Shown here: piece after piece, positions 1-64,000 of the stretch
How positions within the stretch are numbered: the first letter of the stretch is position 1
Layout: every line of letters begins with the position of its first letter
From: Alternaria dauci
Lineage: Eukaryota; Ascomycota; Dothideomycetes; Pleosporales; Pleosporaceae
Direction: 5' to 3'
Assembly (NCBI RefSeq): GCF_042100115.1
Contig: NC_091279.1
Coordinates: 558,001 to 622,000, forward strand
Length of the DNA: 64,000 nucleotides
The notes under the pieces: model-generated
What the model was told of the DNA's origin: nothing
Databases searched by the model: none
The model's input: only the letters and a program-made list of their open reading frames with translations
Program-made: the position numbers and the translations under genes

Positions 1-3000
1 TGCCTAGTCCACGCTCTTCCAAGCTCTCACATGAGACGATGCACACGACCTCATCCTCCACACACGCGGCGCCATCGAGCGCGCCCAACAATGTCGCCGA
101 TACCATTACACCAATAAACACGCCGCCCGAGACGCGCATATCTGTCTTCCCAGCCGACGGCGTGCTGGGCCAACGCTCCACCTACGATGCGCAGCTTGAT
201 CCCAAACTCGATAAACGGGCGAGAGCAAAAGGAACGGCGAAATATACCACAATACTGGATAAGGTACGTGATGGCTATACATACGTAGATGTGGTCGCCC
301 TGTGACGCTAAGGCTAACTTAACTTGTGTTACAGGGCGACCCATCTCCTCCTCCCGACCCGCGCCTGGCTATCGCTGGCTACACCACTGGCCACTATGTC
401 ATCAAGACTTCCTTCGTGGGAGCCCCCAAGTCAAAACTCCGGATAGCGCCATATGTCGCCAAGCCATACTCCTTCGACCAACGCATATCGTGCGGTCCAG
501 GACCCGCGACCCAAGTGGTCGTAACGGGATTTGATCCTTTGACACCAGATGCGCAATTACGTGGCTTCTTTTCCACGTACGGCGAAGTAGAGACTCTCCG
601 CAACCAAGTACACCCTGATAACGGCAGCCCACTTGGAATATGTCTGGTCAAGTATCGCGACACGCAACCTGCGCGCGGTGTGCCGGGCATCAAAGCCACG
701 ACTTCAGCAAAGCGGGCCGAACGAGAAGGCACGAACCAGCGCATTGCGCAACACACAATCAGGGTAAAATCTGATCGCGAGGGCCGGAGATGCCAGAAAC
801 TTGTGGATATGGCGGTGCAGCAAACCCGTAAAGAGGAGGAGAAGCAACGTGCCAAGTATGCTGCGAAGATTGCTAGCGCAGCAACACCGACTGCACCGGG
901 AACCTTCGACCTCCCGGCCAATGTGCCCAAAGGCCCGTCTGGGAAGGGCGCACGCCCACCAGTACCGATACCTCGAGAGCCTTTATCACGGAAGGCCGCA
1001 CTTTCTCACCTCATCGAACGCGAACCAATCAAGCCCACACTGAAACGGAAACCTTACATCTTTATCGCACACGCATACGTACCTGTCCTTAGTACGACTA
1101 TCGATCATCTCAAGAAGCGACTGAAGAACTTTCGGTGGGCTTCGGTGCGATGCGACCAGACGGGTTACTATGTAACCTTTGAAGAATCGAAGCGCGGTGA
1201 AGATGAGGCTGTTCGATGTTACACCGAATGTCACATGCAAGCTCTGTTCACATATGTTATGAACATGGAGTGCAACCAGTATGGAGATCCCAACTACGAG
1301 CGTAGTCCAAGCCCGGAGCGTGTAGTGGCAGACAAGAAGCGAAAGGCCATCGAGGAACGAATAGAACAGGAAGAAGCCGAGGACCTCGAGTGGGAAAAGA
1401 AGCAAAGGGCAGACTCGCTAGATCCTGTACGAGCCGCTCTGGATGTTCTGAAGCAGGAGCTTCAAGAAAAGCTTCTTGGAGACATCAAGACGAAATTAGC
1501 TGCACCCACTATACTTGAACTGCTGGATCCGGAGCTCCACGTGGAGAAGCGTCGCAAGTTCAATGTCCCGGCTCCGTCTCAGAAGGAAGAAATTGCGCGA
1601 CCACCCGCTCTTCTCGCGCCAGGGTTCGACGCTTTCGGAGCAGGTACTCCCAAGGGCCGCCATGGTGGTCTCGGTGGTCGCAATGCACGCAGGGGATTGG
1701 GTGCATTTGATCCCAGCACGAGACGTGGGAAGAAGCCTCCGAAGGTTGTCAATGCGTTCGCGGACGAACGAAGGAAAGCTTCTGCGCCCAAGCCTCGTGT
1801 CGCCCGTGGTCTGCATCGCCAGATGATTGAGATGTTCGAGCCCGAAGAGTCGGATGACGAGAGCCGTAGCCAGCTCACTCGGGGTACTGAAGAGCAGGAG
1901 AGCCGCCCGATCAGCCGCGCTCCTTCTACTGACATTGAGGAGGAAGTGGAAGAGTCATCGAGAGCCCATCGTGCTAAACGGCGCCGTCTCGAAACAGGAT
2001 GGGGCGAAGACAGTGATGAGGAGATGGATGATTCGCACGCAAGAAGTTTGCTTGCCCACTGCATCCACAAAGATCCCGAGAACATGGCGGAGAAAGAGCT
2101 GGAGCAGGTGCTTGCAATTCTTCCCCGCTCTTCACCTATCTGGAAGAAAGCAGAGAAGGCACTCAAAGGCTTCAGAAGGTTGCGGAAGATTGAGCAAGAG
2201 GCGGATGCAATCTTTGGCGTGGAAGCAAGCCCGGTTGACAAACTTGAGCCTGAAGTCATCATCACCCAAGATGATGAAGCTCTCAAGCCTATTGAGACCA
2301 CCGAACTGCCAGAGACGCTCATGTCACTCAAGAAGAAGGTTACCAAGCCCAAGAAGAAGACCAAAAAGCAACTTGAAGAGGAGGCCAAGGCTGCGAAGGC
2401 TGAAGTCACAGAGATCGAGGCGCCCGTGGAAGGAGAGATACCTGAAGCGAAGAAGGTCGAAGAGGTGATCGAAGAGGCTGTGGTCGAGGAGTCGACACCG
2501 GAAGACGACGGGCGCGCCTCTTCTGTACTCTGGGGTGTATCTTCTGGCGAGCCTCGTAAGACTGTTGAGGATGACCTCAGTGTTGTAATGGACATTGACG
2601 GTTGGCAACACATGCTCAAGGACGAGGAGGATCTACGTCACCTGAAGGCTGCCATGGAGTCCATCAGCGCCGCAAAGATTGGAGATGCACAGTCTTGGGC
2701 ATGGAAGCAGAAATCCATCAAGCACCTGAACCGCAACGGGGAGGAGGGCGTCTCGCGTACCGAAACGAAGATAGAGGGATACTATGTGCCCAACTCAACT
2801 GGCTCGGCCCGTACGGAAGGCGTCAAGAAGATTCGCGAGTCTGAAAAGTCCAAATACCTACCTCATCGTATCCGCGTCCAGAAGGAGCGCGAGGAGCGTC
2901 AGCGCCGTGCTAAGCAAGAAGAGCGAAGCGTCGTCTCCGTCGAAGGATTCAAGTTCCAGACCAGCTCCAACAAGACGTCAACTGCCAACTCGCGTGCCAA

Positions 3001-3600
3001 CCGCGCCAACAACCGCCGCATGGTCAACGATATCAACATCTCCAAGAACATGTCTGGCGCGGAAGGTGATGCCCTCCGCTTCAACCAACTCAAGAAGCGC
3101 AAGAAGCTCGTCAAATTCGACCGATCTGCCATCCACAACTGGGGCCTCTACGCCCAAGAGCCCATCGCTGTCAATGACATGATTATCGAGTACGTCGGTG
3201 AAAAGGTCCGCCAGCGGGTTGCCGATCTCAGGGAAGCCAAGTACGACATGCAAGGTGTTGGATCAAGTTATCTGTTCCGTATTGATGAAGATACTGTTAT
3301 TGATGCGACCAAGATGGGTGGCATTGCAAGATTCATCAATCATTCTTGCACGCCCAATTGCACAGCCAAAATTATTCGCGTAGATAATACGAAGCGTATC
3401 GTCATCTACGCGTTGCGGGATATCAACTCTGGTAGGTTCATCTTCTTTTCCCTATGGATAATAGAGCATATTGGACATTTGCTAACGACGATACAGATGA
3501 GGAACTCACCTACGATTACAAATTCGAGCGTGAGATGGACGCTACTGATCGTATTCCTTGTCTTTGTGGCTCAATCGGCTGCAAGGGCTTCCTCAACTAG
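1..3600 (+). CDS. SET1: SET1 histone H3 lysine-4 methyltransferase (5' partial)
   Basis: Catalytic subunit of the COMPASS complex, which methylates H3K4 in the nucleus. Exons run to 263, then 335-3431 and 3497-3600 (introns 264-334 and 3432-3496, both GT-AG). Numbering from the Met at 39, an RRM-like domain lies near residues 137-215. A long acidic/basic middle region follows, then an N-SET region, then the SET domain from about 998. The SET domain carries the FINHSC-PNC cofactor/substrate motif. The last exon restores the post-SET CxCx4C zinc motif and ends at the stop 3598-3600. The frame is open upstream of codon 39 to the window edge ([12 protein letters not shown] precedes Met39), so the true start is probably outside the window. 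From Met39 the protein is 1141 residues. The family assignment is secure; the start is not. Confidence 0.95.
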
Positions 3601-5295
3601 CACCCTTTTCACCTGGCTTCAACTCTGCCTCGGCTTCTATCGCATGCTCCTTCGCGCTGCCTTTTTCAACATCACACTTTTACAGCGCTGCTTTGTTGCT
3701 TCCTTTTTGTTTCAACACCTACACTGACGCGGGGGGGAAAAGTGGACTCCTTGCCACCGATTTGGATCCAGGGCGGAAACGAACACTGCATTGCATGGCG
3801 TTTTGAACAGTACTGCTACATTCTTCATTCACATCACTTTAGTGCCCCCCTGCTTACACTTCAAGTGGAGCGCCTTGTGTACCTTTTTTTTTTTCATAGC
3901 ACAGGAAAACGGGGTGTGTGGCGATGGCTTCGTCGGTCACGTCTTTGGCATTGTATCTGGTGTTTAGTCTTCTTTCTCTTTTTTTACTTCAAAATCACCA
4001 TCTGTACTATTTTAAACATCTTCCACGAAGAAGAGCCTCAAGAGGTAGAATAGCGGCAAAAATTATGGTGCTCCATGGGTTGGTATGGGAGCACTTTTTG
4101 GGGGGGGGGCTGCTTTACCGTACCTCGTTAGCTATAATCAGTTCGCAATGGGACAGAATGAGAAGACTAGTTTGTGTGAGCATCCATTCTTGTGTCGTGA
4201 TTGTTCACTTGGTGCATCGGTGCTGTCCCTTGTATGTTCTGCCATGTATTGTGTCGGCATTTGTTCGATAGTTTTCTACATGTCCTCGAAGATCACGCAG
4301 TCGACTGGGCAGTGATGTGTCGCAGACATATCTAACACATTTCTACTGTCTCCCTGTCTGCCCATACCCGGCGTTTGGCTGACTACAGCGAGATTTAGTT
4401 GAGCTACGAAGTGCAAGGTTCTTCGAGCAAACTACTCCAAGAGACTGTTGCGAACCCGGCGGCTTAGTAGCAAAGGCGGAGTCTTGGGGTCCTGGAAGAT
4501 GGGTTGACCTTTAAGGTATCATGTTAGATGTCTGTATCCCGGTTGTTTGACTGATGGCTTACATGAAAGTGGTCTCAGGGATTTTATATCGATAGTCGTA
4601 CGCATCGTTCGGGCCTGGAAGTGAGAAGTCGTGCCTGACAATGCATATATCACAATCCTGTTATCTTGCGTTACGATCCGACGTGCCATCCAGGAGGTAG
4701 TCCGGCGATTAGAGGGGAAGTTGTAGTGGTGTCAGGATATGGACCGGAGCTGATGTGGTGGCTGTGGCATGGGTCAGATCCACGAGCTGAGACAAATGAA
4801 GATAGAGGACTTGCTTTGATTCTTCAGGCAGTGTGTCGTGATTGCAGTTTGTGAAGGTGTCGTGGCCAGGGGCAGACTGCATCCAGAAGTGTCCAGAGAC
4901 GCTGGATATGTGACCAGAAACCCTGCACCTAGACTGAGTATTAGTACCTGCATACTAATTATACTTTGATGAAGGGTATCCAGGTACATCTAAAGTCCAA
5001 AGTCTAGAGACCGCGAGAGTAGAGGCGCATTTCGGTGGACTCTTCCCTTTCTAAACTTGGTCTTTCCACTTGTCTTTGCTGGTAAGTCCAGTGGCCCTGC
5101 TTTTACGGGAGTCCTTTTCAATAACAGTGCCGTCTTATGAATCTGGACCACATCTCTTCTTTATGTTTAGCGCAGCTCTTAGATTGTGGTCGGCCTTGCA
5201 TGTTCCATCTCAGGTAGCCAGGTCAAGATCCTCTTTGTTGGTGCTGGGTCTGATTCTCGCTGCATGCAATTTCAACGAACAAAAAGACTGTATAC
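3601..5295. other. Intergenic region between convergent genes
   Basis: About 1.7 kb between the 3' ends of SET1 and the Zn2Cys6 factor. It contains homopolymer T and G runs near 3730-4110 and only short unsupported ORFs. No tRNA or repeat was recognised. Both 3' UTRs should lie here. Confidence 0.6.
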
Positions 5296-6824
5296 TTACA
5301 GTGGATCCGTTACTTCTTCCATCTTCTGTCCTTTCAATATTTCCAGAATGACGGCTGCCTCCTTGATGACGAAGTGATCGGCAATGTGTCGTAGCTGCTT
5401 GATACTCCATTCAACTGCAGCTTGTGGACAACTTTTCGACCAAGCGACGACGTATAGACTAAAGATCATTATATAGACATCCATAATGTGCGGCATACTG
5501 TGTATGTGTTGCTTGCCTACGCTCTCACTAGGCAGCTTGTCTTTTGCAACCAATTCGCAGTCTGTCATTTGTGGGACTGATGCGACGATTTCTTGGACCA
5601 AGTTCAAGAGGGCGGTCCTCGAGCGTTCAGACTGGTCGTCCATTTTGGGATCGGAGCTTACGGCGCAGGACGCGATGATCTCCTCACAGAGAAGCATGCG
5701 TGCTATTCGAAGGACATTCCACATCTGTGTAACCATGCGATCCGGGTAGATGTCGTAAACAAGTGGGAACCCGTCCGGTACCAGCCTTGTTCCGTCAGAC
5801 GCACTTAAGTCTCTGCGCTCATATTTCCAAACCGGGCTTGCCTCGAGCGCAATGAGCTCGAGCTCTCGATCAAGATATGCGCTTTTGTCTATTCTTTCTT
5901 CCGTCGTCATGCATCCTCTTCGCATCTCCGCAGCTAAGTCGGTGACTTGGAGCATCAGCCCACTCAGTTTCCACTTTGGGAAGTCGGTATTCACAAAGTG
6001 CGCTGCATGTAATCGTATCTCTCGTATGACATCGTCCACTGCTCGGCCGGTGCTCAGTGATGATACAGTCGCATTCAAGGAGAGACCCATCAATGCTCTC
6101 ATTTCCGAGCCTTCCTTGAATGACTCTACGCCCCGTAGTTTTACCAATGCGAGGGCGCCTTCGATGTGGGCGTGCCGCGATGTATTAATCTCCGAAGCTG
6201 ACTTTGTAATCTTCTCGAAGAGATCCAGCAACAGTGCACCTTCAAACGTCGAGGTAGCTCTTGCTGTTACAGGGTCTTGCAGCGCCATGTTGATTTTCCG
6301 CAGTGCCTCACAGTATTTCTTGCGTCCAAGATCTTTCGCTGTCTGCGATGAAACTTGGTGAGAAAGAAAAGCAAGACTGACTGCTTCGATGCTAAGGAGG
6401 ACATGCTTGGGCGCATGAGCAGAGTCTAGGTATTTGTGTAAAAAGTCCCATGTCCGACTGAAATCAGACACATAGTGTGTAAAGAACATATCTCGACCCA
6501 TGATGAGGAGATCCTGGGGTAGATGACAAACTTTAAGCTTGAGCTTGATTCCTGATTCACCGGCACCTGGTCGCTTTCTACAGGGCTTCACATCTGCCAG
6601 GACTTTTGTCCGTACAAATTCGGTTTGGTCGCTAATCCGAATGTTGGTTGTATCACGATAGCCGGTACATGTTGCTCCTGCTCTAGCACAAGAGCTGCAA
6701 GTAGGCCGTTGCTGATCACACTAGAACAGTTAGTATCGCATCTATACGGCGAATCCGAACATACCCGTAGTCTGCGCCCCCTGCACCTTTCGCAAGCCTT
6801 GGATGGTTTGCCCCGATACACCAT
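5296..6824 (-). CDS. Zn2Cys6 fungal transcription factor
   Basis: Nuclear DNA-binding regulator with an N-terminal binuclear zinc cluster. Exon 1 is 6765-6824 and exon 2 is 5296-6720; the intron 6721-6764 is 44 bp with a GTATGT donor and TAG acceptor. The intron interrupts the zinc cluster just before its third cysteine. After splicing, six cysteines at residues 11, 14, 21, 28, 31 and 38 give C-x2-C-x6-C-x6-C-x2-C-x6-C exactly. The rest of the 494-residue protein is helical and resembles the divergent regulatory halves of this family. Target genes cannot be read from sequence. A GTAAGT sits at the very end of the coding region, so a further small 3' exon is conceivable. Confidence 0.85.
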
Positions 6825-7485
6825 TGTATTATTTCCAGCGCAGGTTACTCTGACAGGCTTTGGTACTACCTGTCATCAAATAATACAAATACAGCGACGC
6901 CGAAAGGTTTTCCTATTGGGGAATTTGAGTGTTTCAGGGAGATGAGAATGGTTGCTTGCTGAGTAGGACTGCAGCGTATAGATGATCGAAGCGTGCCCTT
7001 CGTGCTAGTCCCAAGGAGGAATGCATTTCGTGCTGCGTTGGTTAGCGTAGAGTAAGTAAGAGAGATCACTGTCAGCCAGTCGCGTAGTGAGTAGATAGAA
7101 AATATCGGGGTTCGGTCTAGCGTCTGACAGTCTAGACTCACTGACAAACAGCGCAACTGCATAATCTGGCAATCTTGCATCCAGTAGAGATGCGCATATG
7201 GACTTTGTGGGTTACACGACCAGACTTCGCATATCGCAGCTGTCGGTGCCTTTAGCGATATGCATTGAATGCATGAGAGGGGAGTGAAGATGACTGGAAA
7301 AGCATTATGCTACCCACCAATAAGACTCTTGTCGCGACTTCCGTCTTCAGAAAGCGCTCATGACGTACCTACAAAATGCGTCGCGAGCAGTCACAAAGAC
7401 CATCTGGGTCGAATGCAATGGTAAAGCGAAATTGAAACATGCATTCATTGCACGAAATTGGTCTAGGTTTGAATCAACAAGAAGC
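6825..7485. other. Intergenic region, no gene seen
   Basis: Upstream region of the Zn2Cys6 factor and downstream region of the ERD1-like gene. Only short ORFs without family features or composition support. Confidence 0.5.
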
Positions 7486-8783
7486 CTAATCGCTATCATC
7501 ATATTTGCCTCCAACATCACCCAGGAGTATATCGTCGGGCGCCGGGCCCCTGTGGTTCCTCACCCATTCTGTCTCCACGCGGAAGAATATCCATATCCAT
7601 CTTCGCAACACCTCGAGAACCTCCATCGTAAAGATGCCTCCTTCTAGGTCGTTGAAATGATCTAGATGCACGCTGAGTTTCAAACTCCATGTGCACCTTA
7701 GCATCGCATCCACGGCGATGGCTGCATAGTAGAACTCCTTGGCATGGAACCAGCGATGCCGTCTTAAGCCCCATGGATATTCGGGACTCTCCCGAGCACG
7801 GGCATTGGAGAACAGAGTAAGGTCCCAATCTTTGGCCACGTCCCAGTAGAACGAGTAGCCGGAATTTATCACGACTGCAACCAGCCACATACGGAACAGG
7901 GTCGCTTCCGAGACGCCAAAGCGTGAAGGATCGGGCGAGCGTTGCAGAGCGCTCAGAATGACAACGGGGAACGCAGTCGAGTACTTTAGTGCGTTGGCAA
8001 GATGCTGGCCACCCCATCCCGTCGCCGGACTAATCTGACCAGTCTGCTTGTTCGCTTTCTGAACGCGATAGTACTCGGTGATACATTGCCGGAGGCGGAT
8101 CATCGAGGGTATAGAGATGATGAAGGGAACCCAGAAAGCTCCACCGCAATTCCTGTTTGGAGGCCCCGTCGAACTGTGCGAAGACGAGAAGAACATGCAT
8201 AGCGAGACGAAAAGGTCTCCTAGCACTTTTGCATAACTCGTCAACGCATCAGCGAGCAATATGTCCCCAAACTTTCCATCATGCGCTTCTGCGATGCCGC
8301 CAATAGAAATGCGCTTCAGTGTCGCCAGTGTACGAGACCGCCCATTGCGACTAACAAATGGCAGCGGTACTACAAAACCAATGACCAGTACTAGGAGGTA
8401 TAGATTTGGCAGGATTTCCCAGCCTGCAATGTCTTTGGGGCTGCCATGTGTGAGGGTCCAGAAGAGCAACAGCGAGAGGGCGAGCGGGATGGAGAGGAAA
8501 GTCGCGATACGGTAGCAAGAGAGGTGGTGCGGTATGTGGCGGGGTGAGGTACGGCCCGGGTAGCGGATCAGACTTGGGACGTCTATCTTTATGAGGGTGA
8601 GGTAGTGGAGGTTGAGGCCCCATGCCCATATGCCTATGCATACATTTGTTAGCCCGCGAAAGCAATTACTAGTAGAGGGGAGATTTGCGTACCGAGGACA
8701 ATGATAAGCGCGACGCGATACGGCAGAGGAAGTACGCGGCTGAAGCCATCGATTTTTGGCTCGACGGCAGGATCACCGTCCAT
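7486..8783 (-). CDS. ERD1: EXS-domain membrane protein, ERD1-like
   Basis: Multi-spanning Golgi membrane protein of the ERD1/XPR1 (EXS) family. In yeast Erd1 is needed for retention of ER lumenal proteins and for Golgi glycosylation and phosphate recycling. Exons are 8693-8783 and 7486-8633; the 59-bp intron (GTACGC...TAG) joins VLPLPYRVALIIVLG to IWAWGLNLHYL. The 412-residue product has hydrophobic segments near the N-terminus and around residues 75-115. It also has the C-terminal EXS signature, including GYSFYWDVAKDWDL and WFHAKEFYYAAI. It lacks the N-terminal SPX domain of XPR1, which fits ERD1 rather than a phosphate exporter. The start was chosen as the only ATG in frame with the short first exon. 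Confidence 0.82.
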
Positions 8784-9416
8784 TTCTCGAATGCGCGGCA
8801 GGTTCCGCAACGGTCGCTGTGTCCCAGCCTGTTCTTTGCCGTATAATCATGAAGCTCTCGATACAAGCCACGCCCCCAATCGATCCCTCTCTTCCCAAGT
8901 AGCCTGGGTCGTGTTGGCGCAGGGGGTAAACAGATGTCGCGGTGGTAGCGTGTCCACTTCCCCGAGTCGACGGCGCCAACCAGACTAGCAGCAATTTCAC
9001 AAGCCACACGTCGAAGAGCGGCCGTTGCGTTACGTCAGCCTTGGCTTCAGCCTCACGCGAGCTAGCTGCATCGTGCCTGGGTGGGTGGGTAATTGGTTTG
9101 TGCGATGACCGCGGGGGCTTTGCCTAAAGCACAAGGCCATGACGCGATCATCGCGACGACAAAGTGACGCCTCTCTGATAGCTCTCCGCCGCGCGCCATT
9201 GGGTACCCGACGTGCAGAGGGAAAACAACGCCCAGATCTCTAGACTCATTGCACTACTTGCTTCTTCCCCATAGGCCAGGTTCCCTTGACAGTCCCTACT
9301 TGTTGCGTCACTCCGCTTCGCACAAACATAAACCACTTCCACACCTTCACCTCGCCTCCCGCCTTCAATCTCGTCTTTCCACAGCCCCAATCGACGAAGA
9401 AAGACACGGCGCAATC
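8784..9416. other. Divergent promoter region
   Basis: Lies between the ERD1-like gene (minus) and the small membrane protein gene (plus). Pyrimidine-rich stretch before 9417. No additional gene is supported. Confidence 0.5.
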
Positions 9417-9883
9417 ATGTCGCCTCTCTCCGTTCCCAAGATATTCATGGCTGGCGGTGCCGTCGGCTTCGGCTACTACCTCTTCATGCGCCAATACTGG
9501 TTCCCCAACCCATACAAGACACAGGGCGTCCAGAACATTGAGGACCGCTTCTCAGCTGGTGGCGGCCACCCTACACACACACCTGCTGGAGGTACCCAGC
9601 GCGGTACGGGTACAATGAGCTCCCCCAGACTTGAAAACCTGGAAGTACATAGAACAGAGTTTACTAACGTTCATCTGTAGGCTCTGCGACTGCGAATGAG
9701 GGAAGGCACGACGGACCAAGCAAGGGACCCGACTCAGAGTACTTCAAGAAGAACATTAGCGACCAACAGAGCGAGGTACGTGGAATTACTGGTTTGGAGA
9801 TTCGCATTTGTGCTGACACATGATAGCCTGTCTGGCCGGACAAATTCTACGAGACACAATACAAGAACCCCAAGGGTAAATGA
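9417..9883 (+). CDS. Small conserved-looking membrane protein, function unknown
   Basis: Three-exon gene: 9417-9603 (or -9609), 9681-9775 and 9827-9883. The second intron, 9776-9826 (GTACGT...TAG), is clear. The first has two possible donors six bases apart (gtacgg and gtacaa), giving 112 or 114 residues. The N-terminus has one hydrophobic segment (KIFMAGGAVGFGYYLFM) followed by YWFPNPYKTQGVQNIEDRF. The C-terminus is charged and ends QYKNPKGK. The layout resembles small fungal mitochondrial or ER single-pass proteins, but I do not recognise the family. Splicing restores one continuous frame from ATG to TGA, which is the main evidence that it is a gene. Confidence 0.72.
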
Positions 9884-10288
9884 GCGTCTCCAGTCGATCG
9901 AGCGAACACACAAAAGCATGGCAATGTATAGCCAAGGGGCAGCGGGCATTTGATGCATACCATCATTGGCGTTTGGCAGAGGAGCGATGCACGATTGCAT
10001 TCTGTAAATTTTAAAATCCTTATTGCTGCCAGTTGGGCGCTAGAGGTATCTAACAATAATCGAGACATTATACTATCAGACACCCAAGACCTATCTGATG
10101 GCGTCCAATCCCATTCACCTTCCAGTGCTAATTACTGTTTGGCAATCGCACAACACCACACGGCAATACGACGACCCGAGACGTCCCAACAAATGCGCAT
10201 TGTAATGCAAGGGTTAACCATGAATATTATCTAGATAAGCGAGAAAACCGCAAAAACGCCAATATCTATACCTGTACAATCACCGATT
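9884..10288. other. 3' region between convergent genes
   Basis: No gene or RNA recognised in this 405-bp stretch. Confidence 0.5.
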
Positions 10289-11293
10289 CTACATCTTTGC
10301 GTTTCCCGTACTCCTCGCCGCCGTATTCCTACTAACATCGACCACGAGTGCCACATGATGGCTCAAAGCCACCAGATCGCCTGCATCATCATGTACAAAC
10401 ACTTCCAAGTCCATCCTGCCATTCACCACCTTCTTCATCTCAACTCTGACCTGCAGCCATTTGACTCCTTCCGGTGGCAGCGATTTCTTAACGTCCAGGT
10501 TCAGCAGCAGCGTCGGGTACCAAAAAGGTCCCTCGTCCTTCTTTCTGTACCACTCAACCATCAGCGGAAATATGTCTGCGGCGAATGCGATCGATGAATT
10601 GGTAAAGTTTTTCCCATCGGAGAAGCACATCCATTGATCGGAAAGATACGATGGCTTTCTGTCTCCTCGGCGAAAGTAGAAATCAGCTCTTTTCGTCGCC
10701 TTTCTGAAGCCGGAGTTTGGCAATTCTGCTTTGTACCAATTCGGGTCTTGGTCATTCTCTAGCTTCGAAAAGTCTACCGATGCAATGGGTGGCGAGATCC
10801 GGTATCCGGTATCGTGAGTAAAGCCCGTTTCCGTGTCCAGGTTGGAGTTTGTAACGTACGCGACGACTTCTGTCCGCCCGTCTTGCTCCATGGTCACATG
10901 CACAGTAGATGTTTGTCGGCCGAGCTTCACATCTTCGACTTTGTATGTGGCAGGTCCGGTTTGCGTCCGTCGCAGGAACTCGACATGGAGGGTTATCGTG
11001 TGTGGCTGGTTCTGTTCTGCCAAAGTTGTGTTGAAATGTGTCTTGACTACTTCCAGTATGCTGTGAAAACGATTCTGGTCAGTGTAACCCCTGATGCAGA
11101 GTGCGCTGATGCCTACCATCCAGTGACATAACCACCGTTGGGAACTGTTGCCGTTAGCCTGTGTGTACGACGTTATGTATGCTGCCGCCAGGTCTGACAT
11201 ACCGGTTCCAATGCACCAATCATCTTGTAAGTTGCACGAGTACGTGTTGGAAGAGAGTTTCTCCACTGCGGTAGCTTGTTCCCAGCCCGTCAT
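10289..11293 (-). CDS. Thioesterase-like (hot-dog fold) protein
   Basis: Predicted acyl-CoA thioesterase-like protein with tandem hot-dog modules. Exons are 11203-11293, 11117-11144 (only 28 nt) and 10289-11060. The introns 11145-11202 and 11061-11116 both have good GT-AG ends. Splicing the micro-exon creates VPNGGYVTGCILEVVKTHF, the characteristic N-terminal hot-dog helix motif of this superfamily; the unspliced frame destroys it. The spliced protein has 296 residues. The C-terminal half (FAADIFPLMVEWY...LDLEVF-like pattern) is the second hot-dog. The substrate is unknown. It is divergent to the acyl-CoA ligase gene 388 bp away, so the two could share acyl-CoA metabolism and a promoter; that is inference. 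Confidence 0.82.
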   Translation of the reverse strand: MTGWEQATAVEKLSSNTYSCNLQDDWCIGTGMSDLAAAYITSYTQANGNSSQRWLCHWMVGISALCIRGYTDQNRFHSILEVVKTHFNTTLAEQNQPHTITLHVEFLRRTQTGPATYKVEDVKLGRQTSTVHVTMEQDGRTEVVAYVTNSNLDTETGFTHDTGYRISPPIASVDFSKLENDQDPNWYKAELPNSGFRKATKRADFYFRRGDRKPSYLSDQWMCFSDGKNFTNSSIAFAADIFPLMVEWYRKKDEGPFWYPTLLLNLDVKKSLPPEGVKWLQVRVEMKKVVNGRMDLEVFVHDDAGDLVALSHHVALVVDVSRNTAARSTGNAKM

Positions 11294-11681
11294 CTTCAGC
11301 AGGCGAACGTTGCAGGACCAAGAAGTAAATGGAGAACGCCAAAAGGTCTATATGGCCAAACGGTTAGAGGTCGCGAGTGTCGCGAATGTCGCAATACCAG
11401 GGACCTCGGTAGGCCATCTGCAGCTATCGCGCCGCTAATGCCGCAAACGGAAAGAACCTCGGTCACGCTTCCCCAAGATGTGTGGAGTTACCCCGGCCGC
11501 CTAATCGTCACCAGCCGCTCCAATGCGCGGCGTCTGCCCTCGGCAATCCGCTGCCAGCAAGAGCGCGCCTGACTATGTCCGTCTTCTTGTTCTGGCATCC
11601 TTCTGCTTCCAATCCACTCTTCCATAGGATCTCTTGGCTGGATATTAACACAGATCACCACGTCTATCATCAACCACCAAG
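11294..11681. promoter_or_regulatory. Shared divergent promoter region
   Basis: Separates the start codons of the thioesterase-like gene (minus) and the acyl-CoA ligase gene (plus). No specific binding site can be claimed. Confidence 0.4.
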
Positions 11682-13514
11682 ATGCCTTCAGAGAGCCTGT
11701 ACCCTAGCTTACCAATTCCAGATGTAGATCTGGTAAGCTTTATACCCGGAGATAAGCTCATAGACTGAATTCGCGCTGACGTTTATTTCTAATCCTAGTG
11801 GGCGTTTCTCTTCGAAAGAAAGGACAAACCATACGCCGACGACAAAGGTATGTTCACATGTGATGCCGGGATGAGTAATCGCTAATGGGTAACAGTGATC
11901 TACTTTGACCCGTACACCAAGCGTTCTTACACCTACGCTCAAGTTCGAGATACTGCCGTCACCTTTGGCAAAGGGCTAAAGGCACTCTGGGGGTGGCAAA
12001 AAGGCGATGTTCTCGCCTTGTACACACCCAACTGTATCGACACGCCTGCAATAACATGGGGTTGCCACTGGGCGGGAGGTGTTCTCTCTCCAGCGAACCC
12101 AAACTACACAGTTGACGAACTCGCGTTTCAGCTCAAGGATTCTGGAGCAAAGGCTCTAGTAACACAGCTGCCTTTCATCAAGAATGCGCAAGAGGCTGCG
12201 AAGCAAGTCGGCATCCCTCTTGATCGCGTGATCGTAATGGGCGATCAGAAAGATCCGTCTTACAAAGTGAAGCATTTCACTAGTATTGTCAACACAGCGG
12301 GGACATCGAGATGGCGGAGAACAAAGGCGACCAACCCGTCAGAAGACCTGGCGTTTTTGGTATACTCGAGTGGAACTACAGGTCATCCCAAGGGTGTCAT
12401 GCTGACCCACCGCAACATTGTCTCCAACACAATGATGATCAAAGCTGCGGAGGCTGGTAAACTGCAGCCAACGGGCGGCCCAACTGGCGAAGGTGATAAA
12501 CTTCTGGCATTCCTGCCATTCTTCCACATTTACGGCAAGTTTCGTCCATACTCACGACTAGATCATCATAGCTAACTGTCAGTAGGCTTGACCTGTCTGA
12601 TCCACCAGAGCTTGTACACTGGTCTCCACCTCGTTGTGATGCCAAAGTTCGATCTCGAAGACTTCTGCAAGTTCATCCAGGAGCTCAAGATCACATTTGC
12701 CTATGTGGTACCACCAATTGTTCTACTCCTCAGCAAGCATCCTTTAGTTTCGAACTACGACCTGAGCTCGATTCGCATGATGAACTCTGGCGCTGCGCCT
12801 TTGACGAGAGAGCTTGTGGAGGCAGTCTACAGCAGATTGAAGATTCCTGTGAAACAGGGATACGGTCTTTCAGAGACTAGCCCGACAACACATACCCAGC
12901 CTTGGGAAGACTGGGACAAGACTATCGGATCGGTAGGCACGCTTCTGCCCTACCAGACCGCAAAGTACATGTCTCCAGACGAGAAGGAGATGGCTGTCGG
13001 CGAGGTTGGCGAACTCTGGATCAAGGGTCCGAACGTCTTCAAGGGCTACCTCAACAACCCTGAGGGGACTGCGCATGCAAAGACAGCAGATGGTTACTTC
13101 AAGACAGGTGATGTCGGGTACCAAGACAAGGATGGCAACTTCTACATTACCGACCGTGTGAAGGAACTCATCAAGTATAAAGGATTCCAGGTGCCACCTG
13201 CGGAATTGGAGGGCATTCTTGTCTCCCACCCAAAGATCAATGACGTAGCTGTGATCGGGGTCTACTCGAAAGACGATGCTTCTGAACTACCGCGCGCCTA
13301 TATCGTACCCAAGGATGGGCTAGGCAAGACCGATGAAGATGCACAGGAGATCATAGACTGGCTGAGCGCAAAGGTTGCGCATCACAAGAGACTACGCGGC
13401 GGAGTGAGATGGGTTGATGAGATCCCCAAATCTGTAAGCGGCAAGATCCTCAGACGGATGCTCAAGGTGAAGGCGCAAGAAGAGGAGGACGCCAAGACCA
13501 AGGCGAAGCTGTAG
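11682..13514 (+). CDS. Acyl-CoA ligase, 4-coumarate-CoA ligase-like, peroxisomal
   Basis: AMP-forming adenylating enzyme that activates an aromatic or fatty acid to its CoA thioester. Exons are 11682-11732, 11799-11847, 11896-12534 and 12586-13514, giving 555 residues. The third intron begins with GC (GCAAGT...GTAG), the usual non-canonical donor. The phosphate-binding motif YSSGTTGHPKGV is near residue 189. GYGLSETSP, the hinge region (YFKTGDVGYQDKDGNFYITDR) and the C-terminal catalytic-lysine motif SVSGKILRRML are all present. The protein ends AKL, a good type-1 peroxisomal targeting signal. The adenylate-forming family is certain. The exact substrate (coumarate-like, medium chain or luciferin-like) cannot be decided. 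Confidence 0.93.
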
Positions 13515-13942
13515 GCTGCCTAGGTGCAATGTATATCAGAAATAACCAGAGTCTCACCAGTTGGTCCCTTGCCTCTTGTTCTGACTCCTGGCTCTTCTCG
13601 TATCCCTTATGCTGTCTTTCCATCTCCTCTACTCAGCTGAACAGTCTGCCCAGATGAGAGAATTTCAAGTCCATGACAGGTTCCCTCACAACAACAAAAA
13701 CAACCACGTTGTCTACTACACGCATGGCCACTAACAGCATGCGAAGTGAATCAGACCGTGTTTGGAAAATTGGACTAGTTCGAGGTGCAGGCCGATGATG
13801 TTGGCGGCTTCAGATGTCTCGAGGGCACGTGCCTGCTTACAGCTAGCGCCATCTTGGCAACACCGCACAGCCGAGCCAAAATTACCCTTCCAAATCTGCG
13901 ACTCTGCTCTCATCGACAATCGACAACATCACGACCGTCACG
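13515..13942. other. Intergenic region upstream of eL36
   Basis: Contains the acyl-CoA ligase 3' end and the pyrimidine-rich promoter/leader of the ribosomal protein gene. No further gene seen. Confidence 0.5.
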
Positions 13943-14512
13943 ATGCCGAAGGAAGTCAAGCAGAAGTCTGGCCTCATCGTTGGCCTCAACGCCGGCCACA
14001 GTACGTCACCCCGCTCGCCGCTCTCGACACGCACCGATCGCTACGATTAAGAAACTTCTTGGATAGAGGCTAACACAGTCTACAGAGGTCACCCCCAGGA
14101 CCCCCGCTCCCAGGATCTCGAGGAGGAAGGGTTTCCTCTCCAAGCGCACTGCGTTTGTCCGTGAGATCACCAAGGAAGTTGCTGGGTACGTTGCCGCTCG
14201 AACTTTCGCAGGAACTGCGCAACAATCATGCAACAGCGTGCTGACTTGACGTGTCTACAGTCTTGCCCCATACGAGAAGCGCATCATCGAATTGCTCCGC
14301 AACTCCAAGGACAAGCGTGCTCGCCGTCTAGCGAAGAAGAGGGTACGTCTCTCTCACCAGCACAACAACACGATCGATCTCCAACACGCTCTACCACCTC
14401 CCACACACGAACATTCACTAACAACTTACAGCTCGGTACCTTTGGCCGCTCAAAGAGAAAGGTCGACGAGATGACCAAGGTCATCGCCGAGTCGAGGCGC
14501 GCTGGTCACTAA
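13943..14512 (+). CDS. RPL36: 60S ribosomal protein eL36
   Basis: Structural protein of the large cytosolic ribosomal subunit. Four exons: 13943-14000, 14086-14185, 14261-14342 and 14432-14512, all with canonical junctions. The protein is 106 residues, close to the usual family length. It begins [20 protein letters not shown] and contains the family motif [21 protein letters not shown], then [19 protein letters not shown], and ends IAESRRAGH. It is strongly basic throughout. The high intron density in a short gene is typical of fungal ribosomal protein genes. Confidence 0.96.
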
Positions 14513-15211
14513 ACGGTTTCACGATTTGCGGTGGATGAAGCAACACGGCGAACGAGCGACCGACTTCCTTTCCGATTTTATCCTGGGTGTTCGGTCTCTT
14601 TTCACAACGGGCGGCTCGATACGATCTCGGAACGTCACAACATACCACAAAAGTATGACACGATTCATCGGAGTATGGCAATGGACAATGGTGGTTCTTA
14701 AACGTACCTAGCATGTGTCACTCAAAATCATGAAATGTGACGATTGGTTCACGCCAAACCAACCTGTCCCGGTGCACCTATGCATGCGTGTGTGCGCGTG
14801 AGGTGTGATGCGTCAATGATGCCGACTTAGCATGGATGTCAAATTCCTACTCTATTGCCCTTATCAATGGCAGAGTAAGGGCCGAGAAATGCTTATATTG
14901 AAACGCGCTTTGCTTGGAGACAAGACTGCTCAGGCCTCATACTTCTTTGTGTGTGAGTGAGGCCTCGAGCAGGGGCGCGGACATCCCAACTACTTGCGTG
15001 ATGTCTTCTGCTAGTATCATTGAGAACCTGCGATGCAAGACGCTGCATGAAGCCACCTTGGTGTCTCAATCAAGCGACAGTGTCAATGGACATGACAATC
15101 CCAGCTTAGGGTTGGGACTGAACGTAATGCATTAATCGTCGTGTCTTGCAAATCCGGTAAACACTCTAAGATGAGAATATGCTACCCTACTGACTCCATT
15201 CGTGACGCTGA
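14513..15211. other. Region between convergent genes, no gene seen
   Basis: Holds the 3' ends of the eL36 and thioredoxin/PITH genes. A short ORF at 14914-15135 has no support. Confidence 0.5.
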
Positions 15212-16333
15212 TTAATCGTCGTGGCCAATCTTCTCCAACTTGCCGATTTCACGCTTCTCGCCAGTCTCGCCAACAAAGCGAATACGATCGATGCGCGTCT
15301 TCTCGCTGTCGCCTTCGGCGTCCGCGACGAATAATACCAGTGAGTAGACGTTCTGGAACTTGACGAACCGAAGTTCTAGCTTGGCCGTCTGTGTCGCCTC
15401 GTCCCAGTCTGACGGCTTCAACTCAATCGTCTGAGTCGCTGGGATGTCCTCGGCCTCCTCAAAGCCCAGGTTGTTCGCCCGGTTCGTCCAGACGTGAATG
15501 GTTTTCGGCCGTACTGGCGCCTCGTCGTCGTCTTCGTTGCCGGACACACACGATGTGATGTGAATCGTGTGTACCTTCAAGTTGGCCATGAAGGGTACGT
15601 ACAGCATAAGCTGGTTGTCCACATCACTCTCTACCCAGTCCTTCTTGCCTTCTGAGCCGGTTGACGCGCCCTTGCCCTTGTTGAGCGAGCTAGGTTGTGA
15701 TGACTCGAAAAGCGTCTTGACGGTGCCGAAATCGCTGTCCGCGTTGAGAAGATCGAGGCCGCGTGGGTCGACGGAGTCGGTTACATCAGTGTACCCGCGC
15801 GGTAGGCTGGCGCCTATCCACGCACCACTTCCGCTGCTGCTCCCGCCCGCACCAGAGGCGCCACTGCCCCCCTTTCCATCGTTTTCTGCTTCTGCGGCGA
15901 GGGTCTTGATCGCTTCGGAGAGTTGCTGGGGATTTGAGCCGGCGTACTTCTTCACCTGCTGGTTGTTCTTGTAGATGATAAATGTCGGGGTGCTATATAA
16001 TGTCAAATGTCGTTCAAGTCATGTCGTTTCGATAGTATGCATACTTGGTGACATTATAGCTCTGTGCAATTTGTGCTTGCTGAACTGTGCTGACTTTGGT
16101 GAAGGTGATTTGTCCGGGCCGTGTAAGCTGGCCAGCTAGTTGTTCGTATACAGGCGCGATGGCTTTGCTCGACGTGTTTTCTTCGTTGTAGACTGGCAAG
16201 TAACAGGTGTTAGCATCCGAAATCTGTCCAAGTAGATGCCGGGCCGCGCGTTACAATTGACTACTACGACGCGCGATGAGGAGAGCAGCGAGCTCAACTG
16301 TGCAGGCGACTTGATCTCGACGGTTGCAGACAT
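15212..16333 (-). CDS. txl1: Thioredoxin-like protein with PITH domain, catalytic cysteines absent
   Basis: Orthologue-like to TXNL1/Txl1, a thioredoxin that docks on the 26S proteasome through its C-terminal PITH domain. Exons are 16255-16333, 16045-16192 and 15212-15992 (introns 62 and 52 bp), giving 335 residues. Residues 1-110 have the thioredoxin fold, including KAIAPVYEQLAGQL after the active-site loop and the cis-proline segment TPTFIIYK. The position that should read W-C-G-P-C reads E-N-T-S-S (cysteine positions 32 and 35 are Asn and Ser). There is no nearby alternative splice that restores cysteines. A Gly/Ser linker is followed by a PITH domain (about 150-330) that looks intact. A scaffold or proteasome-docking role rather than redox catalysis is inferred. 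Confidence 0.9.
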
Positions 16334-16801
16334 GATTGTTGGGGATGTACGTGGGTTGGTGCAGTTGTTTGTGCAGGAGGCGCGACTTGGACTACCGGTA
16401 GATTTAGTGGGGGCGGGGGTGTTGGTATTCCGTCACCGACGATCGACAGGGAGGGCAAGGTACAACACCTGCAGGCACCAACACCTGAGTACGCGGCAAA
16501 ACCACCTCGAAGCTTCCAGAACCACGCTGCCGGCTGACGCTGCAGTTGCGAACAGTCGACCGAGTGCCTGCTTCAATATAACCGAAGCCTACACCGACGA
16601 CGCATCCGCCGAGTCTATACACGTTCCTCCGCCCTCGACATAATCAGAATCGCCATCATCGCTATCGCTTAATAACCGCGTCACTCGCCGTGAAACCCGG
16701 TGACTGAGCCATAGACCGTCGCACCTGCAAAGGATTGGTAAGCGCCCCTATTGGCGTTCACCGTCCGCGACACTGTGTGAACACGCTCCCTAATCGCCTC
16801 T

Positions 16802-17005
16802 ATGGCAGGCCCAAACAATCTCCTACTTAGTTTCGCCGAAGCAAAGCTCCTCCACATTGCCAGCATTATTCTCTTGGTCGAGCGAAGCGAAGCAACTCGA
16901 AGGGCACATAGCTGGAACCGCTGGTACTCCCGCGCTATCTTGATAGCAAACGCTCCCGCTGCTTTCCTTCTCGCCTTCGGTCTCTACAGACTCATCCGCG
17001 CATAA
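16802..17005 (+). CDS. Possible small membrane protein or long upstream ORF
   Basis: A 67-codon ORF whose TAA overlaps the ATG of the TUG/UBX gene (TAATG at 17003-17007). The product has a hydrophobic N-terminal half (LLLSFAEAKLLHIASIILLVE) and a C-terminal hydrophobic stretch AILIANAPAAFLLAFGLYRLI. It could be a real small protein on the same transcript, a uORF that represses the downstream frame, or chance. The composition is protein-like but no family is recognised. Confidence 0.35.
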   Translation: MAGPNNLLLSFAEAKLLHIASIILLVERSEATRRAHSWNRWYSRAILIANAPAAFLLAFGLYRLIRA

Positions 17006-18697
17006 TGTCGCACGTCGTAGTCTTCAACTCGTACGCGAGGACTTTCAAAATCCCCACAACGCCCACCAAGTACTTGACCGAGGTCCGGGACGAGGCATGC
17101 CAGAAGTTTGGTGTCAACAAGGATCAGTTTACGCTCAAGTCAGTTGCAAGCTATTCTTCTGTTGGATTACGACTAACGAGCTGCCAGGTATAACAACAAG
17201 CCCATTTCCCTATCACAGCAAATACGACTCGCGAACCTTCCCCAAGGTGCCCGATTGGAGCTTGTCCAAGCATCGCGATCACCCACCGTCATATCCGTCG
17301 CGCTCCAGCTCCCTGCAAGCGAGCAGAACAAACGCCTTACAGGCAAGTTTGCGAGCAACACCTCGTTATGGGAGATACTGCGACACTTTGAGAGTGGCCA
17401 GGGAGCCAACTACAACTTCACACAGCGCGGTATCCCTGAGATGAGCGGCGCGTCTGGTGCTGGCAGGCTACACTACGAGCAACCTGTCATAACCGTCATG
17501 CCAGGCCACAAGGAGCAGTCCAGCTTCGTCGAGCTACAACAGACTCTCAGCCAGCTGGGTTTCGATAGCGGGTCGGCCCTGCTAAAGCTGTCATACAAGA
17601 ACAGCGGAACTCCGCTGGAAGAGGCCATGGCACAAATAACACAGTACTTCAAGTCCGCTGAGCCTGCGTCTGCTGGTGCAGAAGGTGCACATGCCTCGAC
17701 GACCGACCAACTAGCTTCAATACCGGATCCTGCCCAGGCAGCTCCGGAGGCGTCAGAGGTCGTAGCAGGCGAGACGGTCCGTAACGACGAGCCTGATCCA
17801 GCGCCGATGGACGTCGACTCGAAACCAGCTGCACAGCCCGTACAAGAGCCCCAAGTATCTACCGAGAACAATGCGACTGAGAAACTGGAGAACACTTCTC
17901 CAGCAGCAGCATTGGCAGCAGCAACATCAACAGCGTCGTCTGCACCTGTAGAACGTGATCAATCCGATGCACAAACCACTCAAGCCTCATCACAGCCATC
18001 CGAACAACCTCGCAACGTCCAGATCTTTTCTGCGCCGACATCGTCGACTCCACAAGCGGCACGAAATGCCTTCAACGAAAGTGACTACCTTCCCACCATC
18101 GAACACGCAAAGGCACATCAAAATGCGTTGCTAGGCAAAACACGGAATACGCGACTGCTATCCGACAAAGAGTTGGAGGAGCAGGAAAAGGAGCGACAGG
18201 CAAAGATTGACGCGGCAGCCGAGAAGGGCGGTGCACTTCGTATACGGATGCCGGACGGTGCGCTCATTCAGATGAACTTCAACAAGAACGATACTGCAGT
18301 TGGCCTGTACGACTTCGTGCGTGGGTTTTTGGAGAAAAAGAATGAACCCTTTCAACTCAAGAACACGGGTCCAACCGGTCGTCTCGTCCTCATCCCACAA
18401 GACAACAAGCGTTTAGTGCACGATCTTCGTTTTTTCAACAACGAACTCATCACTTTCCAATGGGCCGACAATGCCAGCGCTGAGGCGAGGGCGAGCCGAC
18501 ATACTCTTTCCCAGGAATGGCAAGCGAAGGCTCAGGCGCTCAAAGTCGAAGAGCCAGTACAGGAGGAAAAGGCTAAACCCCAAGCTTCTCAGGGTCAGAC
18601 GGTCGCGGAAGGCAAGCGCAAGGCTAACATGAGTAATGAAGAAAAGGAGAGCAAGCTAAAGAATCTGCTTGGGAAGGGCTTGTTTAAGAAGAAGTAA
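17005..18697 (+). CDS. UBX-domain protein of the TUG/ASPSCR1 (Ubx4) type
   Basis: Cofactor of the Cdc48/p97 AAA-ATPase. Exons are 17005-17138 and 17188-18697; the 49-bp phase-2 intron ends TGCCAG. The product is 547 residues. The N-terminal TUG ubiquitin-like domain spans about residues 4-75 (HVVVFNSYARTFKIP...RLELVQASRSP). A second conserved block follows to about 190, then a low-complexity Ala/Ser/Glu region with repeated AQP/EP motifs. A UBX domain lies at about 393-475 (LRIRMPDGALIQMNF...LITFQWAD). The C-terminus is lysine-rich and ends GLFKKK. Domain order matches TUG-family proteins. It is divergent from txl1, another ubiquitin-proteasome-linked gene; co-regulation is only inference. 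Confidence 0.88.
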
Positions 18698-19390
18698 GTC
18701 GATTCACGAACAAGCATGTGATTGAAGGCAGTCATGTATTCTCAGACGAGCATTTTCTGGGCGTTTGATATTGGCGATGGAGCGCTTTCTTCTCTCAAGT
18801 ACAATGCTATGGGCATGATGGTCATTGGTAGCAAACATGAATTGTGATATATGAAAGCTGGTATAATCTTCGAGATTCTTTTCTAAGTTGTACGTGTGCA
18901 CATGATCCTCCACAGCACGCCGTACATGGGATAAATCGAACATCCTACTATAGCTACAGAGAAAGATTATTCTTCCCTTGTATTACAATACTCTACCTCG
19001 TCAACTACAGAGGTAACATTCTCACCATGACCTGCCCCGTTATAATACCTCCTGGAACCTTCTTTTTGATTTGATGGATGCAGTTTTGGCAATAGTGTTC
19101 CGACAATGACATGTAGGTGGCTGCACCCATGGTACACCTCATCCCATCCATGGTACGGCTATGACCCATAGACGAAAGTGAGCGACTCAATATTACCAAA
19201 CTAGCATCGCCACCATAGCCAATGACCATGTATGGTTCATAAATGTGTCCAAAACCACGATTCTCTAGGTGGCTGCATGGAGGCGGAGACTCGACCCAAA
19301 TTAGCCAGGCTCGAATAAAAGTATAAAAAGCCCTCTTACCCTCCTACTCCCCCTTCTTTCCTACTACTCTGATTAACACTAGCAGGTACT
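18698..19390. other. Intergenic region with one arm of a direct repeat
   Basis: Contains the UBX gene 3' UTR and repeat arm A (about 18967-19022). A TATA-like box (tataaaaag) at 19322-19330 is placed suitably for the ORF starting at 19391. Confidence 0.5.
18967..19022 (+). repeat. Direct repeat arm A
   Basis: About 56 bp matching 19741-19796 at roughly three quarters of positions by eye, sharing the core caactacagag. The two arms lie 774 bp apart in direct orientation and bracket the 110-residue ORF. Confidence 0.45.
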
Positions 19391-19723
19391 ATGGGATCGC
19401 GCCTATCAAAAGCCGACATGGACGATAAACCTTTACTTTATCAGCATTATCGCTACGCCTATGGGACGCTCTCACAACACGAGTGGTTACTTATTGCTGG
19501 TATGATGGGCACGACACCAGCCGTATACACAGCTTTTGCCAGCTCCTTAGTGGTCAGATCTAATCGATCATACCTACTCCAACATAACCAGCAGCTCGCC
19601 CGGCAGCTAGCCGACAAGAACGCTGCTCTCAGGGAAGAAGTGCGACAGCAGAAGTTGATTCTCCAAGACATCTCTTTGGGATTGAAGATCATCGAATACC
19701 GTCCTTGGTGGCGGTGGTTTTGA
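19391..19723 (+). CDS. Hypothetical protein with N-myristoylation-like start and coiled coil
   Basis: A 110-residue ORF with no recognised family. It begins MGSRLSK, with Gly2 and Ser6 as in N-myristoylation signals. A hydrophobic stretch (WLLIAGMMGTTPAVYTAFASSLVV) follows, then a Gln/Leu/Glu-rich coiled coil (HNQQLARQLADKNAALREEV). A TATA-like box lies about 60 bp upstream. It is flanked by the direct repeats at 18967 and 19741. Membrane anchoring is inferred from the start and the hydrophobic segment. Confidence 0.45.
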   Translation: MGSRLSKADMDDKPLLYQHYRYAYGTLSQHEWLLIAGMMGTTPAVYTAFASSLVVRSNRSYLLQHNQQLARQLADKNAALREEVRQQKLILQDISLGLKIIEYRPWWRWF

Positions 19724-19740
19724 CGTTGGCGCTGCCTGAA

Positions 19741-19796
19741 TTAATCTTCCTTTGTACTGTAATAATCTACCTAGGCAACTACAGAGTTAGTGTTCG
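19741..19796 (+). repeat. Direct repeat arm B
   Basis: Second arm of the approximately 56-bp imperfect direct repeat (see 18967-19022), starting 17 bp after the stop of the 110-residue ORF. Confidence 0.45.
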
Positions 19797-20205
19797 ATTT
19801 TTCCCTTGTATACACAGGATCTCATTGCTGATGTGCTCTCCCACAGGCCGGGCAGTTTGCAAGACCAAGGACGTGTCGTTTTTGGGAAATAGCCTCCACC
19901 AACACTTCGCGTAGTATTTGTTTGCTTCCAAAATTCGGGATGCATCGGGCTGCTTTGGCGTGCGGAGGTAACGCGTTTCTCCTTCAACAGCGCTTCGATG
20001 ACCAAAGTCGGCACGTTGCGCTGCCTGAGCTAGCCACAATCTTCACACTCACTATCACCACGAGGGCCGGAGACCCAAAAGATAACTTTCGGTTTCTCTG
20101 ACCCAACAGCTCCATCACCCAAGCACGACAGTCCGACAGCTTCTACAAACACGGTACGCACGCCGCTTGCACCTGCCCAGCATACACTGATACTGAGACG
20201 AGCAG

Positions 20206-21681
20206 ATGAACGCGCAGCACATCACTGAGCTTGATTCAGACAGCACAGACGACATCATCTTCGTTCGGTCGGTCGAAAAGCCACGAACCCCAAAACCTGG
20301 TGGTCGTCCAACAAAGCGCGGAAGGCCCAACGGGATCCCAGCACATGCTGTTTCACCCAGTCTAACGAAGCGTGCAAAACCTAGCAACATGCCAGCGCAG
20401 GCTATTTCCCCGAGTCCAGCGACCAAACAGAAACGCGACAGCAACAGCTCCCAGGCGCCCACCTCTGATGCCCACTCCAAAGTGCCTCAGTCAGAACAGC
20501 AGGAGACAGAGGAGGAGAAGTCGTTCATGCTTGCGACACGCAAAGCACTGGAACAGGCTTTGGGCAAAGAAGCCCTGGAGGCCCACGAGGAGATCTTGGC
20601 GAAGGAGAAAGAGAGCACAGAGCAGTACATCTTGGACCTGGAAGCGGCAGTGAAGCAGCAGTATGGGACACCTATAGTGCATGATATTCTCATCCAGGAT
20701 CAGCTCGCTATTCTGAAGGTGAAGGCTGAGGGACATGACGAAGCCGCTAAGACAGAGATCAAGCTCCTGCGCGAAAGCAACGCGAAGCTCGCAGAAGAGA
20801 AGACCACACTTGGACGCTGTGTTCGGTTACTCACTGATGAGAGCATCGTTCTAAAGAGGCAACACGAAGGCGCCAGCGCGGAGATACAGATACTTCACGA
20901 ACACAACGCAACGCTTGCCAAAGATAACACTGCACTTTTGCGCAAAATCACGCTACTCGAAGATGAGAAAGGTACTCCCGTTGCCAATCAACAAGAGGAA
21001 GCCTTCAAGACCGAAATTAAGAGACTCCGAGAACACAACACGAAGTTCGCAAATGAGAATACCGCACTTGTACGCAGTGTTGCGCTACTCAATGCAGACA
21101 AGGATAACCTGAGGGCCGAGATTTCCGCCTTGACCCAGGACGTATGCGACCAAAAGGAACTCTACAAGAAGATGCACGGTTCTGAGGAAGGCATAAAGGA
21201 CGTTGCGCTGAGACAAAAGAAGTCCAGACAAAAGCTGAAGCAGCGTAATGGCAGGCTGATCAAGGAGAACACCAACCTATCGAGGAAGGTTGTGGAACTG
21301 GAAACAGGTGGATCTTCCGAACTTCTTGCCGCACGCCAACGCATTCAGGAGCTTCATGATCAAGTCAAAGAACTAGAGCAGGGCTTCCATCAGCGAGGCG
21401 AACAGCTCATCGAGCTCAGCCGGGAATCCATGTCGAAGGACAAGATCAATATGCAGAAAAAGGCTGCTGTTGAAGCTAGGGATCTGTTGCAAACACACAT
21501 GTCGGGCATGTTCAAGAACTACAGGAATCTTTACAACAAGAACACTGCTCTGTTGGATAAGCTGGTATCAGTCGCTGGAGTGGGAAGACTCGGAAAGGCA
21601 AAAACTGCTTTTCGTCAAGAGATGAAGCTGCTGAAAGGCCAGCCACTTGAAGAGTTGTATGAGTACCAGCATCAGGTCTGA
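20206..21681 (+). CDS. Coiled-coil protein with internal repeats, function unknown
   Basis: Uninterrupted 491-residue ORF. Residues 1-100 are disordered with basic proline-rich repeats (RPTKRGRPNGIPAHAVSPS and a similar SNMPAQAISPSPATKQ). Residues 100-470 are predicted coiled coil. Three diverged units of 41-44 residues begin near residues 182, 223 and 267. Each has the pattern TEIK-LRE-N-KLA-ENTAL-R-V-LL. This points to recent internal duplication within the rod. No enzymatic or DNA-binding motif is visible. The N-terminal GRP-rich patch could be AT-hook-like, but that is weak. Confidence 0.7.
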   Translation: MNAQHITELDSDSTDDIIFVRSVEKPRTPKPGGRPTKRGRPNGIPAHAVSPSLTKRAKPSNMPAQAISPSPATKQKRDSNSSQAPTSDAHSKVPQSEQQETEEEKSFMLATRKALEQALGKEALEAHEEILAKEKESTEQYILDLEAAVKQQYGTPIVHDILIQDQLAILKVKAEGHDEAAKTEIKLLRESNAKLAEEKTTLGRCVRLLTDESIVLKRQHEGASAEIQILHEHNATLAKDNTALLRKITLLEDEKGTPVANQQEEAFKTEIKRLREHNTKFANENTALVRSVALLNADKDNLRAEISALTQDVCDQKELYKKMHGSEEGIKDVALRQKKSRQKLKQRNGRLIKENTNLSRKVVELETGGSSELLAARQRIQELHDQVKELEQGFHQRGEQLIELSRESMSKDKINMQKKAAVEARDLLQTHMSGMFKNYRNLYNKNTALLDKLVSVAGVGRLGKAKTAFRQEMKLLKGQPLEELYEYQHQV

Positions 21682-22186
21682 TCGATGTCGTCGGAAATCC
21701 GATTCAGCGAGAAGATTGTTTGGTTCTTACGGGGTTTTTGGTCATGGGGGTACAAGCAGACGTCTGCTCAGAAGGACGGTCACATGCGGGACGCATTCAG
21801 TGTATGATGTCGCTCACGCCATTGTGCAAGAGAAGAGCTTTGTTAGTGAAACCACCCACATTATGGTGATGATGGACTTGACGAGAACGACAAAGCTGAA
21901 AAAGGCAAGACAGAAGATGCTGCGCTGTAAGAGAATCATGTGATGACAGTCGAATGAATGCTCAAAACAAACTTGCAGAATTGTGACTAGAGTGTTATTC
22001 GTGGTTGAACTAAGTAACAACCACGTCGTATCATAGGTCACGAGACGAGATGTGTGTTTGCCATCTAACCCACGCGCAGCTCTTGTCCAGTTCGTCCCAA
22101 ACATCTTGCACGTCGCTACAAGACCATCGTCTCCACGTTCTAGCACTGTTCTCTCATCACGAAACACTGTCGAGAAATTCAACCGT
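21682..22186. other. Intergenic region, no gene seen
   Basis: Between two coiled-coil orphan genes on the same strand. Nothing recognised apart from a possible upstream in-frame extension of the next gene (Met at 22052). Confidence 0.45.
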
Positions 22187-22711
22187 ATGAGCTCAAACTT
22201 TCAATTCATCGACGGAGGACAAGTGCCCACTGTCGAGGCCGTACAGATCGCTCTTCAGCTCCTTCAATCCGAAATCGAATCATTGACAGCAAGCACAAAA
22301 GACCTTCCGCAGGAGATCAACGAGCTAAGAAATCAGGTGCTCGATATAGGACACCAACTAGCTCCTGCCACCTTTTCGAAAGCCTTTTCTTCCACTATTC
22401 ATAACCTCACCACCGACAGCAAGGCCGCGGTTCACACAAAAGTGGAAGAAGTATTGAAGAGCCGGGATCTACGAGACAAAGTTTCCGATCACATCATCAA
22501 GCAGATGGAAACCGAGAAGATGCAGAAAGTGCTGGAAGATTACGCGAAGAAAGCTGTTAGCAGTCAACTCACAAACGACATATTTGATTCATTGCGCTAT
22601 ATGGTTGATGAAGCATTCGACGACATCAATAAGAAGATTGACAAGAATGAAGAGGGGATCGCTGCCAAGATGGAGGCACTAAGCAAGGAGATGGCTAGGC
22701 AACGGGAATAG
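22187..22711 (+). CDS. Hypothetical helical protein
   Basis: A 174-residue product from the Met at 22187 (MSSNFQFIDGG). The frame is open up to an earlier Met at 22052, which would add 45 residues that read like translated leader. It is almost wholly alpha-helical, with heptad-like stretches (LLQSEIESLTAST, IDKNEEGIAAKMEALSKEMA). No family is recognised. It lies in a run of orphan coiled-coil genes on the plus strand. Confidence 0.55.
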   Translation: MSSNFQFIDGGQVPTVEAVQIALQLLQSEIESLTASTKDLPQEINELRNQVLDIGHQLAPATFSKAFSSTIHNLTTDSKAAVHTKVEEVLKSRDLRDKVSDHIIKQMETEKMQKVLEDYAKKAVSSQLTNDIFDSLRYMVDEAFDDINKKIDKNEEGIAAKMEALSKEMARQRE

Positions 22712-23052
22712 GGATCAGTATTGTCAAGAGCAATTATCAATCCGCTGGATACCTTGCTTTCACGCACATGCCATTGACCTTGTGGCGTCTGATGTCTGTC
22801 TACACACAATGCGATAGTTTGATCATTTCCTCACTCACCGACATGTCTGTAGCAGGTCCATGTGCATCTGGAAAGATCGACGTGTGCCAGAGTATGCAAA
22901 AGTCCACGTTTGCCACCAAAACTGTCATGTTCCGTATACTGAACCACAATAAGTTCCAAGATTTCTCTCTCACTTTCATGTACGCTCGCTCAACTTCTAA
23001 AGTTCTACTCAAACAAACCAGACCATGACGTATAAACTATCCACAAGACAAC
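22712..23052. other. Intergenic spacer
   Basis: 341 bp between two orphan genes; nothing recognised. Confidence 0.4.
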
Positions 23053-23658
23053 ATGAGCGTGAGAAAAGAAAACCTGAACAACAGAAGATCAAACATGTCA
23101 CCTCCCGCGAAGCATAGTCCAAAGCAGCAGGAAGCCTCAACATCCAACGTCAGTGAGGAAATACAATCCATCCTCCAGCATATCACAAGCATAGAGAAAG
23201 AATGCCGGGCAGTGAAACGTAAGCTACATGATCTACCTGAGCTCAAAGAAACGTCGCCTCCTCAGAAAAAGATCTCACGTGTGCTTCCTTCTGGAGCCAG
23301 CAAAGGTGCAGACGGCGGACGCACAGATGGCAACGTAAAAGGAAAAATTGAGGAGAAGAAAGCACGCAAGGCAGAAGAAGAAACAGCCGACGACACAGGA
23401 ACAGAATCAGACGAAGAAGAAGAAATCGAAAGGAAATTATGCGAACAAGGGTGTGGGACTTACCTGGAAGCAGATGCACGTTCCAACTGGGTGAATTGCA
23501 AGGCGTGTAGAGGATCGAAGACAAAGAACTGGAATAAAACACACCCAAACAGGGGCAGCAAAAATAAGGAGAAGAAGGACAACAAGGAACAGGAGAAGAC
23601 GAACAAGAAGAAGGCGATAGAGGAAGAGAGGGGGGAGCGAACAGGACGGAGAAGATGA
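23053..23658 (+). CDS. Hypothetical charged protein with a four-cysteine cluster
   Basis: A 201-residue ORF. A short coiled coil (VSEEIQSILQHITSIEKECRAVKRKL) precedes an acidic stretch. After it come four cysteines spaced as C-x3-C-x15-C-x2-C (CEQGCGTYLEADARSNW, then VNCKACRGSK), which may bind zinc. The C-terminal 45 residues are nearly all Lys/Glu/Arg/Asn. No known family is recognised. A second Met at residue 15 is an alternative start. Confidence 0.5.
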   Translation: MSVRKENLNNRRSNMSPPAKHSPKQQEASTSNVSEEIQSILQHITSIEKECRAVKRKLHDLPELKETSPPQKKISRVLPSGASKGADGGRTDGNVKGKIEEKKARKAEEETADDTGTESDEEEEIERKLCEQGCGTYLEADARSNWVNCKACRGSKTKNWNKTHPNRGSKNKEKKDNKEQEKTNKKKAIEEERGERTGRRR

Positions 23659-24133
23659 CGGAGACGAGGTGGAAGCGAAGAAAGGAGAGGGTGGTGAGAA
23701 GAAGATAAAACGGATGCAACTAGTAAAGAAACGCACCACACATGCTTGAAGTGGGACTTGGAATCTCCCTCATCATGTAATTCTATATTCAGCGCCATCG
23801 AAACCCTCATATTGATCATTCCAAATGCAAGTAAACTAAGAAAACTATCCTCTCCTTCCCTTCCCCATCGTCCATCGCTCATGTTGATGCCTATCAAGGA
23901 CCCAATCGCTCAATGTCATGGTATAGTGCCCGAATGAATGACGCCAGTAAATGCCTCGATGAAAAAGCTCGCTGAACCAGTTCTGATGCCGCTAAAAACA
24001 GTCGTGAAAACAGACATACACTCATACTCATATACCCCATGTGGTCGTACCCGTTCAAAGCTAAAAGAGTGACTTGTCAAAACACCGATAAAGGATAACA
24101 AAAAGAAAAAGTCCATGATAGAGGAGTACGATT
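23659..24133. other. Region between convergent genes, no gene seen
   Basis: 3' ends of the orphan gene (plus) and the RING gene (minus). Antisense ORFs here are rich in Ser/Phe/Leu because they mirror A/G-rich coding sequence. Confidence 0.45.
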
Positions 24134-27100
24134 TTAAATAAGGGGACCTGCCATCATAGGGCTGCCCCGCGTGTTGTTTGTCAATGTTGATTCGTATGCC
24201 GCTGGTGAGCCAGACGAAGATCCTGGCCGTGGGCGGTAGTAGCTGTTCGCATACGCAATCGGAGGAGCGACATAGGCTCCCTGCTGTGGTGGGAGGGCAC
24301 CAGGCGGCGTGCTGTTGAGCATGTTGCGATTGCTCCTGCGTCGACCGAGGACTGGTGATGCTGGAGCGCCTTGAACAGTGCCGGTAGAGTTAATAGACTC
24401 GTTTGAGTTGCTTCTTACGTGCTGCGCTGTGGTTGGCTGCTGCATCTGAGGAGAGCCGGTGGGGTTTGCCGGACGTTGGAAGCCTTGAGTGAAAGGATTG
24501 GTACGAGCTGGCACGCTAGTATCTCGCTGACCAAGTGCTTGTCTTCTCGTCTCAATAAGTTCTCGAGCTCGGAGATTACGCTCGTCTGGAGTCAACCCGA
24601 CAGGACGAGCGGCAGGCTGTACAGTGGGTTGTACATTTTGCGTGGGCGATGGAGGCGGTCTACCATTTCCATCTGCGCGCAGAGTTCGTGTAGATGCCTG
24701 AGGAGCGAGCTGACGCCGCGACGGCTGTGGCCGTAGATTGAGACGTGAGGGCTGGGGTCTCATGCCTTGCGGAGGGTTGCCAGCATCTCTGATATTAACG
24801 CGAGAGCCTGCTGGCCGCAAGGTTGCTACGGAGGACTGGTCACGGAGAACTTGACGGGAGTTGCGATTACGGACACCGCGTGCCTGCACGAATGCAGCCC
24901 AAGGGTTACCGCGTGCAGCGAAAGGAGGAAGAGCTGCGCCTTGGACATGCAAGCCCATGGCAGCATGAGGAAATGCGTTGGCTGCACTGAAATTGCCCGA
25001 GTTCCTCCTGCTATTTGCCGAGGATGGGCGAGCGCCAACGCGACTCTGAGGACGGTCTATCATGTCCATGGCTGCCTGTGCCTGAGTTTGCGCTATGGTA
25101 TCGATGCCATTTTGGGAAGAGGTCGTGGAAGTGCCAGGAGTCAATATGGTAGAAGCATTGCTATTGGAACTAACAGAAGGTGCACGATCGAAGCGGCCCA
25201 TGTTGCCGGCATTGCCCATCCCTGGTAAGCCCGGAGACATGGCGCTTCGTCGAGGGGGGGATATTGGGAGCCGCGGATCCATCATGTAATTCGAAGTATT
25301 ATCCATAAGCGGTGTTCGTATGCGCGCAGGGGGCAGGAAGGGAGAGTATGCTTGCGCCGGACTGGGCCGGTTCCTATTCCTTGTGCGAGGGCGAGACAGC
25401 GGCGTGATGGCCCGTGGCTCAACGTCTATCAACGCACCTGCCATCTGGTGCTGCTGCAGAGCCGCCTGGTGAGCAGCGAACATCCAACTGATGCGTGGGT
25501 CGTATTCGCGACGCTGCATGCGTGGTGCCCCTCGCCTGTGCCCTTGCGAGTTGTCCGAGTTATCATCAGTATCCGCCTCGTTCGTTCCGTCCCCAGCAGC
25601 GGGCCCTTGGTTGTTGTTGCGAGCAGTCGAGTTTGAGAAGGCTGCATTGTTCCGCAGATGAGCTTGTGAGCGACGCGTCCGCAGGGCGTTCATGGCGAGC
25701 TCGATGTCGCCCTCCTGATCAGAGTCATCATCGTCCGCTTCCCCATCTTCGTAGTTGGCTGTCTGGGTGGCGAGGATAGAGGATCTTCGGCGGAGACCAC
25801 GCGAGGTATTCAAGGTGCGGACGTTGCCGGTTCTGGAGGGCGGGCGTATGGGGGCACTAGGCCGAGGACGATCTGCAGTAGGTGTTAGAGAACCGCCCAT
25901 TCGGCTTCTGTCATTTGAGTTCGCAAGCGGTTCCCACCCAACGGTCGTCCTTCCTCCATCACTGTCATCTTCATCCTCTTCTCCCATCTCGTCGTCGTAG
26001 TCGCGTTGCAGCTCCCATCCCTCCTCTCGCAGCAGCGCCTGGGTGTCTTCGTCGAGCTCCTCGTTGGAGACGTCAGTGGACGTGGTTGAAGCTGTCTCAC
26101 GAGAGGACCTTGACCCGTTTGCCCGATGTAGGACGCGGGCCTGGGCAGGATTCCTCATCCCCCTGCGGATCGGACCTTCATCTTCCTCGTCTTCGTCCTC
26201 TTCCTCAACGGTACTAGAGCGGTTCGACGACGATTCAGACTCGACGATGCGACGTGCTCGGGCTTGGGTGCGCGCTCTGTTGGTGGGTTGTTGGGTCACG
26301 GGACCGGGAGTGGACGACGCAGCACTGGGTGAGCTTGATGCAGGTACGGCCCCGTCGTCAATGAAGTCGTTCATGGAGGAATCCTCATCCAGGCCGTCTT
26401 CATCTTCCTCCTCGACCGTGTCCATTTCGTCACCGTACATGTCTGAGACTATGCTCTGTGTGTAGGAGCGTCGGCTGCCGGCTTCGCTGTGCGTGATTGG
26501 ACGTCGTCTGGCAAAGGTGGCTGCGTTGGGTGGGATGCCAGCTTCCAAGAAGCGTCGCATCATGAAGGAGCTTTGGTCGGGAGGGAACGCGCCCCAGTCT
26601 TCCATGCCATCTCCGTAGCCGTCGTAGTCTGGGTCCTCCATGTCCATCTCGCCGTCGAAGTCGTCCTGATCATGCTCTGACATCTCATCCATGTCACTGA
26701 AGCCGGTAAAGCTGTCACCCCATGAGACCTCGCCAGTCTCGTCGAAGATCAGCCCGCACTGGGTGCATCCGCCGTCTTCCAACTCCCAGGTGCACACCGG
26801 ACATCGGTCGACGCCATCTTCCTGATCGCGCACGACTTGCAGTGACGGTCCCCGTTGGTGATGCGATAGCCTGAAGCAGCCCTTGAAGAGCCCGCCAGCC
26901 CGGGGGTCGATGTTGTCCTTGTCGGACTGCACGGCGTCGGTCTCGTCCTTGAGCCACTTCTTGTGGTCTTCGATGCTCTCGCCCGCGGGTAGTAATTCGG
27001 CTCGCGCGATGAAGACGCTTGTCATTTCACGTATCTAGCCAAATTTGTTAGACATTGTCGCTGGGGTTGTGTGCAGGCTGACTCACCACATAGGCGGGGG

Positions 27101-27691
27101 CCGGCAGGTCTTTGACGACGATGCGGCAGTCGGGACATGTCTTGCGGGCCTTGTTGGCAACGAACCACGTGCAGAGACACTGGACATGTTAGAAGATGGC
27201 AGGTGCGGCGGCCAGGTGCGCGTCTGTCTTACTGTGTAGCAGTACGTGTGGCCACACGATATGGTGTAGGGCTGGTAGAGCAAGCGGTCACAAATCTTGC
27301 ATGTGAGGTGGGAGCGAAGGCTGTCAAACTCGGACTTGAGCGCCTTGAGTTGCTGCGGCATGTCAGCGAAAAGGTCTGCAGAGCGGTGCAACACAGCGGC
27401 TCGTACTTCCTCTGCCCTGCTCGGGGGCGGGGGCTCGTCCTTCTTGGTGAGCATCTTCTGCTTGAGGCTGTCCTTGCTTGCCGCCCGTGTCGGCTTGTCC
27501 TGGTCGATGAGCTTGGAGGCAGAGTGGCTGGCAGTCGGGGTGCCTCCGCGCCCGGCCCGTGAACTCGAGGGCATGGCGGCAGACTGCGAGGCAGCGGCGC
27601 TGTGTGAAGTCGTGTTGGACGAGGATGCGATGGAAGAGGCCGAATTCTTGGGGCGAGCGGCGGGCGGGGTTGGCGACGCTCGACTGTCCAT
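24134..27691 (-). CDS. Large RING-finger protein, predicted E3 ubiquitin ligase
   Basis: Exons are 27233-27691, 27087-27179 and 24134-27034 (introns 53 and 52 bp), giving 1150 residues. A C3HC4 RING is assembled across the first intron: Cys131, 134, 146, His148, Cys151, 154, 168 and 171 (CKIC...SCGHTYCYTCLC...CPDC). Just after it, IREMTSVFIARAELLP leads to a zinc-ribbon-like pair CPVC...CTQC near residue 265. The remaining ~850 residues are low-complexity, with acidic clusters, Ser/Arg/Asn/Pro-rich segments and repeated RPQPSR motifs. The fold predicts ubiquitin transfer; substrates are unknown. The Met at 27691 was chosen because it follows the likely leader. An in-frame Met at 27730 would add 13 residues. 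Confidence 0.85.
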
Positions 27692-28363
27692 GGCGGGCGG
27701 CGGCGGCTCTCTCGTGTCTCTCTCTCTCACGGCGAGGTGCAGGTCGGGGTTGATAGACGGGGCATCTGCTCACATGGGACTTGCCCTTGTAGAGAAGAAA
27801 GACTATCGTTGGCAGTGGTCGTGCATGCAGCGGCGGCGGGTCGACTAGCCTAAGCATGTTGGCGCTCGGTCGCTGCTGCCCTTGCCCTCCGACCCGTTTG
27901 CCGCAGCAGCCGTTCACAATCATCCCTCACACTCTCTCCTTAGCGCCCTGCAATGGGCATATCATTGCTCTCCAGCGCCAACCATCTCCACGACTATTCA
28001 CCTTGCCATGCATGCTACCGTCTGATTGGATCTGGTCGCTCTACTGCGAGCCTGACCCGCCAATGACGTGGGCCACACGACCCTTCACATTCCTGTCACA
28101 ATTCCACCCCATGGCTCCCTTCAACCATTTCTCCACACCTTTCTTTTGAACCCTTTTTTCCTCATCAATCTGTGACCCACGATGCCCATGACCCAAATAC
28201 GGCTGCACCCAGCACTCCTGCCGCACCGAACAGAGCCTCGCTCCCTACCCGGCCTACAGCTTTGGGCGCTGCATCACCATGCGCCGTCAAACTGGCCGTC
28301 AACCTTCGGCTTATCATCGCTTCCGCTTCACTCAGCATACTGATCATCACTGTGGTATGTGCG
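27692..28363. other. Upstream region of the RING gene
   Basis: Pyrimidine-rich sequence in plus orientation. A 72-codon ORF at 28172-28390 ends in a hydrophobic helix (LRLIIASASLSILIITVVCALA) but has no other support. Confidence 0.4.
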
Positions 28364-29600
28364 TTAGCGATTGGCCAACACGACGTCTAAGCATCGAGTG
28401 ACCCAGAAAGAATGCCTACTTATGGCTGGCACTTTGTCGGCCCCTCCGACACGAATCGTGACAAGCAGCTTGGCCACACTGCTCAAATGCCCTAAACTCG
28501 ACGTCTCCAGATGACTAGTCCCATCTCGACCCTCATCCCATGTCCATCTCGTGTTCTCATGCTTTGTCCAAGGCCGCGTAGTCTGATCAACAACAGTACT
28601 ACCACTGACTGGACAAGCCCAATCCGTGCAAGACGGATAGCCCAGATTGGATTGACACTCAGTGACATAGACCACGGTTTTGAAACTAGCGTCAGTAATC
28701 GAAAGATGATAGTTGCGGTACTCATGTTACCAGAATTCGTCATTGGTGCAGGACATAATGTAATCGCCAGAAGAAGCAGAGTGGAGTCGTCAAAGGAGAG
28801 TCCTGTGCCGACACCACCAGATTTAACGCACACAAAGTAGTCGGGATGAAGAGATGCATATCGCACAGCACATTGGCTGGAGACCGAAAAGCAGCATTTT
28901 AGGACTATGTCGCCTGTTACTCCGGTTGCCTACATGTGCCCTGGATTCTTCCAATAACAAATTGCCGGAATCCGAAGCCACACCAACTATTGGCTTTCTT
29001 CTTCAACAGTGTTATGGTCTGGCCCATTGCACGATTCGTCTTCTGTGGGTGACAAGCGAACTGCGGCTATACTATGTCAGTCTAGGGTCACTTTGCCCAT
29101 GACTACGAATCTAACAGGATCAGATGTCAGCTTGTGTGTATAGACAACGAAAAGCATGTCAGCACTCCCTGATAAGAAATCCTGCGATATTCAAATGATT
29201 CGAATTGCTGTCTCAACGTGCACTTCCCACGTCGCAGTTTTTGTGGGACTCCCTGGCCTAGCTCCCATAGTAGCCTTCCCGCCCCCACACTCGATGAAGA
29301 GGCGACAGAGTTGAACAGGTCAGTGGCTACTGCTATGATGATCACTGCTCCAGGCTCGATACTTTTCTTGTTGGCCTCGAAGGTTGATCGTAGTACAGCG
29401 GAGTATTCACCATAGGATCTAGATGCAATGCAAAGAAAGTATCTGTAGATCTCTAGTCCTCCCATAGGGTCCAATGCATGGTGAATTTCAGCGGTCGCTA
29501 ACCCATGTGGATCGAACTTGGCAGAAATATGGATTTCATGCTTGAAATGCGAAAACGCATGGAGACTAGTAGTCCATAGGGAAAGTGCTCATCTCCTACC
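28364..29600 (-). pseudogene. Probable decayed protein-coding gene
   Basis: On the minus strand several protein-like segments lie in order but in broken frames. From about 29597 to 29127 there is a long open frame containing HEIHISAKFDPHGLATAE and GLEIYRYFLCIASRSYGEYS. A stop-containing stretch at about 29100-28950 includes TEDESCNGPDHNTVEEE. An acceptor-like TAG near 28931 precedes VTGDIVLKCCFSVSSQCAV and YFVCVKSGGVGTGLSFDDST. A frame slip then leads to SGDYIMSCTNDEFW, a TAA, and TDASFKTVVYVTECQSNLGY. The TAA and TAG stops are one C-to-T change from glutamine codons, as in repeat-induced point mutation, but that is inference. A multi-intron intact gene is not excluded. No family is recognised. 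Confidence 0.38.
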
Positions 29601-29754
29601 CTTCCCTCTGCCGCTGTTATCGATAACGCACCTCCTCGGCGCGTCATCAACTCTCACATCGCAAATTATGCGCCATCGCATTACTGTCCAAAAGCTCCAC
29701 ACCATCGCGCGTTCCGAATCGTCTTTCTAGATACGCTTGTCCGAATCCTCCAAC

Positions 29755-30296
29755 ATGTCCGACAAGCCAACTCCCTCGAAAGCGGACCAATGGACTGGCT
29801 CCAAAGCTAGTAGATTCGACAAGTACGCCACCATGGCATCCGCGCCGTAGATGTCTACTACACAGGACGGGCACTGATAAACCGGTATAGCAAGGCATAC
29901 AGCGAATACTACGACCCTTGTCAGGAAGCTGCAGACAAGAGTATAAGGTGTCTGAAGAGGAACGGAGGAGAGAGAGCCATGTGCTCCGATTTCTTCCAGT
30001 GAGTGCAGCGCCTATAGCAAGTTCAGGGTACAGGAGGTTGAGGTGTTCGTGAGGACATTGCACAGGAATTGAAGATGCATGGTAGAAGACGTTTGCTAAT
30101 GTGTGTCTGAGCAGGGCATATCGAGAATGCAAAGAGCAATGGGTACGTCCCGCCCATCCCGGCTGGTCCAGCACAACCACGATCACCCTATCCCGGCCCT
30201 ACAACGCGCTGTATCATAGCTCTGGGACAGAGGCTAACAGCTCTGCAGCAAGAAGCAAGGCGAGAAGCGAGGAGGAACAAATCGTGGTTTGGCTGA
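29755..30296 (+). CDS. COX23: COX23-like twin CX9C mitochondrial protein
   Basis: Intermembrane-space protein needed for cytochrome c oxidase assembly and mitochondrial copper homeostasis. It has four small exons: 29755-29822, 29891-29998, 30115-30142 and 30249-30296, with GT-AG introns of 68, 116 and 106 bp. No single exon makes a long ORF, so it is easily missed. The 83-residue product has exactly paired CX9C motifs, Cys33/Cys43 and Cys54/Cys64 ([25 protein letters not shown]). The family hallmark AYRECKEQW is present, with a basic tail ending [12 protein letters not shown]. These motifs are imported through the Mia40 disulfide relay. The assignment rests on motif spacing and the flanking residues RNGG and YRECK. 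Confidence 0.9.
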
Positions 30297-30910
30297 GTGA
30301 TGTGGATAAAGCTCGTGGTGAACACATGTACAACATCTCCTCTCTGCATAAGCACGGCGTTGGACACAAGCTTGCGTTCACTGTAACATATTGGGATATA
30401 TTGGGTTATTGGTCTGTTGGACACAAAAGTGAATGGGTCGTTGGAGAGTCTACAAAGGAACAACTGAATGCCATTGCCTTTGCTGGCTCAATGCAACGAC
30501 TCACGCAGAATGTCCTAGTTGGCGTCCAAGCAGACATTGCCCAGCTCAAGCCTCTCAAGTTATACGCATGTACTTGGAGCTACGGCTCTTCCAGGCATGT
30601 CCGTCTCTTGTCGCTTGCCGCGGTAGGCGCGAACGCAAGTTCCAAGACAACCCTGACGTACATGCGATCACGCAATCTCCGCAGACAAGCAGCCAGCCCA
30701 CCTCCAGGTCCTGACGTGCTTGATTCATTGGTCATGCTCGTCGTACTTGCCCTGGTTACCTTGCCCTTGCAGTAGCATGAGGCTGTGTGCTGACGATCTA
30801 CACCCCACCACCCCACTAAAGCTACCCCTCCAAGGGCCCTTCTAGGTGCCTTCCTTTCTTCCCTCCCAAAGCTTCCTTCCATCCTCCACTCACCTCTCTC
30901 ACTCCAATCA
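30297..30910. other. Intergenic region between COX23 and FKBP12
   Basis: C/T-rich stretch (30795-30910) immediately before the FKBP12 start is a typical fungal core promoter/leader. No gene supported. Confidence 0.45.
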
Positions 30911-31426
30911 ATGAGAAGCTTCCTTACCCCATCCACCTTTCAACGCGCAACAACCCGAGCCTTTTCTACAACCGCACGCATCATGGGTGTCCAAAAGACC
31001 GTCATCACAGAGGGCAACGGCCCCTCCCCGCAAAAGGGTGACAGGGTCACCATGGAATACACTGGCTGGCTCAAGACTAGCAGCGGCGGAAAGGGCAAGC
31101 AATTCGACAGCACCACCGGCCGCGGTCCTTTCCAAACCCCCATCGGTGTCGGTCGCGTCATCAAGGGCTGGGATGAGGGTGTTGTCCAGATGAAGCTCGG
31201 CGAGAAGGCCACACTCGACATCAGCAGCGACTTCGCCTACGGCGACCAGTAAGTCGCAATGGGGGTTTACGGCTGCGAGGAAGTACTAATATTTCTACAG
31301 GGAATTCCCTGGCTTGATTCCTCCTCACTCTGACCTCATCTTGTAAGCTTTCGCGTTGTGATGTACGTGTCTGGGTACAAATGCTAACTTTGATACAGCG
31401 AGGTCGAGCTCAAGAAGATCAACTAA
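30911..31426 (+). CDS. FPR1: FKBP12 peptidyl-prolyl isomerase, possibly with a mitochondrial long form
   Basis: FK506/rapamycin-binding cis-trans prolyl isomerase. Exons are 30911-31248, 31301-31342 and 31399-31426 (introns 52 and 56 bp), giving 135 residues from the first ATG. The core has MEYTGWL, KQFDSTTGRGPFQ, the pocket segment IGVGRVIKGWDEGV, YGDQEFPGLIPPHSDLIFEVEL and the terminal KKIN. An in-frame Met at 30983 would give a standard 111-residue cytosolic protein. The first 24 residues (RSFLTPSTFQRATTRAFSTT) are Arg/Ser/Thr-rich without acids and look like a mitochondrial presequence. Two start codons could give dual localisation. Confidence 0.95.
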
Positions 31427-31689
31427 GTCCACGACATGGCCGATGACGGAAAGACGTAATGGTCGCCGTTATAAACACTTGGTAGCAAAGGGACTAGCAT
31501 AATATTCAATACACGGAGTTATGAAATCTAGTTGCCAAACTTCATCATCGCATGTGAAGCTACTTGTTTTCTTATACTCTCAATACGTCCGTTGATTGAT
31601 TCTTAGTTTCCTCTGATATTGTCTCATGAGCGGGACACAAGGCCCAGCAGCGTCTTGCGCGAACCATCACACACAGCCACCCAAGCCAC

Positions 31690-32695
31690 CTATATGGGTT
31701 GGAAAAGGCTCAAACCCAGACAGATGACAAGACCGGCCATGCTGAAAGATGGACGAATTGCAGCGCCCTCATCATCCTCGCCGTTACCAAGATTAGTATC
31801 CACCGACCGGTCTGTCAATGGGTTTATCCACATGCACATGAGCTGTGAGTCTGTACCACTCAGAGCGCCTTCAACATTTCCATCTGGCGACCAGAACGTG
31901 GTGATGACGATGTCGGTACCGGCCCCCAGACCGCTTGTGTTGTAACCAAAAGCGTAACTGAGATCGTTGGACTTGGGGAGAGTCGGGTGGCAGTTCGAGC
32001 TGGAGTTTCTTGCAGCATCCGGTGGTGTAGGCGCCCCCTTGCCAGTAAGTGCTAGAGTATATCAGACTAACAATACCTGTAGGTGTCGAAAAGAAGACCG
32101 AATACGTACGTATGGCAGAGATCGCGTGCCAGGAAGTAGAATTCGTCACCTTGGAACACTCGTCAGGGAATGTCTCGTTCAGTCCTCTTTTCACGCGCAG
32201 ACAGCTATCTTCTGTCGTCTCTATCTCGTTGGCAGATAGTTCCAGAAGCGTATTGACTTGAGTTAGCAACGACGATATGCACGTCGCGCCAACCACCCCT
32301 TCACAGTCCCAAGAGTTGTTCCGCCCAACGGGGTTGTCATATAAGAAGATGGCGCAGCCTCGATACGGTAGGTTTTCGCTATCAAGTTCAAGTGAAGGAG
32401 GTGTACCGAGATAGAAGTTCTTCTCCGTGAGAGTGGTCTCACTGGAGTGAGTTTGGTTTTGGTGTGTAGCGAGGGTCCATGTCAGATTGCTGCTGGCATC
32501 GGTTATAACTGTGGAGAATGACCGCAGCCCGATTGCTTCGTAGGTTTTTTCCGTCACGTTGCATTCTGCACCTATGGGAGTGTCGTTGGGAGGGCAGTGT
32601 ACATCAGCGCAAGAGCCGACACTGTTGTTGAGGGCGTATTGTGCGGATGCGGAGCAGAGGAAGGTCGTGAGTAATAGTAAGGCTTTGGAGTACAT
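31690..32695 (-). CDS. Secreted, probably GPI-anchored glycoprotein, function unknown
   Basis: Exons are 32110-32695 and 31690-32051 with a 58-bp intron (GTACGT...CTCTAG), giving 315 residues. The Met at 32695 starts a classic signal peptide (MYSKALLLLTTFLCSASAQ). An upstream in-frame Met at 32731 would bury it. The mature part has many N-glycosylation sequons (NNS, NVT, NLT, NQT, NET, NST, NSS, NTS) and about ten cysteines. The C-terminus has a small-residue site followed by a hydrophobic tail (SMAGLVICLGLSLFQPI), as in GPI-anchor signals. No catalytic domain is recognised. The frame after the intron, not the long unspliced frame, gives the anchor signal. Confidence 0.78.
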
Positions 32696-33610
32696 ATCGC
32701 AATAGATGGTTTTAAGGTATGGATTTGTCAAAACTTTCTACAGTCACGAAGGTAGTACACCAGACAAGAACCTAAGTAAATGCTGTGGTCTGGCAACTTA
32801 TCATTTTGATGACTATAGCCGGTAACTACTGCTGGACCAATCCAAGCTGTGGTCTTATTCTACCGAATGCTCTTATGCTACAATTCTGGCTATTCGAAAA
32901 GCGTGGAGAACTGTGACAGACTGCATTGAGTAGATATGATGCTAGCCAAGCGCCAACATTGCCGAGCCACCATACAACGCCGTTTAGACATCCGATATCC
33001 GTGTAGATGTTAACGATTTTGGGGCCAGGCCACTAAGGCCCCCCATACTTACCCCCTCACTATTGCGAGTGTGCCACTAACACTGCGTTGTTATGCGATC
33101 GAAAGTCACGAGTGTATAGGATTGCCCTTTGGGTCCCCTGGTGGAGGTCGTGTATGGCAATGATCATTGGGATGACTAAGAGCCACCCCAGTGAAGGTAT
33201 GAGGAGACAAGGTAAATTCGGCTCGTCAGTCGAGAGTAAACTGTACAGCAAGTAGTAAGTTTGGACAAGCTCGAGACATGGAACGAGCGCTTGATGTTTG
33301 GTGGGGATGGCAGATCTTAGCGCGAACAGCTGCTCGCAGTCGCGCGATAGGAACGCGTCGCGCTGTCCTTCCACTTCCACCATACGCTCTTTGGCTTGCT
33401 CTAGTAGTCGGTTCTGCGATTACATATATATAACGAACCTCACAAACTTATTGTCAATGTGGTGTTCTCCAAAGCCCACATCGTGTTTGGACCCACTCTC
33501 AAGTTATGGGCTGCAAGCAGTGACATCACGACTGCAGGAGCAACTGCATAATGTGTCTAGAGCTACCTAAGGAGGATTGACGGCAAATTAAATCCTCTCA
33601 ACACATTGGT
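32696..33610. other. Intergenic region with one possible stray exon
   Basis: On the minus strand at 33060-33409 an open stretch begins after an acceptor-like CGCAG and reads NRLLEQAKERMVEVEGQRDA. It is coiled-coil-like. No donor exon or continuous gene could be assembled, so it is not called as a gene. Confidence 0.35.
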
Positions 33611-34639
33611 ATGCTCTTTCCTTCTAGACTCTTCAATTCAACACACTCTGCTCTTCGACAAACCAGCATTCGTCCATTGCTGACAACTTCATTCAAGTAT
33701 TCTCCCAGCATCGCTACCCCGCTATCAACCATGTCGGCCAGTACTCTTAGCATAAACTCAACTCTGAGTCTGCCGAACTCTCAGAACAAGATCCCGCAAA
33801 TTGGTTTCGGGGTCTACCAATCTCCTAAGGACGTCTGTGTTGCTTCCTGCAAAAAGGCCTTCGAGGCCGGCTACCGTCACATCGATACAGCCCAGTACTA
33901 CGCAAACGAGGAGCAAGTCGGCCAAGCACTGGCTGAAAGCGGGCTTCCTCGAAAGGACGTATACATCACCTCGAAGATCCTGAGCCCTGGCGAGGATGTC
34001 GAGTCAACATACAAGAAGATCGCGGACAGTGTTGAGAAGCTTGCCGGGAAGGACGGTTATGCGGACCTGTTCCTCATCCACAGCCCCAACGGAGGAAAGG
34101 AGGCTAGGAAGTTGATGTGGCTCGCTCTGAAGCAGGCACAGGAGACGGGAATCGTGCGGGACATTGGCGTCAGCAACTACGGCATCCAGCATATCGAGGA
34201 GATTGCTTCCATCGATAGCAAGGCTAACCTGCCTGCCGTGAACCAGATTGAGGTTTGTCGCAATCCAGCTCCATCGCGCGACCAAACTAACAGAATTGAC
34301 TAGCTCCACCCCTGGTGCCAACAGCGCGAGGTGGTCGACTACTGCAAATCTAAGAACATCGTCGTCGAAGCCTACTGTCCGATCGTCCGTAACGAGAAAG
34401 TAAACGACGAAACCGTTGCAAGCATTGCCAAGAAGCACAACAAGGAGCCAAACCAGGTTCTCATTCGATGGAGTCTGCAGAAGGGTTTCGTCCCTCTTCC
34501 CAAGAGTGACACCCCATCTCGCATTGCTGGAAATGTGGACATATACGATTTCGAGCTTGACAAGGAAGACATGGCTAAGCTAGACGGTTTGGATCAAGGA
34601 GCTAAGGGCGCTATTGTCCAGGCCGTAACCAATGCTTGA
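33611..34639 (+). CDS. Aldo-keto reductase
   Basis: NADPH-dependent carbonyl reductase with a TIM barrel. Exons are 33611-34252 and 34304-34639 (51-bp intron), giving 325 residues. Catalytic residues are visible: Asp and Tyr in GYRHIDTAQYYANE, Lys in YITSKI, and His in LFLIHSPNG. The cofactor-binding segment LPKSDTPSRIAGN is near the C-terminus. GVSNYG and NQIE...HPW match the family. The first 40 residues are rich in Ser/Arg/Thr and lack acidic residues. The Met at 33731 is an alternative start for a cytosolic form. Substrate specificity is not predictable. Confidence 0.93.
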
Positions 34640-35463
34640 GGTGTCATCAAGACTTATGCATTTTGATAGGTGTAGATGAACATTTAGTCAAGAGATATAG
34701 CGAGTAGGTCTGCGACCAAACCCAAGCGGCATGTACAACGGTGAAAGATGCCCACAGTGAGCATGTACCTACCAACTTTGCACCTGATCCGAATTCCAGT
34801 GTACTAATCGTGGACCGAGTGCCCTCTTACTCACGGGGAGTAAATACTTCTAGTTACCTAGGTACTGTGTCGTGTAGCTAGCTCGTGTGTTGTGTGTACC
34901 ACTCCAATACACGTACCAACAGGCGAGCCTCCATTGGATGCTTCCAGATGCGATTGATCCTCTTTCCAGCGAAGACAGACAAAACAATCAACAGGTGATG
35001 TCGATACTTATCATGTTGCGACAGGTTCAAGTCCCGTTAGCACCAGTCAAAGCAAGGAGTCTGTTGTCAACGTAGGCCAAAGAACACTCGATAGTGAGCT
35101 GCTTGGAAAGATCCCGACGGTGATGTGTTCGCCAGTCATGGTCTTGCAGGTACAGGACAGCAAAACATCGTAGCCATAGACTGTTACCATGCTAGGGTTC
35201 AAAGTATACAGACACCTGCCTTCTTGGTTCTCTTGCACGCCATACAAGAAAAGATCAATTGCTGTCATCGTAGTTACTTGGGAGCGTGTTTGGTTTTCCC
35301 TTAGATGGTGTGGTGTGCTCCAGGGCTTGATCCACATTAACCCGAAACAAAGACTCTGACACCACCATTTCGTTCGGAGACGTAATTTATTAGAGTATCT
35401 GGATTCAATCGCAGGCATAAAGTACAAAGCAGAAAGGACAAAATAAAGGCAAAAAAGAAGAGA

Positions 35464-35487
35464 GATCTTGCCCGGAATCGAACGATG
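35464..35487 (-). repeat. Partial copy of the tRNA-Gln T-arm and acceptor end
   Basis: On the minus strand it reads CATCG, then TTCGATTCCGGGCAAGA. This matches the spliced T-loop, T-stem and first acceptor bases of the tRNA-Gln at 35543-35730. The CATCGTTC prefix also resembles the inside of that tRNA's second intron. It looks like a truncated duplicate. Confidence 0.5.
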
Positions 35488-35524
35488 AAAAGCGTGGCTT
35501 CCAGGCATTGTGGGATAAGAAACG

Positions 35525-35531
35525 AAAAAAA
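35525..35531 (-). terminator. Candidate RNA polymerase III terminator
   Basis: Seven Ts on the minus strand, 11 bases after the discriminator base of the tRNA-Gln sequence, as expected for a Pol III stop signal. Confidence 0.5.
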
Positions 35532-35558
35532 GATGGTTTGAAAGGTCTTGCCCGGAAT

Positions 35559-35609
35559 CTAGTAACTCGGTTAGCAGCTGGAATTGAACGATGGAAGTGC
35601 AATTCTTAC
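35559..35609 (-). other. Spliceosomal-type intron 2 within tRNA-Gln (T loop, inside the B box)
   Basis: 51 bp with GTAAGA donor, GCTAACC branch-site motif 14 bp before the end, and TAG acceptor. It lies between tRNA positions 57 and 58. It contains its own B-box-like CGTTCAATTCC. Confidence 0.65.
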
Positions 35610-35669
35610 CGAACCGGGGTTGCCGGAAGACTCTGACGATGAATCAGAATCCGGAGTGATAACCGCTAC

Positions 35670-35719
35670 CTGATGGCTATTAGCGGGGGCAATTGAGAAG
35701 TGGATTGTCGAAGACGTAC
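35670..35719 (-). other. Spliceosomal-type intron 1 within tRNA-Gln (D arm, inside the A box)
   Basis: 50 bp with GTACGT donor, GCTAATA branch-site motif and CAG acceptor. It lies between tRNA positions 11 and 12. It shares CACTTC, TCAATT and GCTAA in the same order with intron 2. Confidence 0.65.
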
Positions 35720-35730
35720 ACTACAAAACC

Positions 35731-36263
35731 GATGCTGATTGAAATTCTAGTGACATTATATAGTAACAAAATTTATCGAGGATGCGCGTGACGCAAACGT
35801 TGAGGCACGAACGACGGGCGAAAATCTTTTTGGTTGGTTGTAGTGGGGTGGTGGGGGTGCTTGTCTACATGGCGGGGTTCTTGGGACCCGAGAATGTGCG
35901 TATGCGTCAGGGACGCGCCACAACTTGGTCTGAGTCTGCAGCTACGACGTGTTTCTGCCCAGTGTGCGAAGTAAACCCAAGCCGGTAGTAGCTGCGCGGA
36001 GACGCGGCGTTGCAAAAGTTGGTATGCAGTGTTGAGCTCATCTTCTATTCTCGAGATCCTACAGTGTGCATGATAGCACTGTGCTGCGTCTATTAATACC
36101 AACCAGCAGTAAACATACATGAGACGGGAGAATACAAGTCGCAAGGCTGCGCAATGCCCAGTGGCATGCCGCCTGGTATCACAAAGGAGCACCGCGAAAG
36201 AAGAACATGTAGCGCCATCGCTAAAAGAACACGACAAAAGAGAATGCTGCAACGGAGTGTCTA
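35731..36263. other. Intergenic region, no gene seen
   Basis: Between the tRNA-Gln locus and the permease 3' end. Short ORFs only. Confidence 0.45.
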
Positions 36264-38112
36264 TCAGCAAAAGAACTTGTACACCTTCTTCCACCTCGGC
36301 CACTTCTTCTTTTCTTCGCGCTCCTCTTCGATCAACGCTTGGATGTTCAGCTCGCGGATGCCAGTGACGAGATCCATGTTGTGCGATCGCACGACCGAAG
36401 TGCGGAACCAGAACTTGTAAGGAAAGTAAAAGGCAAGAGTGACTGGCAGTGCAAGATAGACGCTGAAGAAACGTTGGAGACGCTGTGATGTCGACAGCAC
36501 AGCCATGTCAATTGGAGCGACAGAAACATAGAACTGTGCAATGAGGACGAGAACATTGAGGATGAGACCGATGTAGGATCCGATGAGACCAGGTTGGGAG
36601 CGGAAGGCAAGCTCATCAAGGGTGTGTCCTTGCACCTTCCATCCCTGGCGGAAGCGGATGTGCGCCAGACAGATTGAGAGCCAAGTGAAGACAGCTGAGA
36701 GTGCAGACAGGGCAAGTAGCCAATTAAATGCGGCATCTTGTAGTTTGCGGTCCGCACCAGCAAGGAAAGCGAGAAGACCAAGGGCCGAGGCAAAAGCAAT
36801 GGACACAAGGGGACGACCCTGGCGGTCAATGTAGGCGAAGATTCTGGGGGCCTGATTCTGCTCAGCCAGTGCAGCGAGCGTGCGCGAAGAACCGTAGATG
36901 GAGGAGTTGCCGACCGAGAGAACAGCAATCATGATGACGGCGTTGAAGACGGAGGGCAGCCCCTGAATGCCTGCGTTCTGGATAGCGATGACGAACGGCG
37001 AGGCAATAGCATCAACATCGTTCTTGTCCTGGAGCAGCCGCGGATCATTGTAGGGAACCAACAGTCCGACAATGGTAAGGGAGACGATGTAGAACAAGGA
37101 GATACGCCAGAAGACCTGCTTAACAGCAGTGGGGAGAGACTTGCGCGGATTGGCTGTTTCCGCTGCAGCGAGACCAACAAGCTCGGTTCCAGAGAACGCG
37201 AATGCAGCGTTGACAAACACACTGCACAGGCCCTTGAAACCGTTGTTGAATGGGCCAGGGTCGCGCCAATACATGCCACCAATGTAGCCACCATCTGGGC
37301 CTCCGCCTATGTTGATGATGATACCAAGGATGATGAAGCCGATGACCGCTGTAATCTTGATAATGGCAAAGACGAACTCGGCTTCACCATACCCTTTGAT
37401 ACCAAACAGATTGATGACGACGATCAGGACCAGGAAGACGGCGACCCAGGCGTTGTTGTTGACCTTGTCACCATTCCAGTATTCGATTGTAAAAGTAGCA
37501 GCGACGATTTCCAGTGGTAGTACGACAAGCCATTGGAGTGCATAGTTCCAACCCATGGCAAAGCCCCATGCGGGATCCAGGAAGCGCGTCGAGTATGCGG
37601 AGAAGGAACCAGCGACGGGAAAGAGGACTGCCATCTCGCCCAGCGCATGGACGGTCGTGTACAGCATGACACCGACAAGGCAGTAGCAGATGACGAGCGA
37701 TGCCGGGCCACCGTTTGCTAGTGCTTGCCCCGAGCCGACGAATAGGCCGGTACCTGGGAAAGTCAGTCTGTGGACCCCGCTTAGCTGACGCATGCCAAAC
37801 CATACCTATGGAACCTCCAATTGCTATCATTTGCAAATGGCGACCTTTTAGTCTCCGCGCAAGTGGTGAGTTTGCAGTGTTTGCAGCAGCGGCCTCGGGG
37901 TCGAATACGTTCCCGTCGGCACCTAAGCTTCCCTTTGGCGTCATCGTCATGGCAAAATTCGGGTCCCGTTTGAAGCTCTCGATAACCCTCCTTCCCAGTC
38001 CATCCTGGTACCGTGATGATTCGCCAAAGTAGTCGGACCCTTGCGAGGCTCTTCCAAAACTCTTCTCGGTGCCGTACATGTCGTCGTCGATTGTCATGTT
38101 GGGTAGGCGCAA
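36264..38112 (-). CDS. Amino-acid permease of the fungal YAT (APC) family
   Basis: Plasma-membrane proton-coupled amino-acid transporter. Exons are 37806-38112 and 36264-37753 with a 52-bp intron that splits the first transmembrane helix at IGGSIG/TGLFVGSG, giving 598 residues. The family signature is complete: RRLKGRHLQMIAIGGSIGTGLF, GEMAVLFPVAGSF and FLDPAWGFAMGWNYALQWL. About twelve hydrophobic helices follow, then a cytosolic C-terminus ending KVYKFFC. The N-terminus (~95 residues) is hydrophilic, as in Gap1-like permeases. Met6 (38097) is an alternative start. Substrate range cannot be set from sequence. Nothing nearby suggests a catabolic cluster. Confidence 0.94.
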
Positions 38113-41100
38113 CGGCGCGATGACAGACGACGAAAAGAGAGTGAAATGCAGCTGTTCTGCACGTTGGTCGGTGTCGCTGCAGTGCAGCCGTTGAAGGTAT
38201 CTGCTTTTTTCCTGTGTGATGGGCGCAGGGGCGGGATATGAGTGCGATGCTGACGACCAGGCTACTTGGGCTTGGGCCTATTCTTGAGGCGCGCGAGGTC
38301 GACTACAGAACTGAGGCGTCCAGGGTCTGTGTGTCCTTTCCAGAGTGCCGGGTAACGACTATCGACTAGGATGTGTAGCGGCCGGGGGGTGTATCTGGAT
38401 TTGGCCTAGGGGTGGGAGCGACGTTATCGCGGCGTGGCGCATCTATGGCTTCAGAACATGCGTAGAGCGTGTCCAAGAGCAGAGTGGTGCACAGGTGATG
38501 TGACTGTTGGCGAAAACACCGTCCAACGACGTACCTTTTGACTGTCAAGGTGTTTTGCACGGAGCACCGTGGAGCGACTGACATCCCCTATCGACGGCAC
38601 AATGTCGCACATTCGCTCCTTCTTCGCTGAGTTCGCTCGTTCCGCCTCCACTCTTGGTAGCGGCAGACACCGACGAACCGCCAAACGTCCACCAGCCCTA
38701 AATGCCGCAGGCCAAAATGTCACCCTCGGCCACTTGACTGTATTCTACCATACTCCAGATTTGCGTCTCGCGTGTGTCGGTCTGAGTAACGTCTTTAGGC
38801 GCTCGCTGCCGGCGCTACATCAATGGCTACCTCGGTGTCGAGTCCTGGTGGCGCTTGCGCAACTTTCCACTTCCCCAAGTCTAACAGCGCACGGGCCGCC
38901 CTTATCGCGAAGCCACCAGCACTGTTGCGGCATGTGCGCGCAAGACATGCCACCAACCCCACGCCCGAGGCTTCCAACGTTCCCAACCATCCTTTCAACT
39001 ACCCCCCCTTCGCAATCTTCAGATGCTCCTTGCTGCACTGCCCGATCTTTCGAGCTTCTGTAACGCGACTACGACCGGCGCGACTCCGGACTCGACCTCT
39101 CACAACACCCGTTGACCCGTCCCGCTGCCGCAGCATTGGCGCATACTTTGGACGTGCTGCTTTAGGCACTGCCCCTTCATGCCCCATCACGAGCTCGCCT
39201 CTGGCCTGGAACGTCTTCGAAACTAGCACCCCGGCACATGCTCGGCTCTACCGTCTGAATGGCGACGCGATGGTCGACATGGATATCTGACCACCCTGCA
39301 GCCCGCAGCTCGCAAATCAGCCCAGCCATTAGCTTACTGTTCCACTACAGCATGTGTACCGTGAAGAGACCTCCATCGTCGCGTCGCGTCGGTAAAGACG
39401 GGTAAATCGGATTGCGTCTTCCCGATCCATATCGCTTGACGACCCTTTTGACGACCCCTCATGAACGCATCCTGCCACATGCAGGGGCTACCAAACTATA
39501 CTAATGCTTCTCAATCTAACTCCATCCTCATCCGATGCAGGTACAGAGCCCAAAGGACGCTTAGTTCCTGACTGTTGAGTTCTCGAGGAAGCGCATCAAG
39601 ACAAAAGGATCGCACCAACACCGCACCGCAATCTCCTTTGACCTGGGTGCGTTCTGCCTATCGACTGACCCAGCTTGCAGAGGACGTACACGAGCAATAC
39701 GCCCCGCAGACTGTCGTCATGTAAGAACACAAATTCGCCCATTGCGAATCAATATACATGTGTGTTACATACCCCCTGTACCTCTTCTGCATCCGTCAAG
39801 TACCTTCACCAATCCATCTGCAAAGTCCAACATCTTACCTCATCGGCTACTGCCGTCCCTTCTCTTTGACCGACCAAGTCTTCGTGAAATCCCACACGTG
39901 CAATCTCATTTGCCAAGCGTATAACGACGCAATACGATATCGTCGGAAGTGCGATTGTTACTGGTCGAGCCAGAGAACGCCCCAACCCACATGGCAGGCC
40001 ACTACCGCTACCCATCACACTGTCGCAACGCCTCTATCGTATTTTATTCGTCATCTATATTGACAAAGCCGCCCGAGATTGCCACATGAAATACTATCAA
40101 CTCTCGACATCAGTACGTCACAATTGTTGTTAGTTCGTAGGCGAAACCTGGTCGATAGTTGGCTTGTGCAAGAAGCTTCTACCATCGTCTACGGTGTAGC
40201 GAGGGCGCACGCCGTTTATGCACTCATGCACAGACTGATCTTCCCGGCTTACCTTGCGTCGCCCGAAGAAGCAGCTCATCGAAGTGGCGCAATCTTCATC
40301 CTGTCTCCCTTGTGGTCACTTTGAGCTCTGGCCAGTATAGAGATAAGCATCTGCTTCAAGGACACAATTCTAAAACTCTTTCCTGCCATCTCATCTAGCT
40401 ATCCCTATCCAACATCGTGTACTGCGATAACGCTAAGATCCAAATCTGCTGTCTCATGGCCCTTGCGGCCCTCGGCGTGGCACAGCGTTACCACCGTATG
40501 CGCCACTTCCCACATTTCGGCTGTTGGACCTTTGCCTCGTGCGCATCACATGGCAACCCTCACACACTGGGCGCAATGTCAATGCGTAGTGTGGGTGGCG
40601 AGCTTCAAGAACTACGGTAGATGAGGAAGCTGCCGTACTCAACAACATGTCACTGATGCGACGACCCCCCCTGCACGCGCATTGCGCTTTTCGAAATACC
40701 GGCGCACATGTCACCGACACAGCCTTCAGCCGCAATATCGGTACTTTTCTGCAAGGAGGATCATCTTCGGAAGTTTGTCAAGCTCACGTGTCGTGCTTTG
40801 TTTCACGGCCTATTCAAATTTCGCCATTGACCCGGACGCCGCATGTACATCACACCGCCTCTAGAACAGCCAGTGTGGAACGAAGAAGGTTTTGCGTCGA
40901 GTGCAAGTATATCGCTACAGAGTTCAACTGCTGTACCTCCATGCGTATATGCGTACACGTGTCGTTGTACAAAGTTGTCTTGCGTCATCGATTGTTGTTG
41001 GTTCGGGTGCTTTGAGAGCGTCTCGAAGGGAGAGTATGCATATGGCAATGTTCGGATAGAAAACTCTTTGGTTGATGGATTGTGGTCTGGCCGATGACTG

Positions 41101-41625
41101 ACTCAATGATAGGGCCACGTCTGCCTTTGTGTAATACCGATGTCGAATAGTCGACACAGTCCTGGCTAGCTGCTGCTCCGGTACACACGCGACTGAAACA
41201 AGGTCAGTTCGTAAGATGGTAGCTGTCGGGGCCTAGTATGTTGATCGCCTAGAGATCCAAGGGCGACTGGGACACCGCTCTAACCTTGATTGTGTTTCTT
41301 ACATGCTTTAGTGTTATCCGCGTGAGTAATAGATATGATGAGCGAAAAATGTGCATAGTATAAATACGTATCTATGAGATTAGAAAGAGATAGACAAAAT
41401 GAAAATAACGTGTGTATAGGTATCCCGTAAAAAGATCAACGCCGAGAATGTATGCCGTGAAAGTGCGAAAGCTCAAAAGAACAGTAGGAAGAGGTGAAGA
41501 TAAGTGAACGTCCCCTACGCAACAACAACAACAACAACAACCAGACTCAGAAATGGTCAAACCTCCACAATCTCACCAAAGATCTCCAAGCCTCCTCTTT
41601 ATTCCCACATCTATCTTCCCGAATA
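38113..41625. other. 3.5-kb region without a supported gene
   Basis: 38.56-39.95 kb is C-rich on the plus strand, as in long fungal leaders. It has overlapping ORFs (38569-39063, 38823-39290) with Pro/Arg/Ser-rich, non-family-like products. 39.95-41.5 kb has only short ORFs. A CAA repeat lies near 41520-41540. It could hold a long noncoding or poorly conserved transcript; nothing is claimed. Confidence 0.5.
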
Positions 41626-44347
41626 TCAAGCCTTCTCTTTGAATTCCTCTGGCGGCGGGGTCAACAGCGCAGGACTCTCTTCTTCAACAAACTCGCCTTC
41701 GCCCAATTTCCCCCCAAATGTTTCCACCTCTTCAACTTCTTCCTCTTCTTCCTCGTCTTCCTCTGTGATGCCCAATATCTCCCCGCTCCTGCGTCCTTGT
41801 ACACTCGTCCCTCTACTACTCATACCACTGTCTCCGCTCCTGTTCCGCCAGGCGCCACCGTTTACATGACCACCATTCATAACCCCAGTATTGACGTTAA
41901 GCATGGGTCCTTTGAAAGGACTCCTCTTTTTCTTTGCAAAAATGAGACCAGGCGATTGTGGAGGAATGCTGTTTCCGTTTCCGAAAGCGGCGCTAGATTC
42001 GGTAAGGCCAGGTGGGAAGCCAGAACGTACAACGCGGATGTTCGAAGGGAAGCTTGAGGAAGTGGGGGTCGCAGGGAGGACTTTTATGCTGTTGTGGGGA
42101 GACTTGGAGGGCTTGTGTGAGTGGCCGCTTACAGAAACAGCGGGAGAGACAATTGAGGCAGAGGATGTGGATGAGGCTTTCGAGTGCGAATGGTGGTGGT
42201 GTGGCATACTGCGGATCGAAGACACAGACGAAGAAGTGGACTTCCGGCCTCGGAGACCACCAGAGGAACGACGATACGAGGATCGCGGCGTTAGTGGGGC
42301 AGGGGACGCCGAGAGCCTTCTCATAGAGCCTGAGCCATGAGTTGAACCTCGGGGTCGAGGGCCAGGTGTGTGTGGTATCGGCGGAGACTTGGGGTTAGTA
42401 TGTATAGAAGAACGGTTCGCTGTACTTTGCCTTCGTCTTGAGTCTGAAGACGTGCTTGGAGGTATCTTCGGGGACTGTCCACTGCTAGCCTTCGAACCTG
42501 GCGACCGTGCTCGTTTTGATGTTTCCTTTATCCAGTTTCTAAGTGACAAGAGGTGGTTGATGAAAGGCTGCTTCCGGCGCCGCTTGGGCACGAAGCCGTT
42601 GGGGGAGAGGAGGTCGGGGTTCGTGGACACGACTTGTAGCATACTGCTACGAGATCGCCGCCGATCCAAATCTTTCGCTGGCGGTGGTGGACGCGAAGAA
42701 GAGTGTGATTTTCGCCCTCGGTAGGTATCGATTGGTGGCAGCGGCTTGTCATCGACGGTGAGGTTGGGAGAAGTCATGGATTCCGGCAATTTGGGCAACT
42801 CGGGAGCACCTATTCGGAGTTAGAATTATCTTCATGTTGGCTGGCACAGTACTGACCATGCAAACTGCTTCGGTTTATGGTCCTGCCGCGACTCTTCGGT
42901 GTAGTCGGAGCATGTATGCCCTCCTCGTCCGACTCTCTGATGGTAGGCGCAAGTTTGTCCAGCCGGCTACTGGCAGCACTCAGTCGTCTGAGGCTCTTAG
43001 CCTCTGCTTCCTTTTCTTTGCGCTTGCGCTCTCTTCTTTTCGCTTTCCGTTCTTCCTTTTCAAGCAACAATGCCCACCAGCCAGCCAAAGAGTCGCATCG
43101 CTGGGCCAGGACGTTCTCAATCACCATGTCAATATCCACACCAGCAGCGCGCATACGCTGCAACACCTCCTTCTCCAGTTCGGTCGAGAAGGGCGGCGGC
43201 TGCTGCAGCTTCAAAATCTCCTGCTGGCGAGGCGCGTGTTCCGACAACCAAGGGTTCTGCAGTATATCCGCCAATGTAGGTCTCAAGATCGGCCGTTTCG
43301 AAAGTAGCGACGAGCACAGCTCCTTTGCCTGCTGTGGAAAGTGTTCCGGGTATTTTGGTTCCTCCTTCAGTATCTTGTTCTTCGTGACCATCTCGTCGTC
43401 TTCGTCAAAAGGCAGCTCCCCGACCAGAAGCGCGTAGAGGATGATACCCAGACTCCAGACGTCCACCTTTTCACCCGCGTACTTCTCGCCCTTGAGCATC
43501 TCCGGCGCACTGTAACAGATGGTTCCACACCATGTCTGCAAGTAGTTGGACTTGCCCTCGTACTCGCGTGTGAAGCCAAAGTCGACCAACTTGACATCGC
43601 CCTGTTTGTCCAGCAGTATGTTCTCGAGTTTGAGGTCGCGGTGGACGCAGGACTTGTTGTGGACGTAGGACACGGCGCCGACGAGTTGTGTGAAGATCTT
43701 CTGGACTCTGGCGGGTTCGAGTGCGCCCTTGGCTAGGAGGTAGTTGTAGAGTTCATCGCCCTGGCAGTACTCGAGGACTAGCCAGACCAGCTCCTCGGTG
43801 ACTATGACCTCGTACAGGCGGGCGATGTGTGGGTGTATGAACTGGCGGTGGTGATGGATTTCGCGCGCGAGATTGGCGTCGTCTTTCTTCGCGCTCTTGA
43901 GCACGACCTGTTCGTGGTGAGCGTGGTTCCTCTGTGGCAGCTGTGACTACGGCACCTTTGAGCCATTGCTGAGTTTGTGCGATGCCAAGTAGACCTTGCC
44001 AAAACTCCCCTTGCCTATAAGTTTCCCCAGTGTATAGTTGCCGACAGTCTTGAGGTCGGTCGCGGCAAACTCACTGTTCCCGTGTCAGCAAATTACCGCG
44101 GGTGGAACAGGCACCGGGCGCGCAAAACAAAGGAAAGAAAAAAAAGGCTTACTCGAGTAACTGCTTGTACGAGTTCGCAAGCTGCTATAATTCCAGTCTC
44201 AGCATCGGTCCTGCCAGACAATGCCAGACATGCGCCTGGGTGTTTTGCTTGTTGCAGCGCACACGCGCGTGCTGGCGGCGACGGGAGGCTACGTACCTTC
44301 TTCCTCTGGGCCTGAATCTCAGCCTGGGCTCTGAGATTTGACTGCAT
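41626..44347 (-). CDS. Serine/threonine protein kinase, CAMK (Kin4-like) type
   Basis: Five exons: 44297-44347, 44153-44184, 43956-44073, 42857-43907 and 41626-42809, giving 811 residues. Splicing assembles the full kinase domain: glycine loop GKGSFGKV (48-55), ATP-binding Lys71, HRDLKLEN with Asp158 and DFG Asp176. GTICYSAPEM and a Ser/Thr kinase C-lobe follow. A conserved helical block (AGVDIDMVIENVLAQRCDS) and a basic coiled coil come next. The ~390-residue tail is disordered and Ser/Pro/Arg-rich, ending in an acidic stretch. The N-terminal leader QAEIQAQRKKQLANSY resembles fungal Kin4-type kinases from memory. The third intron has a weak donor (GTGCCG), but reading frame and family sequence both require it. 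The start is the only ATG in frame after an upstream stop. Confidence 0.9.
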
Positions 44348-44920
44348 GGAATGATGCGCCGCTGCTCCGTGGTGTCGCCTGCGCAACCAGCGTCATCTAT
44401 GGGTTGCAGGAGTTCGGTCTGGCGAGCGAGCGCCGCGGAAGAGAGGAACGGGTCCTGTAGCAGCGAAAGTGGAGATGGCCGCAAACGCCAGGGGCCTAGG
44501 GCGTTCGAGATGTGCGAGGATAACAATACTAACTTTTGGCCGACCGGGGATGGCAACAAAGTGTATTAATTGTGAATACTGCGGAGGGGATGCGGCCTCC
44601 CGTCAGATCTCTCCTGAGCTTCCGGTCCTGCCATGGATTCGGGGAGCGCGATCCTGGTCGCAGATCATCCACATGCCGCTTCTCTGGTAAGCGGTGCGAC
44701 GGACCAGAACATGGCCACCTCTATTCTTGTTTGTAGCGTGCCAATTGCTAGCAGACGTGCAACGCATTATCCAAATCAAAAACCGAACAAGTCCGGCACT
44801 CTGGGAACAAGTATTCGCTTCTTGCACTGGTGTTACACAAAAGTACCCCTGTACTACAGCAACCGAATCCAACGAAGCAACGTTCAGAGTCTGCAGACAC
44901 ACCAGGTCGGCAAGAACCAT
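44348..44920. other. Intergenic region, no gene seen
   Basis: Promoter side of the kinase and 3' side of the nitronate monooxygenase. Short ORFs only. Confidence 0.45.
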
Positions 44921-45970
44921 CTACAGTTTACTACCTGGCCCTCCAATATACGTCTGCCCTAGCTTCAACATGTCGACAGCCTCTTGCACCATCTCGTCCA
45001 CAATTTCCTTTGCAGGTTTAATATCGCCGATTACCCCCGCAACCTGGCCCATCAGGAACGGAATATCCACATCCTTCCCATCGTCCATGTCCTTTGCCAG
45101 CGGTACAATGCCCGCATCTGTCAGCCTCTTGATCTCGTCCTCGCGCTCATGCCACTCTTTGATGTAGTCGTTATACTTGACGCGTAATGGTCGGCCACTG
45201 ACAACTAGCGTCCGGCCCGTGTCTGTAAAGTCGGCGGAAACTACATTCTCCTTGTGCATTTGCGAGCAGCCGGCCTCAGTCGACGCGACGAAGCGCGTAC
45301 CCACCCACACACCCTGTGCGCCTTGCATCAGGCTGCTTGCCAGGCTGCGTCCATTGTAGATTCCTCCTGCTGCCACCACCATGGCTGGCTGGCCTGTCAG
45401 AGGGCTCTTGTATTTGCGTGCGACGTCCACGACCGAGGGAATCAGGATGCTGTTCGCGATATCGCCAGTATGTCCTCCGCCTTCCCCGCCCTGTGCGCAT
45501 ACGATATCCACACCTGCATCTAGTGCCTTCTTCGCGTGCTTGGGGTGTCCGACCATGTTCATAATCAGGATACCCGCTTCGTGCAGCCTCTTGATCGTTC
45601 GCGCGGGTGGTACACCGACAGCACTGACGAATAGCTTCGCGCCATTCTTGATCGTAACCTCGATAAGATCGTCGAGCTGTCCATGTGTGTAGTCGTGGTT
45701 GGTCTTTCGTGCGCTACCGCCGACTTGGGGGAGTGCGAGGTCGACACCAAAAGGCAGGTTCTTGTCCTGAAGGTTGGACTTGAGGTCGTCGATGATGGAT
45801 TGAAGCTGCTCTGGGGTGTATCCTAGACCTCCAATCACACCCAGGCCACCGGCATTTGACACGGCAGCCGCGAGGGGACCGCCAGATGTGCGCGCCATGC
45901 CGGCGAGTATTATTGGGTACTGGATGCCCAGTAGCTTCGAAAGCGGCGTTTGCAATGACGGTGGTGACAT
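44921..45970 (-). CDS. Nitronate monooxygenase (2-nitropropane dioxygenase family), peroxisomal
   Basis: FMN-dependent TIM-barrel oxidase that converts alkyl nitronates to carbonyls. Single exon, 349 residues. It starts with the family pattern LLGIQYPIILAGMARTSGGPLAAAVSNAGGLGVIGG. FMN-phosphate-binding segments AQGGEGGGHTGDIA and VAAGGIYNGRSLA are present, with GVWVGTRFVASTEA near the C-terminal third. The last residues GGPGSKL end in a canonical SKL peroxisomal targeting signal. These enzymes protect against nitronate toxins such as propionate-3-nitronate; the role here is inferred from family. Confidence 0.93.
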   Translation of the reverse strand: MSPPSLQTPLSKLLGIQYPIILAGMARTSGGPLAAAVSNAGGLGVIGGLGYTPEQLQSIIDDLKSNLQDKNLPFGVDLALPQVGGSARKTNHDYTHGQLDDLIEVTIKNGAKLFVSAVGVPPARTIKRLHEAGILIMNMVGHPKHAKKALDAGVDIVCAQGGEGGGHTGDIANSILIPSVVDVARKYKSPLTGQPAMVVAAGGIYNGRSLASSLMQGAQGVWVGTRFVASTEAGCSQMHKENVVSADFTDTGRTLVVSGRPLRVKYNDYIKEWHEREDEIKRLTDAGIVPLAKDMDDGKDVDIPFLMGQVAGVIGDIKPAKEIVDEMVQEAVDMLKLGQTYIGGPGSKL

Positions 45971-46497
45971 GATGGCGTAGCCTGTAGAGATTGGGTGGTG
46001 AACGAACGAAACAAGACAGGGTTATCACGTTGGATGCTCTGAATGTTGGTATAAGTGATGTGCTTCAAGCAGAACTGGCCCCTTATGTAGCGGCATGACG
46101 AGCATGGGCATGGGCATGTGAATGCTAAATAGCGGCCGTGCCTGGAGGTATGCTCGATCGACGGCCAAGGGTTTTGCGGGGAAAACGTGGGTGCATGAGC
46201 CGAGGCATGTACATTCGATTCGACTCGTCGACGTTTCCCATAGTTCATTGTTACCGAGATTCGCCCGTCTTTCATGGAATGACAGTGTATACGTCACGAA
46301 TGTGCAACACTCCAAACTAGCAAATCATTCCAGTCACCTATGATGCCGACTGTCGCGTTTTCTACGACATTTTGTTGGATACATGCCAACGTAATCGTCA
46401 GGAACCACGTCCAAGGCTACTTCGATCATCGTCGTGTGTAGTCGAACTCGAACATCGAGCTTATGTGCGTACAGTGCATGCAACCAACCTCGTCCTA
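45971..46497. other. Intergenic region, no gene seen
   Basis: Upstream of the nitronate monooxygenase and downstream of the taxilin locus. Confidence 0.4.
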
Positions 46498-46737
46498 TCA
46501 CCAAGTCTCCTCATCTTCTGACTCCTCTAATGCACAAAGCTCAGACATCCTGCTCATGATGATATCCATCCGCTCATGCCCCTCATCGATACGATCCAGC
46601 TGCGCGGTGATGTCCTCAAAACAACGTGCAAGCTCAGTTTGGAATGGCAGATTAGAAGCGACATTTGCAGGTTTTGGAAGAGGTGGCTGGAACAAAGACT
46701 GAGTGTCTATGATATTGCTATTAGCGTTTGACTCCAT
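46498..46737 (-). CDS. Small acidic helical protein overlapping the taxilin 3' end
   Basis: A 79-codon ORF whose ATG (46737-46735) lies inside the last codons of taxilin in another frame; the genes overlap by 17 bp. The product, MESNANSNIIDTQSLFQPPL..., has a helical segment (LARCFEDITAQLDRIDEGHE) and ends ESEDEETW. The composition is strongly protein-like. It may be a separate small gene, a second cistron on the taxilin mRNA, or an alternative C-terminus reached by splicing or frameshift. No family is recognised. Confidence 0.45.
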   Translation of the reverse strand: MESNANSNIIDTQSLFQPPLPKPANVASNLPFQTELARCFEDITAQLDRIDEGHERMDIIMSRMSELCALEESEDEETW

Positions 46738-48390
46738 TCATTTGCCCGTTGGCTTGTGTGTGCCCGTTGACTTTTCCCTGCGCAGCTTGAGGCTGCGGCG
46801 GAGGTGGTGGAACAGGCCCAAATGGACGACGCTCAGGGGCCGGTTCAACACCGTCTTCCTCAGTATCGTCGTCGTACTCTGCACTATCTTCGTCCTCGTA
46901 TTCGTACTCACTCTCCGTGACCTCTTCGTCCTCCTCGTCATGCTCCTCATGATCCAGCTCGTGCATCGGTACCTGCCCCCGACCCTGCGCTTGCATCCCA
47001 CGACATAGCGTTTCCAGACGAGCAATCTTCTTCCGCTGGTCTTCGGCTTCTTTGGTCCTCCTGGCAAGCTCTTCTTGCATCTTCTGGCGCTCTTCCACCA
47101 TTTCTCCGATATTGCGGTTGGTAATATCCTTGTGGCGCTGCAGGTTTTGGTTCTCCTTTTCGAGACGCTTGGTCTTTTTGGACATTTCTTCCATTTCCTT
47201 GCGGAAGGTAAGGAAGAGGTCGTTCGAGTTGTTGAGCGTTTCCTCGACCTGCATCTGGTCAGTATTAACCATGATGATACAGACCAACGAGGGGTTATCG
47301 GGTTGACATACCTGTTTGAACTTCTCCACGTATATGTTGAGCTGCGTGCGTAGTTCGGTCTCAGTTTGAGAAAAGGTCGACACTTGACGGGTCAACTGAT
47401 GCGACTTTGACGATTCCGCTTCCTGCTGCTTGCGCTGCTGCTCTAGACGAGCGGCGTGATACTGTATCTCGAGCTCTTTGAGTCGGAGCATCGAGTGGTA
47501 TTGCAATTCGCGCAGTTCGTACTGATCAATGAACGATTTGAACTTCTGACGAAACCTAGTTCGGTCAGTTCGTGCCACAAGGACCGAGTGTGCCAGACTC
47601 ACAGCTCATCCAGCTCCTGTTCGGCTTGGTTCTGAGGTTCCGGCCCATTTGCAGCTGCGATACAATCGTCCACGTCGTTGACAAGGTGCTCGAGACGCTC
47701 ATGCAGTTCTTGTCTCGCGGTTGATTCGCTGCTCTCGATCTTGTGCAGTTCATCCTTGAGTTTCTTGTTTTCCTTTGCAAAGTCACGCGACAGTTTGTCC
47801 AGTTTGTCCTTCATCGTTGTGACTTTGTTCAGCTCAGACCTTTGCGCATCCTTCTCTTTTTGTAATTGATCCCCGCGCTTCTTCGCTTTCTGGTGCTCGC
47901 GCTCCGTGCGCTTCATGTCGGAGAGGAGTTCGGTGTACCGTTTCTGTACGACTTCGAGACGAGACAGCGGACCGTCCATGTTGGAGAGGAGCGAGGATAG
48001 TTCACGGTTTGCTTTCTTAACTTCGCGTTCTGTCCATGCCATACGTCAGCCAGCGATTCACATGATAGAAGCCCCAGACATCGACTGCGCCACCCAGCGT
48101 CTCCCTCCTCCCATAGCTCCGTCGCAAGATGTAGACGCACCGATTTCTAGTTCCTGCTCCTTGTCTCCTGCCTGGTCCAGCTCGAGCTGAGCAATCTTGG
48201 CCTGGATCTGCTTCTGTTGTTCCGAGGGGTCTGTCGCCTTCTTGCCCTTGCCCTTTTTGGCAGGCGCAGGCGCCGGGTTGTGCTGTGCGGGTGCCATGTT
48301 GGCAGGCGAGGCAGATGCACTGCGGCTTGCTTCGTGGTGTGGTCGGGACTGGGCAGACGTCGGCTGGCGCTGTTGGGCGACTGTTGCCAT
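46721..48390 (-). CDS. Taxilin family coiled-coil protein
   Basis: Four exons: 48141-48390, 47603-48029, 47312-47555 and 46721-47248 (introns 111, 47 and 63 bp), giving 482 residues. Taxilins are long coiled-coil proteins that bind syntaxins in vesicle traffic. The protein starts MATVAQQRQ, with a disordered Ala/Pro/Lys region. From about residue 85 there is one continuous coiled coil, including LFRQKFKSFIDQYELRELQY and LEKENQNLQRHKDITNRNI, both typical of the family. The tail is acidic then Pro/Gln-rich and ends NGQMNGVKR. All junctions restore the heptad frame. The role in fungi is little studied. Confidence 0.9.
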
Positions 48391-49046
48391 GAAGTCGTGA
48401 CTCTTCCGTGTAGCGCTCGAGCTGTGGATCCCCTCGTGTTGCCCCCGATGGTTCCTCCGCCTATGCACGCAATCTCATGTATCCCCAGAGTAGTCCCCTA
48501 TGCAGCCCGGTTGCGCATCCGTCCTGCAGCGGCCGCCTCTCTACAATGCGCGTCCAGAAGGTAGCAGTTCTCTCTGCTGACGTCTCGGAACTGCTTGGGG
48601 CGAAAACCAGATGTCCAGCGCAGTGCAGGCGGCGTCAACGGCTATAGTGTAACAATATGTCGGGTGTCAGGTCGTGCAGTCGTCGAGGTCGGTTCGGGCA
48701 ATGTCTCGTGGCGGGTGTTGAAGAGGAAGGAGGGGAGGGAGTCGGTGGTCTGGTCGATCGCGGAAAGGCACAAGACACCTGGTAGTCTCCACAACGCCCA
48801 CGAGCTTCAATATCCGCCCTGGCAGCTGAGATGAGTGACAAAGTAGCCAATCCGGCCTGTCTCCAGCCGTATAACGCATCAACAGCCCATACAGGTGCAC
48901 TCTTCCGTCTTAGTAATTTTGCGGGCTAATCTCTTTTGGTATGGGCTCCCTCGGCCAATCGGCGCGACAGGCGTCATCGAAGGCGGGTGCCTCTGACATT
49001 TCTGAGAGGCGGCGCGCCATTCTGTCATCCATCCTCTATTCCAAAC
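48391..49046. promoter_or_regulatory. Divergent promoter region of taxilin and CYM1
   Basis: 656 bp between opposite start codons. No specific site recognised; no further gene. Confidence 0.4.
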
Positions 49047-52000
49047 ATGCTGCGTTCCGTCGGCCGGCAGTTTCAGCAGAGCCCTCGAAATGCCACAATA
49101 GCCCCTCACCGGCTGTCCACGCTCTCTCGGCGGGGATATGCCGCTGTTACCGATGTCTCCAACTTTCCGAATGTCGGCGAGCAGCTGCATGGCTTCACTC
49201 TCAAGCGCGTCAAGCAGGTGCCAGAGCTGGAGCTGACGGCTCTGCACCTTCAGCATGACAAGACGGGCGCAGAGTATCTGCACATTGCCCGCGAGGATGC
49301 GAACAATGTCTTCTCCATTGGCTTCAAGACCAACCCGCCGGATGCCACGGGCGTGCCGCACATTCTCGAGCACACCACACTATGTGGTAGTGAGAGGTAA
49401 GCTACGCCTCCAATGCGCTCACTTTGTTGCTGACATTCCAGATACCCCATTCGCGACCCTTTCTTCAAGATGCTGCCCCGCTCGCTGTCCAACTTCATGA
49501 ATGCCTGGACCTTTGCCGACCACACTGGCTACCCGTTCGCCACGACAAACGCCCAAGACTTCAAGAACCTCATGTCCGTATACCTCGATGCGACACTGCA
49601 CCCGCTACTCAAGGAGAACGATTTCACGCAGGAGGGGTGGCGGCTTGGGCCCGAGAACCCATTGGCGAACGAGTCGGAGGATCCGAATGCGAAGCGCATC
49701 GTGTTCAAGGGCGTGGTGTACAACGAGATGAAAGGGCAGATGTCGGATGCAAGCTACTTGTTCTATACCAAGTTCCAGGACCACCTCTACCCGGCCATCA
49801 ACAACTCTGGCGGCGACCCGCAGAAGATTACCGATCTCACTTGGGAGCAGCTTCGGAAGTTCCACGCCGACCACTATCATCCCAGCAACGCCAAGATCCT
49901 CACCTACGGAGACATGCCTCTAGCCGAGCATCTGAAAGAGGTGGACAGTCGCTTGAACAGCTTTAACAAGATAGCCGTGGATCAGGAGGTAAAAGCACCA
50001 ATAACTCTGGACGGCCCGAAGCAGGTTACGGTCGCCGGTCCCCTAGACCCATTGGTACCCCAGGATAGGCAGTACAAGACTTCAGTTACATGGTTGATGG
50101 GAGACACTGCAGACGCTGTGGAGAACTTTGCGCTTGGTGTGCTCAGCAGTCTGCTTATGAGTGGGTATGGCTCGCCTCTATATCGCAATCTCGTTGAGTC
50201 TGGACTTGGTGCCGATTTCAGTGCGAACACCGGCTATGACAGCGCAGGCAGACGAGGAGTCTTCTCCGTTGGACTGGATGCTGTCAAAGCAGACGACGTA
50301 GGTAAAGTTCACGAAGCCATAGCCGAGACCCTTCTCGAGGCGCGCAAGAACGGTTTCGACAAAATCAAGGTGGATGGAATCCTGCATCAGCTGGAACTCT
50401 CGCTCAAACACAAGACTGCCAACTTCGGAATGGGTATCCTCCAAAGACTAAAGCCTGGTTGGTTTAACGGTATCGACCCGATGGAAGCCCTCGCATGGCA
50501 AGATACTGTCAATGCTTTCCAGAAGAAGTATGCCGAAGGCGACTACCTGGAGAGCTTGATCGAGAAGTACCTCCTCAACGATAAGACCCTGACTTTCACC
50601 ATGCAGCCGTCGGAGACGTTCAGCCAGGAGCTCGTAGATGAAGAAAGCCAACGCTTGGCAGCGAAGATTGCGGAGACCACAAAACAGTTCCCAAGCGAAC
50701 AGGAGGCACAAAAGTACTTGGAAGAGCGAGAGCTTCAGTTGCTAGAGGTCCAAGGGAAAGCCAGGAACGAAGACCTGAGCTGTCTTCCCACTGTTCACGT
50801 AAAGGACATTCCACGAGAGAAGGAGAGGAAGCCATTGCGGCACACCGACCTAGATGGCGTGACAGTCCAATGGCGCGAGGCCCCCACCAACGGTCTGACC
50901 TACTTCCGTGCGGTGCACAAACTGCAAGATCTTCCGGACGAGCTCCGAGAAATGATCCCGTTGTTCACTAGCGCCATCATGCGTCTTGGTACCAAGGACA
51001 AGTCGATGGAGCAGCTCGAGGAATTGATCAAGCTGAAGACAGGCGGTATTTCGGTAGGACACCATTCGTCGCAGTCACCATTGTCACTTGATGCGTACGA
51101 AGAAGGCATGGCGTTCTCAGGATACGCTTTCGATCGCAACATCCCGGACATGTATGAGCTTCTCCGAACCATCATACAAGAAACGGACTTTGATGGCCCG
51201 GAAGCGGGCAAGAAGATCAGAGAGCTCCTGCAGAGTGCAGCAAGTGGTGCTATCAACTCGATTGCCGAGTCTGGCCACTCTTATGCTATGAGATACGCTG
51301 AAGCTGGCATAAGTCCTGTCAGCCGATTGGCGGAAGAAACTGGAGGTCTTACCCAAGTCAAAGTCATGACAGCTCTCGCATCGCAAGAGTCGCTCGACGA
51401 GGTCATCCGGAAACTTAAGGCCATCCAGTCTTTTACTATTGCAAACAGCAACCAGCTCCGCGTAGCAATCAACTGCAGTAACGACAGCTCAACGTCGAAC
51501 CAGGAAGCACTTCACCGCTTCTTGAACACCTTACCAAAGAATGTTTCTGTACCGACAACATCTCAGCAGAAGCAATACCCACGTAACGCCAAGTCCTTCT
51601 TCCCTCTTCCTTACCAAGTCTACTACTCTGCCCGCGCCGTGCCGACTGTAGCTTACACCGACGCCTCTAGCGCACCTCTCGAGATTCTTGCTAAGCTTCT
51701 TACCTTTAAGCAATTGCATCCCGAGATCCGCGAGAAGGGAGGCGCCTATGGAGGTGGTGCCTACGCCCGTGGTCTTGGTGGTCTATTCGGCATGTACTCG
51801 TACCGCGATCCCAACCCACAGAACAGCATGAAGATCATGGCCGAAGCAGGTCAATGGGCGCGGGACCGCGCATGGACACCTCAAGACCTCGAGGAAGCTA
51901 AGCTGAGTACATTCCAAGGATATGATGCGCCACAGAGTGTCAGCCGCGAGGGCATGAGGTTGTTCCTGTCTGGCGTCACAGACGACATGCTGCAGACGCG

Positions 52001-52235
52001 TCGTGAGCGTCTGCTCGACGTCACAGCTGAGCAGGTACAAGCCGTAGCCGACCAGTTCCTTGTCAACCGTGCCGAGGAGAGCAGTGTCGCCATCTTGGGC
52101 GAGCGCAAGGACTGGGTCAAGGAGGTCGATGGCTGGCAATTCAGGGATCTGGGTATGTCGGAGAGCGCAAAGGCTACTGAGGAGGCAGAGGGTGTTGCGC
52201 AAAAGGAGGACGATGTGCCTGCTATCGCAAGCTGA
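49047..52235 (+). CDS. CYM1: Mitochondrial presequence protease Cym1/PreP (M16C metallopeptidase)
   Basis: Matrix zinc protease that degrades cleaved presequences and other short peptides. Exons are 49047-49396 and 49442-52235 with a 45-bp intron, giving 1047 residues. The N-terminus is basic and Ser/Arg-rich ([21 protein letters not shown]), consistent with mitochondrial import. The inverted zinc motif HILEH is at residues 104-108, just before the intron. It is followed by the family sequence [27 protein letters not shown]. The C-terminal M16 half includes [23 protein letters not shown]. The length matches the family. Confidence 0.96.
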
Positions 52236-52800
52236 ATCTCTTGATTGACGATATCACGACTGTATAAGTAAATGTACGATACGAAGTGCGAAGCGCTAGC
52301 ATTACAGGCATTGGGTAAGTTGAATGCATAGCGTTGTGTCATCTCTCCTTCCTCCTTTACCGTCTCACTACGAACCATCTCGATTGCCATATCTATTTTA
52401 TCGTCTCCGGGCCTACCTTCCCCCGAACCGTGCGTGGAATAGACCATCTCAAATCTCCCTCTGTCACACATTCAACACCAGCGCAACGAACAGATCCCAG
52501 ACGGACCAGGCATTCTCTCCCATTGCTGGTTCGCTCTGAACCCCAAATACGGGGACAATGCGCAAGAACAATCGCCGTGCCATCTATCCAGTCTGCTCTT
52601 TGGCCGCCAAAAGCCAGGGGTGGAGCTTGGGAAGAGGCACTGAGCACCTGCTTTCAGACCTGCCTGTATTGAGCGAGACTCTTCTCCTGGTAGACTAAAT
52701 GTGGGGGTACATTAGATAACGATACTCGAGGTGGAGGAAAGAAGTGGTTGTGCTGGGGTATCTGATTATGTATAATTCATACGTATATCTCTATCTCGCC
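52236..52800. other. Region between convergent genes
   Basis: 3' UTRs of CYM1 and the M20 peptidase; nothing else seen. Confidence 0.5.
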
Positions 52801-54012
52801 TCATAGCTCAATCTGGTCTTCGCTCTGCATCTGTCGCTCCTTCTCCCTGGCCTCTGTCGCCTTGATGATAAGGCGACGGTAGTCTAGAACAGCCTGCTCA
52901 AGCTCCTTCCTCTTCAGCGCCTCGTGATCCGAATGCGCGACGAAGATAGAGCCTGGGCCGTACAGGTACCTCTTGTGGTCACCAGAGAGCCATGGCACAT
53001 CCGTCCCGTAGTTGACCGTCATTGTCTCGAAGCCCTCGATATCGCAGTTTATGTCCACAACTCCATATCCATCGCTCTCCCATTGTATATCTAGATCTCC
53101 GCCTTCTTTTTGCGCAGCGGCCTTGACGTCTTTGAGCGCGTCGATGATTTGTCCGCGTACGAGATCGGGGGTGCCAGCGGCGAGGCGCGTCGCAATGTTT
53201 GCGGTTGCGGTTTCGGCGACGACGTTGGCTGCAACACCGCCCTGTACGCGACCAAAGTTCATAGTCGTGTTTCCGTATTTCGTGCTCCAAGGGAGATGTT
53301 CCCTCAGCTTGAGGAGCTGTCCTAGTGCCTCTACCATGATATCGTTTGCGCTGACGCCCAACCACGGGTATCCTGAATGCGCCGCCTTGCCCGTGGCTTT
53401 GACCGCGAGGCCTAGCATGCCCTTGTGTCCACAGACGAGTTTCGCTTCCGTAGGCTCGCCGAAGATGACAATCTCGTGCGACGAAGGGCGTTTGTCCCAG
53501 TCGCTGAATGTGCGCATGCCGTCGCCACCTGTTTCTTCGCCCACCACGAAGAGTAGCGATATGTCGTCTTGCAGATGACCTTTTATGCCTTGCGCTGCGA
53601 TGATCATGGGTGCGACGCTGCCTTTCGCGTCCACACTGCCTCTACCGCCAATAACGTCGGTCGTCTCATTGTAGTAGTACAGCCAGTACGGCGGCACAGT
53701 ATCGATGTGGGAGGATAGCAGGATTGTGGTTTCGCGCTTGCTCCTGTAGGCTAGAAGGTTGTATCGGTCTTTGGAGACTTCTTGCTTCTCCACGGTCCAA
53801 TCGTGTGCGCGGAGGTACTCGCTGAGCCACTCGCCGACATGCTTTTCGTTCTCGGTAATCGATTCGATTTCTACGAGTTTGCGATGGAGATGTAGGAGGT
53901 CTTTTGAGGTGGAGGAATCTAAGGCGGACGGCTCTGGGAGTGTCTGGATTGGCGGGACAGCAGCGATAGCGCTGAGAACTAAAGACAAGATAGAGAGCGG
54001 TCGAAATACCAT
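52801..54012 (-). CDS. Secreted M20A family carboxypeptidase-like peptidase
   Basis: Single-exon gene of 403 residues with a signal peptide (VFRPLSILSLVLSAIAAVPP). M20 metal-ligand motifs are present: SSHIDTVPP (first His/Asp), GRGSVDAKGSVA (bridging Asp), and VVGEETGGDG (catalytic Glu and ligand Glu). GEPT comes next and the last His lies in FVAHSDHEALKR. The dimerisation segment GKAAHSGYPWLG is intact. The family cleaves C-terminal residues or acts on aminoacyl substrates; secretion or vacuolar location is inferred from the leader. Fungal relatives are annotated as probable carboxypeptidases. Confidence 0.92.
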   Translation of the reverse strand: MVFRPLSILSLVLSAIAAVPPIQTLPEPSALDSSTSKDLLHLHRKLVEIESITENEKHVGEWLSEYLRAHDWTVEKQEVSKDRYNLLAYRSKRETTILLSSHIDTVPPYWLYYYNETTDVIGGRGSVDAKGSVAPMIIAAQGIKGHLQDDISLLFVVGEETGGDGMRTFSDWDKRPSSHEIVIFGEPTEAKLVCGHKGMLGLAVKATGKAAHSGYPWLGVSANDIMVEALGQLLKLREHLPWSTKYGNTTMNFGRVQGGVAANVVAETATANIATRLAAGTPDLVRGQIIDALKDVKAAAQKEGGDLDIQWESDGYGVVDINCDIEGFETMTVNYGTDVPWLSGDHKRYLYGPGSIFVAHSDHEALKRKELEQAVLDYRRLIIKATEAREKERQMQSEDQIEL

Positions 54013-54976
54013 TTTGCTGTTTTGAAAGGCGGATGGCGCCTTAGTAGAAACTGGCGGTCAATTCTTGGGAATGAAGGGAGCTAGACAGCTCCGTGATTCA
54101 AAGCTCTACCTAGCTCCGCTTCCCAGCCATGACGGTCGATAACATCACCACCTTCCTTTTCTCGCGCAGGCGCACTTTGAGCTTTTCTCTCAACTAGGTG
54201 GGCTGATCTATTTATCTACACGTTTGGATGGAATGCGGCTGTTACTCTTATCTCAAAGCATGTACTATCGCCTCATTACATGTTTGATTCACGGAGGCGC
54301 AGATCTGCGCCAGAAAAAGGCCAGGCTACTTGGATGCACATATCCGACATAGTACATGCGTCCGATGGTCACCCACATAATGAAGAACAGCAACAGCATG
54401 CAGGTGTATGTAGTCAGGCAAGGCACATCTCACCATTTCTGCGTTTAGATGGAAGACTCGCCGACTGAGCATGCCCTGCAAGCGGTCACGGTAGGTCTGT
54501 TCACTGCTTTTTCTCTTAGCTCACATGTGTCGACAGATTGCTCGCCCTCTTTCTCTTCTCCACCAAGAAAATATGATCGAAATCAAGGCAGCCATGTGGC
54601 GTATGATGCCTTGCTGCAGGCGTTTTACATGCCGCCTCAAGGCTGACTCGATATCCATCCAATAACCGCGCGGTTCTACGCGCAGGGAAGTTTGGAAGAT
54701 CATTATTAAGTATGGGCATTCGTATAAGACACAAGAGCACGGCCTCTGAGACATCTTTGATCCGTCCTGAAACCTATTATCGTTCATACATCTCTTGCGC
54801 CTTTCGTTGGCCATTCAGAGTTATCCGTCATTCCACGCCTGCAAAGGCTCGATATTCTATCAGCGCTCGCTGCAACCATGGTTGAAATCCCACTTCGAAC
54901 GATCTGTGCGCGCTTACTGAACATTTATTAGAGTATAACAACCGTTGCTCAAAGTCCTTGCTCGAATGGAGGAGCA
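54013..54976. other. Start of gene-poor region, no gene seen
   Basis: Only short ORFs. An open stretch at about 54910-55060 on the plus strand in another frame may be an unrecognised upstream exon of the next gene. Confidence 0.4.
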
Positions 54977-57219
54977 ATGTTCGACCTGGACGTGGATTCT
55001 CAACCCTGCGCTTCCCTTGTGTCACCAAAATCAAGAAACTTTGGCTCGTTTACCTTTAACACAAGGCGCCATATCAAAAAACGAAGCTTGTCAACACAGA
55101 AGCCTAGAAAGATAGATTTCCAAAGCTGCAATGGCAAGTATTGGAGCAAATTCTTTTCCAAACCGAGGAGTTGCAGCGACAAAGCTGCCTACGAAGGGGC
55201 CTTACGGCATGATGAAGACATCGCCGACCTTCCCATGCCAGAACTAGTACTCAGAATTCTTGAAGGATTCGGAGGAGAATATGTCGCCTGGGAATCGAAG
55301 GTCCTCAACAAATTTTTCAAACAAAACAGCGACGGAAAGACGGGTACACTAGAAAGTGATGCATGGGCCTGGGTTTGCGATCTCAAGATTGGTGCCGGAA
55401 GAAGTCGAGATTATGGACGGAGTTTTAATCCGGATGGCTTACGCGAGATTTTGGGGAAAGCTGTAAGTCGTGTAATAACTGGATGTGCTGAATAAAGGAT
55501 AATTACTAACTGATAAAGCGTTTCAATCACCAAACTCTTGACGACGTAGATCAGCGCATGATGTACGTTTGGCGGTTCTAGCTGGTATTGCTTGTTGGCA
55601 CGGTGCTCACCATCAAACAGTTACATCTCGAAACTCAACCCAGAGTTTGTCAGCAGTCTCGCGAAAACAGTATGGACCGGAGAAGTAGAGGCATTGCGTG
55701 ATGCAGTTTGCAAGCATATCGCCATGGAAACTAGCATACGGGTACATGTGCCGGTATGTACTAGTCAGATAACAAGGCCACGCGGAAGCTGACCAGTTAC
55801 AGATCATGGGCTTTCCAACATACCGATTAGAATTTCATGTGGCACATCTGCTCTTGAGAAAATCGTCTCTGCTCGTAGACAGAGCTGCTGGCTATGAAAA
55901 CATCGACAGAACTGGACCATTCCTGGATCTTACATTTCTCGAGCTGGAAGACAGTGATGGTAAAGTAGCTCCACACTCGATCTACCAAGGGCATATGAGC
56001 GTCGTCATATGTGGCTGGAGCAATTTTCAATGGACTGGATATGCTTTTACCAAAGCCGACAACGATGATTTAGATGACGAGGACGAAGATGAATTCAGGG
56101 GACACTTCTTGACTTCGCTGTACGGCTTCGACTTTGCTACTCCCCAGGGATCCGCAAACTGCTGGGATGCGAGACGGTATTGGCTTCGTTTGGTTGCTCA
56201 CCGATGCCAATATGTGTTAAGAGAATGGTTGTATCTTGTGCGCACTATACAAGAAGGTGTGGATTCATGGGTATGTATGATCGTCCAATATCGCATGCTT
56301 TGAAACTGAGCCGCAACAGAAAGCAGATGATCCATGCAGTAGCAGTACTAGCAAACCAGACTTGCAAGCGGACGAGATTCAGAAGTCTCTAAACAAGACC
56401 CTCCAGATCATGCAGCTTCTACGTAAGTTGAGGGATGAGCTTTCAACGACGCTTCGAGTGTACAACCGGTTCGAAAAATCTGGCGGAGACAGATGCTACT
56501 TCTCCGACATCACGGACTGCTCATCAGTGCAAAACAGCATTGTGGAATCTTTTGAGAAGCTTGCCGACCTTTCGATACAATTGAGGTCTCTTGATGACTC
56601 TTGCAAGAGATTTGCAACTCACGTAAGTGTAAGTGGCCATGGACAACGGTTTATACTCATGAGAACTATAGCTGGGACGCATTCTGGATCTCGAAAGCAA
56701 TCGCCTGTCTTTGGAAAGCAATACGCTCAGCCGAGAGGCCAACGAACACCAACAAGCAAGTCACCAACTAAGTGAACGTATGCACAAAATGAACGAAGAA
56801 ACAAGTATACTCAACAAAGAAATGCGAAAATTAAACGAGAGGAGCACGGAAGCGGCATGTATGAGCCAAGCAGAAGCTATGAAAACCAGTCGCAGTACAC
56901 GCGTGAATGTCGAAGTACCGCATCCTTCCCTAATCTCTTCTATCAGTATGCTGACATTTTCTAGCTGTTGTTGCTTACAACTCCCTTTGGTATGGTTCTA
57001 CAGTACTTCGGCTCGGAGCAAGATATCTTCTCATTCAACCGTAACCCAAAGACTTTTGTCCTGGCCACAGTGGTATTGATGCTAGTACTCAGACTGTTGA
57101 CCTTGTTTCTTGAGTACGGGGGCACACTCTACGCTCGAATGTATCAGAAGTCGTCTAAGCAATCGGCGACATTGAGCCCTTCCGAAGAAATTCAAGGTGA
57201 GGGTTATGCTGTTGGGTGA
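54977..57219 (+). CDS. Orphan multi-exon membrane protein, paralogue A
   Basis: Seven exons: 54977-55462, 55519-55562, 55621-55753, 55803-56270, 56320-56622, 56672-56914 and 56965-57219. All have GT-AG ends and keep one frame, giving 643 residues. The N-terminal two thirds are globular with no known motif; SFNPDGLREILG, SIRVHVP, FPTYRLEF and WTGYAF are landmarks. Then come a helical block (LRKLRDELSTTLRVYNRF) with GGDRCYFSD, and a coiled coil (residues 480-560). One or two C-terminal membrane helices follow (LLLLTTPFGMVLQYFG; FVLATVVLMLVLRLLTLFL). The layout recalls CorA-like fungal proteins, but the GMN motif is absent, so no function is assigned. A paralogue lies at 62311. An upstream exon cannot be excluded. 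Confidence 0.78.
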
Positions 57220-59489
57220 AAGCGATGTAACTTTACTGATACGGTTAGACACTCTTGAGCTAGATACGATGCAGAATGCCTAATGGAATTTTTTACTTTC
57301 ATTTCCTCTCGAAGTGGACGATTCTGGTACTGCACTTGCGGGATTTGTCACCCCTCCCAGCGATCATGGCTTCTTGCAAAAGGCAAATACACAAGATGTT
57401 GCTTGCCGAAAATAGCAAGCCAATCACAAGCCACTATCAGCGAACCAATAGACTTGGGAGTTTTGTCACTAGTTTATCGGTTGTTTTTCCGGGGCATGTT
57501 CCCAAGATCCGCGCACAACGGCGCATGCGTGTATGTGTTAGAACTGAATGTTTTGGAGCCCGACAAGAAGCAAGCCATTTTCGAAACAGGTGACTGCAGA
57601 AGCAAACCTACCCGAGTGTCGCTGAAATTACACGTTTTCGTCTATTGCATACCCCCAACTTGGAGTTTCAGAGACTAATGCTGCGAACCATGTGGTGAAA
57701 CTTACATGATCCTGCAGATGCTACTAGGTACAGTTGCGAAGGTGCCAGTACATTGCAATTCCTGAGTTCATCTGATAAGTGGAATCTTGCGGAAATTTTG
57801 GTGTATGATTGTACTCTGGGATTTCTCGCATGAGTCGTCTGCGAAAGTGAGCATCGGCTGTATCACAGGATCATATGAGGTTGGTGCGCTAGAAGCATCA
57901 CACAGTAATCTACCTAGGTGAGTCAGACTGGTTACTACTACATCGATGACAAATATTTATGTTAAAGTCTAGTGGAACCTAGTACTAAAGTTTGACATGG
58001 TGAGTGGAAGCTTGCAGGTCTCGTACCAGCATGTGGTCGACCTCGGGACGGTTCTGTGCTACCTCCTTCTCTACCTATTGACCGGGTATGTTTTAGCTGC
58101 TACGACTGTGCGTGGTATCACGCTTGAATCTAAGTTGAATGGCGGTGTATTATGGCCGCATGATAAACGCTTGGTGTAGCACCCGAACTACCTAGACAAA
58201 AGCTAGTTTCCTAAGTTCCACGGTTGTTCGATGGTAGCCAGTATTTACGAGCCCTTGATGTATGGCTGCAATCTTCCACGCTTTTTTGAATCCGATTCTA
58301 ATGAGCGTACCATATAGAAGACTTTGACAGGCGACGTTAACATAATCTCCAGGTGAACTAGCTGAACGCTGCTAAAGACTTTCTCTGCCCACGCAACAAG
58401 GTTGAGTACAATCCATGGATATGTTCCCTTTTCTTATCTCTGTTAGTATCCACAAGAAGCCTGCATAATTCACACTACCTAGGTAGGCTTGCGCTACCTT
58501 CCCTCAAGAAGAGCCATTTGAGCATATCTAGGTATGTCGCTAAACCATTTCCCGCAGTGTAGAATACAACACATGGAGGTGGAATCTTTCAGGGTTAAGA
58601 ACTGCCTAGGTAAGAATTTACAAGTCTCTGAAGCCCATATATATGCCCAGGTGGCCTCTCACGACATTGAGGCTGACTCTCTAAATCTACCAACTAGCTC
58701 AAATATGGTGCTGCTGACCGCGGGAGATTGCTTGACTCGCGTCATTTCCTTTCAAGGTTATATTCTTATAGGTTGCTATAGATGAAGCACACCTGGCACA
58801 CACCACTAAACCTCCTGGTCATACGAAGCTTAGGTTGCAGTTCTCGAGGGCTGTAATATCGTAGTTGAGAATGCATCCATACAACGTGAAGCGATGGCGA
58901 CACGTCATTCTCGTTGCGTTGGTGAACGTGACACATTTGCACCACCTCCCCCTTTCCCTTCGAGCTTGTGATGAGTTCACATCCCCATCTGGGCAATACC
59001 TATGATGGCGGGCTGGTGGCAAGAGAAAAGTAGAATCCGAGCTACACAACGGCTTCAGCATCTGAAAACTAAGTATAGTCCGTTGAGGTACAGAATGTGT
59101 GCATTGTTGTGAATTTTCGGTGTGTTCATGTGCGGTGAGTACCTAGGTATACCTGGGTATGCAGACAGTTTCTCAGGGTTACCCAGGTACGCTTGTGCAT
59201 TCGTTTACTTGCGAATTCTCTCATTTTAGAGAACCTGTTCGTTCAGATCGTTGAGAATTTTGGAAGTTGTGATTGGCTTAAGCTGAACCCAGCCCAGCGA
59301 ACCAAAGCCACACACACAATCAACCGTTCCCCAAAGCTCAACTCCAATGATTATCTCGATACAGTAGGCCTCCCAGGAGCCCGAAAAAGCGACCTTCATA
59401 CTCTCGTGGACACTCTTGTGCTCACCTACGTCTATTCGGTATCTACGAGTACCTAGGTAGCGTCCAGGCTAGCCGCACGGATTACCTAC
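57220..59489. other. Gene-poor stretch with clustered CCTAGG palindromes
   Basis: No supported gene. TACCTAGGTA or close variants occur near 57911, 58476, 58604, 59140 and 59450. Short ORFs at 57276-57678 have no recognised features. Confidence 0.5.
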
Positions 59490-59948
59490 TTAATCGCAAG
59501 TTTGATGGCCCGTGCGCGCCCAGATCAATCCCAACCTTCCCGAGGTCCGGTTCCATTCTTCGAAACCTGGTACCACAACCCGACCATGCTCATACTCAGC
59601 CAGTCGCCCAGTGTCATTTACATGCCACGTGATCCCAGAATGAGCAGTGCTGGTTCCATGCTTGCGAACCTGGAATAGGCTCTCCAACATGCCCGGACGC
59701 ACAGCCATCTCTTCGAAGCGCCCTCGGGAATACCTCTTGCTTTCAGGGGCGCGCCACCGCACGTACTCTCCTAAATCGATACATATATATATCCCCATCG
59801 AATCCATACGGTGGGAACATCTGGATTCGTTAGCTAGCCGTTGTCTCGGTCTGTCGCGTGTCTTCAGGTAGTCATGAAAGCGGGCCCGTCGCACCCGCCC
59901 ATCTGATAAGGTAAGTGCACTTTCATCCATTGTAGTGTCGTGGAGCAC
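59490..59948 (-). CDS. Hypothetical ORF, 152 codons
   Basis: Uninterrupted ORF with protein-like composition (GIYICIDLGEYVRWRAPESK, WHVNDTGRLAEYEHGRVVVP). It has no signal peptide, membrane helix or known motif. It could be an orphan gene or part of an older gene. An alternative start is Met7. Confidence 0.33.
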   Translation of the reverse strand: MLHDTTMDESALTLSDGRVRRARFHDYLKTRDRPRQRLANESRCSHRMDSMGIYICIDLGEYVRWRAPESKRYSRGRFEEMAVRPGMLESLFQVRKHGTSTAHSGITWHVNDTGRLAEYEHGRVVVPGFEEWNRTSGRLGLIWARTGHQTCD

Positions 59949-60428
59949 GGCAGGAGTGTTATAATCTGATGCACTGATTTATAGCTCTTGTGTTGGACGA
60001 AGTGTCTAGGCACTGTTATCAGCGATTGCCAGCATTTCGAGGCGGGCACATGCGCAAAGGAACTGATGACATGCTTTCTGTCCGAGTCAATGAAGCACAT
60101 ACTTACTGCGACAATAGGAGGATCAGGGAAAAAATCTTCGAAGATCCGAGTCTCAACTTGAGCTATCCAGCGCTGTCCACCCATTCGCCGACCCAACCCT
60201 CATTCCCACGACGCAACTACATCGACATTCTTTTCAGATTGAACGTGCGCATGCATATACGCAGAGAACGAAAACAAGCATCTCATGATTGTATACGTCT
60301 TCCGGCAAACGACCATATCCTCCGAGCTTTGAGCAATCCATCTCTTTATACCGTACTTTGTCCAACGTGGAAAGTGCGAAGGCGTTCTCTTGGTAGTTGT
60401 TGGAGTATAAGAAGGTCATCGAATTACA
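59949..60428. other. No gene supported
   Basis: A plus-strand ORF at 59990-60463 is basic and Arg/Ser-rich without family features. Confidence 0.4.
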
Positions 60429-60665
60429 ATGACTCGCGTTGGCGGTCGTGGAAATCTCCATAAAAGAAAAAGAGAGCGAATTGGAATCTTACCTTCATAT
60501 CCACCTCCGGATAAGCATGTCCGCACGGCCGGCAAGAAGTATACCTTTATATGGCAGTGCTGCCGGTGTGGGGCTCTCTCTATACCATACCGCAGCAATG
60601 CGTGCCCTTCATGTAATGTTGGCCGATGTGGAAATTGCCACATAACTAAAATCCAGCAGAGATAG
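60429..60665 (+). CDS. Small cysteine-rich zinc-ribbon-like protein
   Basis: A 78-residue ORF with a basic N-terminus and seven cysteines in the last half. It shows W-x-C-C-x2-C-G (WQCCRCG) and then C-x2-C-x4-C-x2-C-H (ACPSCNVGRCGNCH). This W-CC-CG...C-C...C-C pattern recurs in small fungal proteins and suggests zinc binding. The function is unknown. It stands alone between the two paralogues. Confidence 0.5.
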   Translation: MTRVGGRGNLHKRKRERIGILPSYPPPDKHVRTAGKKYTFIWQCCRCGALSIPYRSNACPSCNVGRCGNCHITKIQQR

Positions 60666-62310
60666 GCCACTTAGCACATCTTATGAAGAGACAGAAGTGG
60701 CAGTGCTTGATCCAGGGTCGGCCATGGAAGCTCCTCGTCTAAGATGGACGTGTTCATATCTTGCGCCGAGACAGTACACTACCGGTAGTGGCACACTTGC
60801 AGCACTTTGACTTCGTCACGACTCGCATTAGCATAAGGACGCCTCGCTGGCTACCCTGCTTCCAACTGGATGAAGAACATCTGACAACCTACGCACATTT
60901 CGCCCCACATTTTATATTCTCGTTTCCTTTATCTTTTGCACTTTCATCGCGTGAGCAAGTCTGTTGTAATTTTTTGTTGAGCAGCGTTTCAAGTTTATGT
61001 ACCATTAGAATCTCCTTTCGACTCACCTGTTTCCTATCTTCCCTTGGTTTTGTCCTTTCTTTGTCATTAATATGAATGCTAGGTGGCTTGTACTAAGTCA
61101 TACTGAACATTTAGATTTTACTCCAGCTCGTAGTGCAGAAGCCATTGCCACGTCAGTGCAAGCACGACAGGATGTAGCTAGCTTTATCTTAGCGCGAAAA
61201 CTATGGTCCACCCAAAGCTTGCTCAGGTCATATGTTAGGGCCCCATTTTGCCCGCTGAAGGTTGCCTGAATCAGGTAGAACCTATCAAAGTCAAGAATGG
61301 CTGGCTAACAGGACCCTGCAGGTCTACAAAATATGAAGTGAAGCCCATCACCTTTGGGCCGCAGTGCCTAAGGAAGCCCAATATGGATATGAGGTAGAGC
61401 AAAGTAACATTCCAATGCTTTTGCTAGCCTAACACTAGTGGCACACTCTCAGTAAGCTATCTGGGTAAGTCAGCCAATGATTGGTCGACCTCTAGGAGCC
61501 CGCTCACAGTTGCAACACAATCGTTTGTGCCTACAGAGTATATACAGTATGACGCTGCACGCTGCCCTCTTGTATTTGTATGCACCTCTAACTTCAGGAA
61601 CCTTTCGGAATGTGTTCGCCCAAGCGGTGTATACGATGCATCACCCCAAGGCTATATGCGCTGGCATTCTGTTTTGCGCCCTCGAAAGTCCTCCTCGCCT
61701 TGCCCAATCTTAAGCGACCCATGGACCGGGGTTCAGGTCAGCCCGAAATCTGCCTTCTTACCTCCCGCGTGTACATAACACAAGTGCTTCGCCTCATAAC
61801 TACACAGACGAATTGCTGATCTCGTAGGAAACCATGCATATCCGGCGCTATCTGGATATGGAAAATCGTAGAAAGTCTTCTTCTGCATATCACCCTGTGA
61901 TATGTTTGGGTGCATCGAAAGCCATCATACAGCGACTAACATCACAAGACGTGTTTTCGTGTGCAACACCACGAGATCTAAGCGTTGTCGTACTACCGAC
62001 GTACCGATGAAGAAATGCAATACCGGGCCATTCGCGTAGGGCGTTGCATTTCTTCGTCGGTGTGTTGCAATTGGATGAAGATGTCATCACGTTTCATATG
62101 AGATGGGCATGTACGCCTCTTCGGCGATCTTTATGTCTACAATACGGGTCTCATCGCTCTCGAATTTCCCTGCATTATTTGTCCAATCGTAAACCGGCGG
62201 ATTTCAACGGACTTCATTGATTGTATTGATCTAGGAAGGCAACCCACCCATCCTTTCTATCCGCCGTTGATATGAGCTTACAAACCATTAATTTGTCCAA
62301 CCTCTAACTC
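60666..62310. other. Gene-poor stretch
   Basis: Short, unsupported ORFs on both strands; AT-rich patches near 60900-61080. No repeat family recognised. Confidence 0.5.
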
Positions 62311-64000
62311 ATGGATTACCTGGACGGTACAGCCCTAAGAAACAGCTGCGCGGAGTACGGCAAAGCATGGAATCGAACATTCAATGAGAGGAACCGCAAG
62401 AAATCTGACCGCCCATTCCTGAAGTGCTTACGAGGAGTAAAAATGGAAAGGGAGCTTCTGGACGCTTTTCTTCAGGATACTGACAGCTCTATCTTGTCAC
62501 GAGAAGTCCACCGAGTGGAAAGAATACTCGACAGCATACTGCGTGGAGACAATACGCTTGCTTGGGTAGAATCCCGTACGAGGGCTACTAGTTCCGATCA
62601 ACCGCTACCTGAAAACCTCACGCCGGATGGATTAGCTAGTTTTATCAAGAACCGTGTGAGTCTATAGGCTAGTATACCGGACATGTTACTGGTCAATGAC
62701 TAACCGCATCCAGTCAACAAGTGAGATATCGGATGCTGATGTCATTCGGCACTTGATGTATGTTCAAACTCTCTTAATCACTATACATCAAACGCCGGGT
62801 CACTCTTACTTCTTGTAATCCTGTGTGCACGATCACTGACCATATCAGTTTCATAAGACAACTCGATCTGGACTTCGCATATGCTCTTGCAGCAAACTCG
62901 TCATATAACGAAGTTCTGGCCTTGAGGCCTGCAATACGTAGACACGTAATGCGTGAAACGGCTATCAATGTACATGTACCAGTAGGTTACATGACGAACG
63001 CTAGGTCAACCTAATCTGATATGTCTTCCAGCACACTGGTTTCGAAACCTTTCGCCTGGAATTGAGCTTACCTTACCTGATCCTGGAAGAACGAAACCAT
63101 TTAGAATCATCTACTGTTGAAACAGGCTGCGGGATTGAACGACTGGACACAGATCTGTCGTTCTTGAAGATTGATGCAGATCAAGGCGACGGTCCAACGC
63201 GATTCTCCATATGGAAGGCACATGAAACAGTACTAGTGTTCGGTTGCGATGTCTTTGAATGGACGGGCTATGCATTCTCGGCCCGTTGTCCTTCCATGAA
63301 TGAAAGCCAAGATTTAACCCCAGAGACTGAAGCCGAAGATAACGATGATGGGATGCCGAATGAAGATATGTTTGCCACTGGCGATACGAACTACGATGAA
63401 CAGCATGTACTCGATGCCAACTCGCCAATACTGGACCCCAGAGTGTATTTTCTCTGCGTACTGGCGATCCGAGTAAAGATAATCTGCCAGCGGTATGATA
63501 GTTTGATTCGTACTCTCGAGTTAGGCGTTGATTATTGGGTCAGTTCTCGAGTCAGTATCTGATATTATTGGTTATACTTATCTACCATAGATCAAATCCG
63601 TATATACAGCCAGGAGCGCACGGTCTGTTCCGAATACGACGATCAATACTTCGCGACTAGGTGAGGAGATCAACCAGATACAAGAGGTTCTGCATGCCTT
63701 GAGAACACATCTATCACGCACCATAGCTGTATGGGTACGGTTCAGTGGGGCTGGTGGGGATATATCCTTCTTCTCTGACGTGAGCGATCAAAAAGCCAAG
63801 TTTGCACTACAGGACACAAGCGAATCATTTGCAGATCTGGAATTTCAATTACAAAAGCTGGACGGTGTAGATCGAACTCTAGAAGACGCGACCAAGGCTG
63901 TGAGTACAATGCTTCGGTACCATTACCAGAAGACTCTGACAACATAAGTAGCTTAAAAGGGCACTGACCGCCCAGAATTATCAGCTCGCCCGACAGACAT
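62311..64000 (+). CDS. Orphan multi-exon protein, paralogue B (3' partial)
   Basis: Exons are 62311-62655, 62714-62757, 62849-62981, 63032-63538, 63591-63899 and from 63976 past the window end. Landmarks shared with paralogue A occur in the same order: TPDGL near the end of exon 1, INVHVP at the end of exon 3, GFETFRLEL at the start of exon 4, FEWTGYAF, then LRTHLSRTIAVWVRF with GGDISFFSDVSD. Exons 2 and 3 are 44 and 133 nt in both genes, and intron phases agree. The membrane-spanning C-terminus expected by analogy is outside the window. Exon 4 has an acidic insertion. The function is unknown. Confidence 0.75.

Follow-up and report, generated by a model that had tools for sequence, protein, structure and literature searches.

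The window, a 64,000-nt stretch of the Alternaria dauci genome (34.9 Mb in 10 contigs), lies in contig C8 and carries on its minus strand a gene for tRNA-Gln(CTG). The gene runs from 35730 to 35543, starts with GGTTTTGTAGT and is then interrupted by a 50-nt GT-AG segment. The same strand also carries, approximately 0.5 kb upstream of the tRNA gene, a gene for a general amino-acid permease (36264-38097) that has a single short intron. The permease shares 96% identity with its counterpart in Alternaria tenuissima, and a presequence protease, also encoded in the window, shares 98% with that of Alternaria sp. RS040.

We use the conventional consensus motifs for the A box, B box and branch site, and the conventional tRNA numbering; all the features that follow are on the minus strand. 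Exon 1 (35720..35730), delimited by the splice model and by ARAGORN on the spliced sequence, supplies tRNA positions 1-11. It is followed by GT-AG intron 1 (35670..35719; 50 nt, GTACGT to CAG), which the splice model places between positions 11 and 12, inside the A box, a site common to all five Gln genes found; a match to the branch-site motif, CTAAT, lies at 35679..35683. Exon 2 is itself divided: its 5' part (35644..35669; positions 12-37, anticodon CTG) and its 3' part (35610..35628; positions 38-57), both from the splice model, flank a canonical tRNA intron of 15 nt after position 37 (35629..35643), as called by ARAGORN in the spliced sequence. GT-AG intron 2 (35559..35609; 51 nt, GTAAGA to TAG in the splice model) separates positions 57 and 58, inside the B box. 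It contains the branch-site motif CTAAC (35570..35574) and, at intron position 21-29 (35581..35589), a B box of its own, GTTCAATTC, with 7/7 letters of the consensus GTTCRANNC. In the spliced-gene model, exon 3 (35544..35558; positions 58-72) and the discriminator base T73 (35543) complete the gene.

Reading of the flanking sequence adds a TATA-like element, TATATAAT, at about -32 to -25 (35755..35762), and a run of seven T residues (35525..35531), a candidate Pol III terminator, 12 nt past tRNA position 72. Approximately 60 nt downstream of the gene there is also a second, partial Gln 3' end, CGTTCGATTCCGGGCAAGATC (35464..35484), in which the B box is uninterrupted and which is followed by a T-run of its own. 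It resembles an intron-type box fused to exon 3, and the 220 nt that follow the other two Gln-CTG genes show no such fragment.

When both introns are removed, at exon borders that we placed so as to restore a tRNA, ARAGORN (which we used in place of a tRNA covariance model to judge the cloverleaf of spliced forms) calls a tRNA-Gln(CTG) with a 15-nt intron. It calls no tRNA in the whole window, in the unspliced gene, or after the removal of just one of the two introns. At its own thresholds Rfam gave no match in the window, and the unspliced stretch had no tRNA match at E up to 10. The mature tRNA comprises 71 nt plus T73. An earlier note on this DNA had stated that all stems pair with one G-U; the single G-U (T4-G69) stands, but the D stem has only three pairs, the fourth position being T-T. 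Its coordinates, the lengths, borders and branch motifs that it gives for the two long introns, and the 15-nt intron that it places after position 37 all agree with the sequence and with ARAGORN, as does the placement of the cuts in the A box (11/12) and the B box (57/58).

As a measure of how readily such a tRNA arises by chance, we built splice models by removing, on either strand of the window, each 42-65 nt segment of the form GTNNG...CTRAY...AG, alone or together with a near neighbour. A tRNA spanning the junctions came from just 1 of the 279 models (232 single and 47 double), namely the window gene, and from 0/7,498 models (0/5,913 single, 0/1,585 double) in 20 dinucleotide shuffles.

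The split gene belongs to a family. The D-arm stretch GTAGNGGTTATCAC occurs five times in the genome (control, 0), each time in a tRNA-Gln gene: three for Gln-CTG (the window gene, L101 at C1:5416684 and L107 at C7:1801468) and two for Gln-TTG (L133 at C2:3066655 and L134 at C4:2335142). Every one of the five has a GT-AG intron at 11/12, a second at 57/58 and a canonical intron, and each folds after splicing into a cloverleaf with a Gln anticodon (ARAGORN). The mature tRNAs of the three Gln-CTG genes are identical at 71/71 positions in all three pairs. Among the same copies, introns 1 share 41-44 of 52 aligned columns, introns 2 share 39-47 of 51, the canonical introns share 7-11 of 15-17, and the 60-nt upstream flanks share 31-36 of 63-66. 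Between the CTG and TTG forms both sides have changed at 4 of 20 stem pairs and none is broken, so that all 60 cells pair; this test comprises three distinct sequences only, and 8/500 shuffles do equally well. These comparisons indicate that the mature tRNA-Gln sequence is under constraint.

No intact cytosolic tRNA-Gln gene was found by D-arm and T-arm pattern searches of the assembly, which would miss a Gln gene diverging by more than two mismatches in both arms. An unbroken Gln D arm with up to two mismatches gave one match in the genome, at two mismatches (controls, 5), which proved to hold no tRNA once fetched, and an unbroken T arm at the same tolerance gave none (control, 1). A DNA search of the genome with the 71-nt query also returned no match; because it missed the known copies too, this search mode is uninformative for such short exons. 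Cytosolic tRNA-Gln is indispensable. Given that no intact gene was found, the split genes must be the functional ones, except in the event that an intact Gln gene is absent from the assembly or very divergent.

That exception is the basis of one alternative, in which the window gene and its relatives are pseudogenes and the assembly lacks the intact tRNA-Gln genes, or the patterns failed to detect them. Insertions in the D or T arm of eukaryotic tRNA genes are indeed mostly treated as pseudogenes in the accessible part of PMC4090602, nucleomorphs and one red alga excepted, and our pattern census did miss genes: an unsplit Val-AAC gene turned up by chance in locus L107. However, the five Gln genes are split at the same sites, with a conserved mature sequence and compensatory changes, the assembly is in only 10 contigs, and all four Pro-AGG genes found are also split. 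We regard the pseudogene explanation as very improbable. The earlier note had listed a silenced copy among its options; the pattern searches found zero intact tRNA-Gln genes elsewhere in the genome, and the conserved mature sequences likewise lend a silenced copy no support.

In the genome as a whole we found 18 split nuclear tRNA genes with 28 introns. These are Gln-CTG (3), Gln-TTG (2), Pro-AGG (4), Ser-GCT (2), Glu-CTC (2) and one each of Lys-TTT, Lys-CTT, Gly-GCC, Arg-CCT and Pro-CGG. The Pro-AGG genes (4/4 of those found) have two introns each in the D arm; the Ser-GCT genes L126 and L127 are interrupted at 13/14, Lys-TTT at 14/15 and 57/58, Arg-CCT (L054, from the Rfam scan) at 53/54, and Pro-CGG at 34/35, within the anticodon. 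After splicing, ARAGORN recognizes a tRNA in 18/18, and 17 have the anticodon expected. The exception is L126, which it reports as Ser GGA where we read GCT, as in L127; the two mature sequences are identical (82/82, with the canonical intron placed by us). Left unspliced, one of the 18 is detected, and it is misread as Thr. Against these stand 71 nuclear tRNA genes that are unsplit and differ in their upstream DNA (ARAGORN, loci up to L131; a few are misnamed), so that about one resolved tRNA gene in five is split.

The census is pattern-based and incomplete; Phe and His genes, for example, were not met. Four B-box-plus-T-run patterns gave 65, 68, 78 and 61 rows (controls 78, 58, 49 and 38), and many of these rows are chance matches, as the comparable controls make clear. 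Every place not already known was examined for the first pattern (65 rows), and for the other three 20 places were fetched in all, the remainder being judged by their printed ends. Searching for a GT-AG insert at 57/58, a first pattern gave 11 rows (controls 14), comprising seven tRNA genes and four that are non-tRNA by eye. A second gave 24 rows (controls 46), of which 10 are tRNA genes, and the remaining 14 yielded no tRNA on splice-and-test. The Rfam tRNA scan of the genome scored 63 of 931 candidates and contributed L054 only to the split genes. Four loci (L117, L119, L127 and L134) gave no model under the strict donor/branch rule and were modelled by hand with GTAATT or GCATGT donors or a CTAAA branch motif. 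Among bacterial, archaeal and viral contigs nothing matched a pattern for split Gln genes, which has no bearing on fungi.

Several other loci met during the census should be recorded. L112 (C1:347379-347625), L128 (C1:988725-988975) and L129 (C2:1393070-1393320) are tRNA-like: their acceptor, D and T arms look good by eye, but in their middles of approximately 95 nt no anticodon can be read and the rule used finds no GT-AG candidate. Splice-and-test yields no model for them. L116, L130 and ten further places carry a repeated element ending in CGTTCRAATCGCGTTRTTACTTYATCTTTT, which is B-box-like and has a T-run. ARAGORN finds no tRNA in the L116 and L130 copies, and the element is perhaps a tRNA-derived repeat. 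Finally, C3:3344209-3399162, near the end of a nuclear contig, holds a tRNA set that we take to be mitochondrial in type, with the same tRNA-Asn near both ends; it is either an assembly join or inserted mitochondrial DNA.

The introns resemble those of messenger RNA (mRNA) genes. They measure 48-59 nt, and 27 are GT-AG and one GC-AG. Donors are GTAAGT (9), GTACGT (5), GTAAGA (3) and others, including one GCATGT, and acceptors are CAG (20), TAG (7) and AAG (1). The GC-starting intron (GCATGT) is that of the Ser-GCT gene L127 (C10:482750-483000); L126 starts GTACGA at the same site. A CTAAY motif lies 9-13 nt before the intron end in 27/28, as compared with 28/4,246 AG sites of the window, though in nine 57/58 introns these signals are partly a product of selection, because the search patterns demanded GTNNG, a branch-like motif and AG. 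Among the 19 introns met without signal-demanding patterns, 18 have the branch motif. In length the tRNA-gene introns are like the genome's mRNA introns, for which we compared the two in the window's protease and permease genes (45 and 52 nt; GTAAGC/GTATGG...CTGAC...CAG). Self-splicing introns were rejected on length (approximately 50 nt). The borders, branch motif and length mark the long introns as apparently spliceosomal (U2-type), with the spliceosome the probable agent of their removal. The earlier note's view that tRNA-Gln(CTG) holds spliceosomal-type introns is supported.

Could the tRNA splicing endonuclease instead remove these inserts, as in red algae and nucleomorphs, the GT-AG look being incidental? 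The window gene does have one canonical intron of the endonuclease kind (15 nt, at 37/38); unlike canonical introns, the two long ones interrupt 11/12 and 57/58 and show GT-AG borders and a branch motif. The D- and T-arm positions and the presence of several introns per gene recall archaea, nucleomorphs and Cyanidioschyzon. According to the accessible text of PMC4090602, archaeal tRNA introns are cut at a bulge-helix-bulge, whereas the consensus fold of our ten 57/58 introns has the exon T stem only, with no conserved bulge-helix-bulge or other endonuclease-type structure. The same text gives 3-24 nt for Guillardia nucleomorph inserts, which are shorter than the introns described here. The GT/GC...CTAAY...AG arrangement in all introns but one, with its narrow branch distance, also speaks against endonuclease removal, to which we attach scarcely any weight.

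If the introns cut the internal promoter, how are the genes transcribed? The A box is destroyed in the DNA of eight split genes (Gln 5, Lys-TTT 1, Ser 2) and is not replaced: unspliced, the five Gln genes, the Lys-TTT gene and the Ser genes match it no better than shuffles. The four Pro-AGG genes retain a 7/8 A-box match. The B box follows another course. A full box (GTTCRANNC) is present in 7/10 introns at 57/58, always starting at intron position 21-25, and in 0/18 introns at other sites. The box formed no part of the patterns that found the 57/58 introns, and only 0.4-3.4% of shuffles of the seven B-box introns hold one. The seven boxes (Gln-CTG 3, Glu 2, Gly 1, Lys-CTT 1) do not amount to seven independent cases, because they fall in four families and some introns may share an origin. 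The 57/58 introns without a full box are those of L133 (6/7), L111 (6/7) and L134 (5/7). L133 has a perfect B box in its 3' trailer, and L134 has a 6/7 match in intron 1 only; among the five Gln genes, then, the box is full in intron 2 of three, in the trailer of one and 6/7 at best in the last. Arg-CCT and Pro-CGG keep the exon B box, and their introns have no full box.

TATA-like hexamers lie upstream of 43/71 unsplit tRNA genes, as compared with 170/4,000 random 75-mers of the window, and of 7/18 split genes (the upstream stretch is short for some), to which L133 and L134 can be added by eye. These elements may compensate for the lost A box. The statement in the earlier note that the gene cannot use its Pol III promoter normally holds for the A box, with the reservation that upstream elements may make up for it. 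Its suggestion that the B-box-like sequence inside intron 2 is used is the option we favour, given the distribution of full boxes among the introns. It is possible that 57/58 recurs as an insertion site since an intron there can place a B box approximately 25 nt from the old one and keep the gene active.

The earlier note also offered transcription by Pol II. Here Pol II would make a capped precursor, the spliceosome would splice it, RNase P and RNase Z would trim the ends, and the intron B box would be a relic. Several points suit this explanation: it is from Pol II transcripts that spliceosomal introns are usually removed, the eight genes listed above have lost their A box, and the window gene lies downstream of the permease gene in the same orientation. 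Nevertheless, T-runs of at least four follow all 18 split genes (17 within 45 nt; L133 has T6 from 35 nt past its end), just as they follow 70/71 unsplit tRNA genes, and no full B box was seen in an intron that leaves the exon B box whole. Moreover, U6 provides a precedent for Pol III transcription with an mRNA-type intron (PMC10484740, in its accessible part). We consider Pol II transcription distinctly unlikely, and less probable than transcription by Pol III with the intron box.

Unsplit and split copies of the same gene coexist, at 4/1 for Gly-GCC, 3/2 for Glu-CTC and 5/1 for Lys-CTT among the loci collected. The most informative pair is Glu-CTC L106 (C5:1630348), whose 54-nt GT-AG intron contains a B box, and L093 (C8:627050-627600), which lacks that intron: L106 equals L093 plus exactly 54 nt, and the other 98 bases, canonical intron included, are identical. 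This identity fixes the intron borders without modelling, and the pair suggests either that the intron was gained recently or that it was lost precisely. Two pairs of introns in different families, Gly L104/Glu L106 and Glu L110/Lys L132, are alike beyond their shared signals (0/300 signal-preserving shuffles each), and they are the sole pairs among 40 cross-family pairs at no more than 3/300 shuffles. Their likeness hints at gene-to-gene spread of introns.

The same likeness would also fit a different history, in which the introns arose by local duplication of the T arm, the box copy being source material without a promoter role. The intron box resembles the exon box, and the fragment downstream of the window gene has the look of just such a junction. 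On the other side, the box keeps all seven consensus letters at intron position 21-25 while the remaining intron diverges, and an origin by duplication is compatible with promoter use at present. A box without promoter function seems to us unlikely, if deserving of some weight. By comparison, we would lay even odds on the broader reading: that cytosolic glutamine decoding in this lineage is wholly spliceosome-dependent, and that B-box-carrying introns spread among tRNA genes by insertion at 57/58, cutting and replacing the promoter at once while the gene stays on.

The closest precedent is the U6 gene of fission yeast. Work attributed to Frendewey et al. in 1990 and to Tani and Ohshima in 1989 is said to describe an mRNA-type intron containing a B box in the Schizosaccharomyces U6 gene, and Potashkin and Frendewey reportedly found in 1989 that U6 splicing is impaired in pre-mRNA splicing mutants. 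A title among the references of PMC10484740 states that the fission-yeast U6 intron matches the tRNA B box. The likeness lies in an mRNA-type intron holding a tRNA-type B box, in genes for which Pol III transcription is, in our case, presumed. Unlike in U6, the hosts here are tRNA genes, and there are many of them; splicing yields tRNAs. The intron interrupts the exon B box and supplies a substitute, and a single precursor would undergo two kinds of splicing. In the Alternaria dauci genome the two full-length U6 genes (L135, C1:5350710-5350809, and C1:5438006-5438105) are uninterrupted, and U6 was rejected as a second split case. Upstream of L135 there is a TATA-like stretch, and the 3.1 kb examined contains no perfect B box on the gene strand. 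The genome also has two weaker U6 matches.

Other fungal non-coding RNA genes also have mRNA-type introns: as of 2017, no small structured RNAs other than U3 and U6 were known to contain an intron frequently, according to the portion of PMC5832005 available. For eukaryotic tRNA genes, the accessible part of PMC8450103 states a limit of one intron, and no word beginning with "spliceosom" occurs in the available text of PMC4090602. In the open-access literature, as opposed to subscription papers and preprints, our searches listed no title or abstract opening that mentions nuclear tRNA genes with spliceosomal introns. U6 already provides a Pol III gene whose intron bears a B box; for essential tRNAs, and many of them together, no such use turned up in the open literature searched.

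Taken together, we hold with a probability of roughly 85% that the window carries a working cytosolic tRNA-Gln(CTG) gene, transcribed by Pol III via the B box of intron 2, with its introns removed by the spliceosome and the tRNA endonuclease. Pol III would transcribe the gene as far as the downstream T-run, TFIIIC being recruited by the intron-2 B box and not by the split one, and the upstream TATA-like element would help to position TFIIIB. Of the three introns, the two with GT-AG borders would fall to the spliceosome and the 15-nt one, after position 37, to the tRNA endonuclease. The sequence of this one genome shows that the introns exist, have splice signals and recur, that the exons are conserved, that intact Gln genes are apparently lacking and that some introns carry a B box; from these features we infer Pol III transcription, TFIIIC use of the intron box and spliceosomal splicing.

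For annotation, the practical consequence is that a tRNA finder can miss a whole isoacceptor family, as ARAGORN did with nearly all of the unspliced genes. Clean present/absent pairs, such as the two Glu-CTC genes, offer material for research on intron gain, and an intron appears tolerable inside an internal promoter if a promoter box comes along with it. The splicing of tRNA and that of mRNA are taught as separate machines with separate substrates, yet here, for tRNAs essential to the cell, one precursor seems to need both. The making of split tRNAs in Alternaria dauci, and hence translation, probably depends on the spliceosome; if so, translation would be coupled to spliceosome activity.
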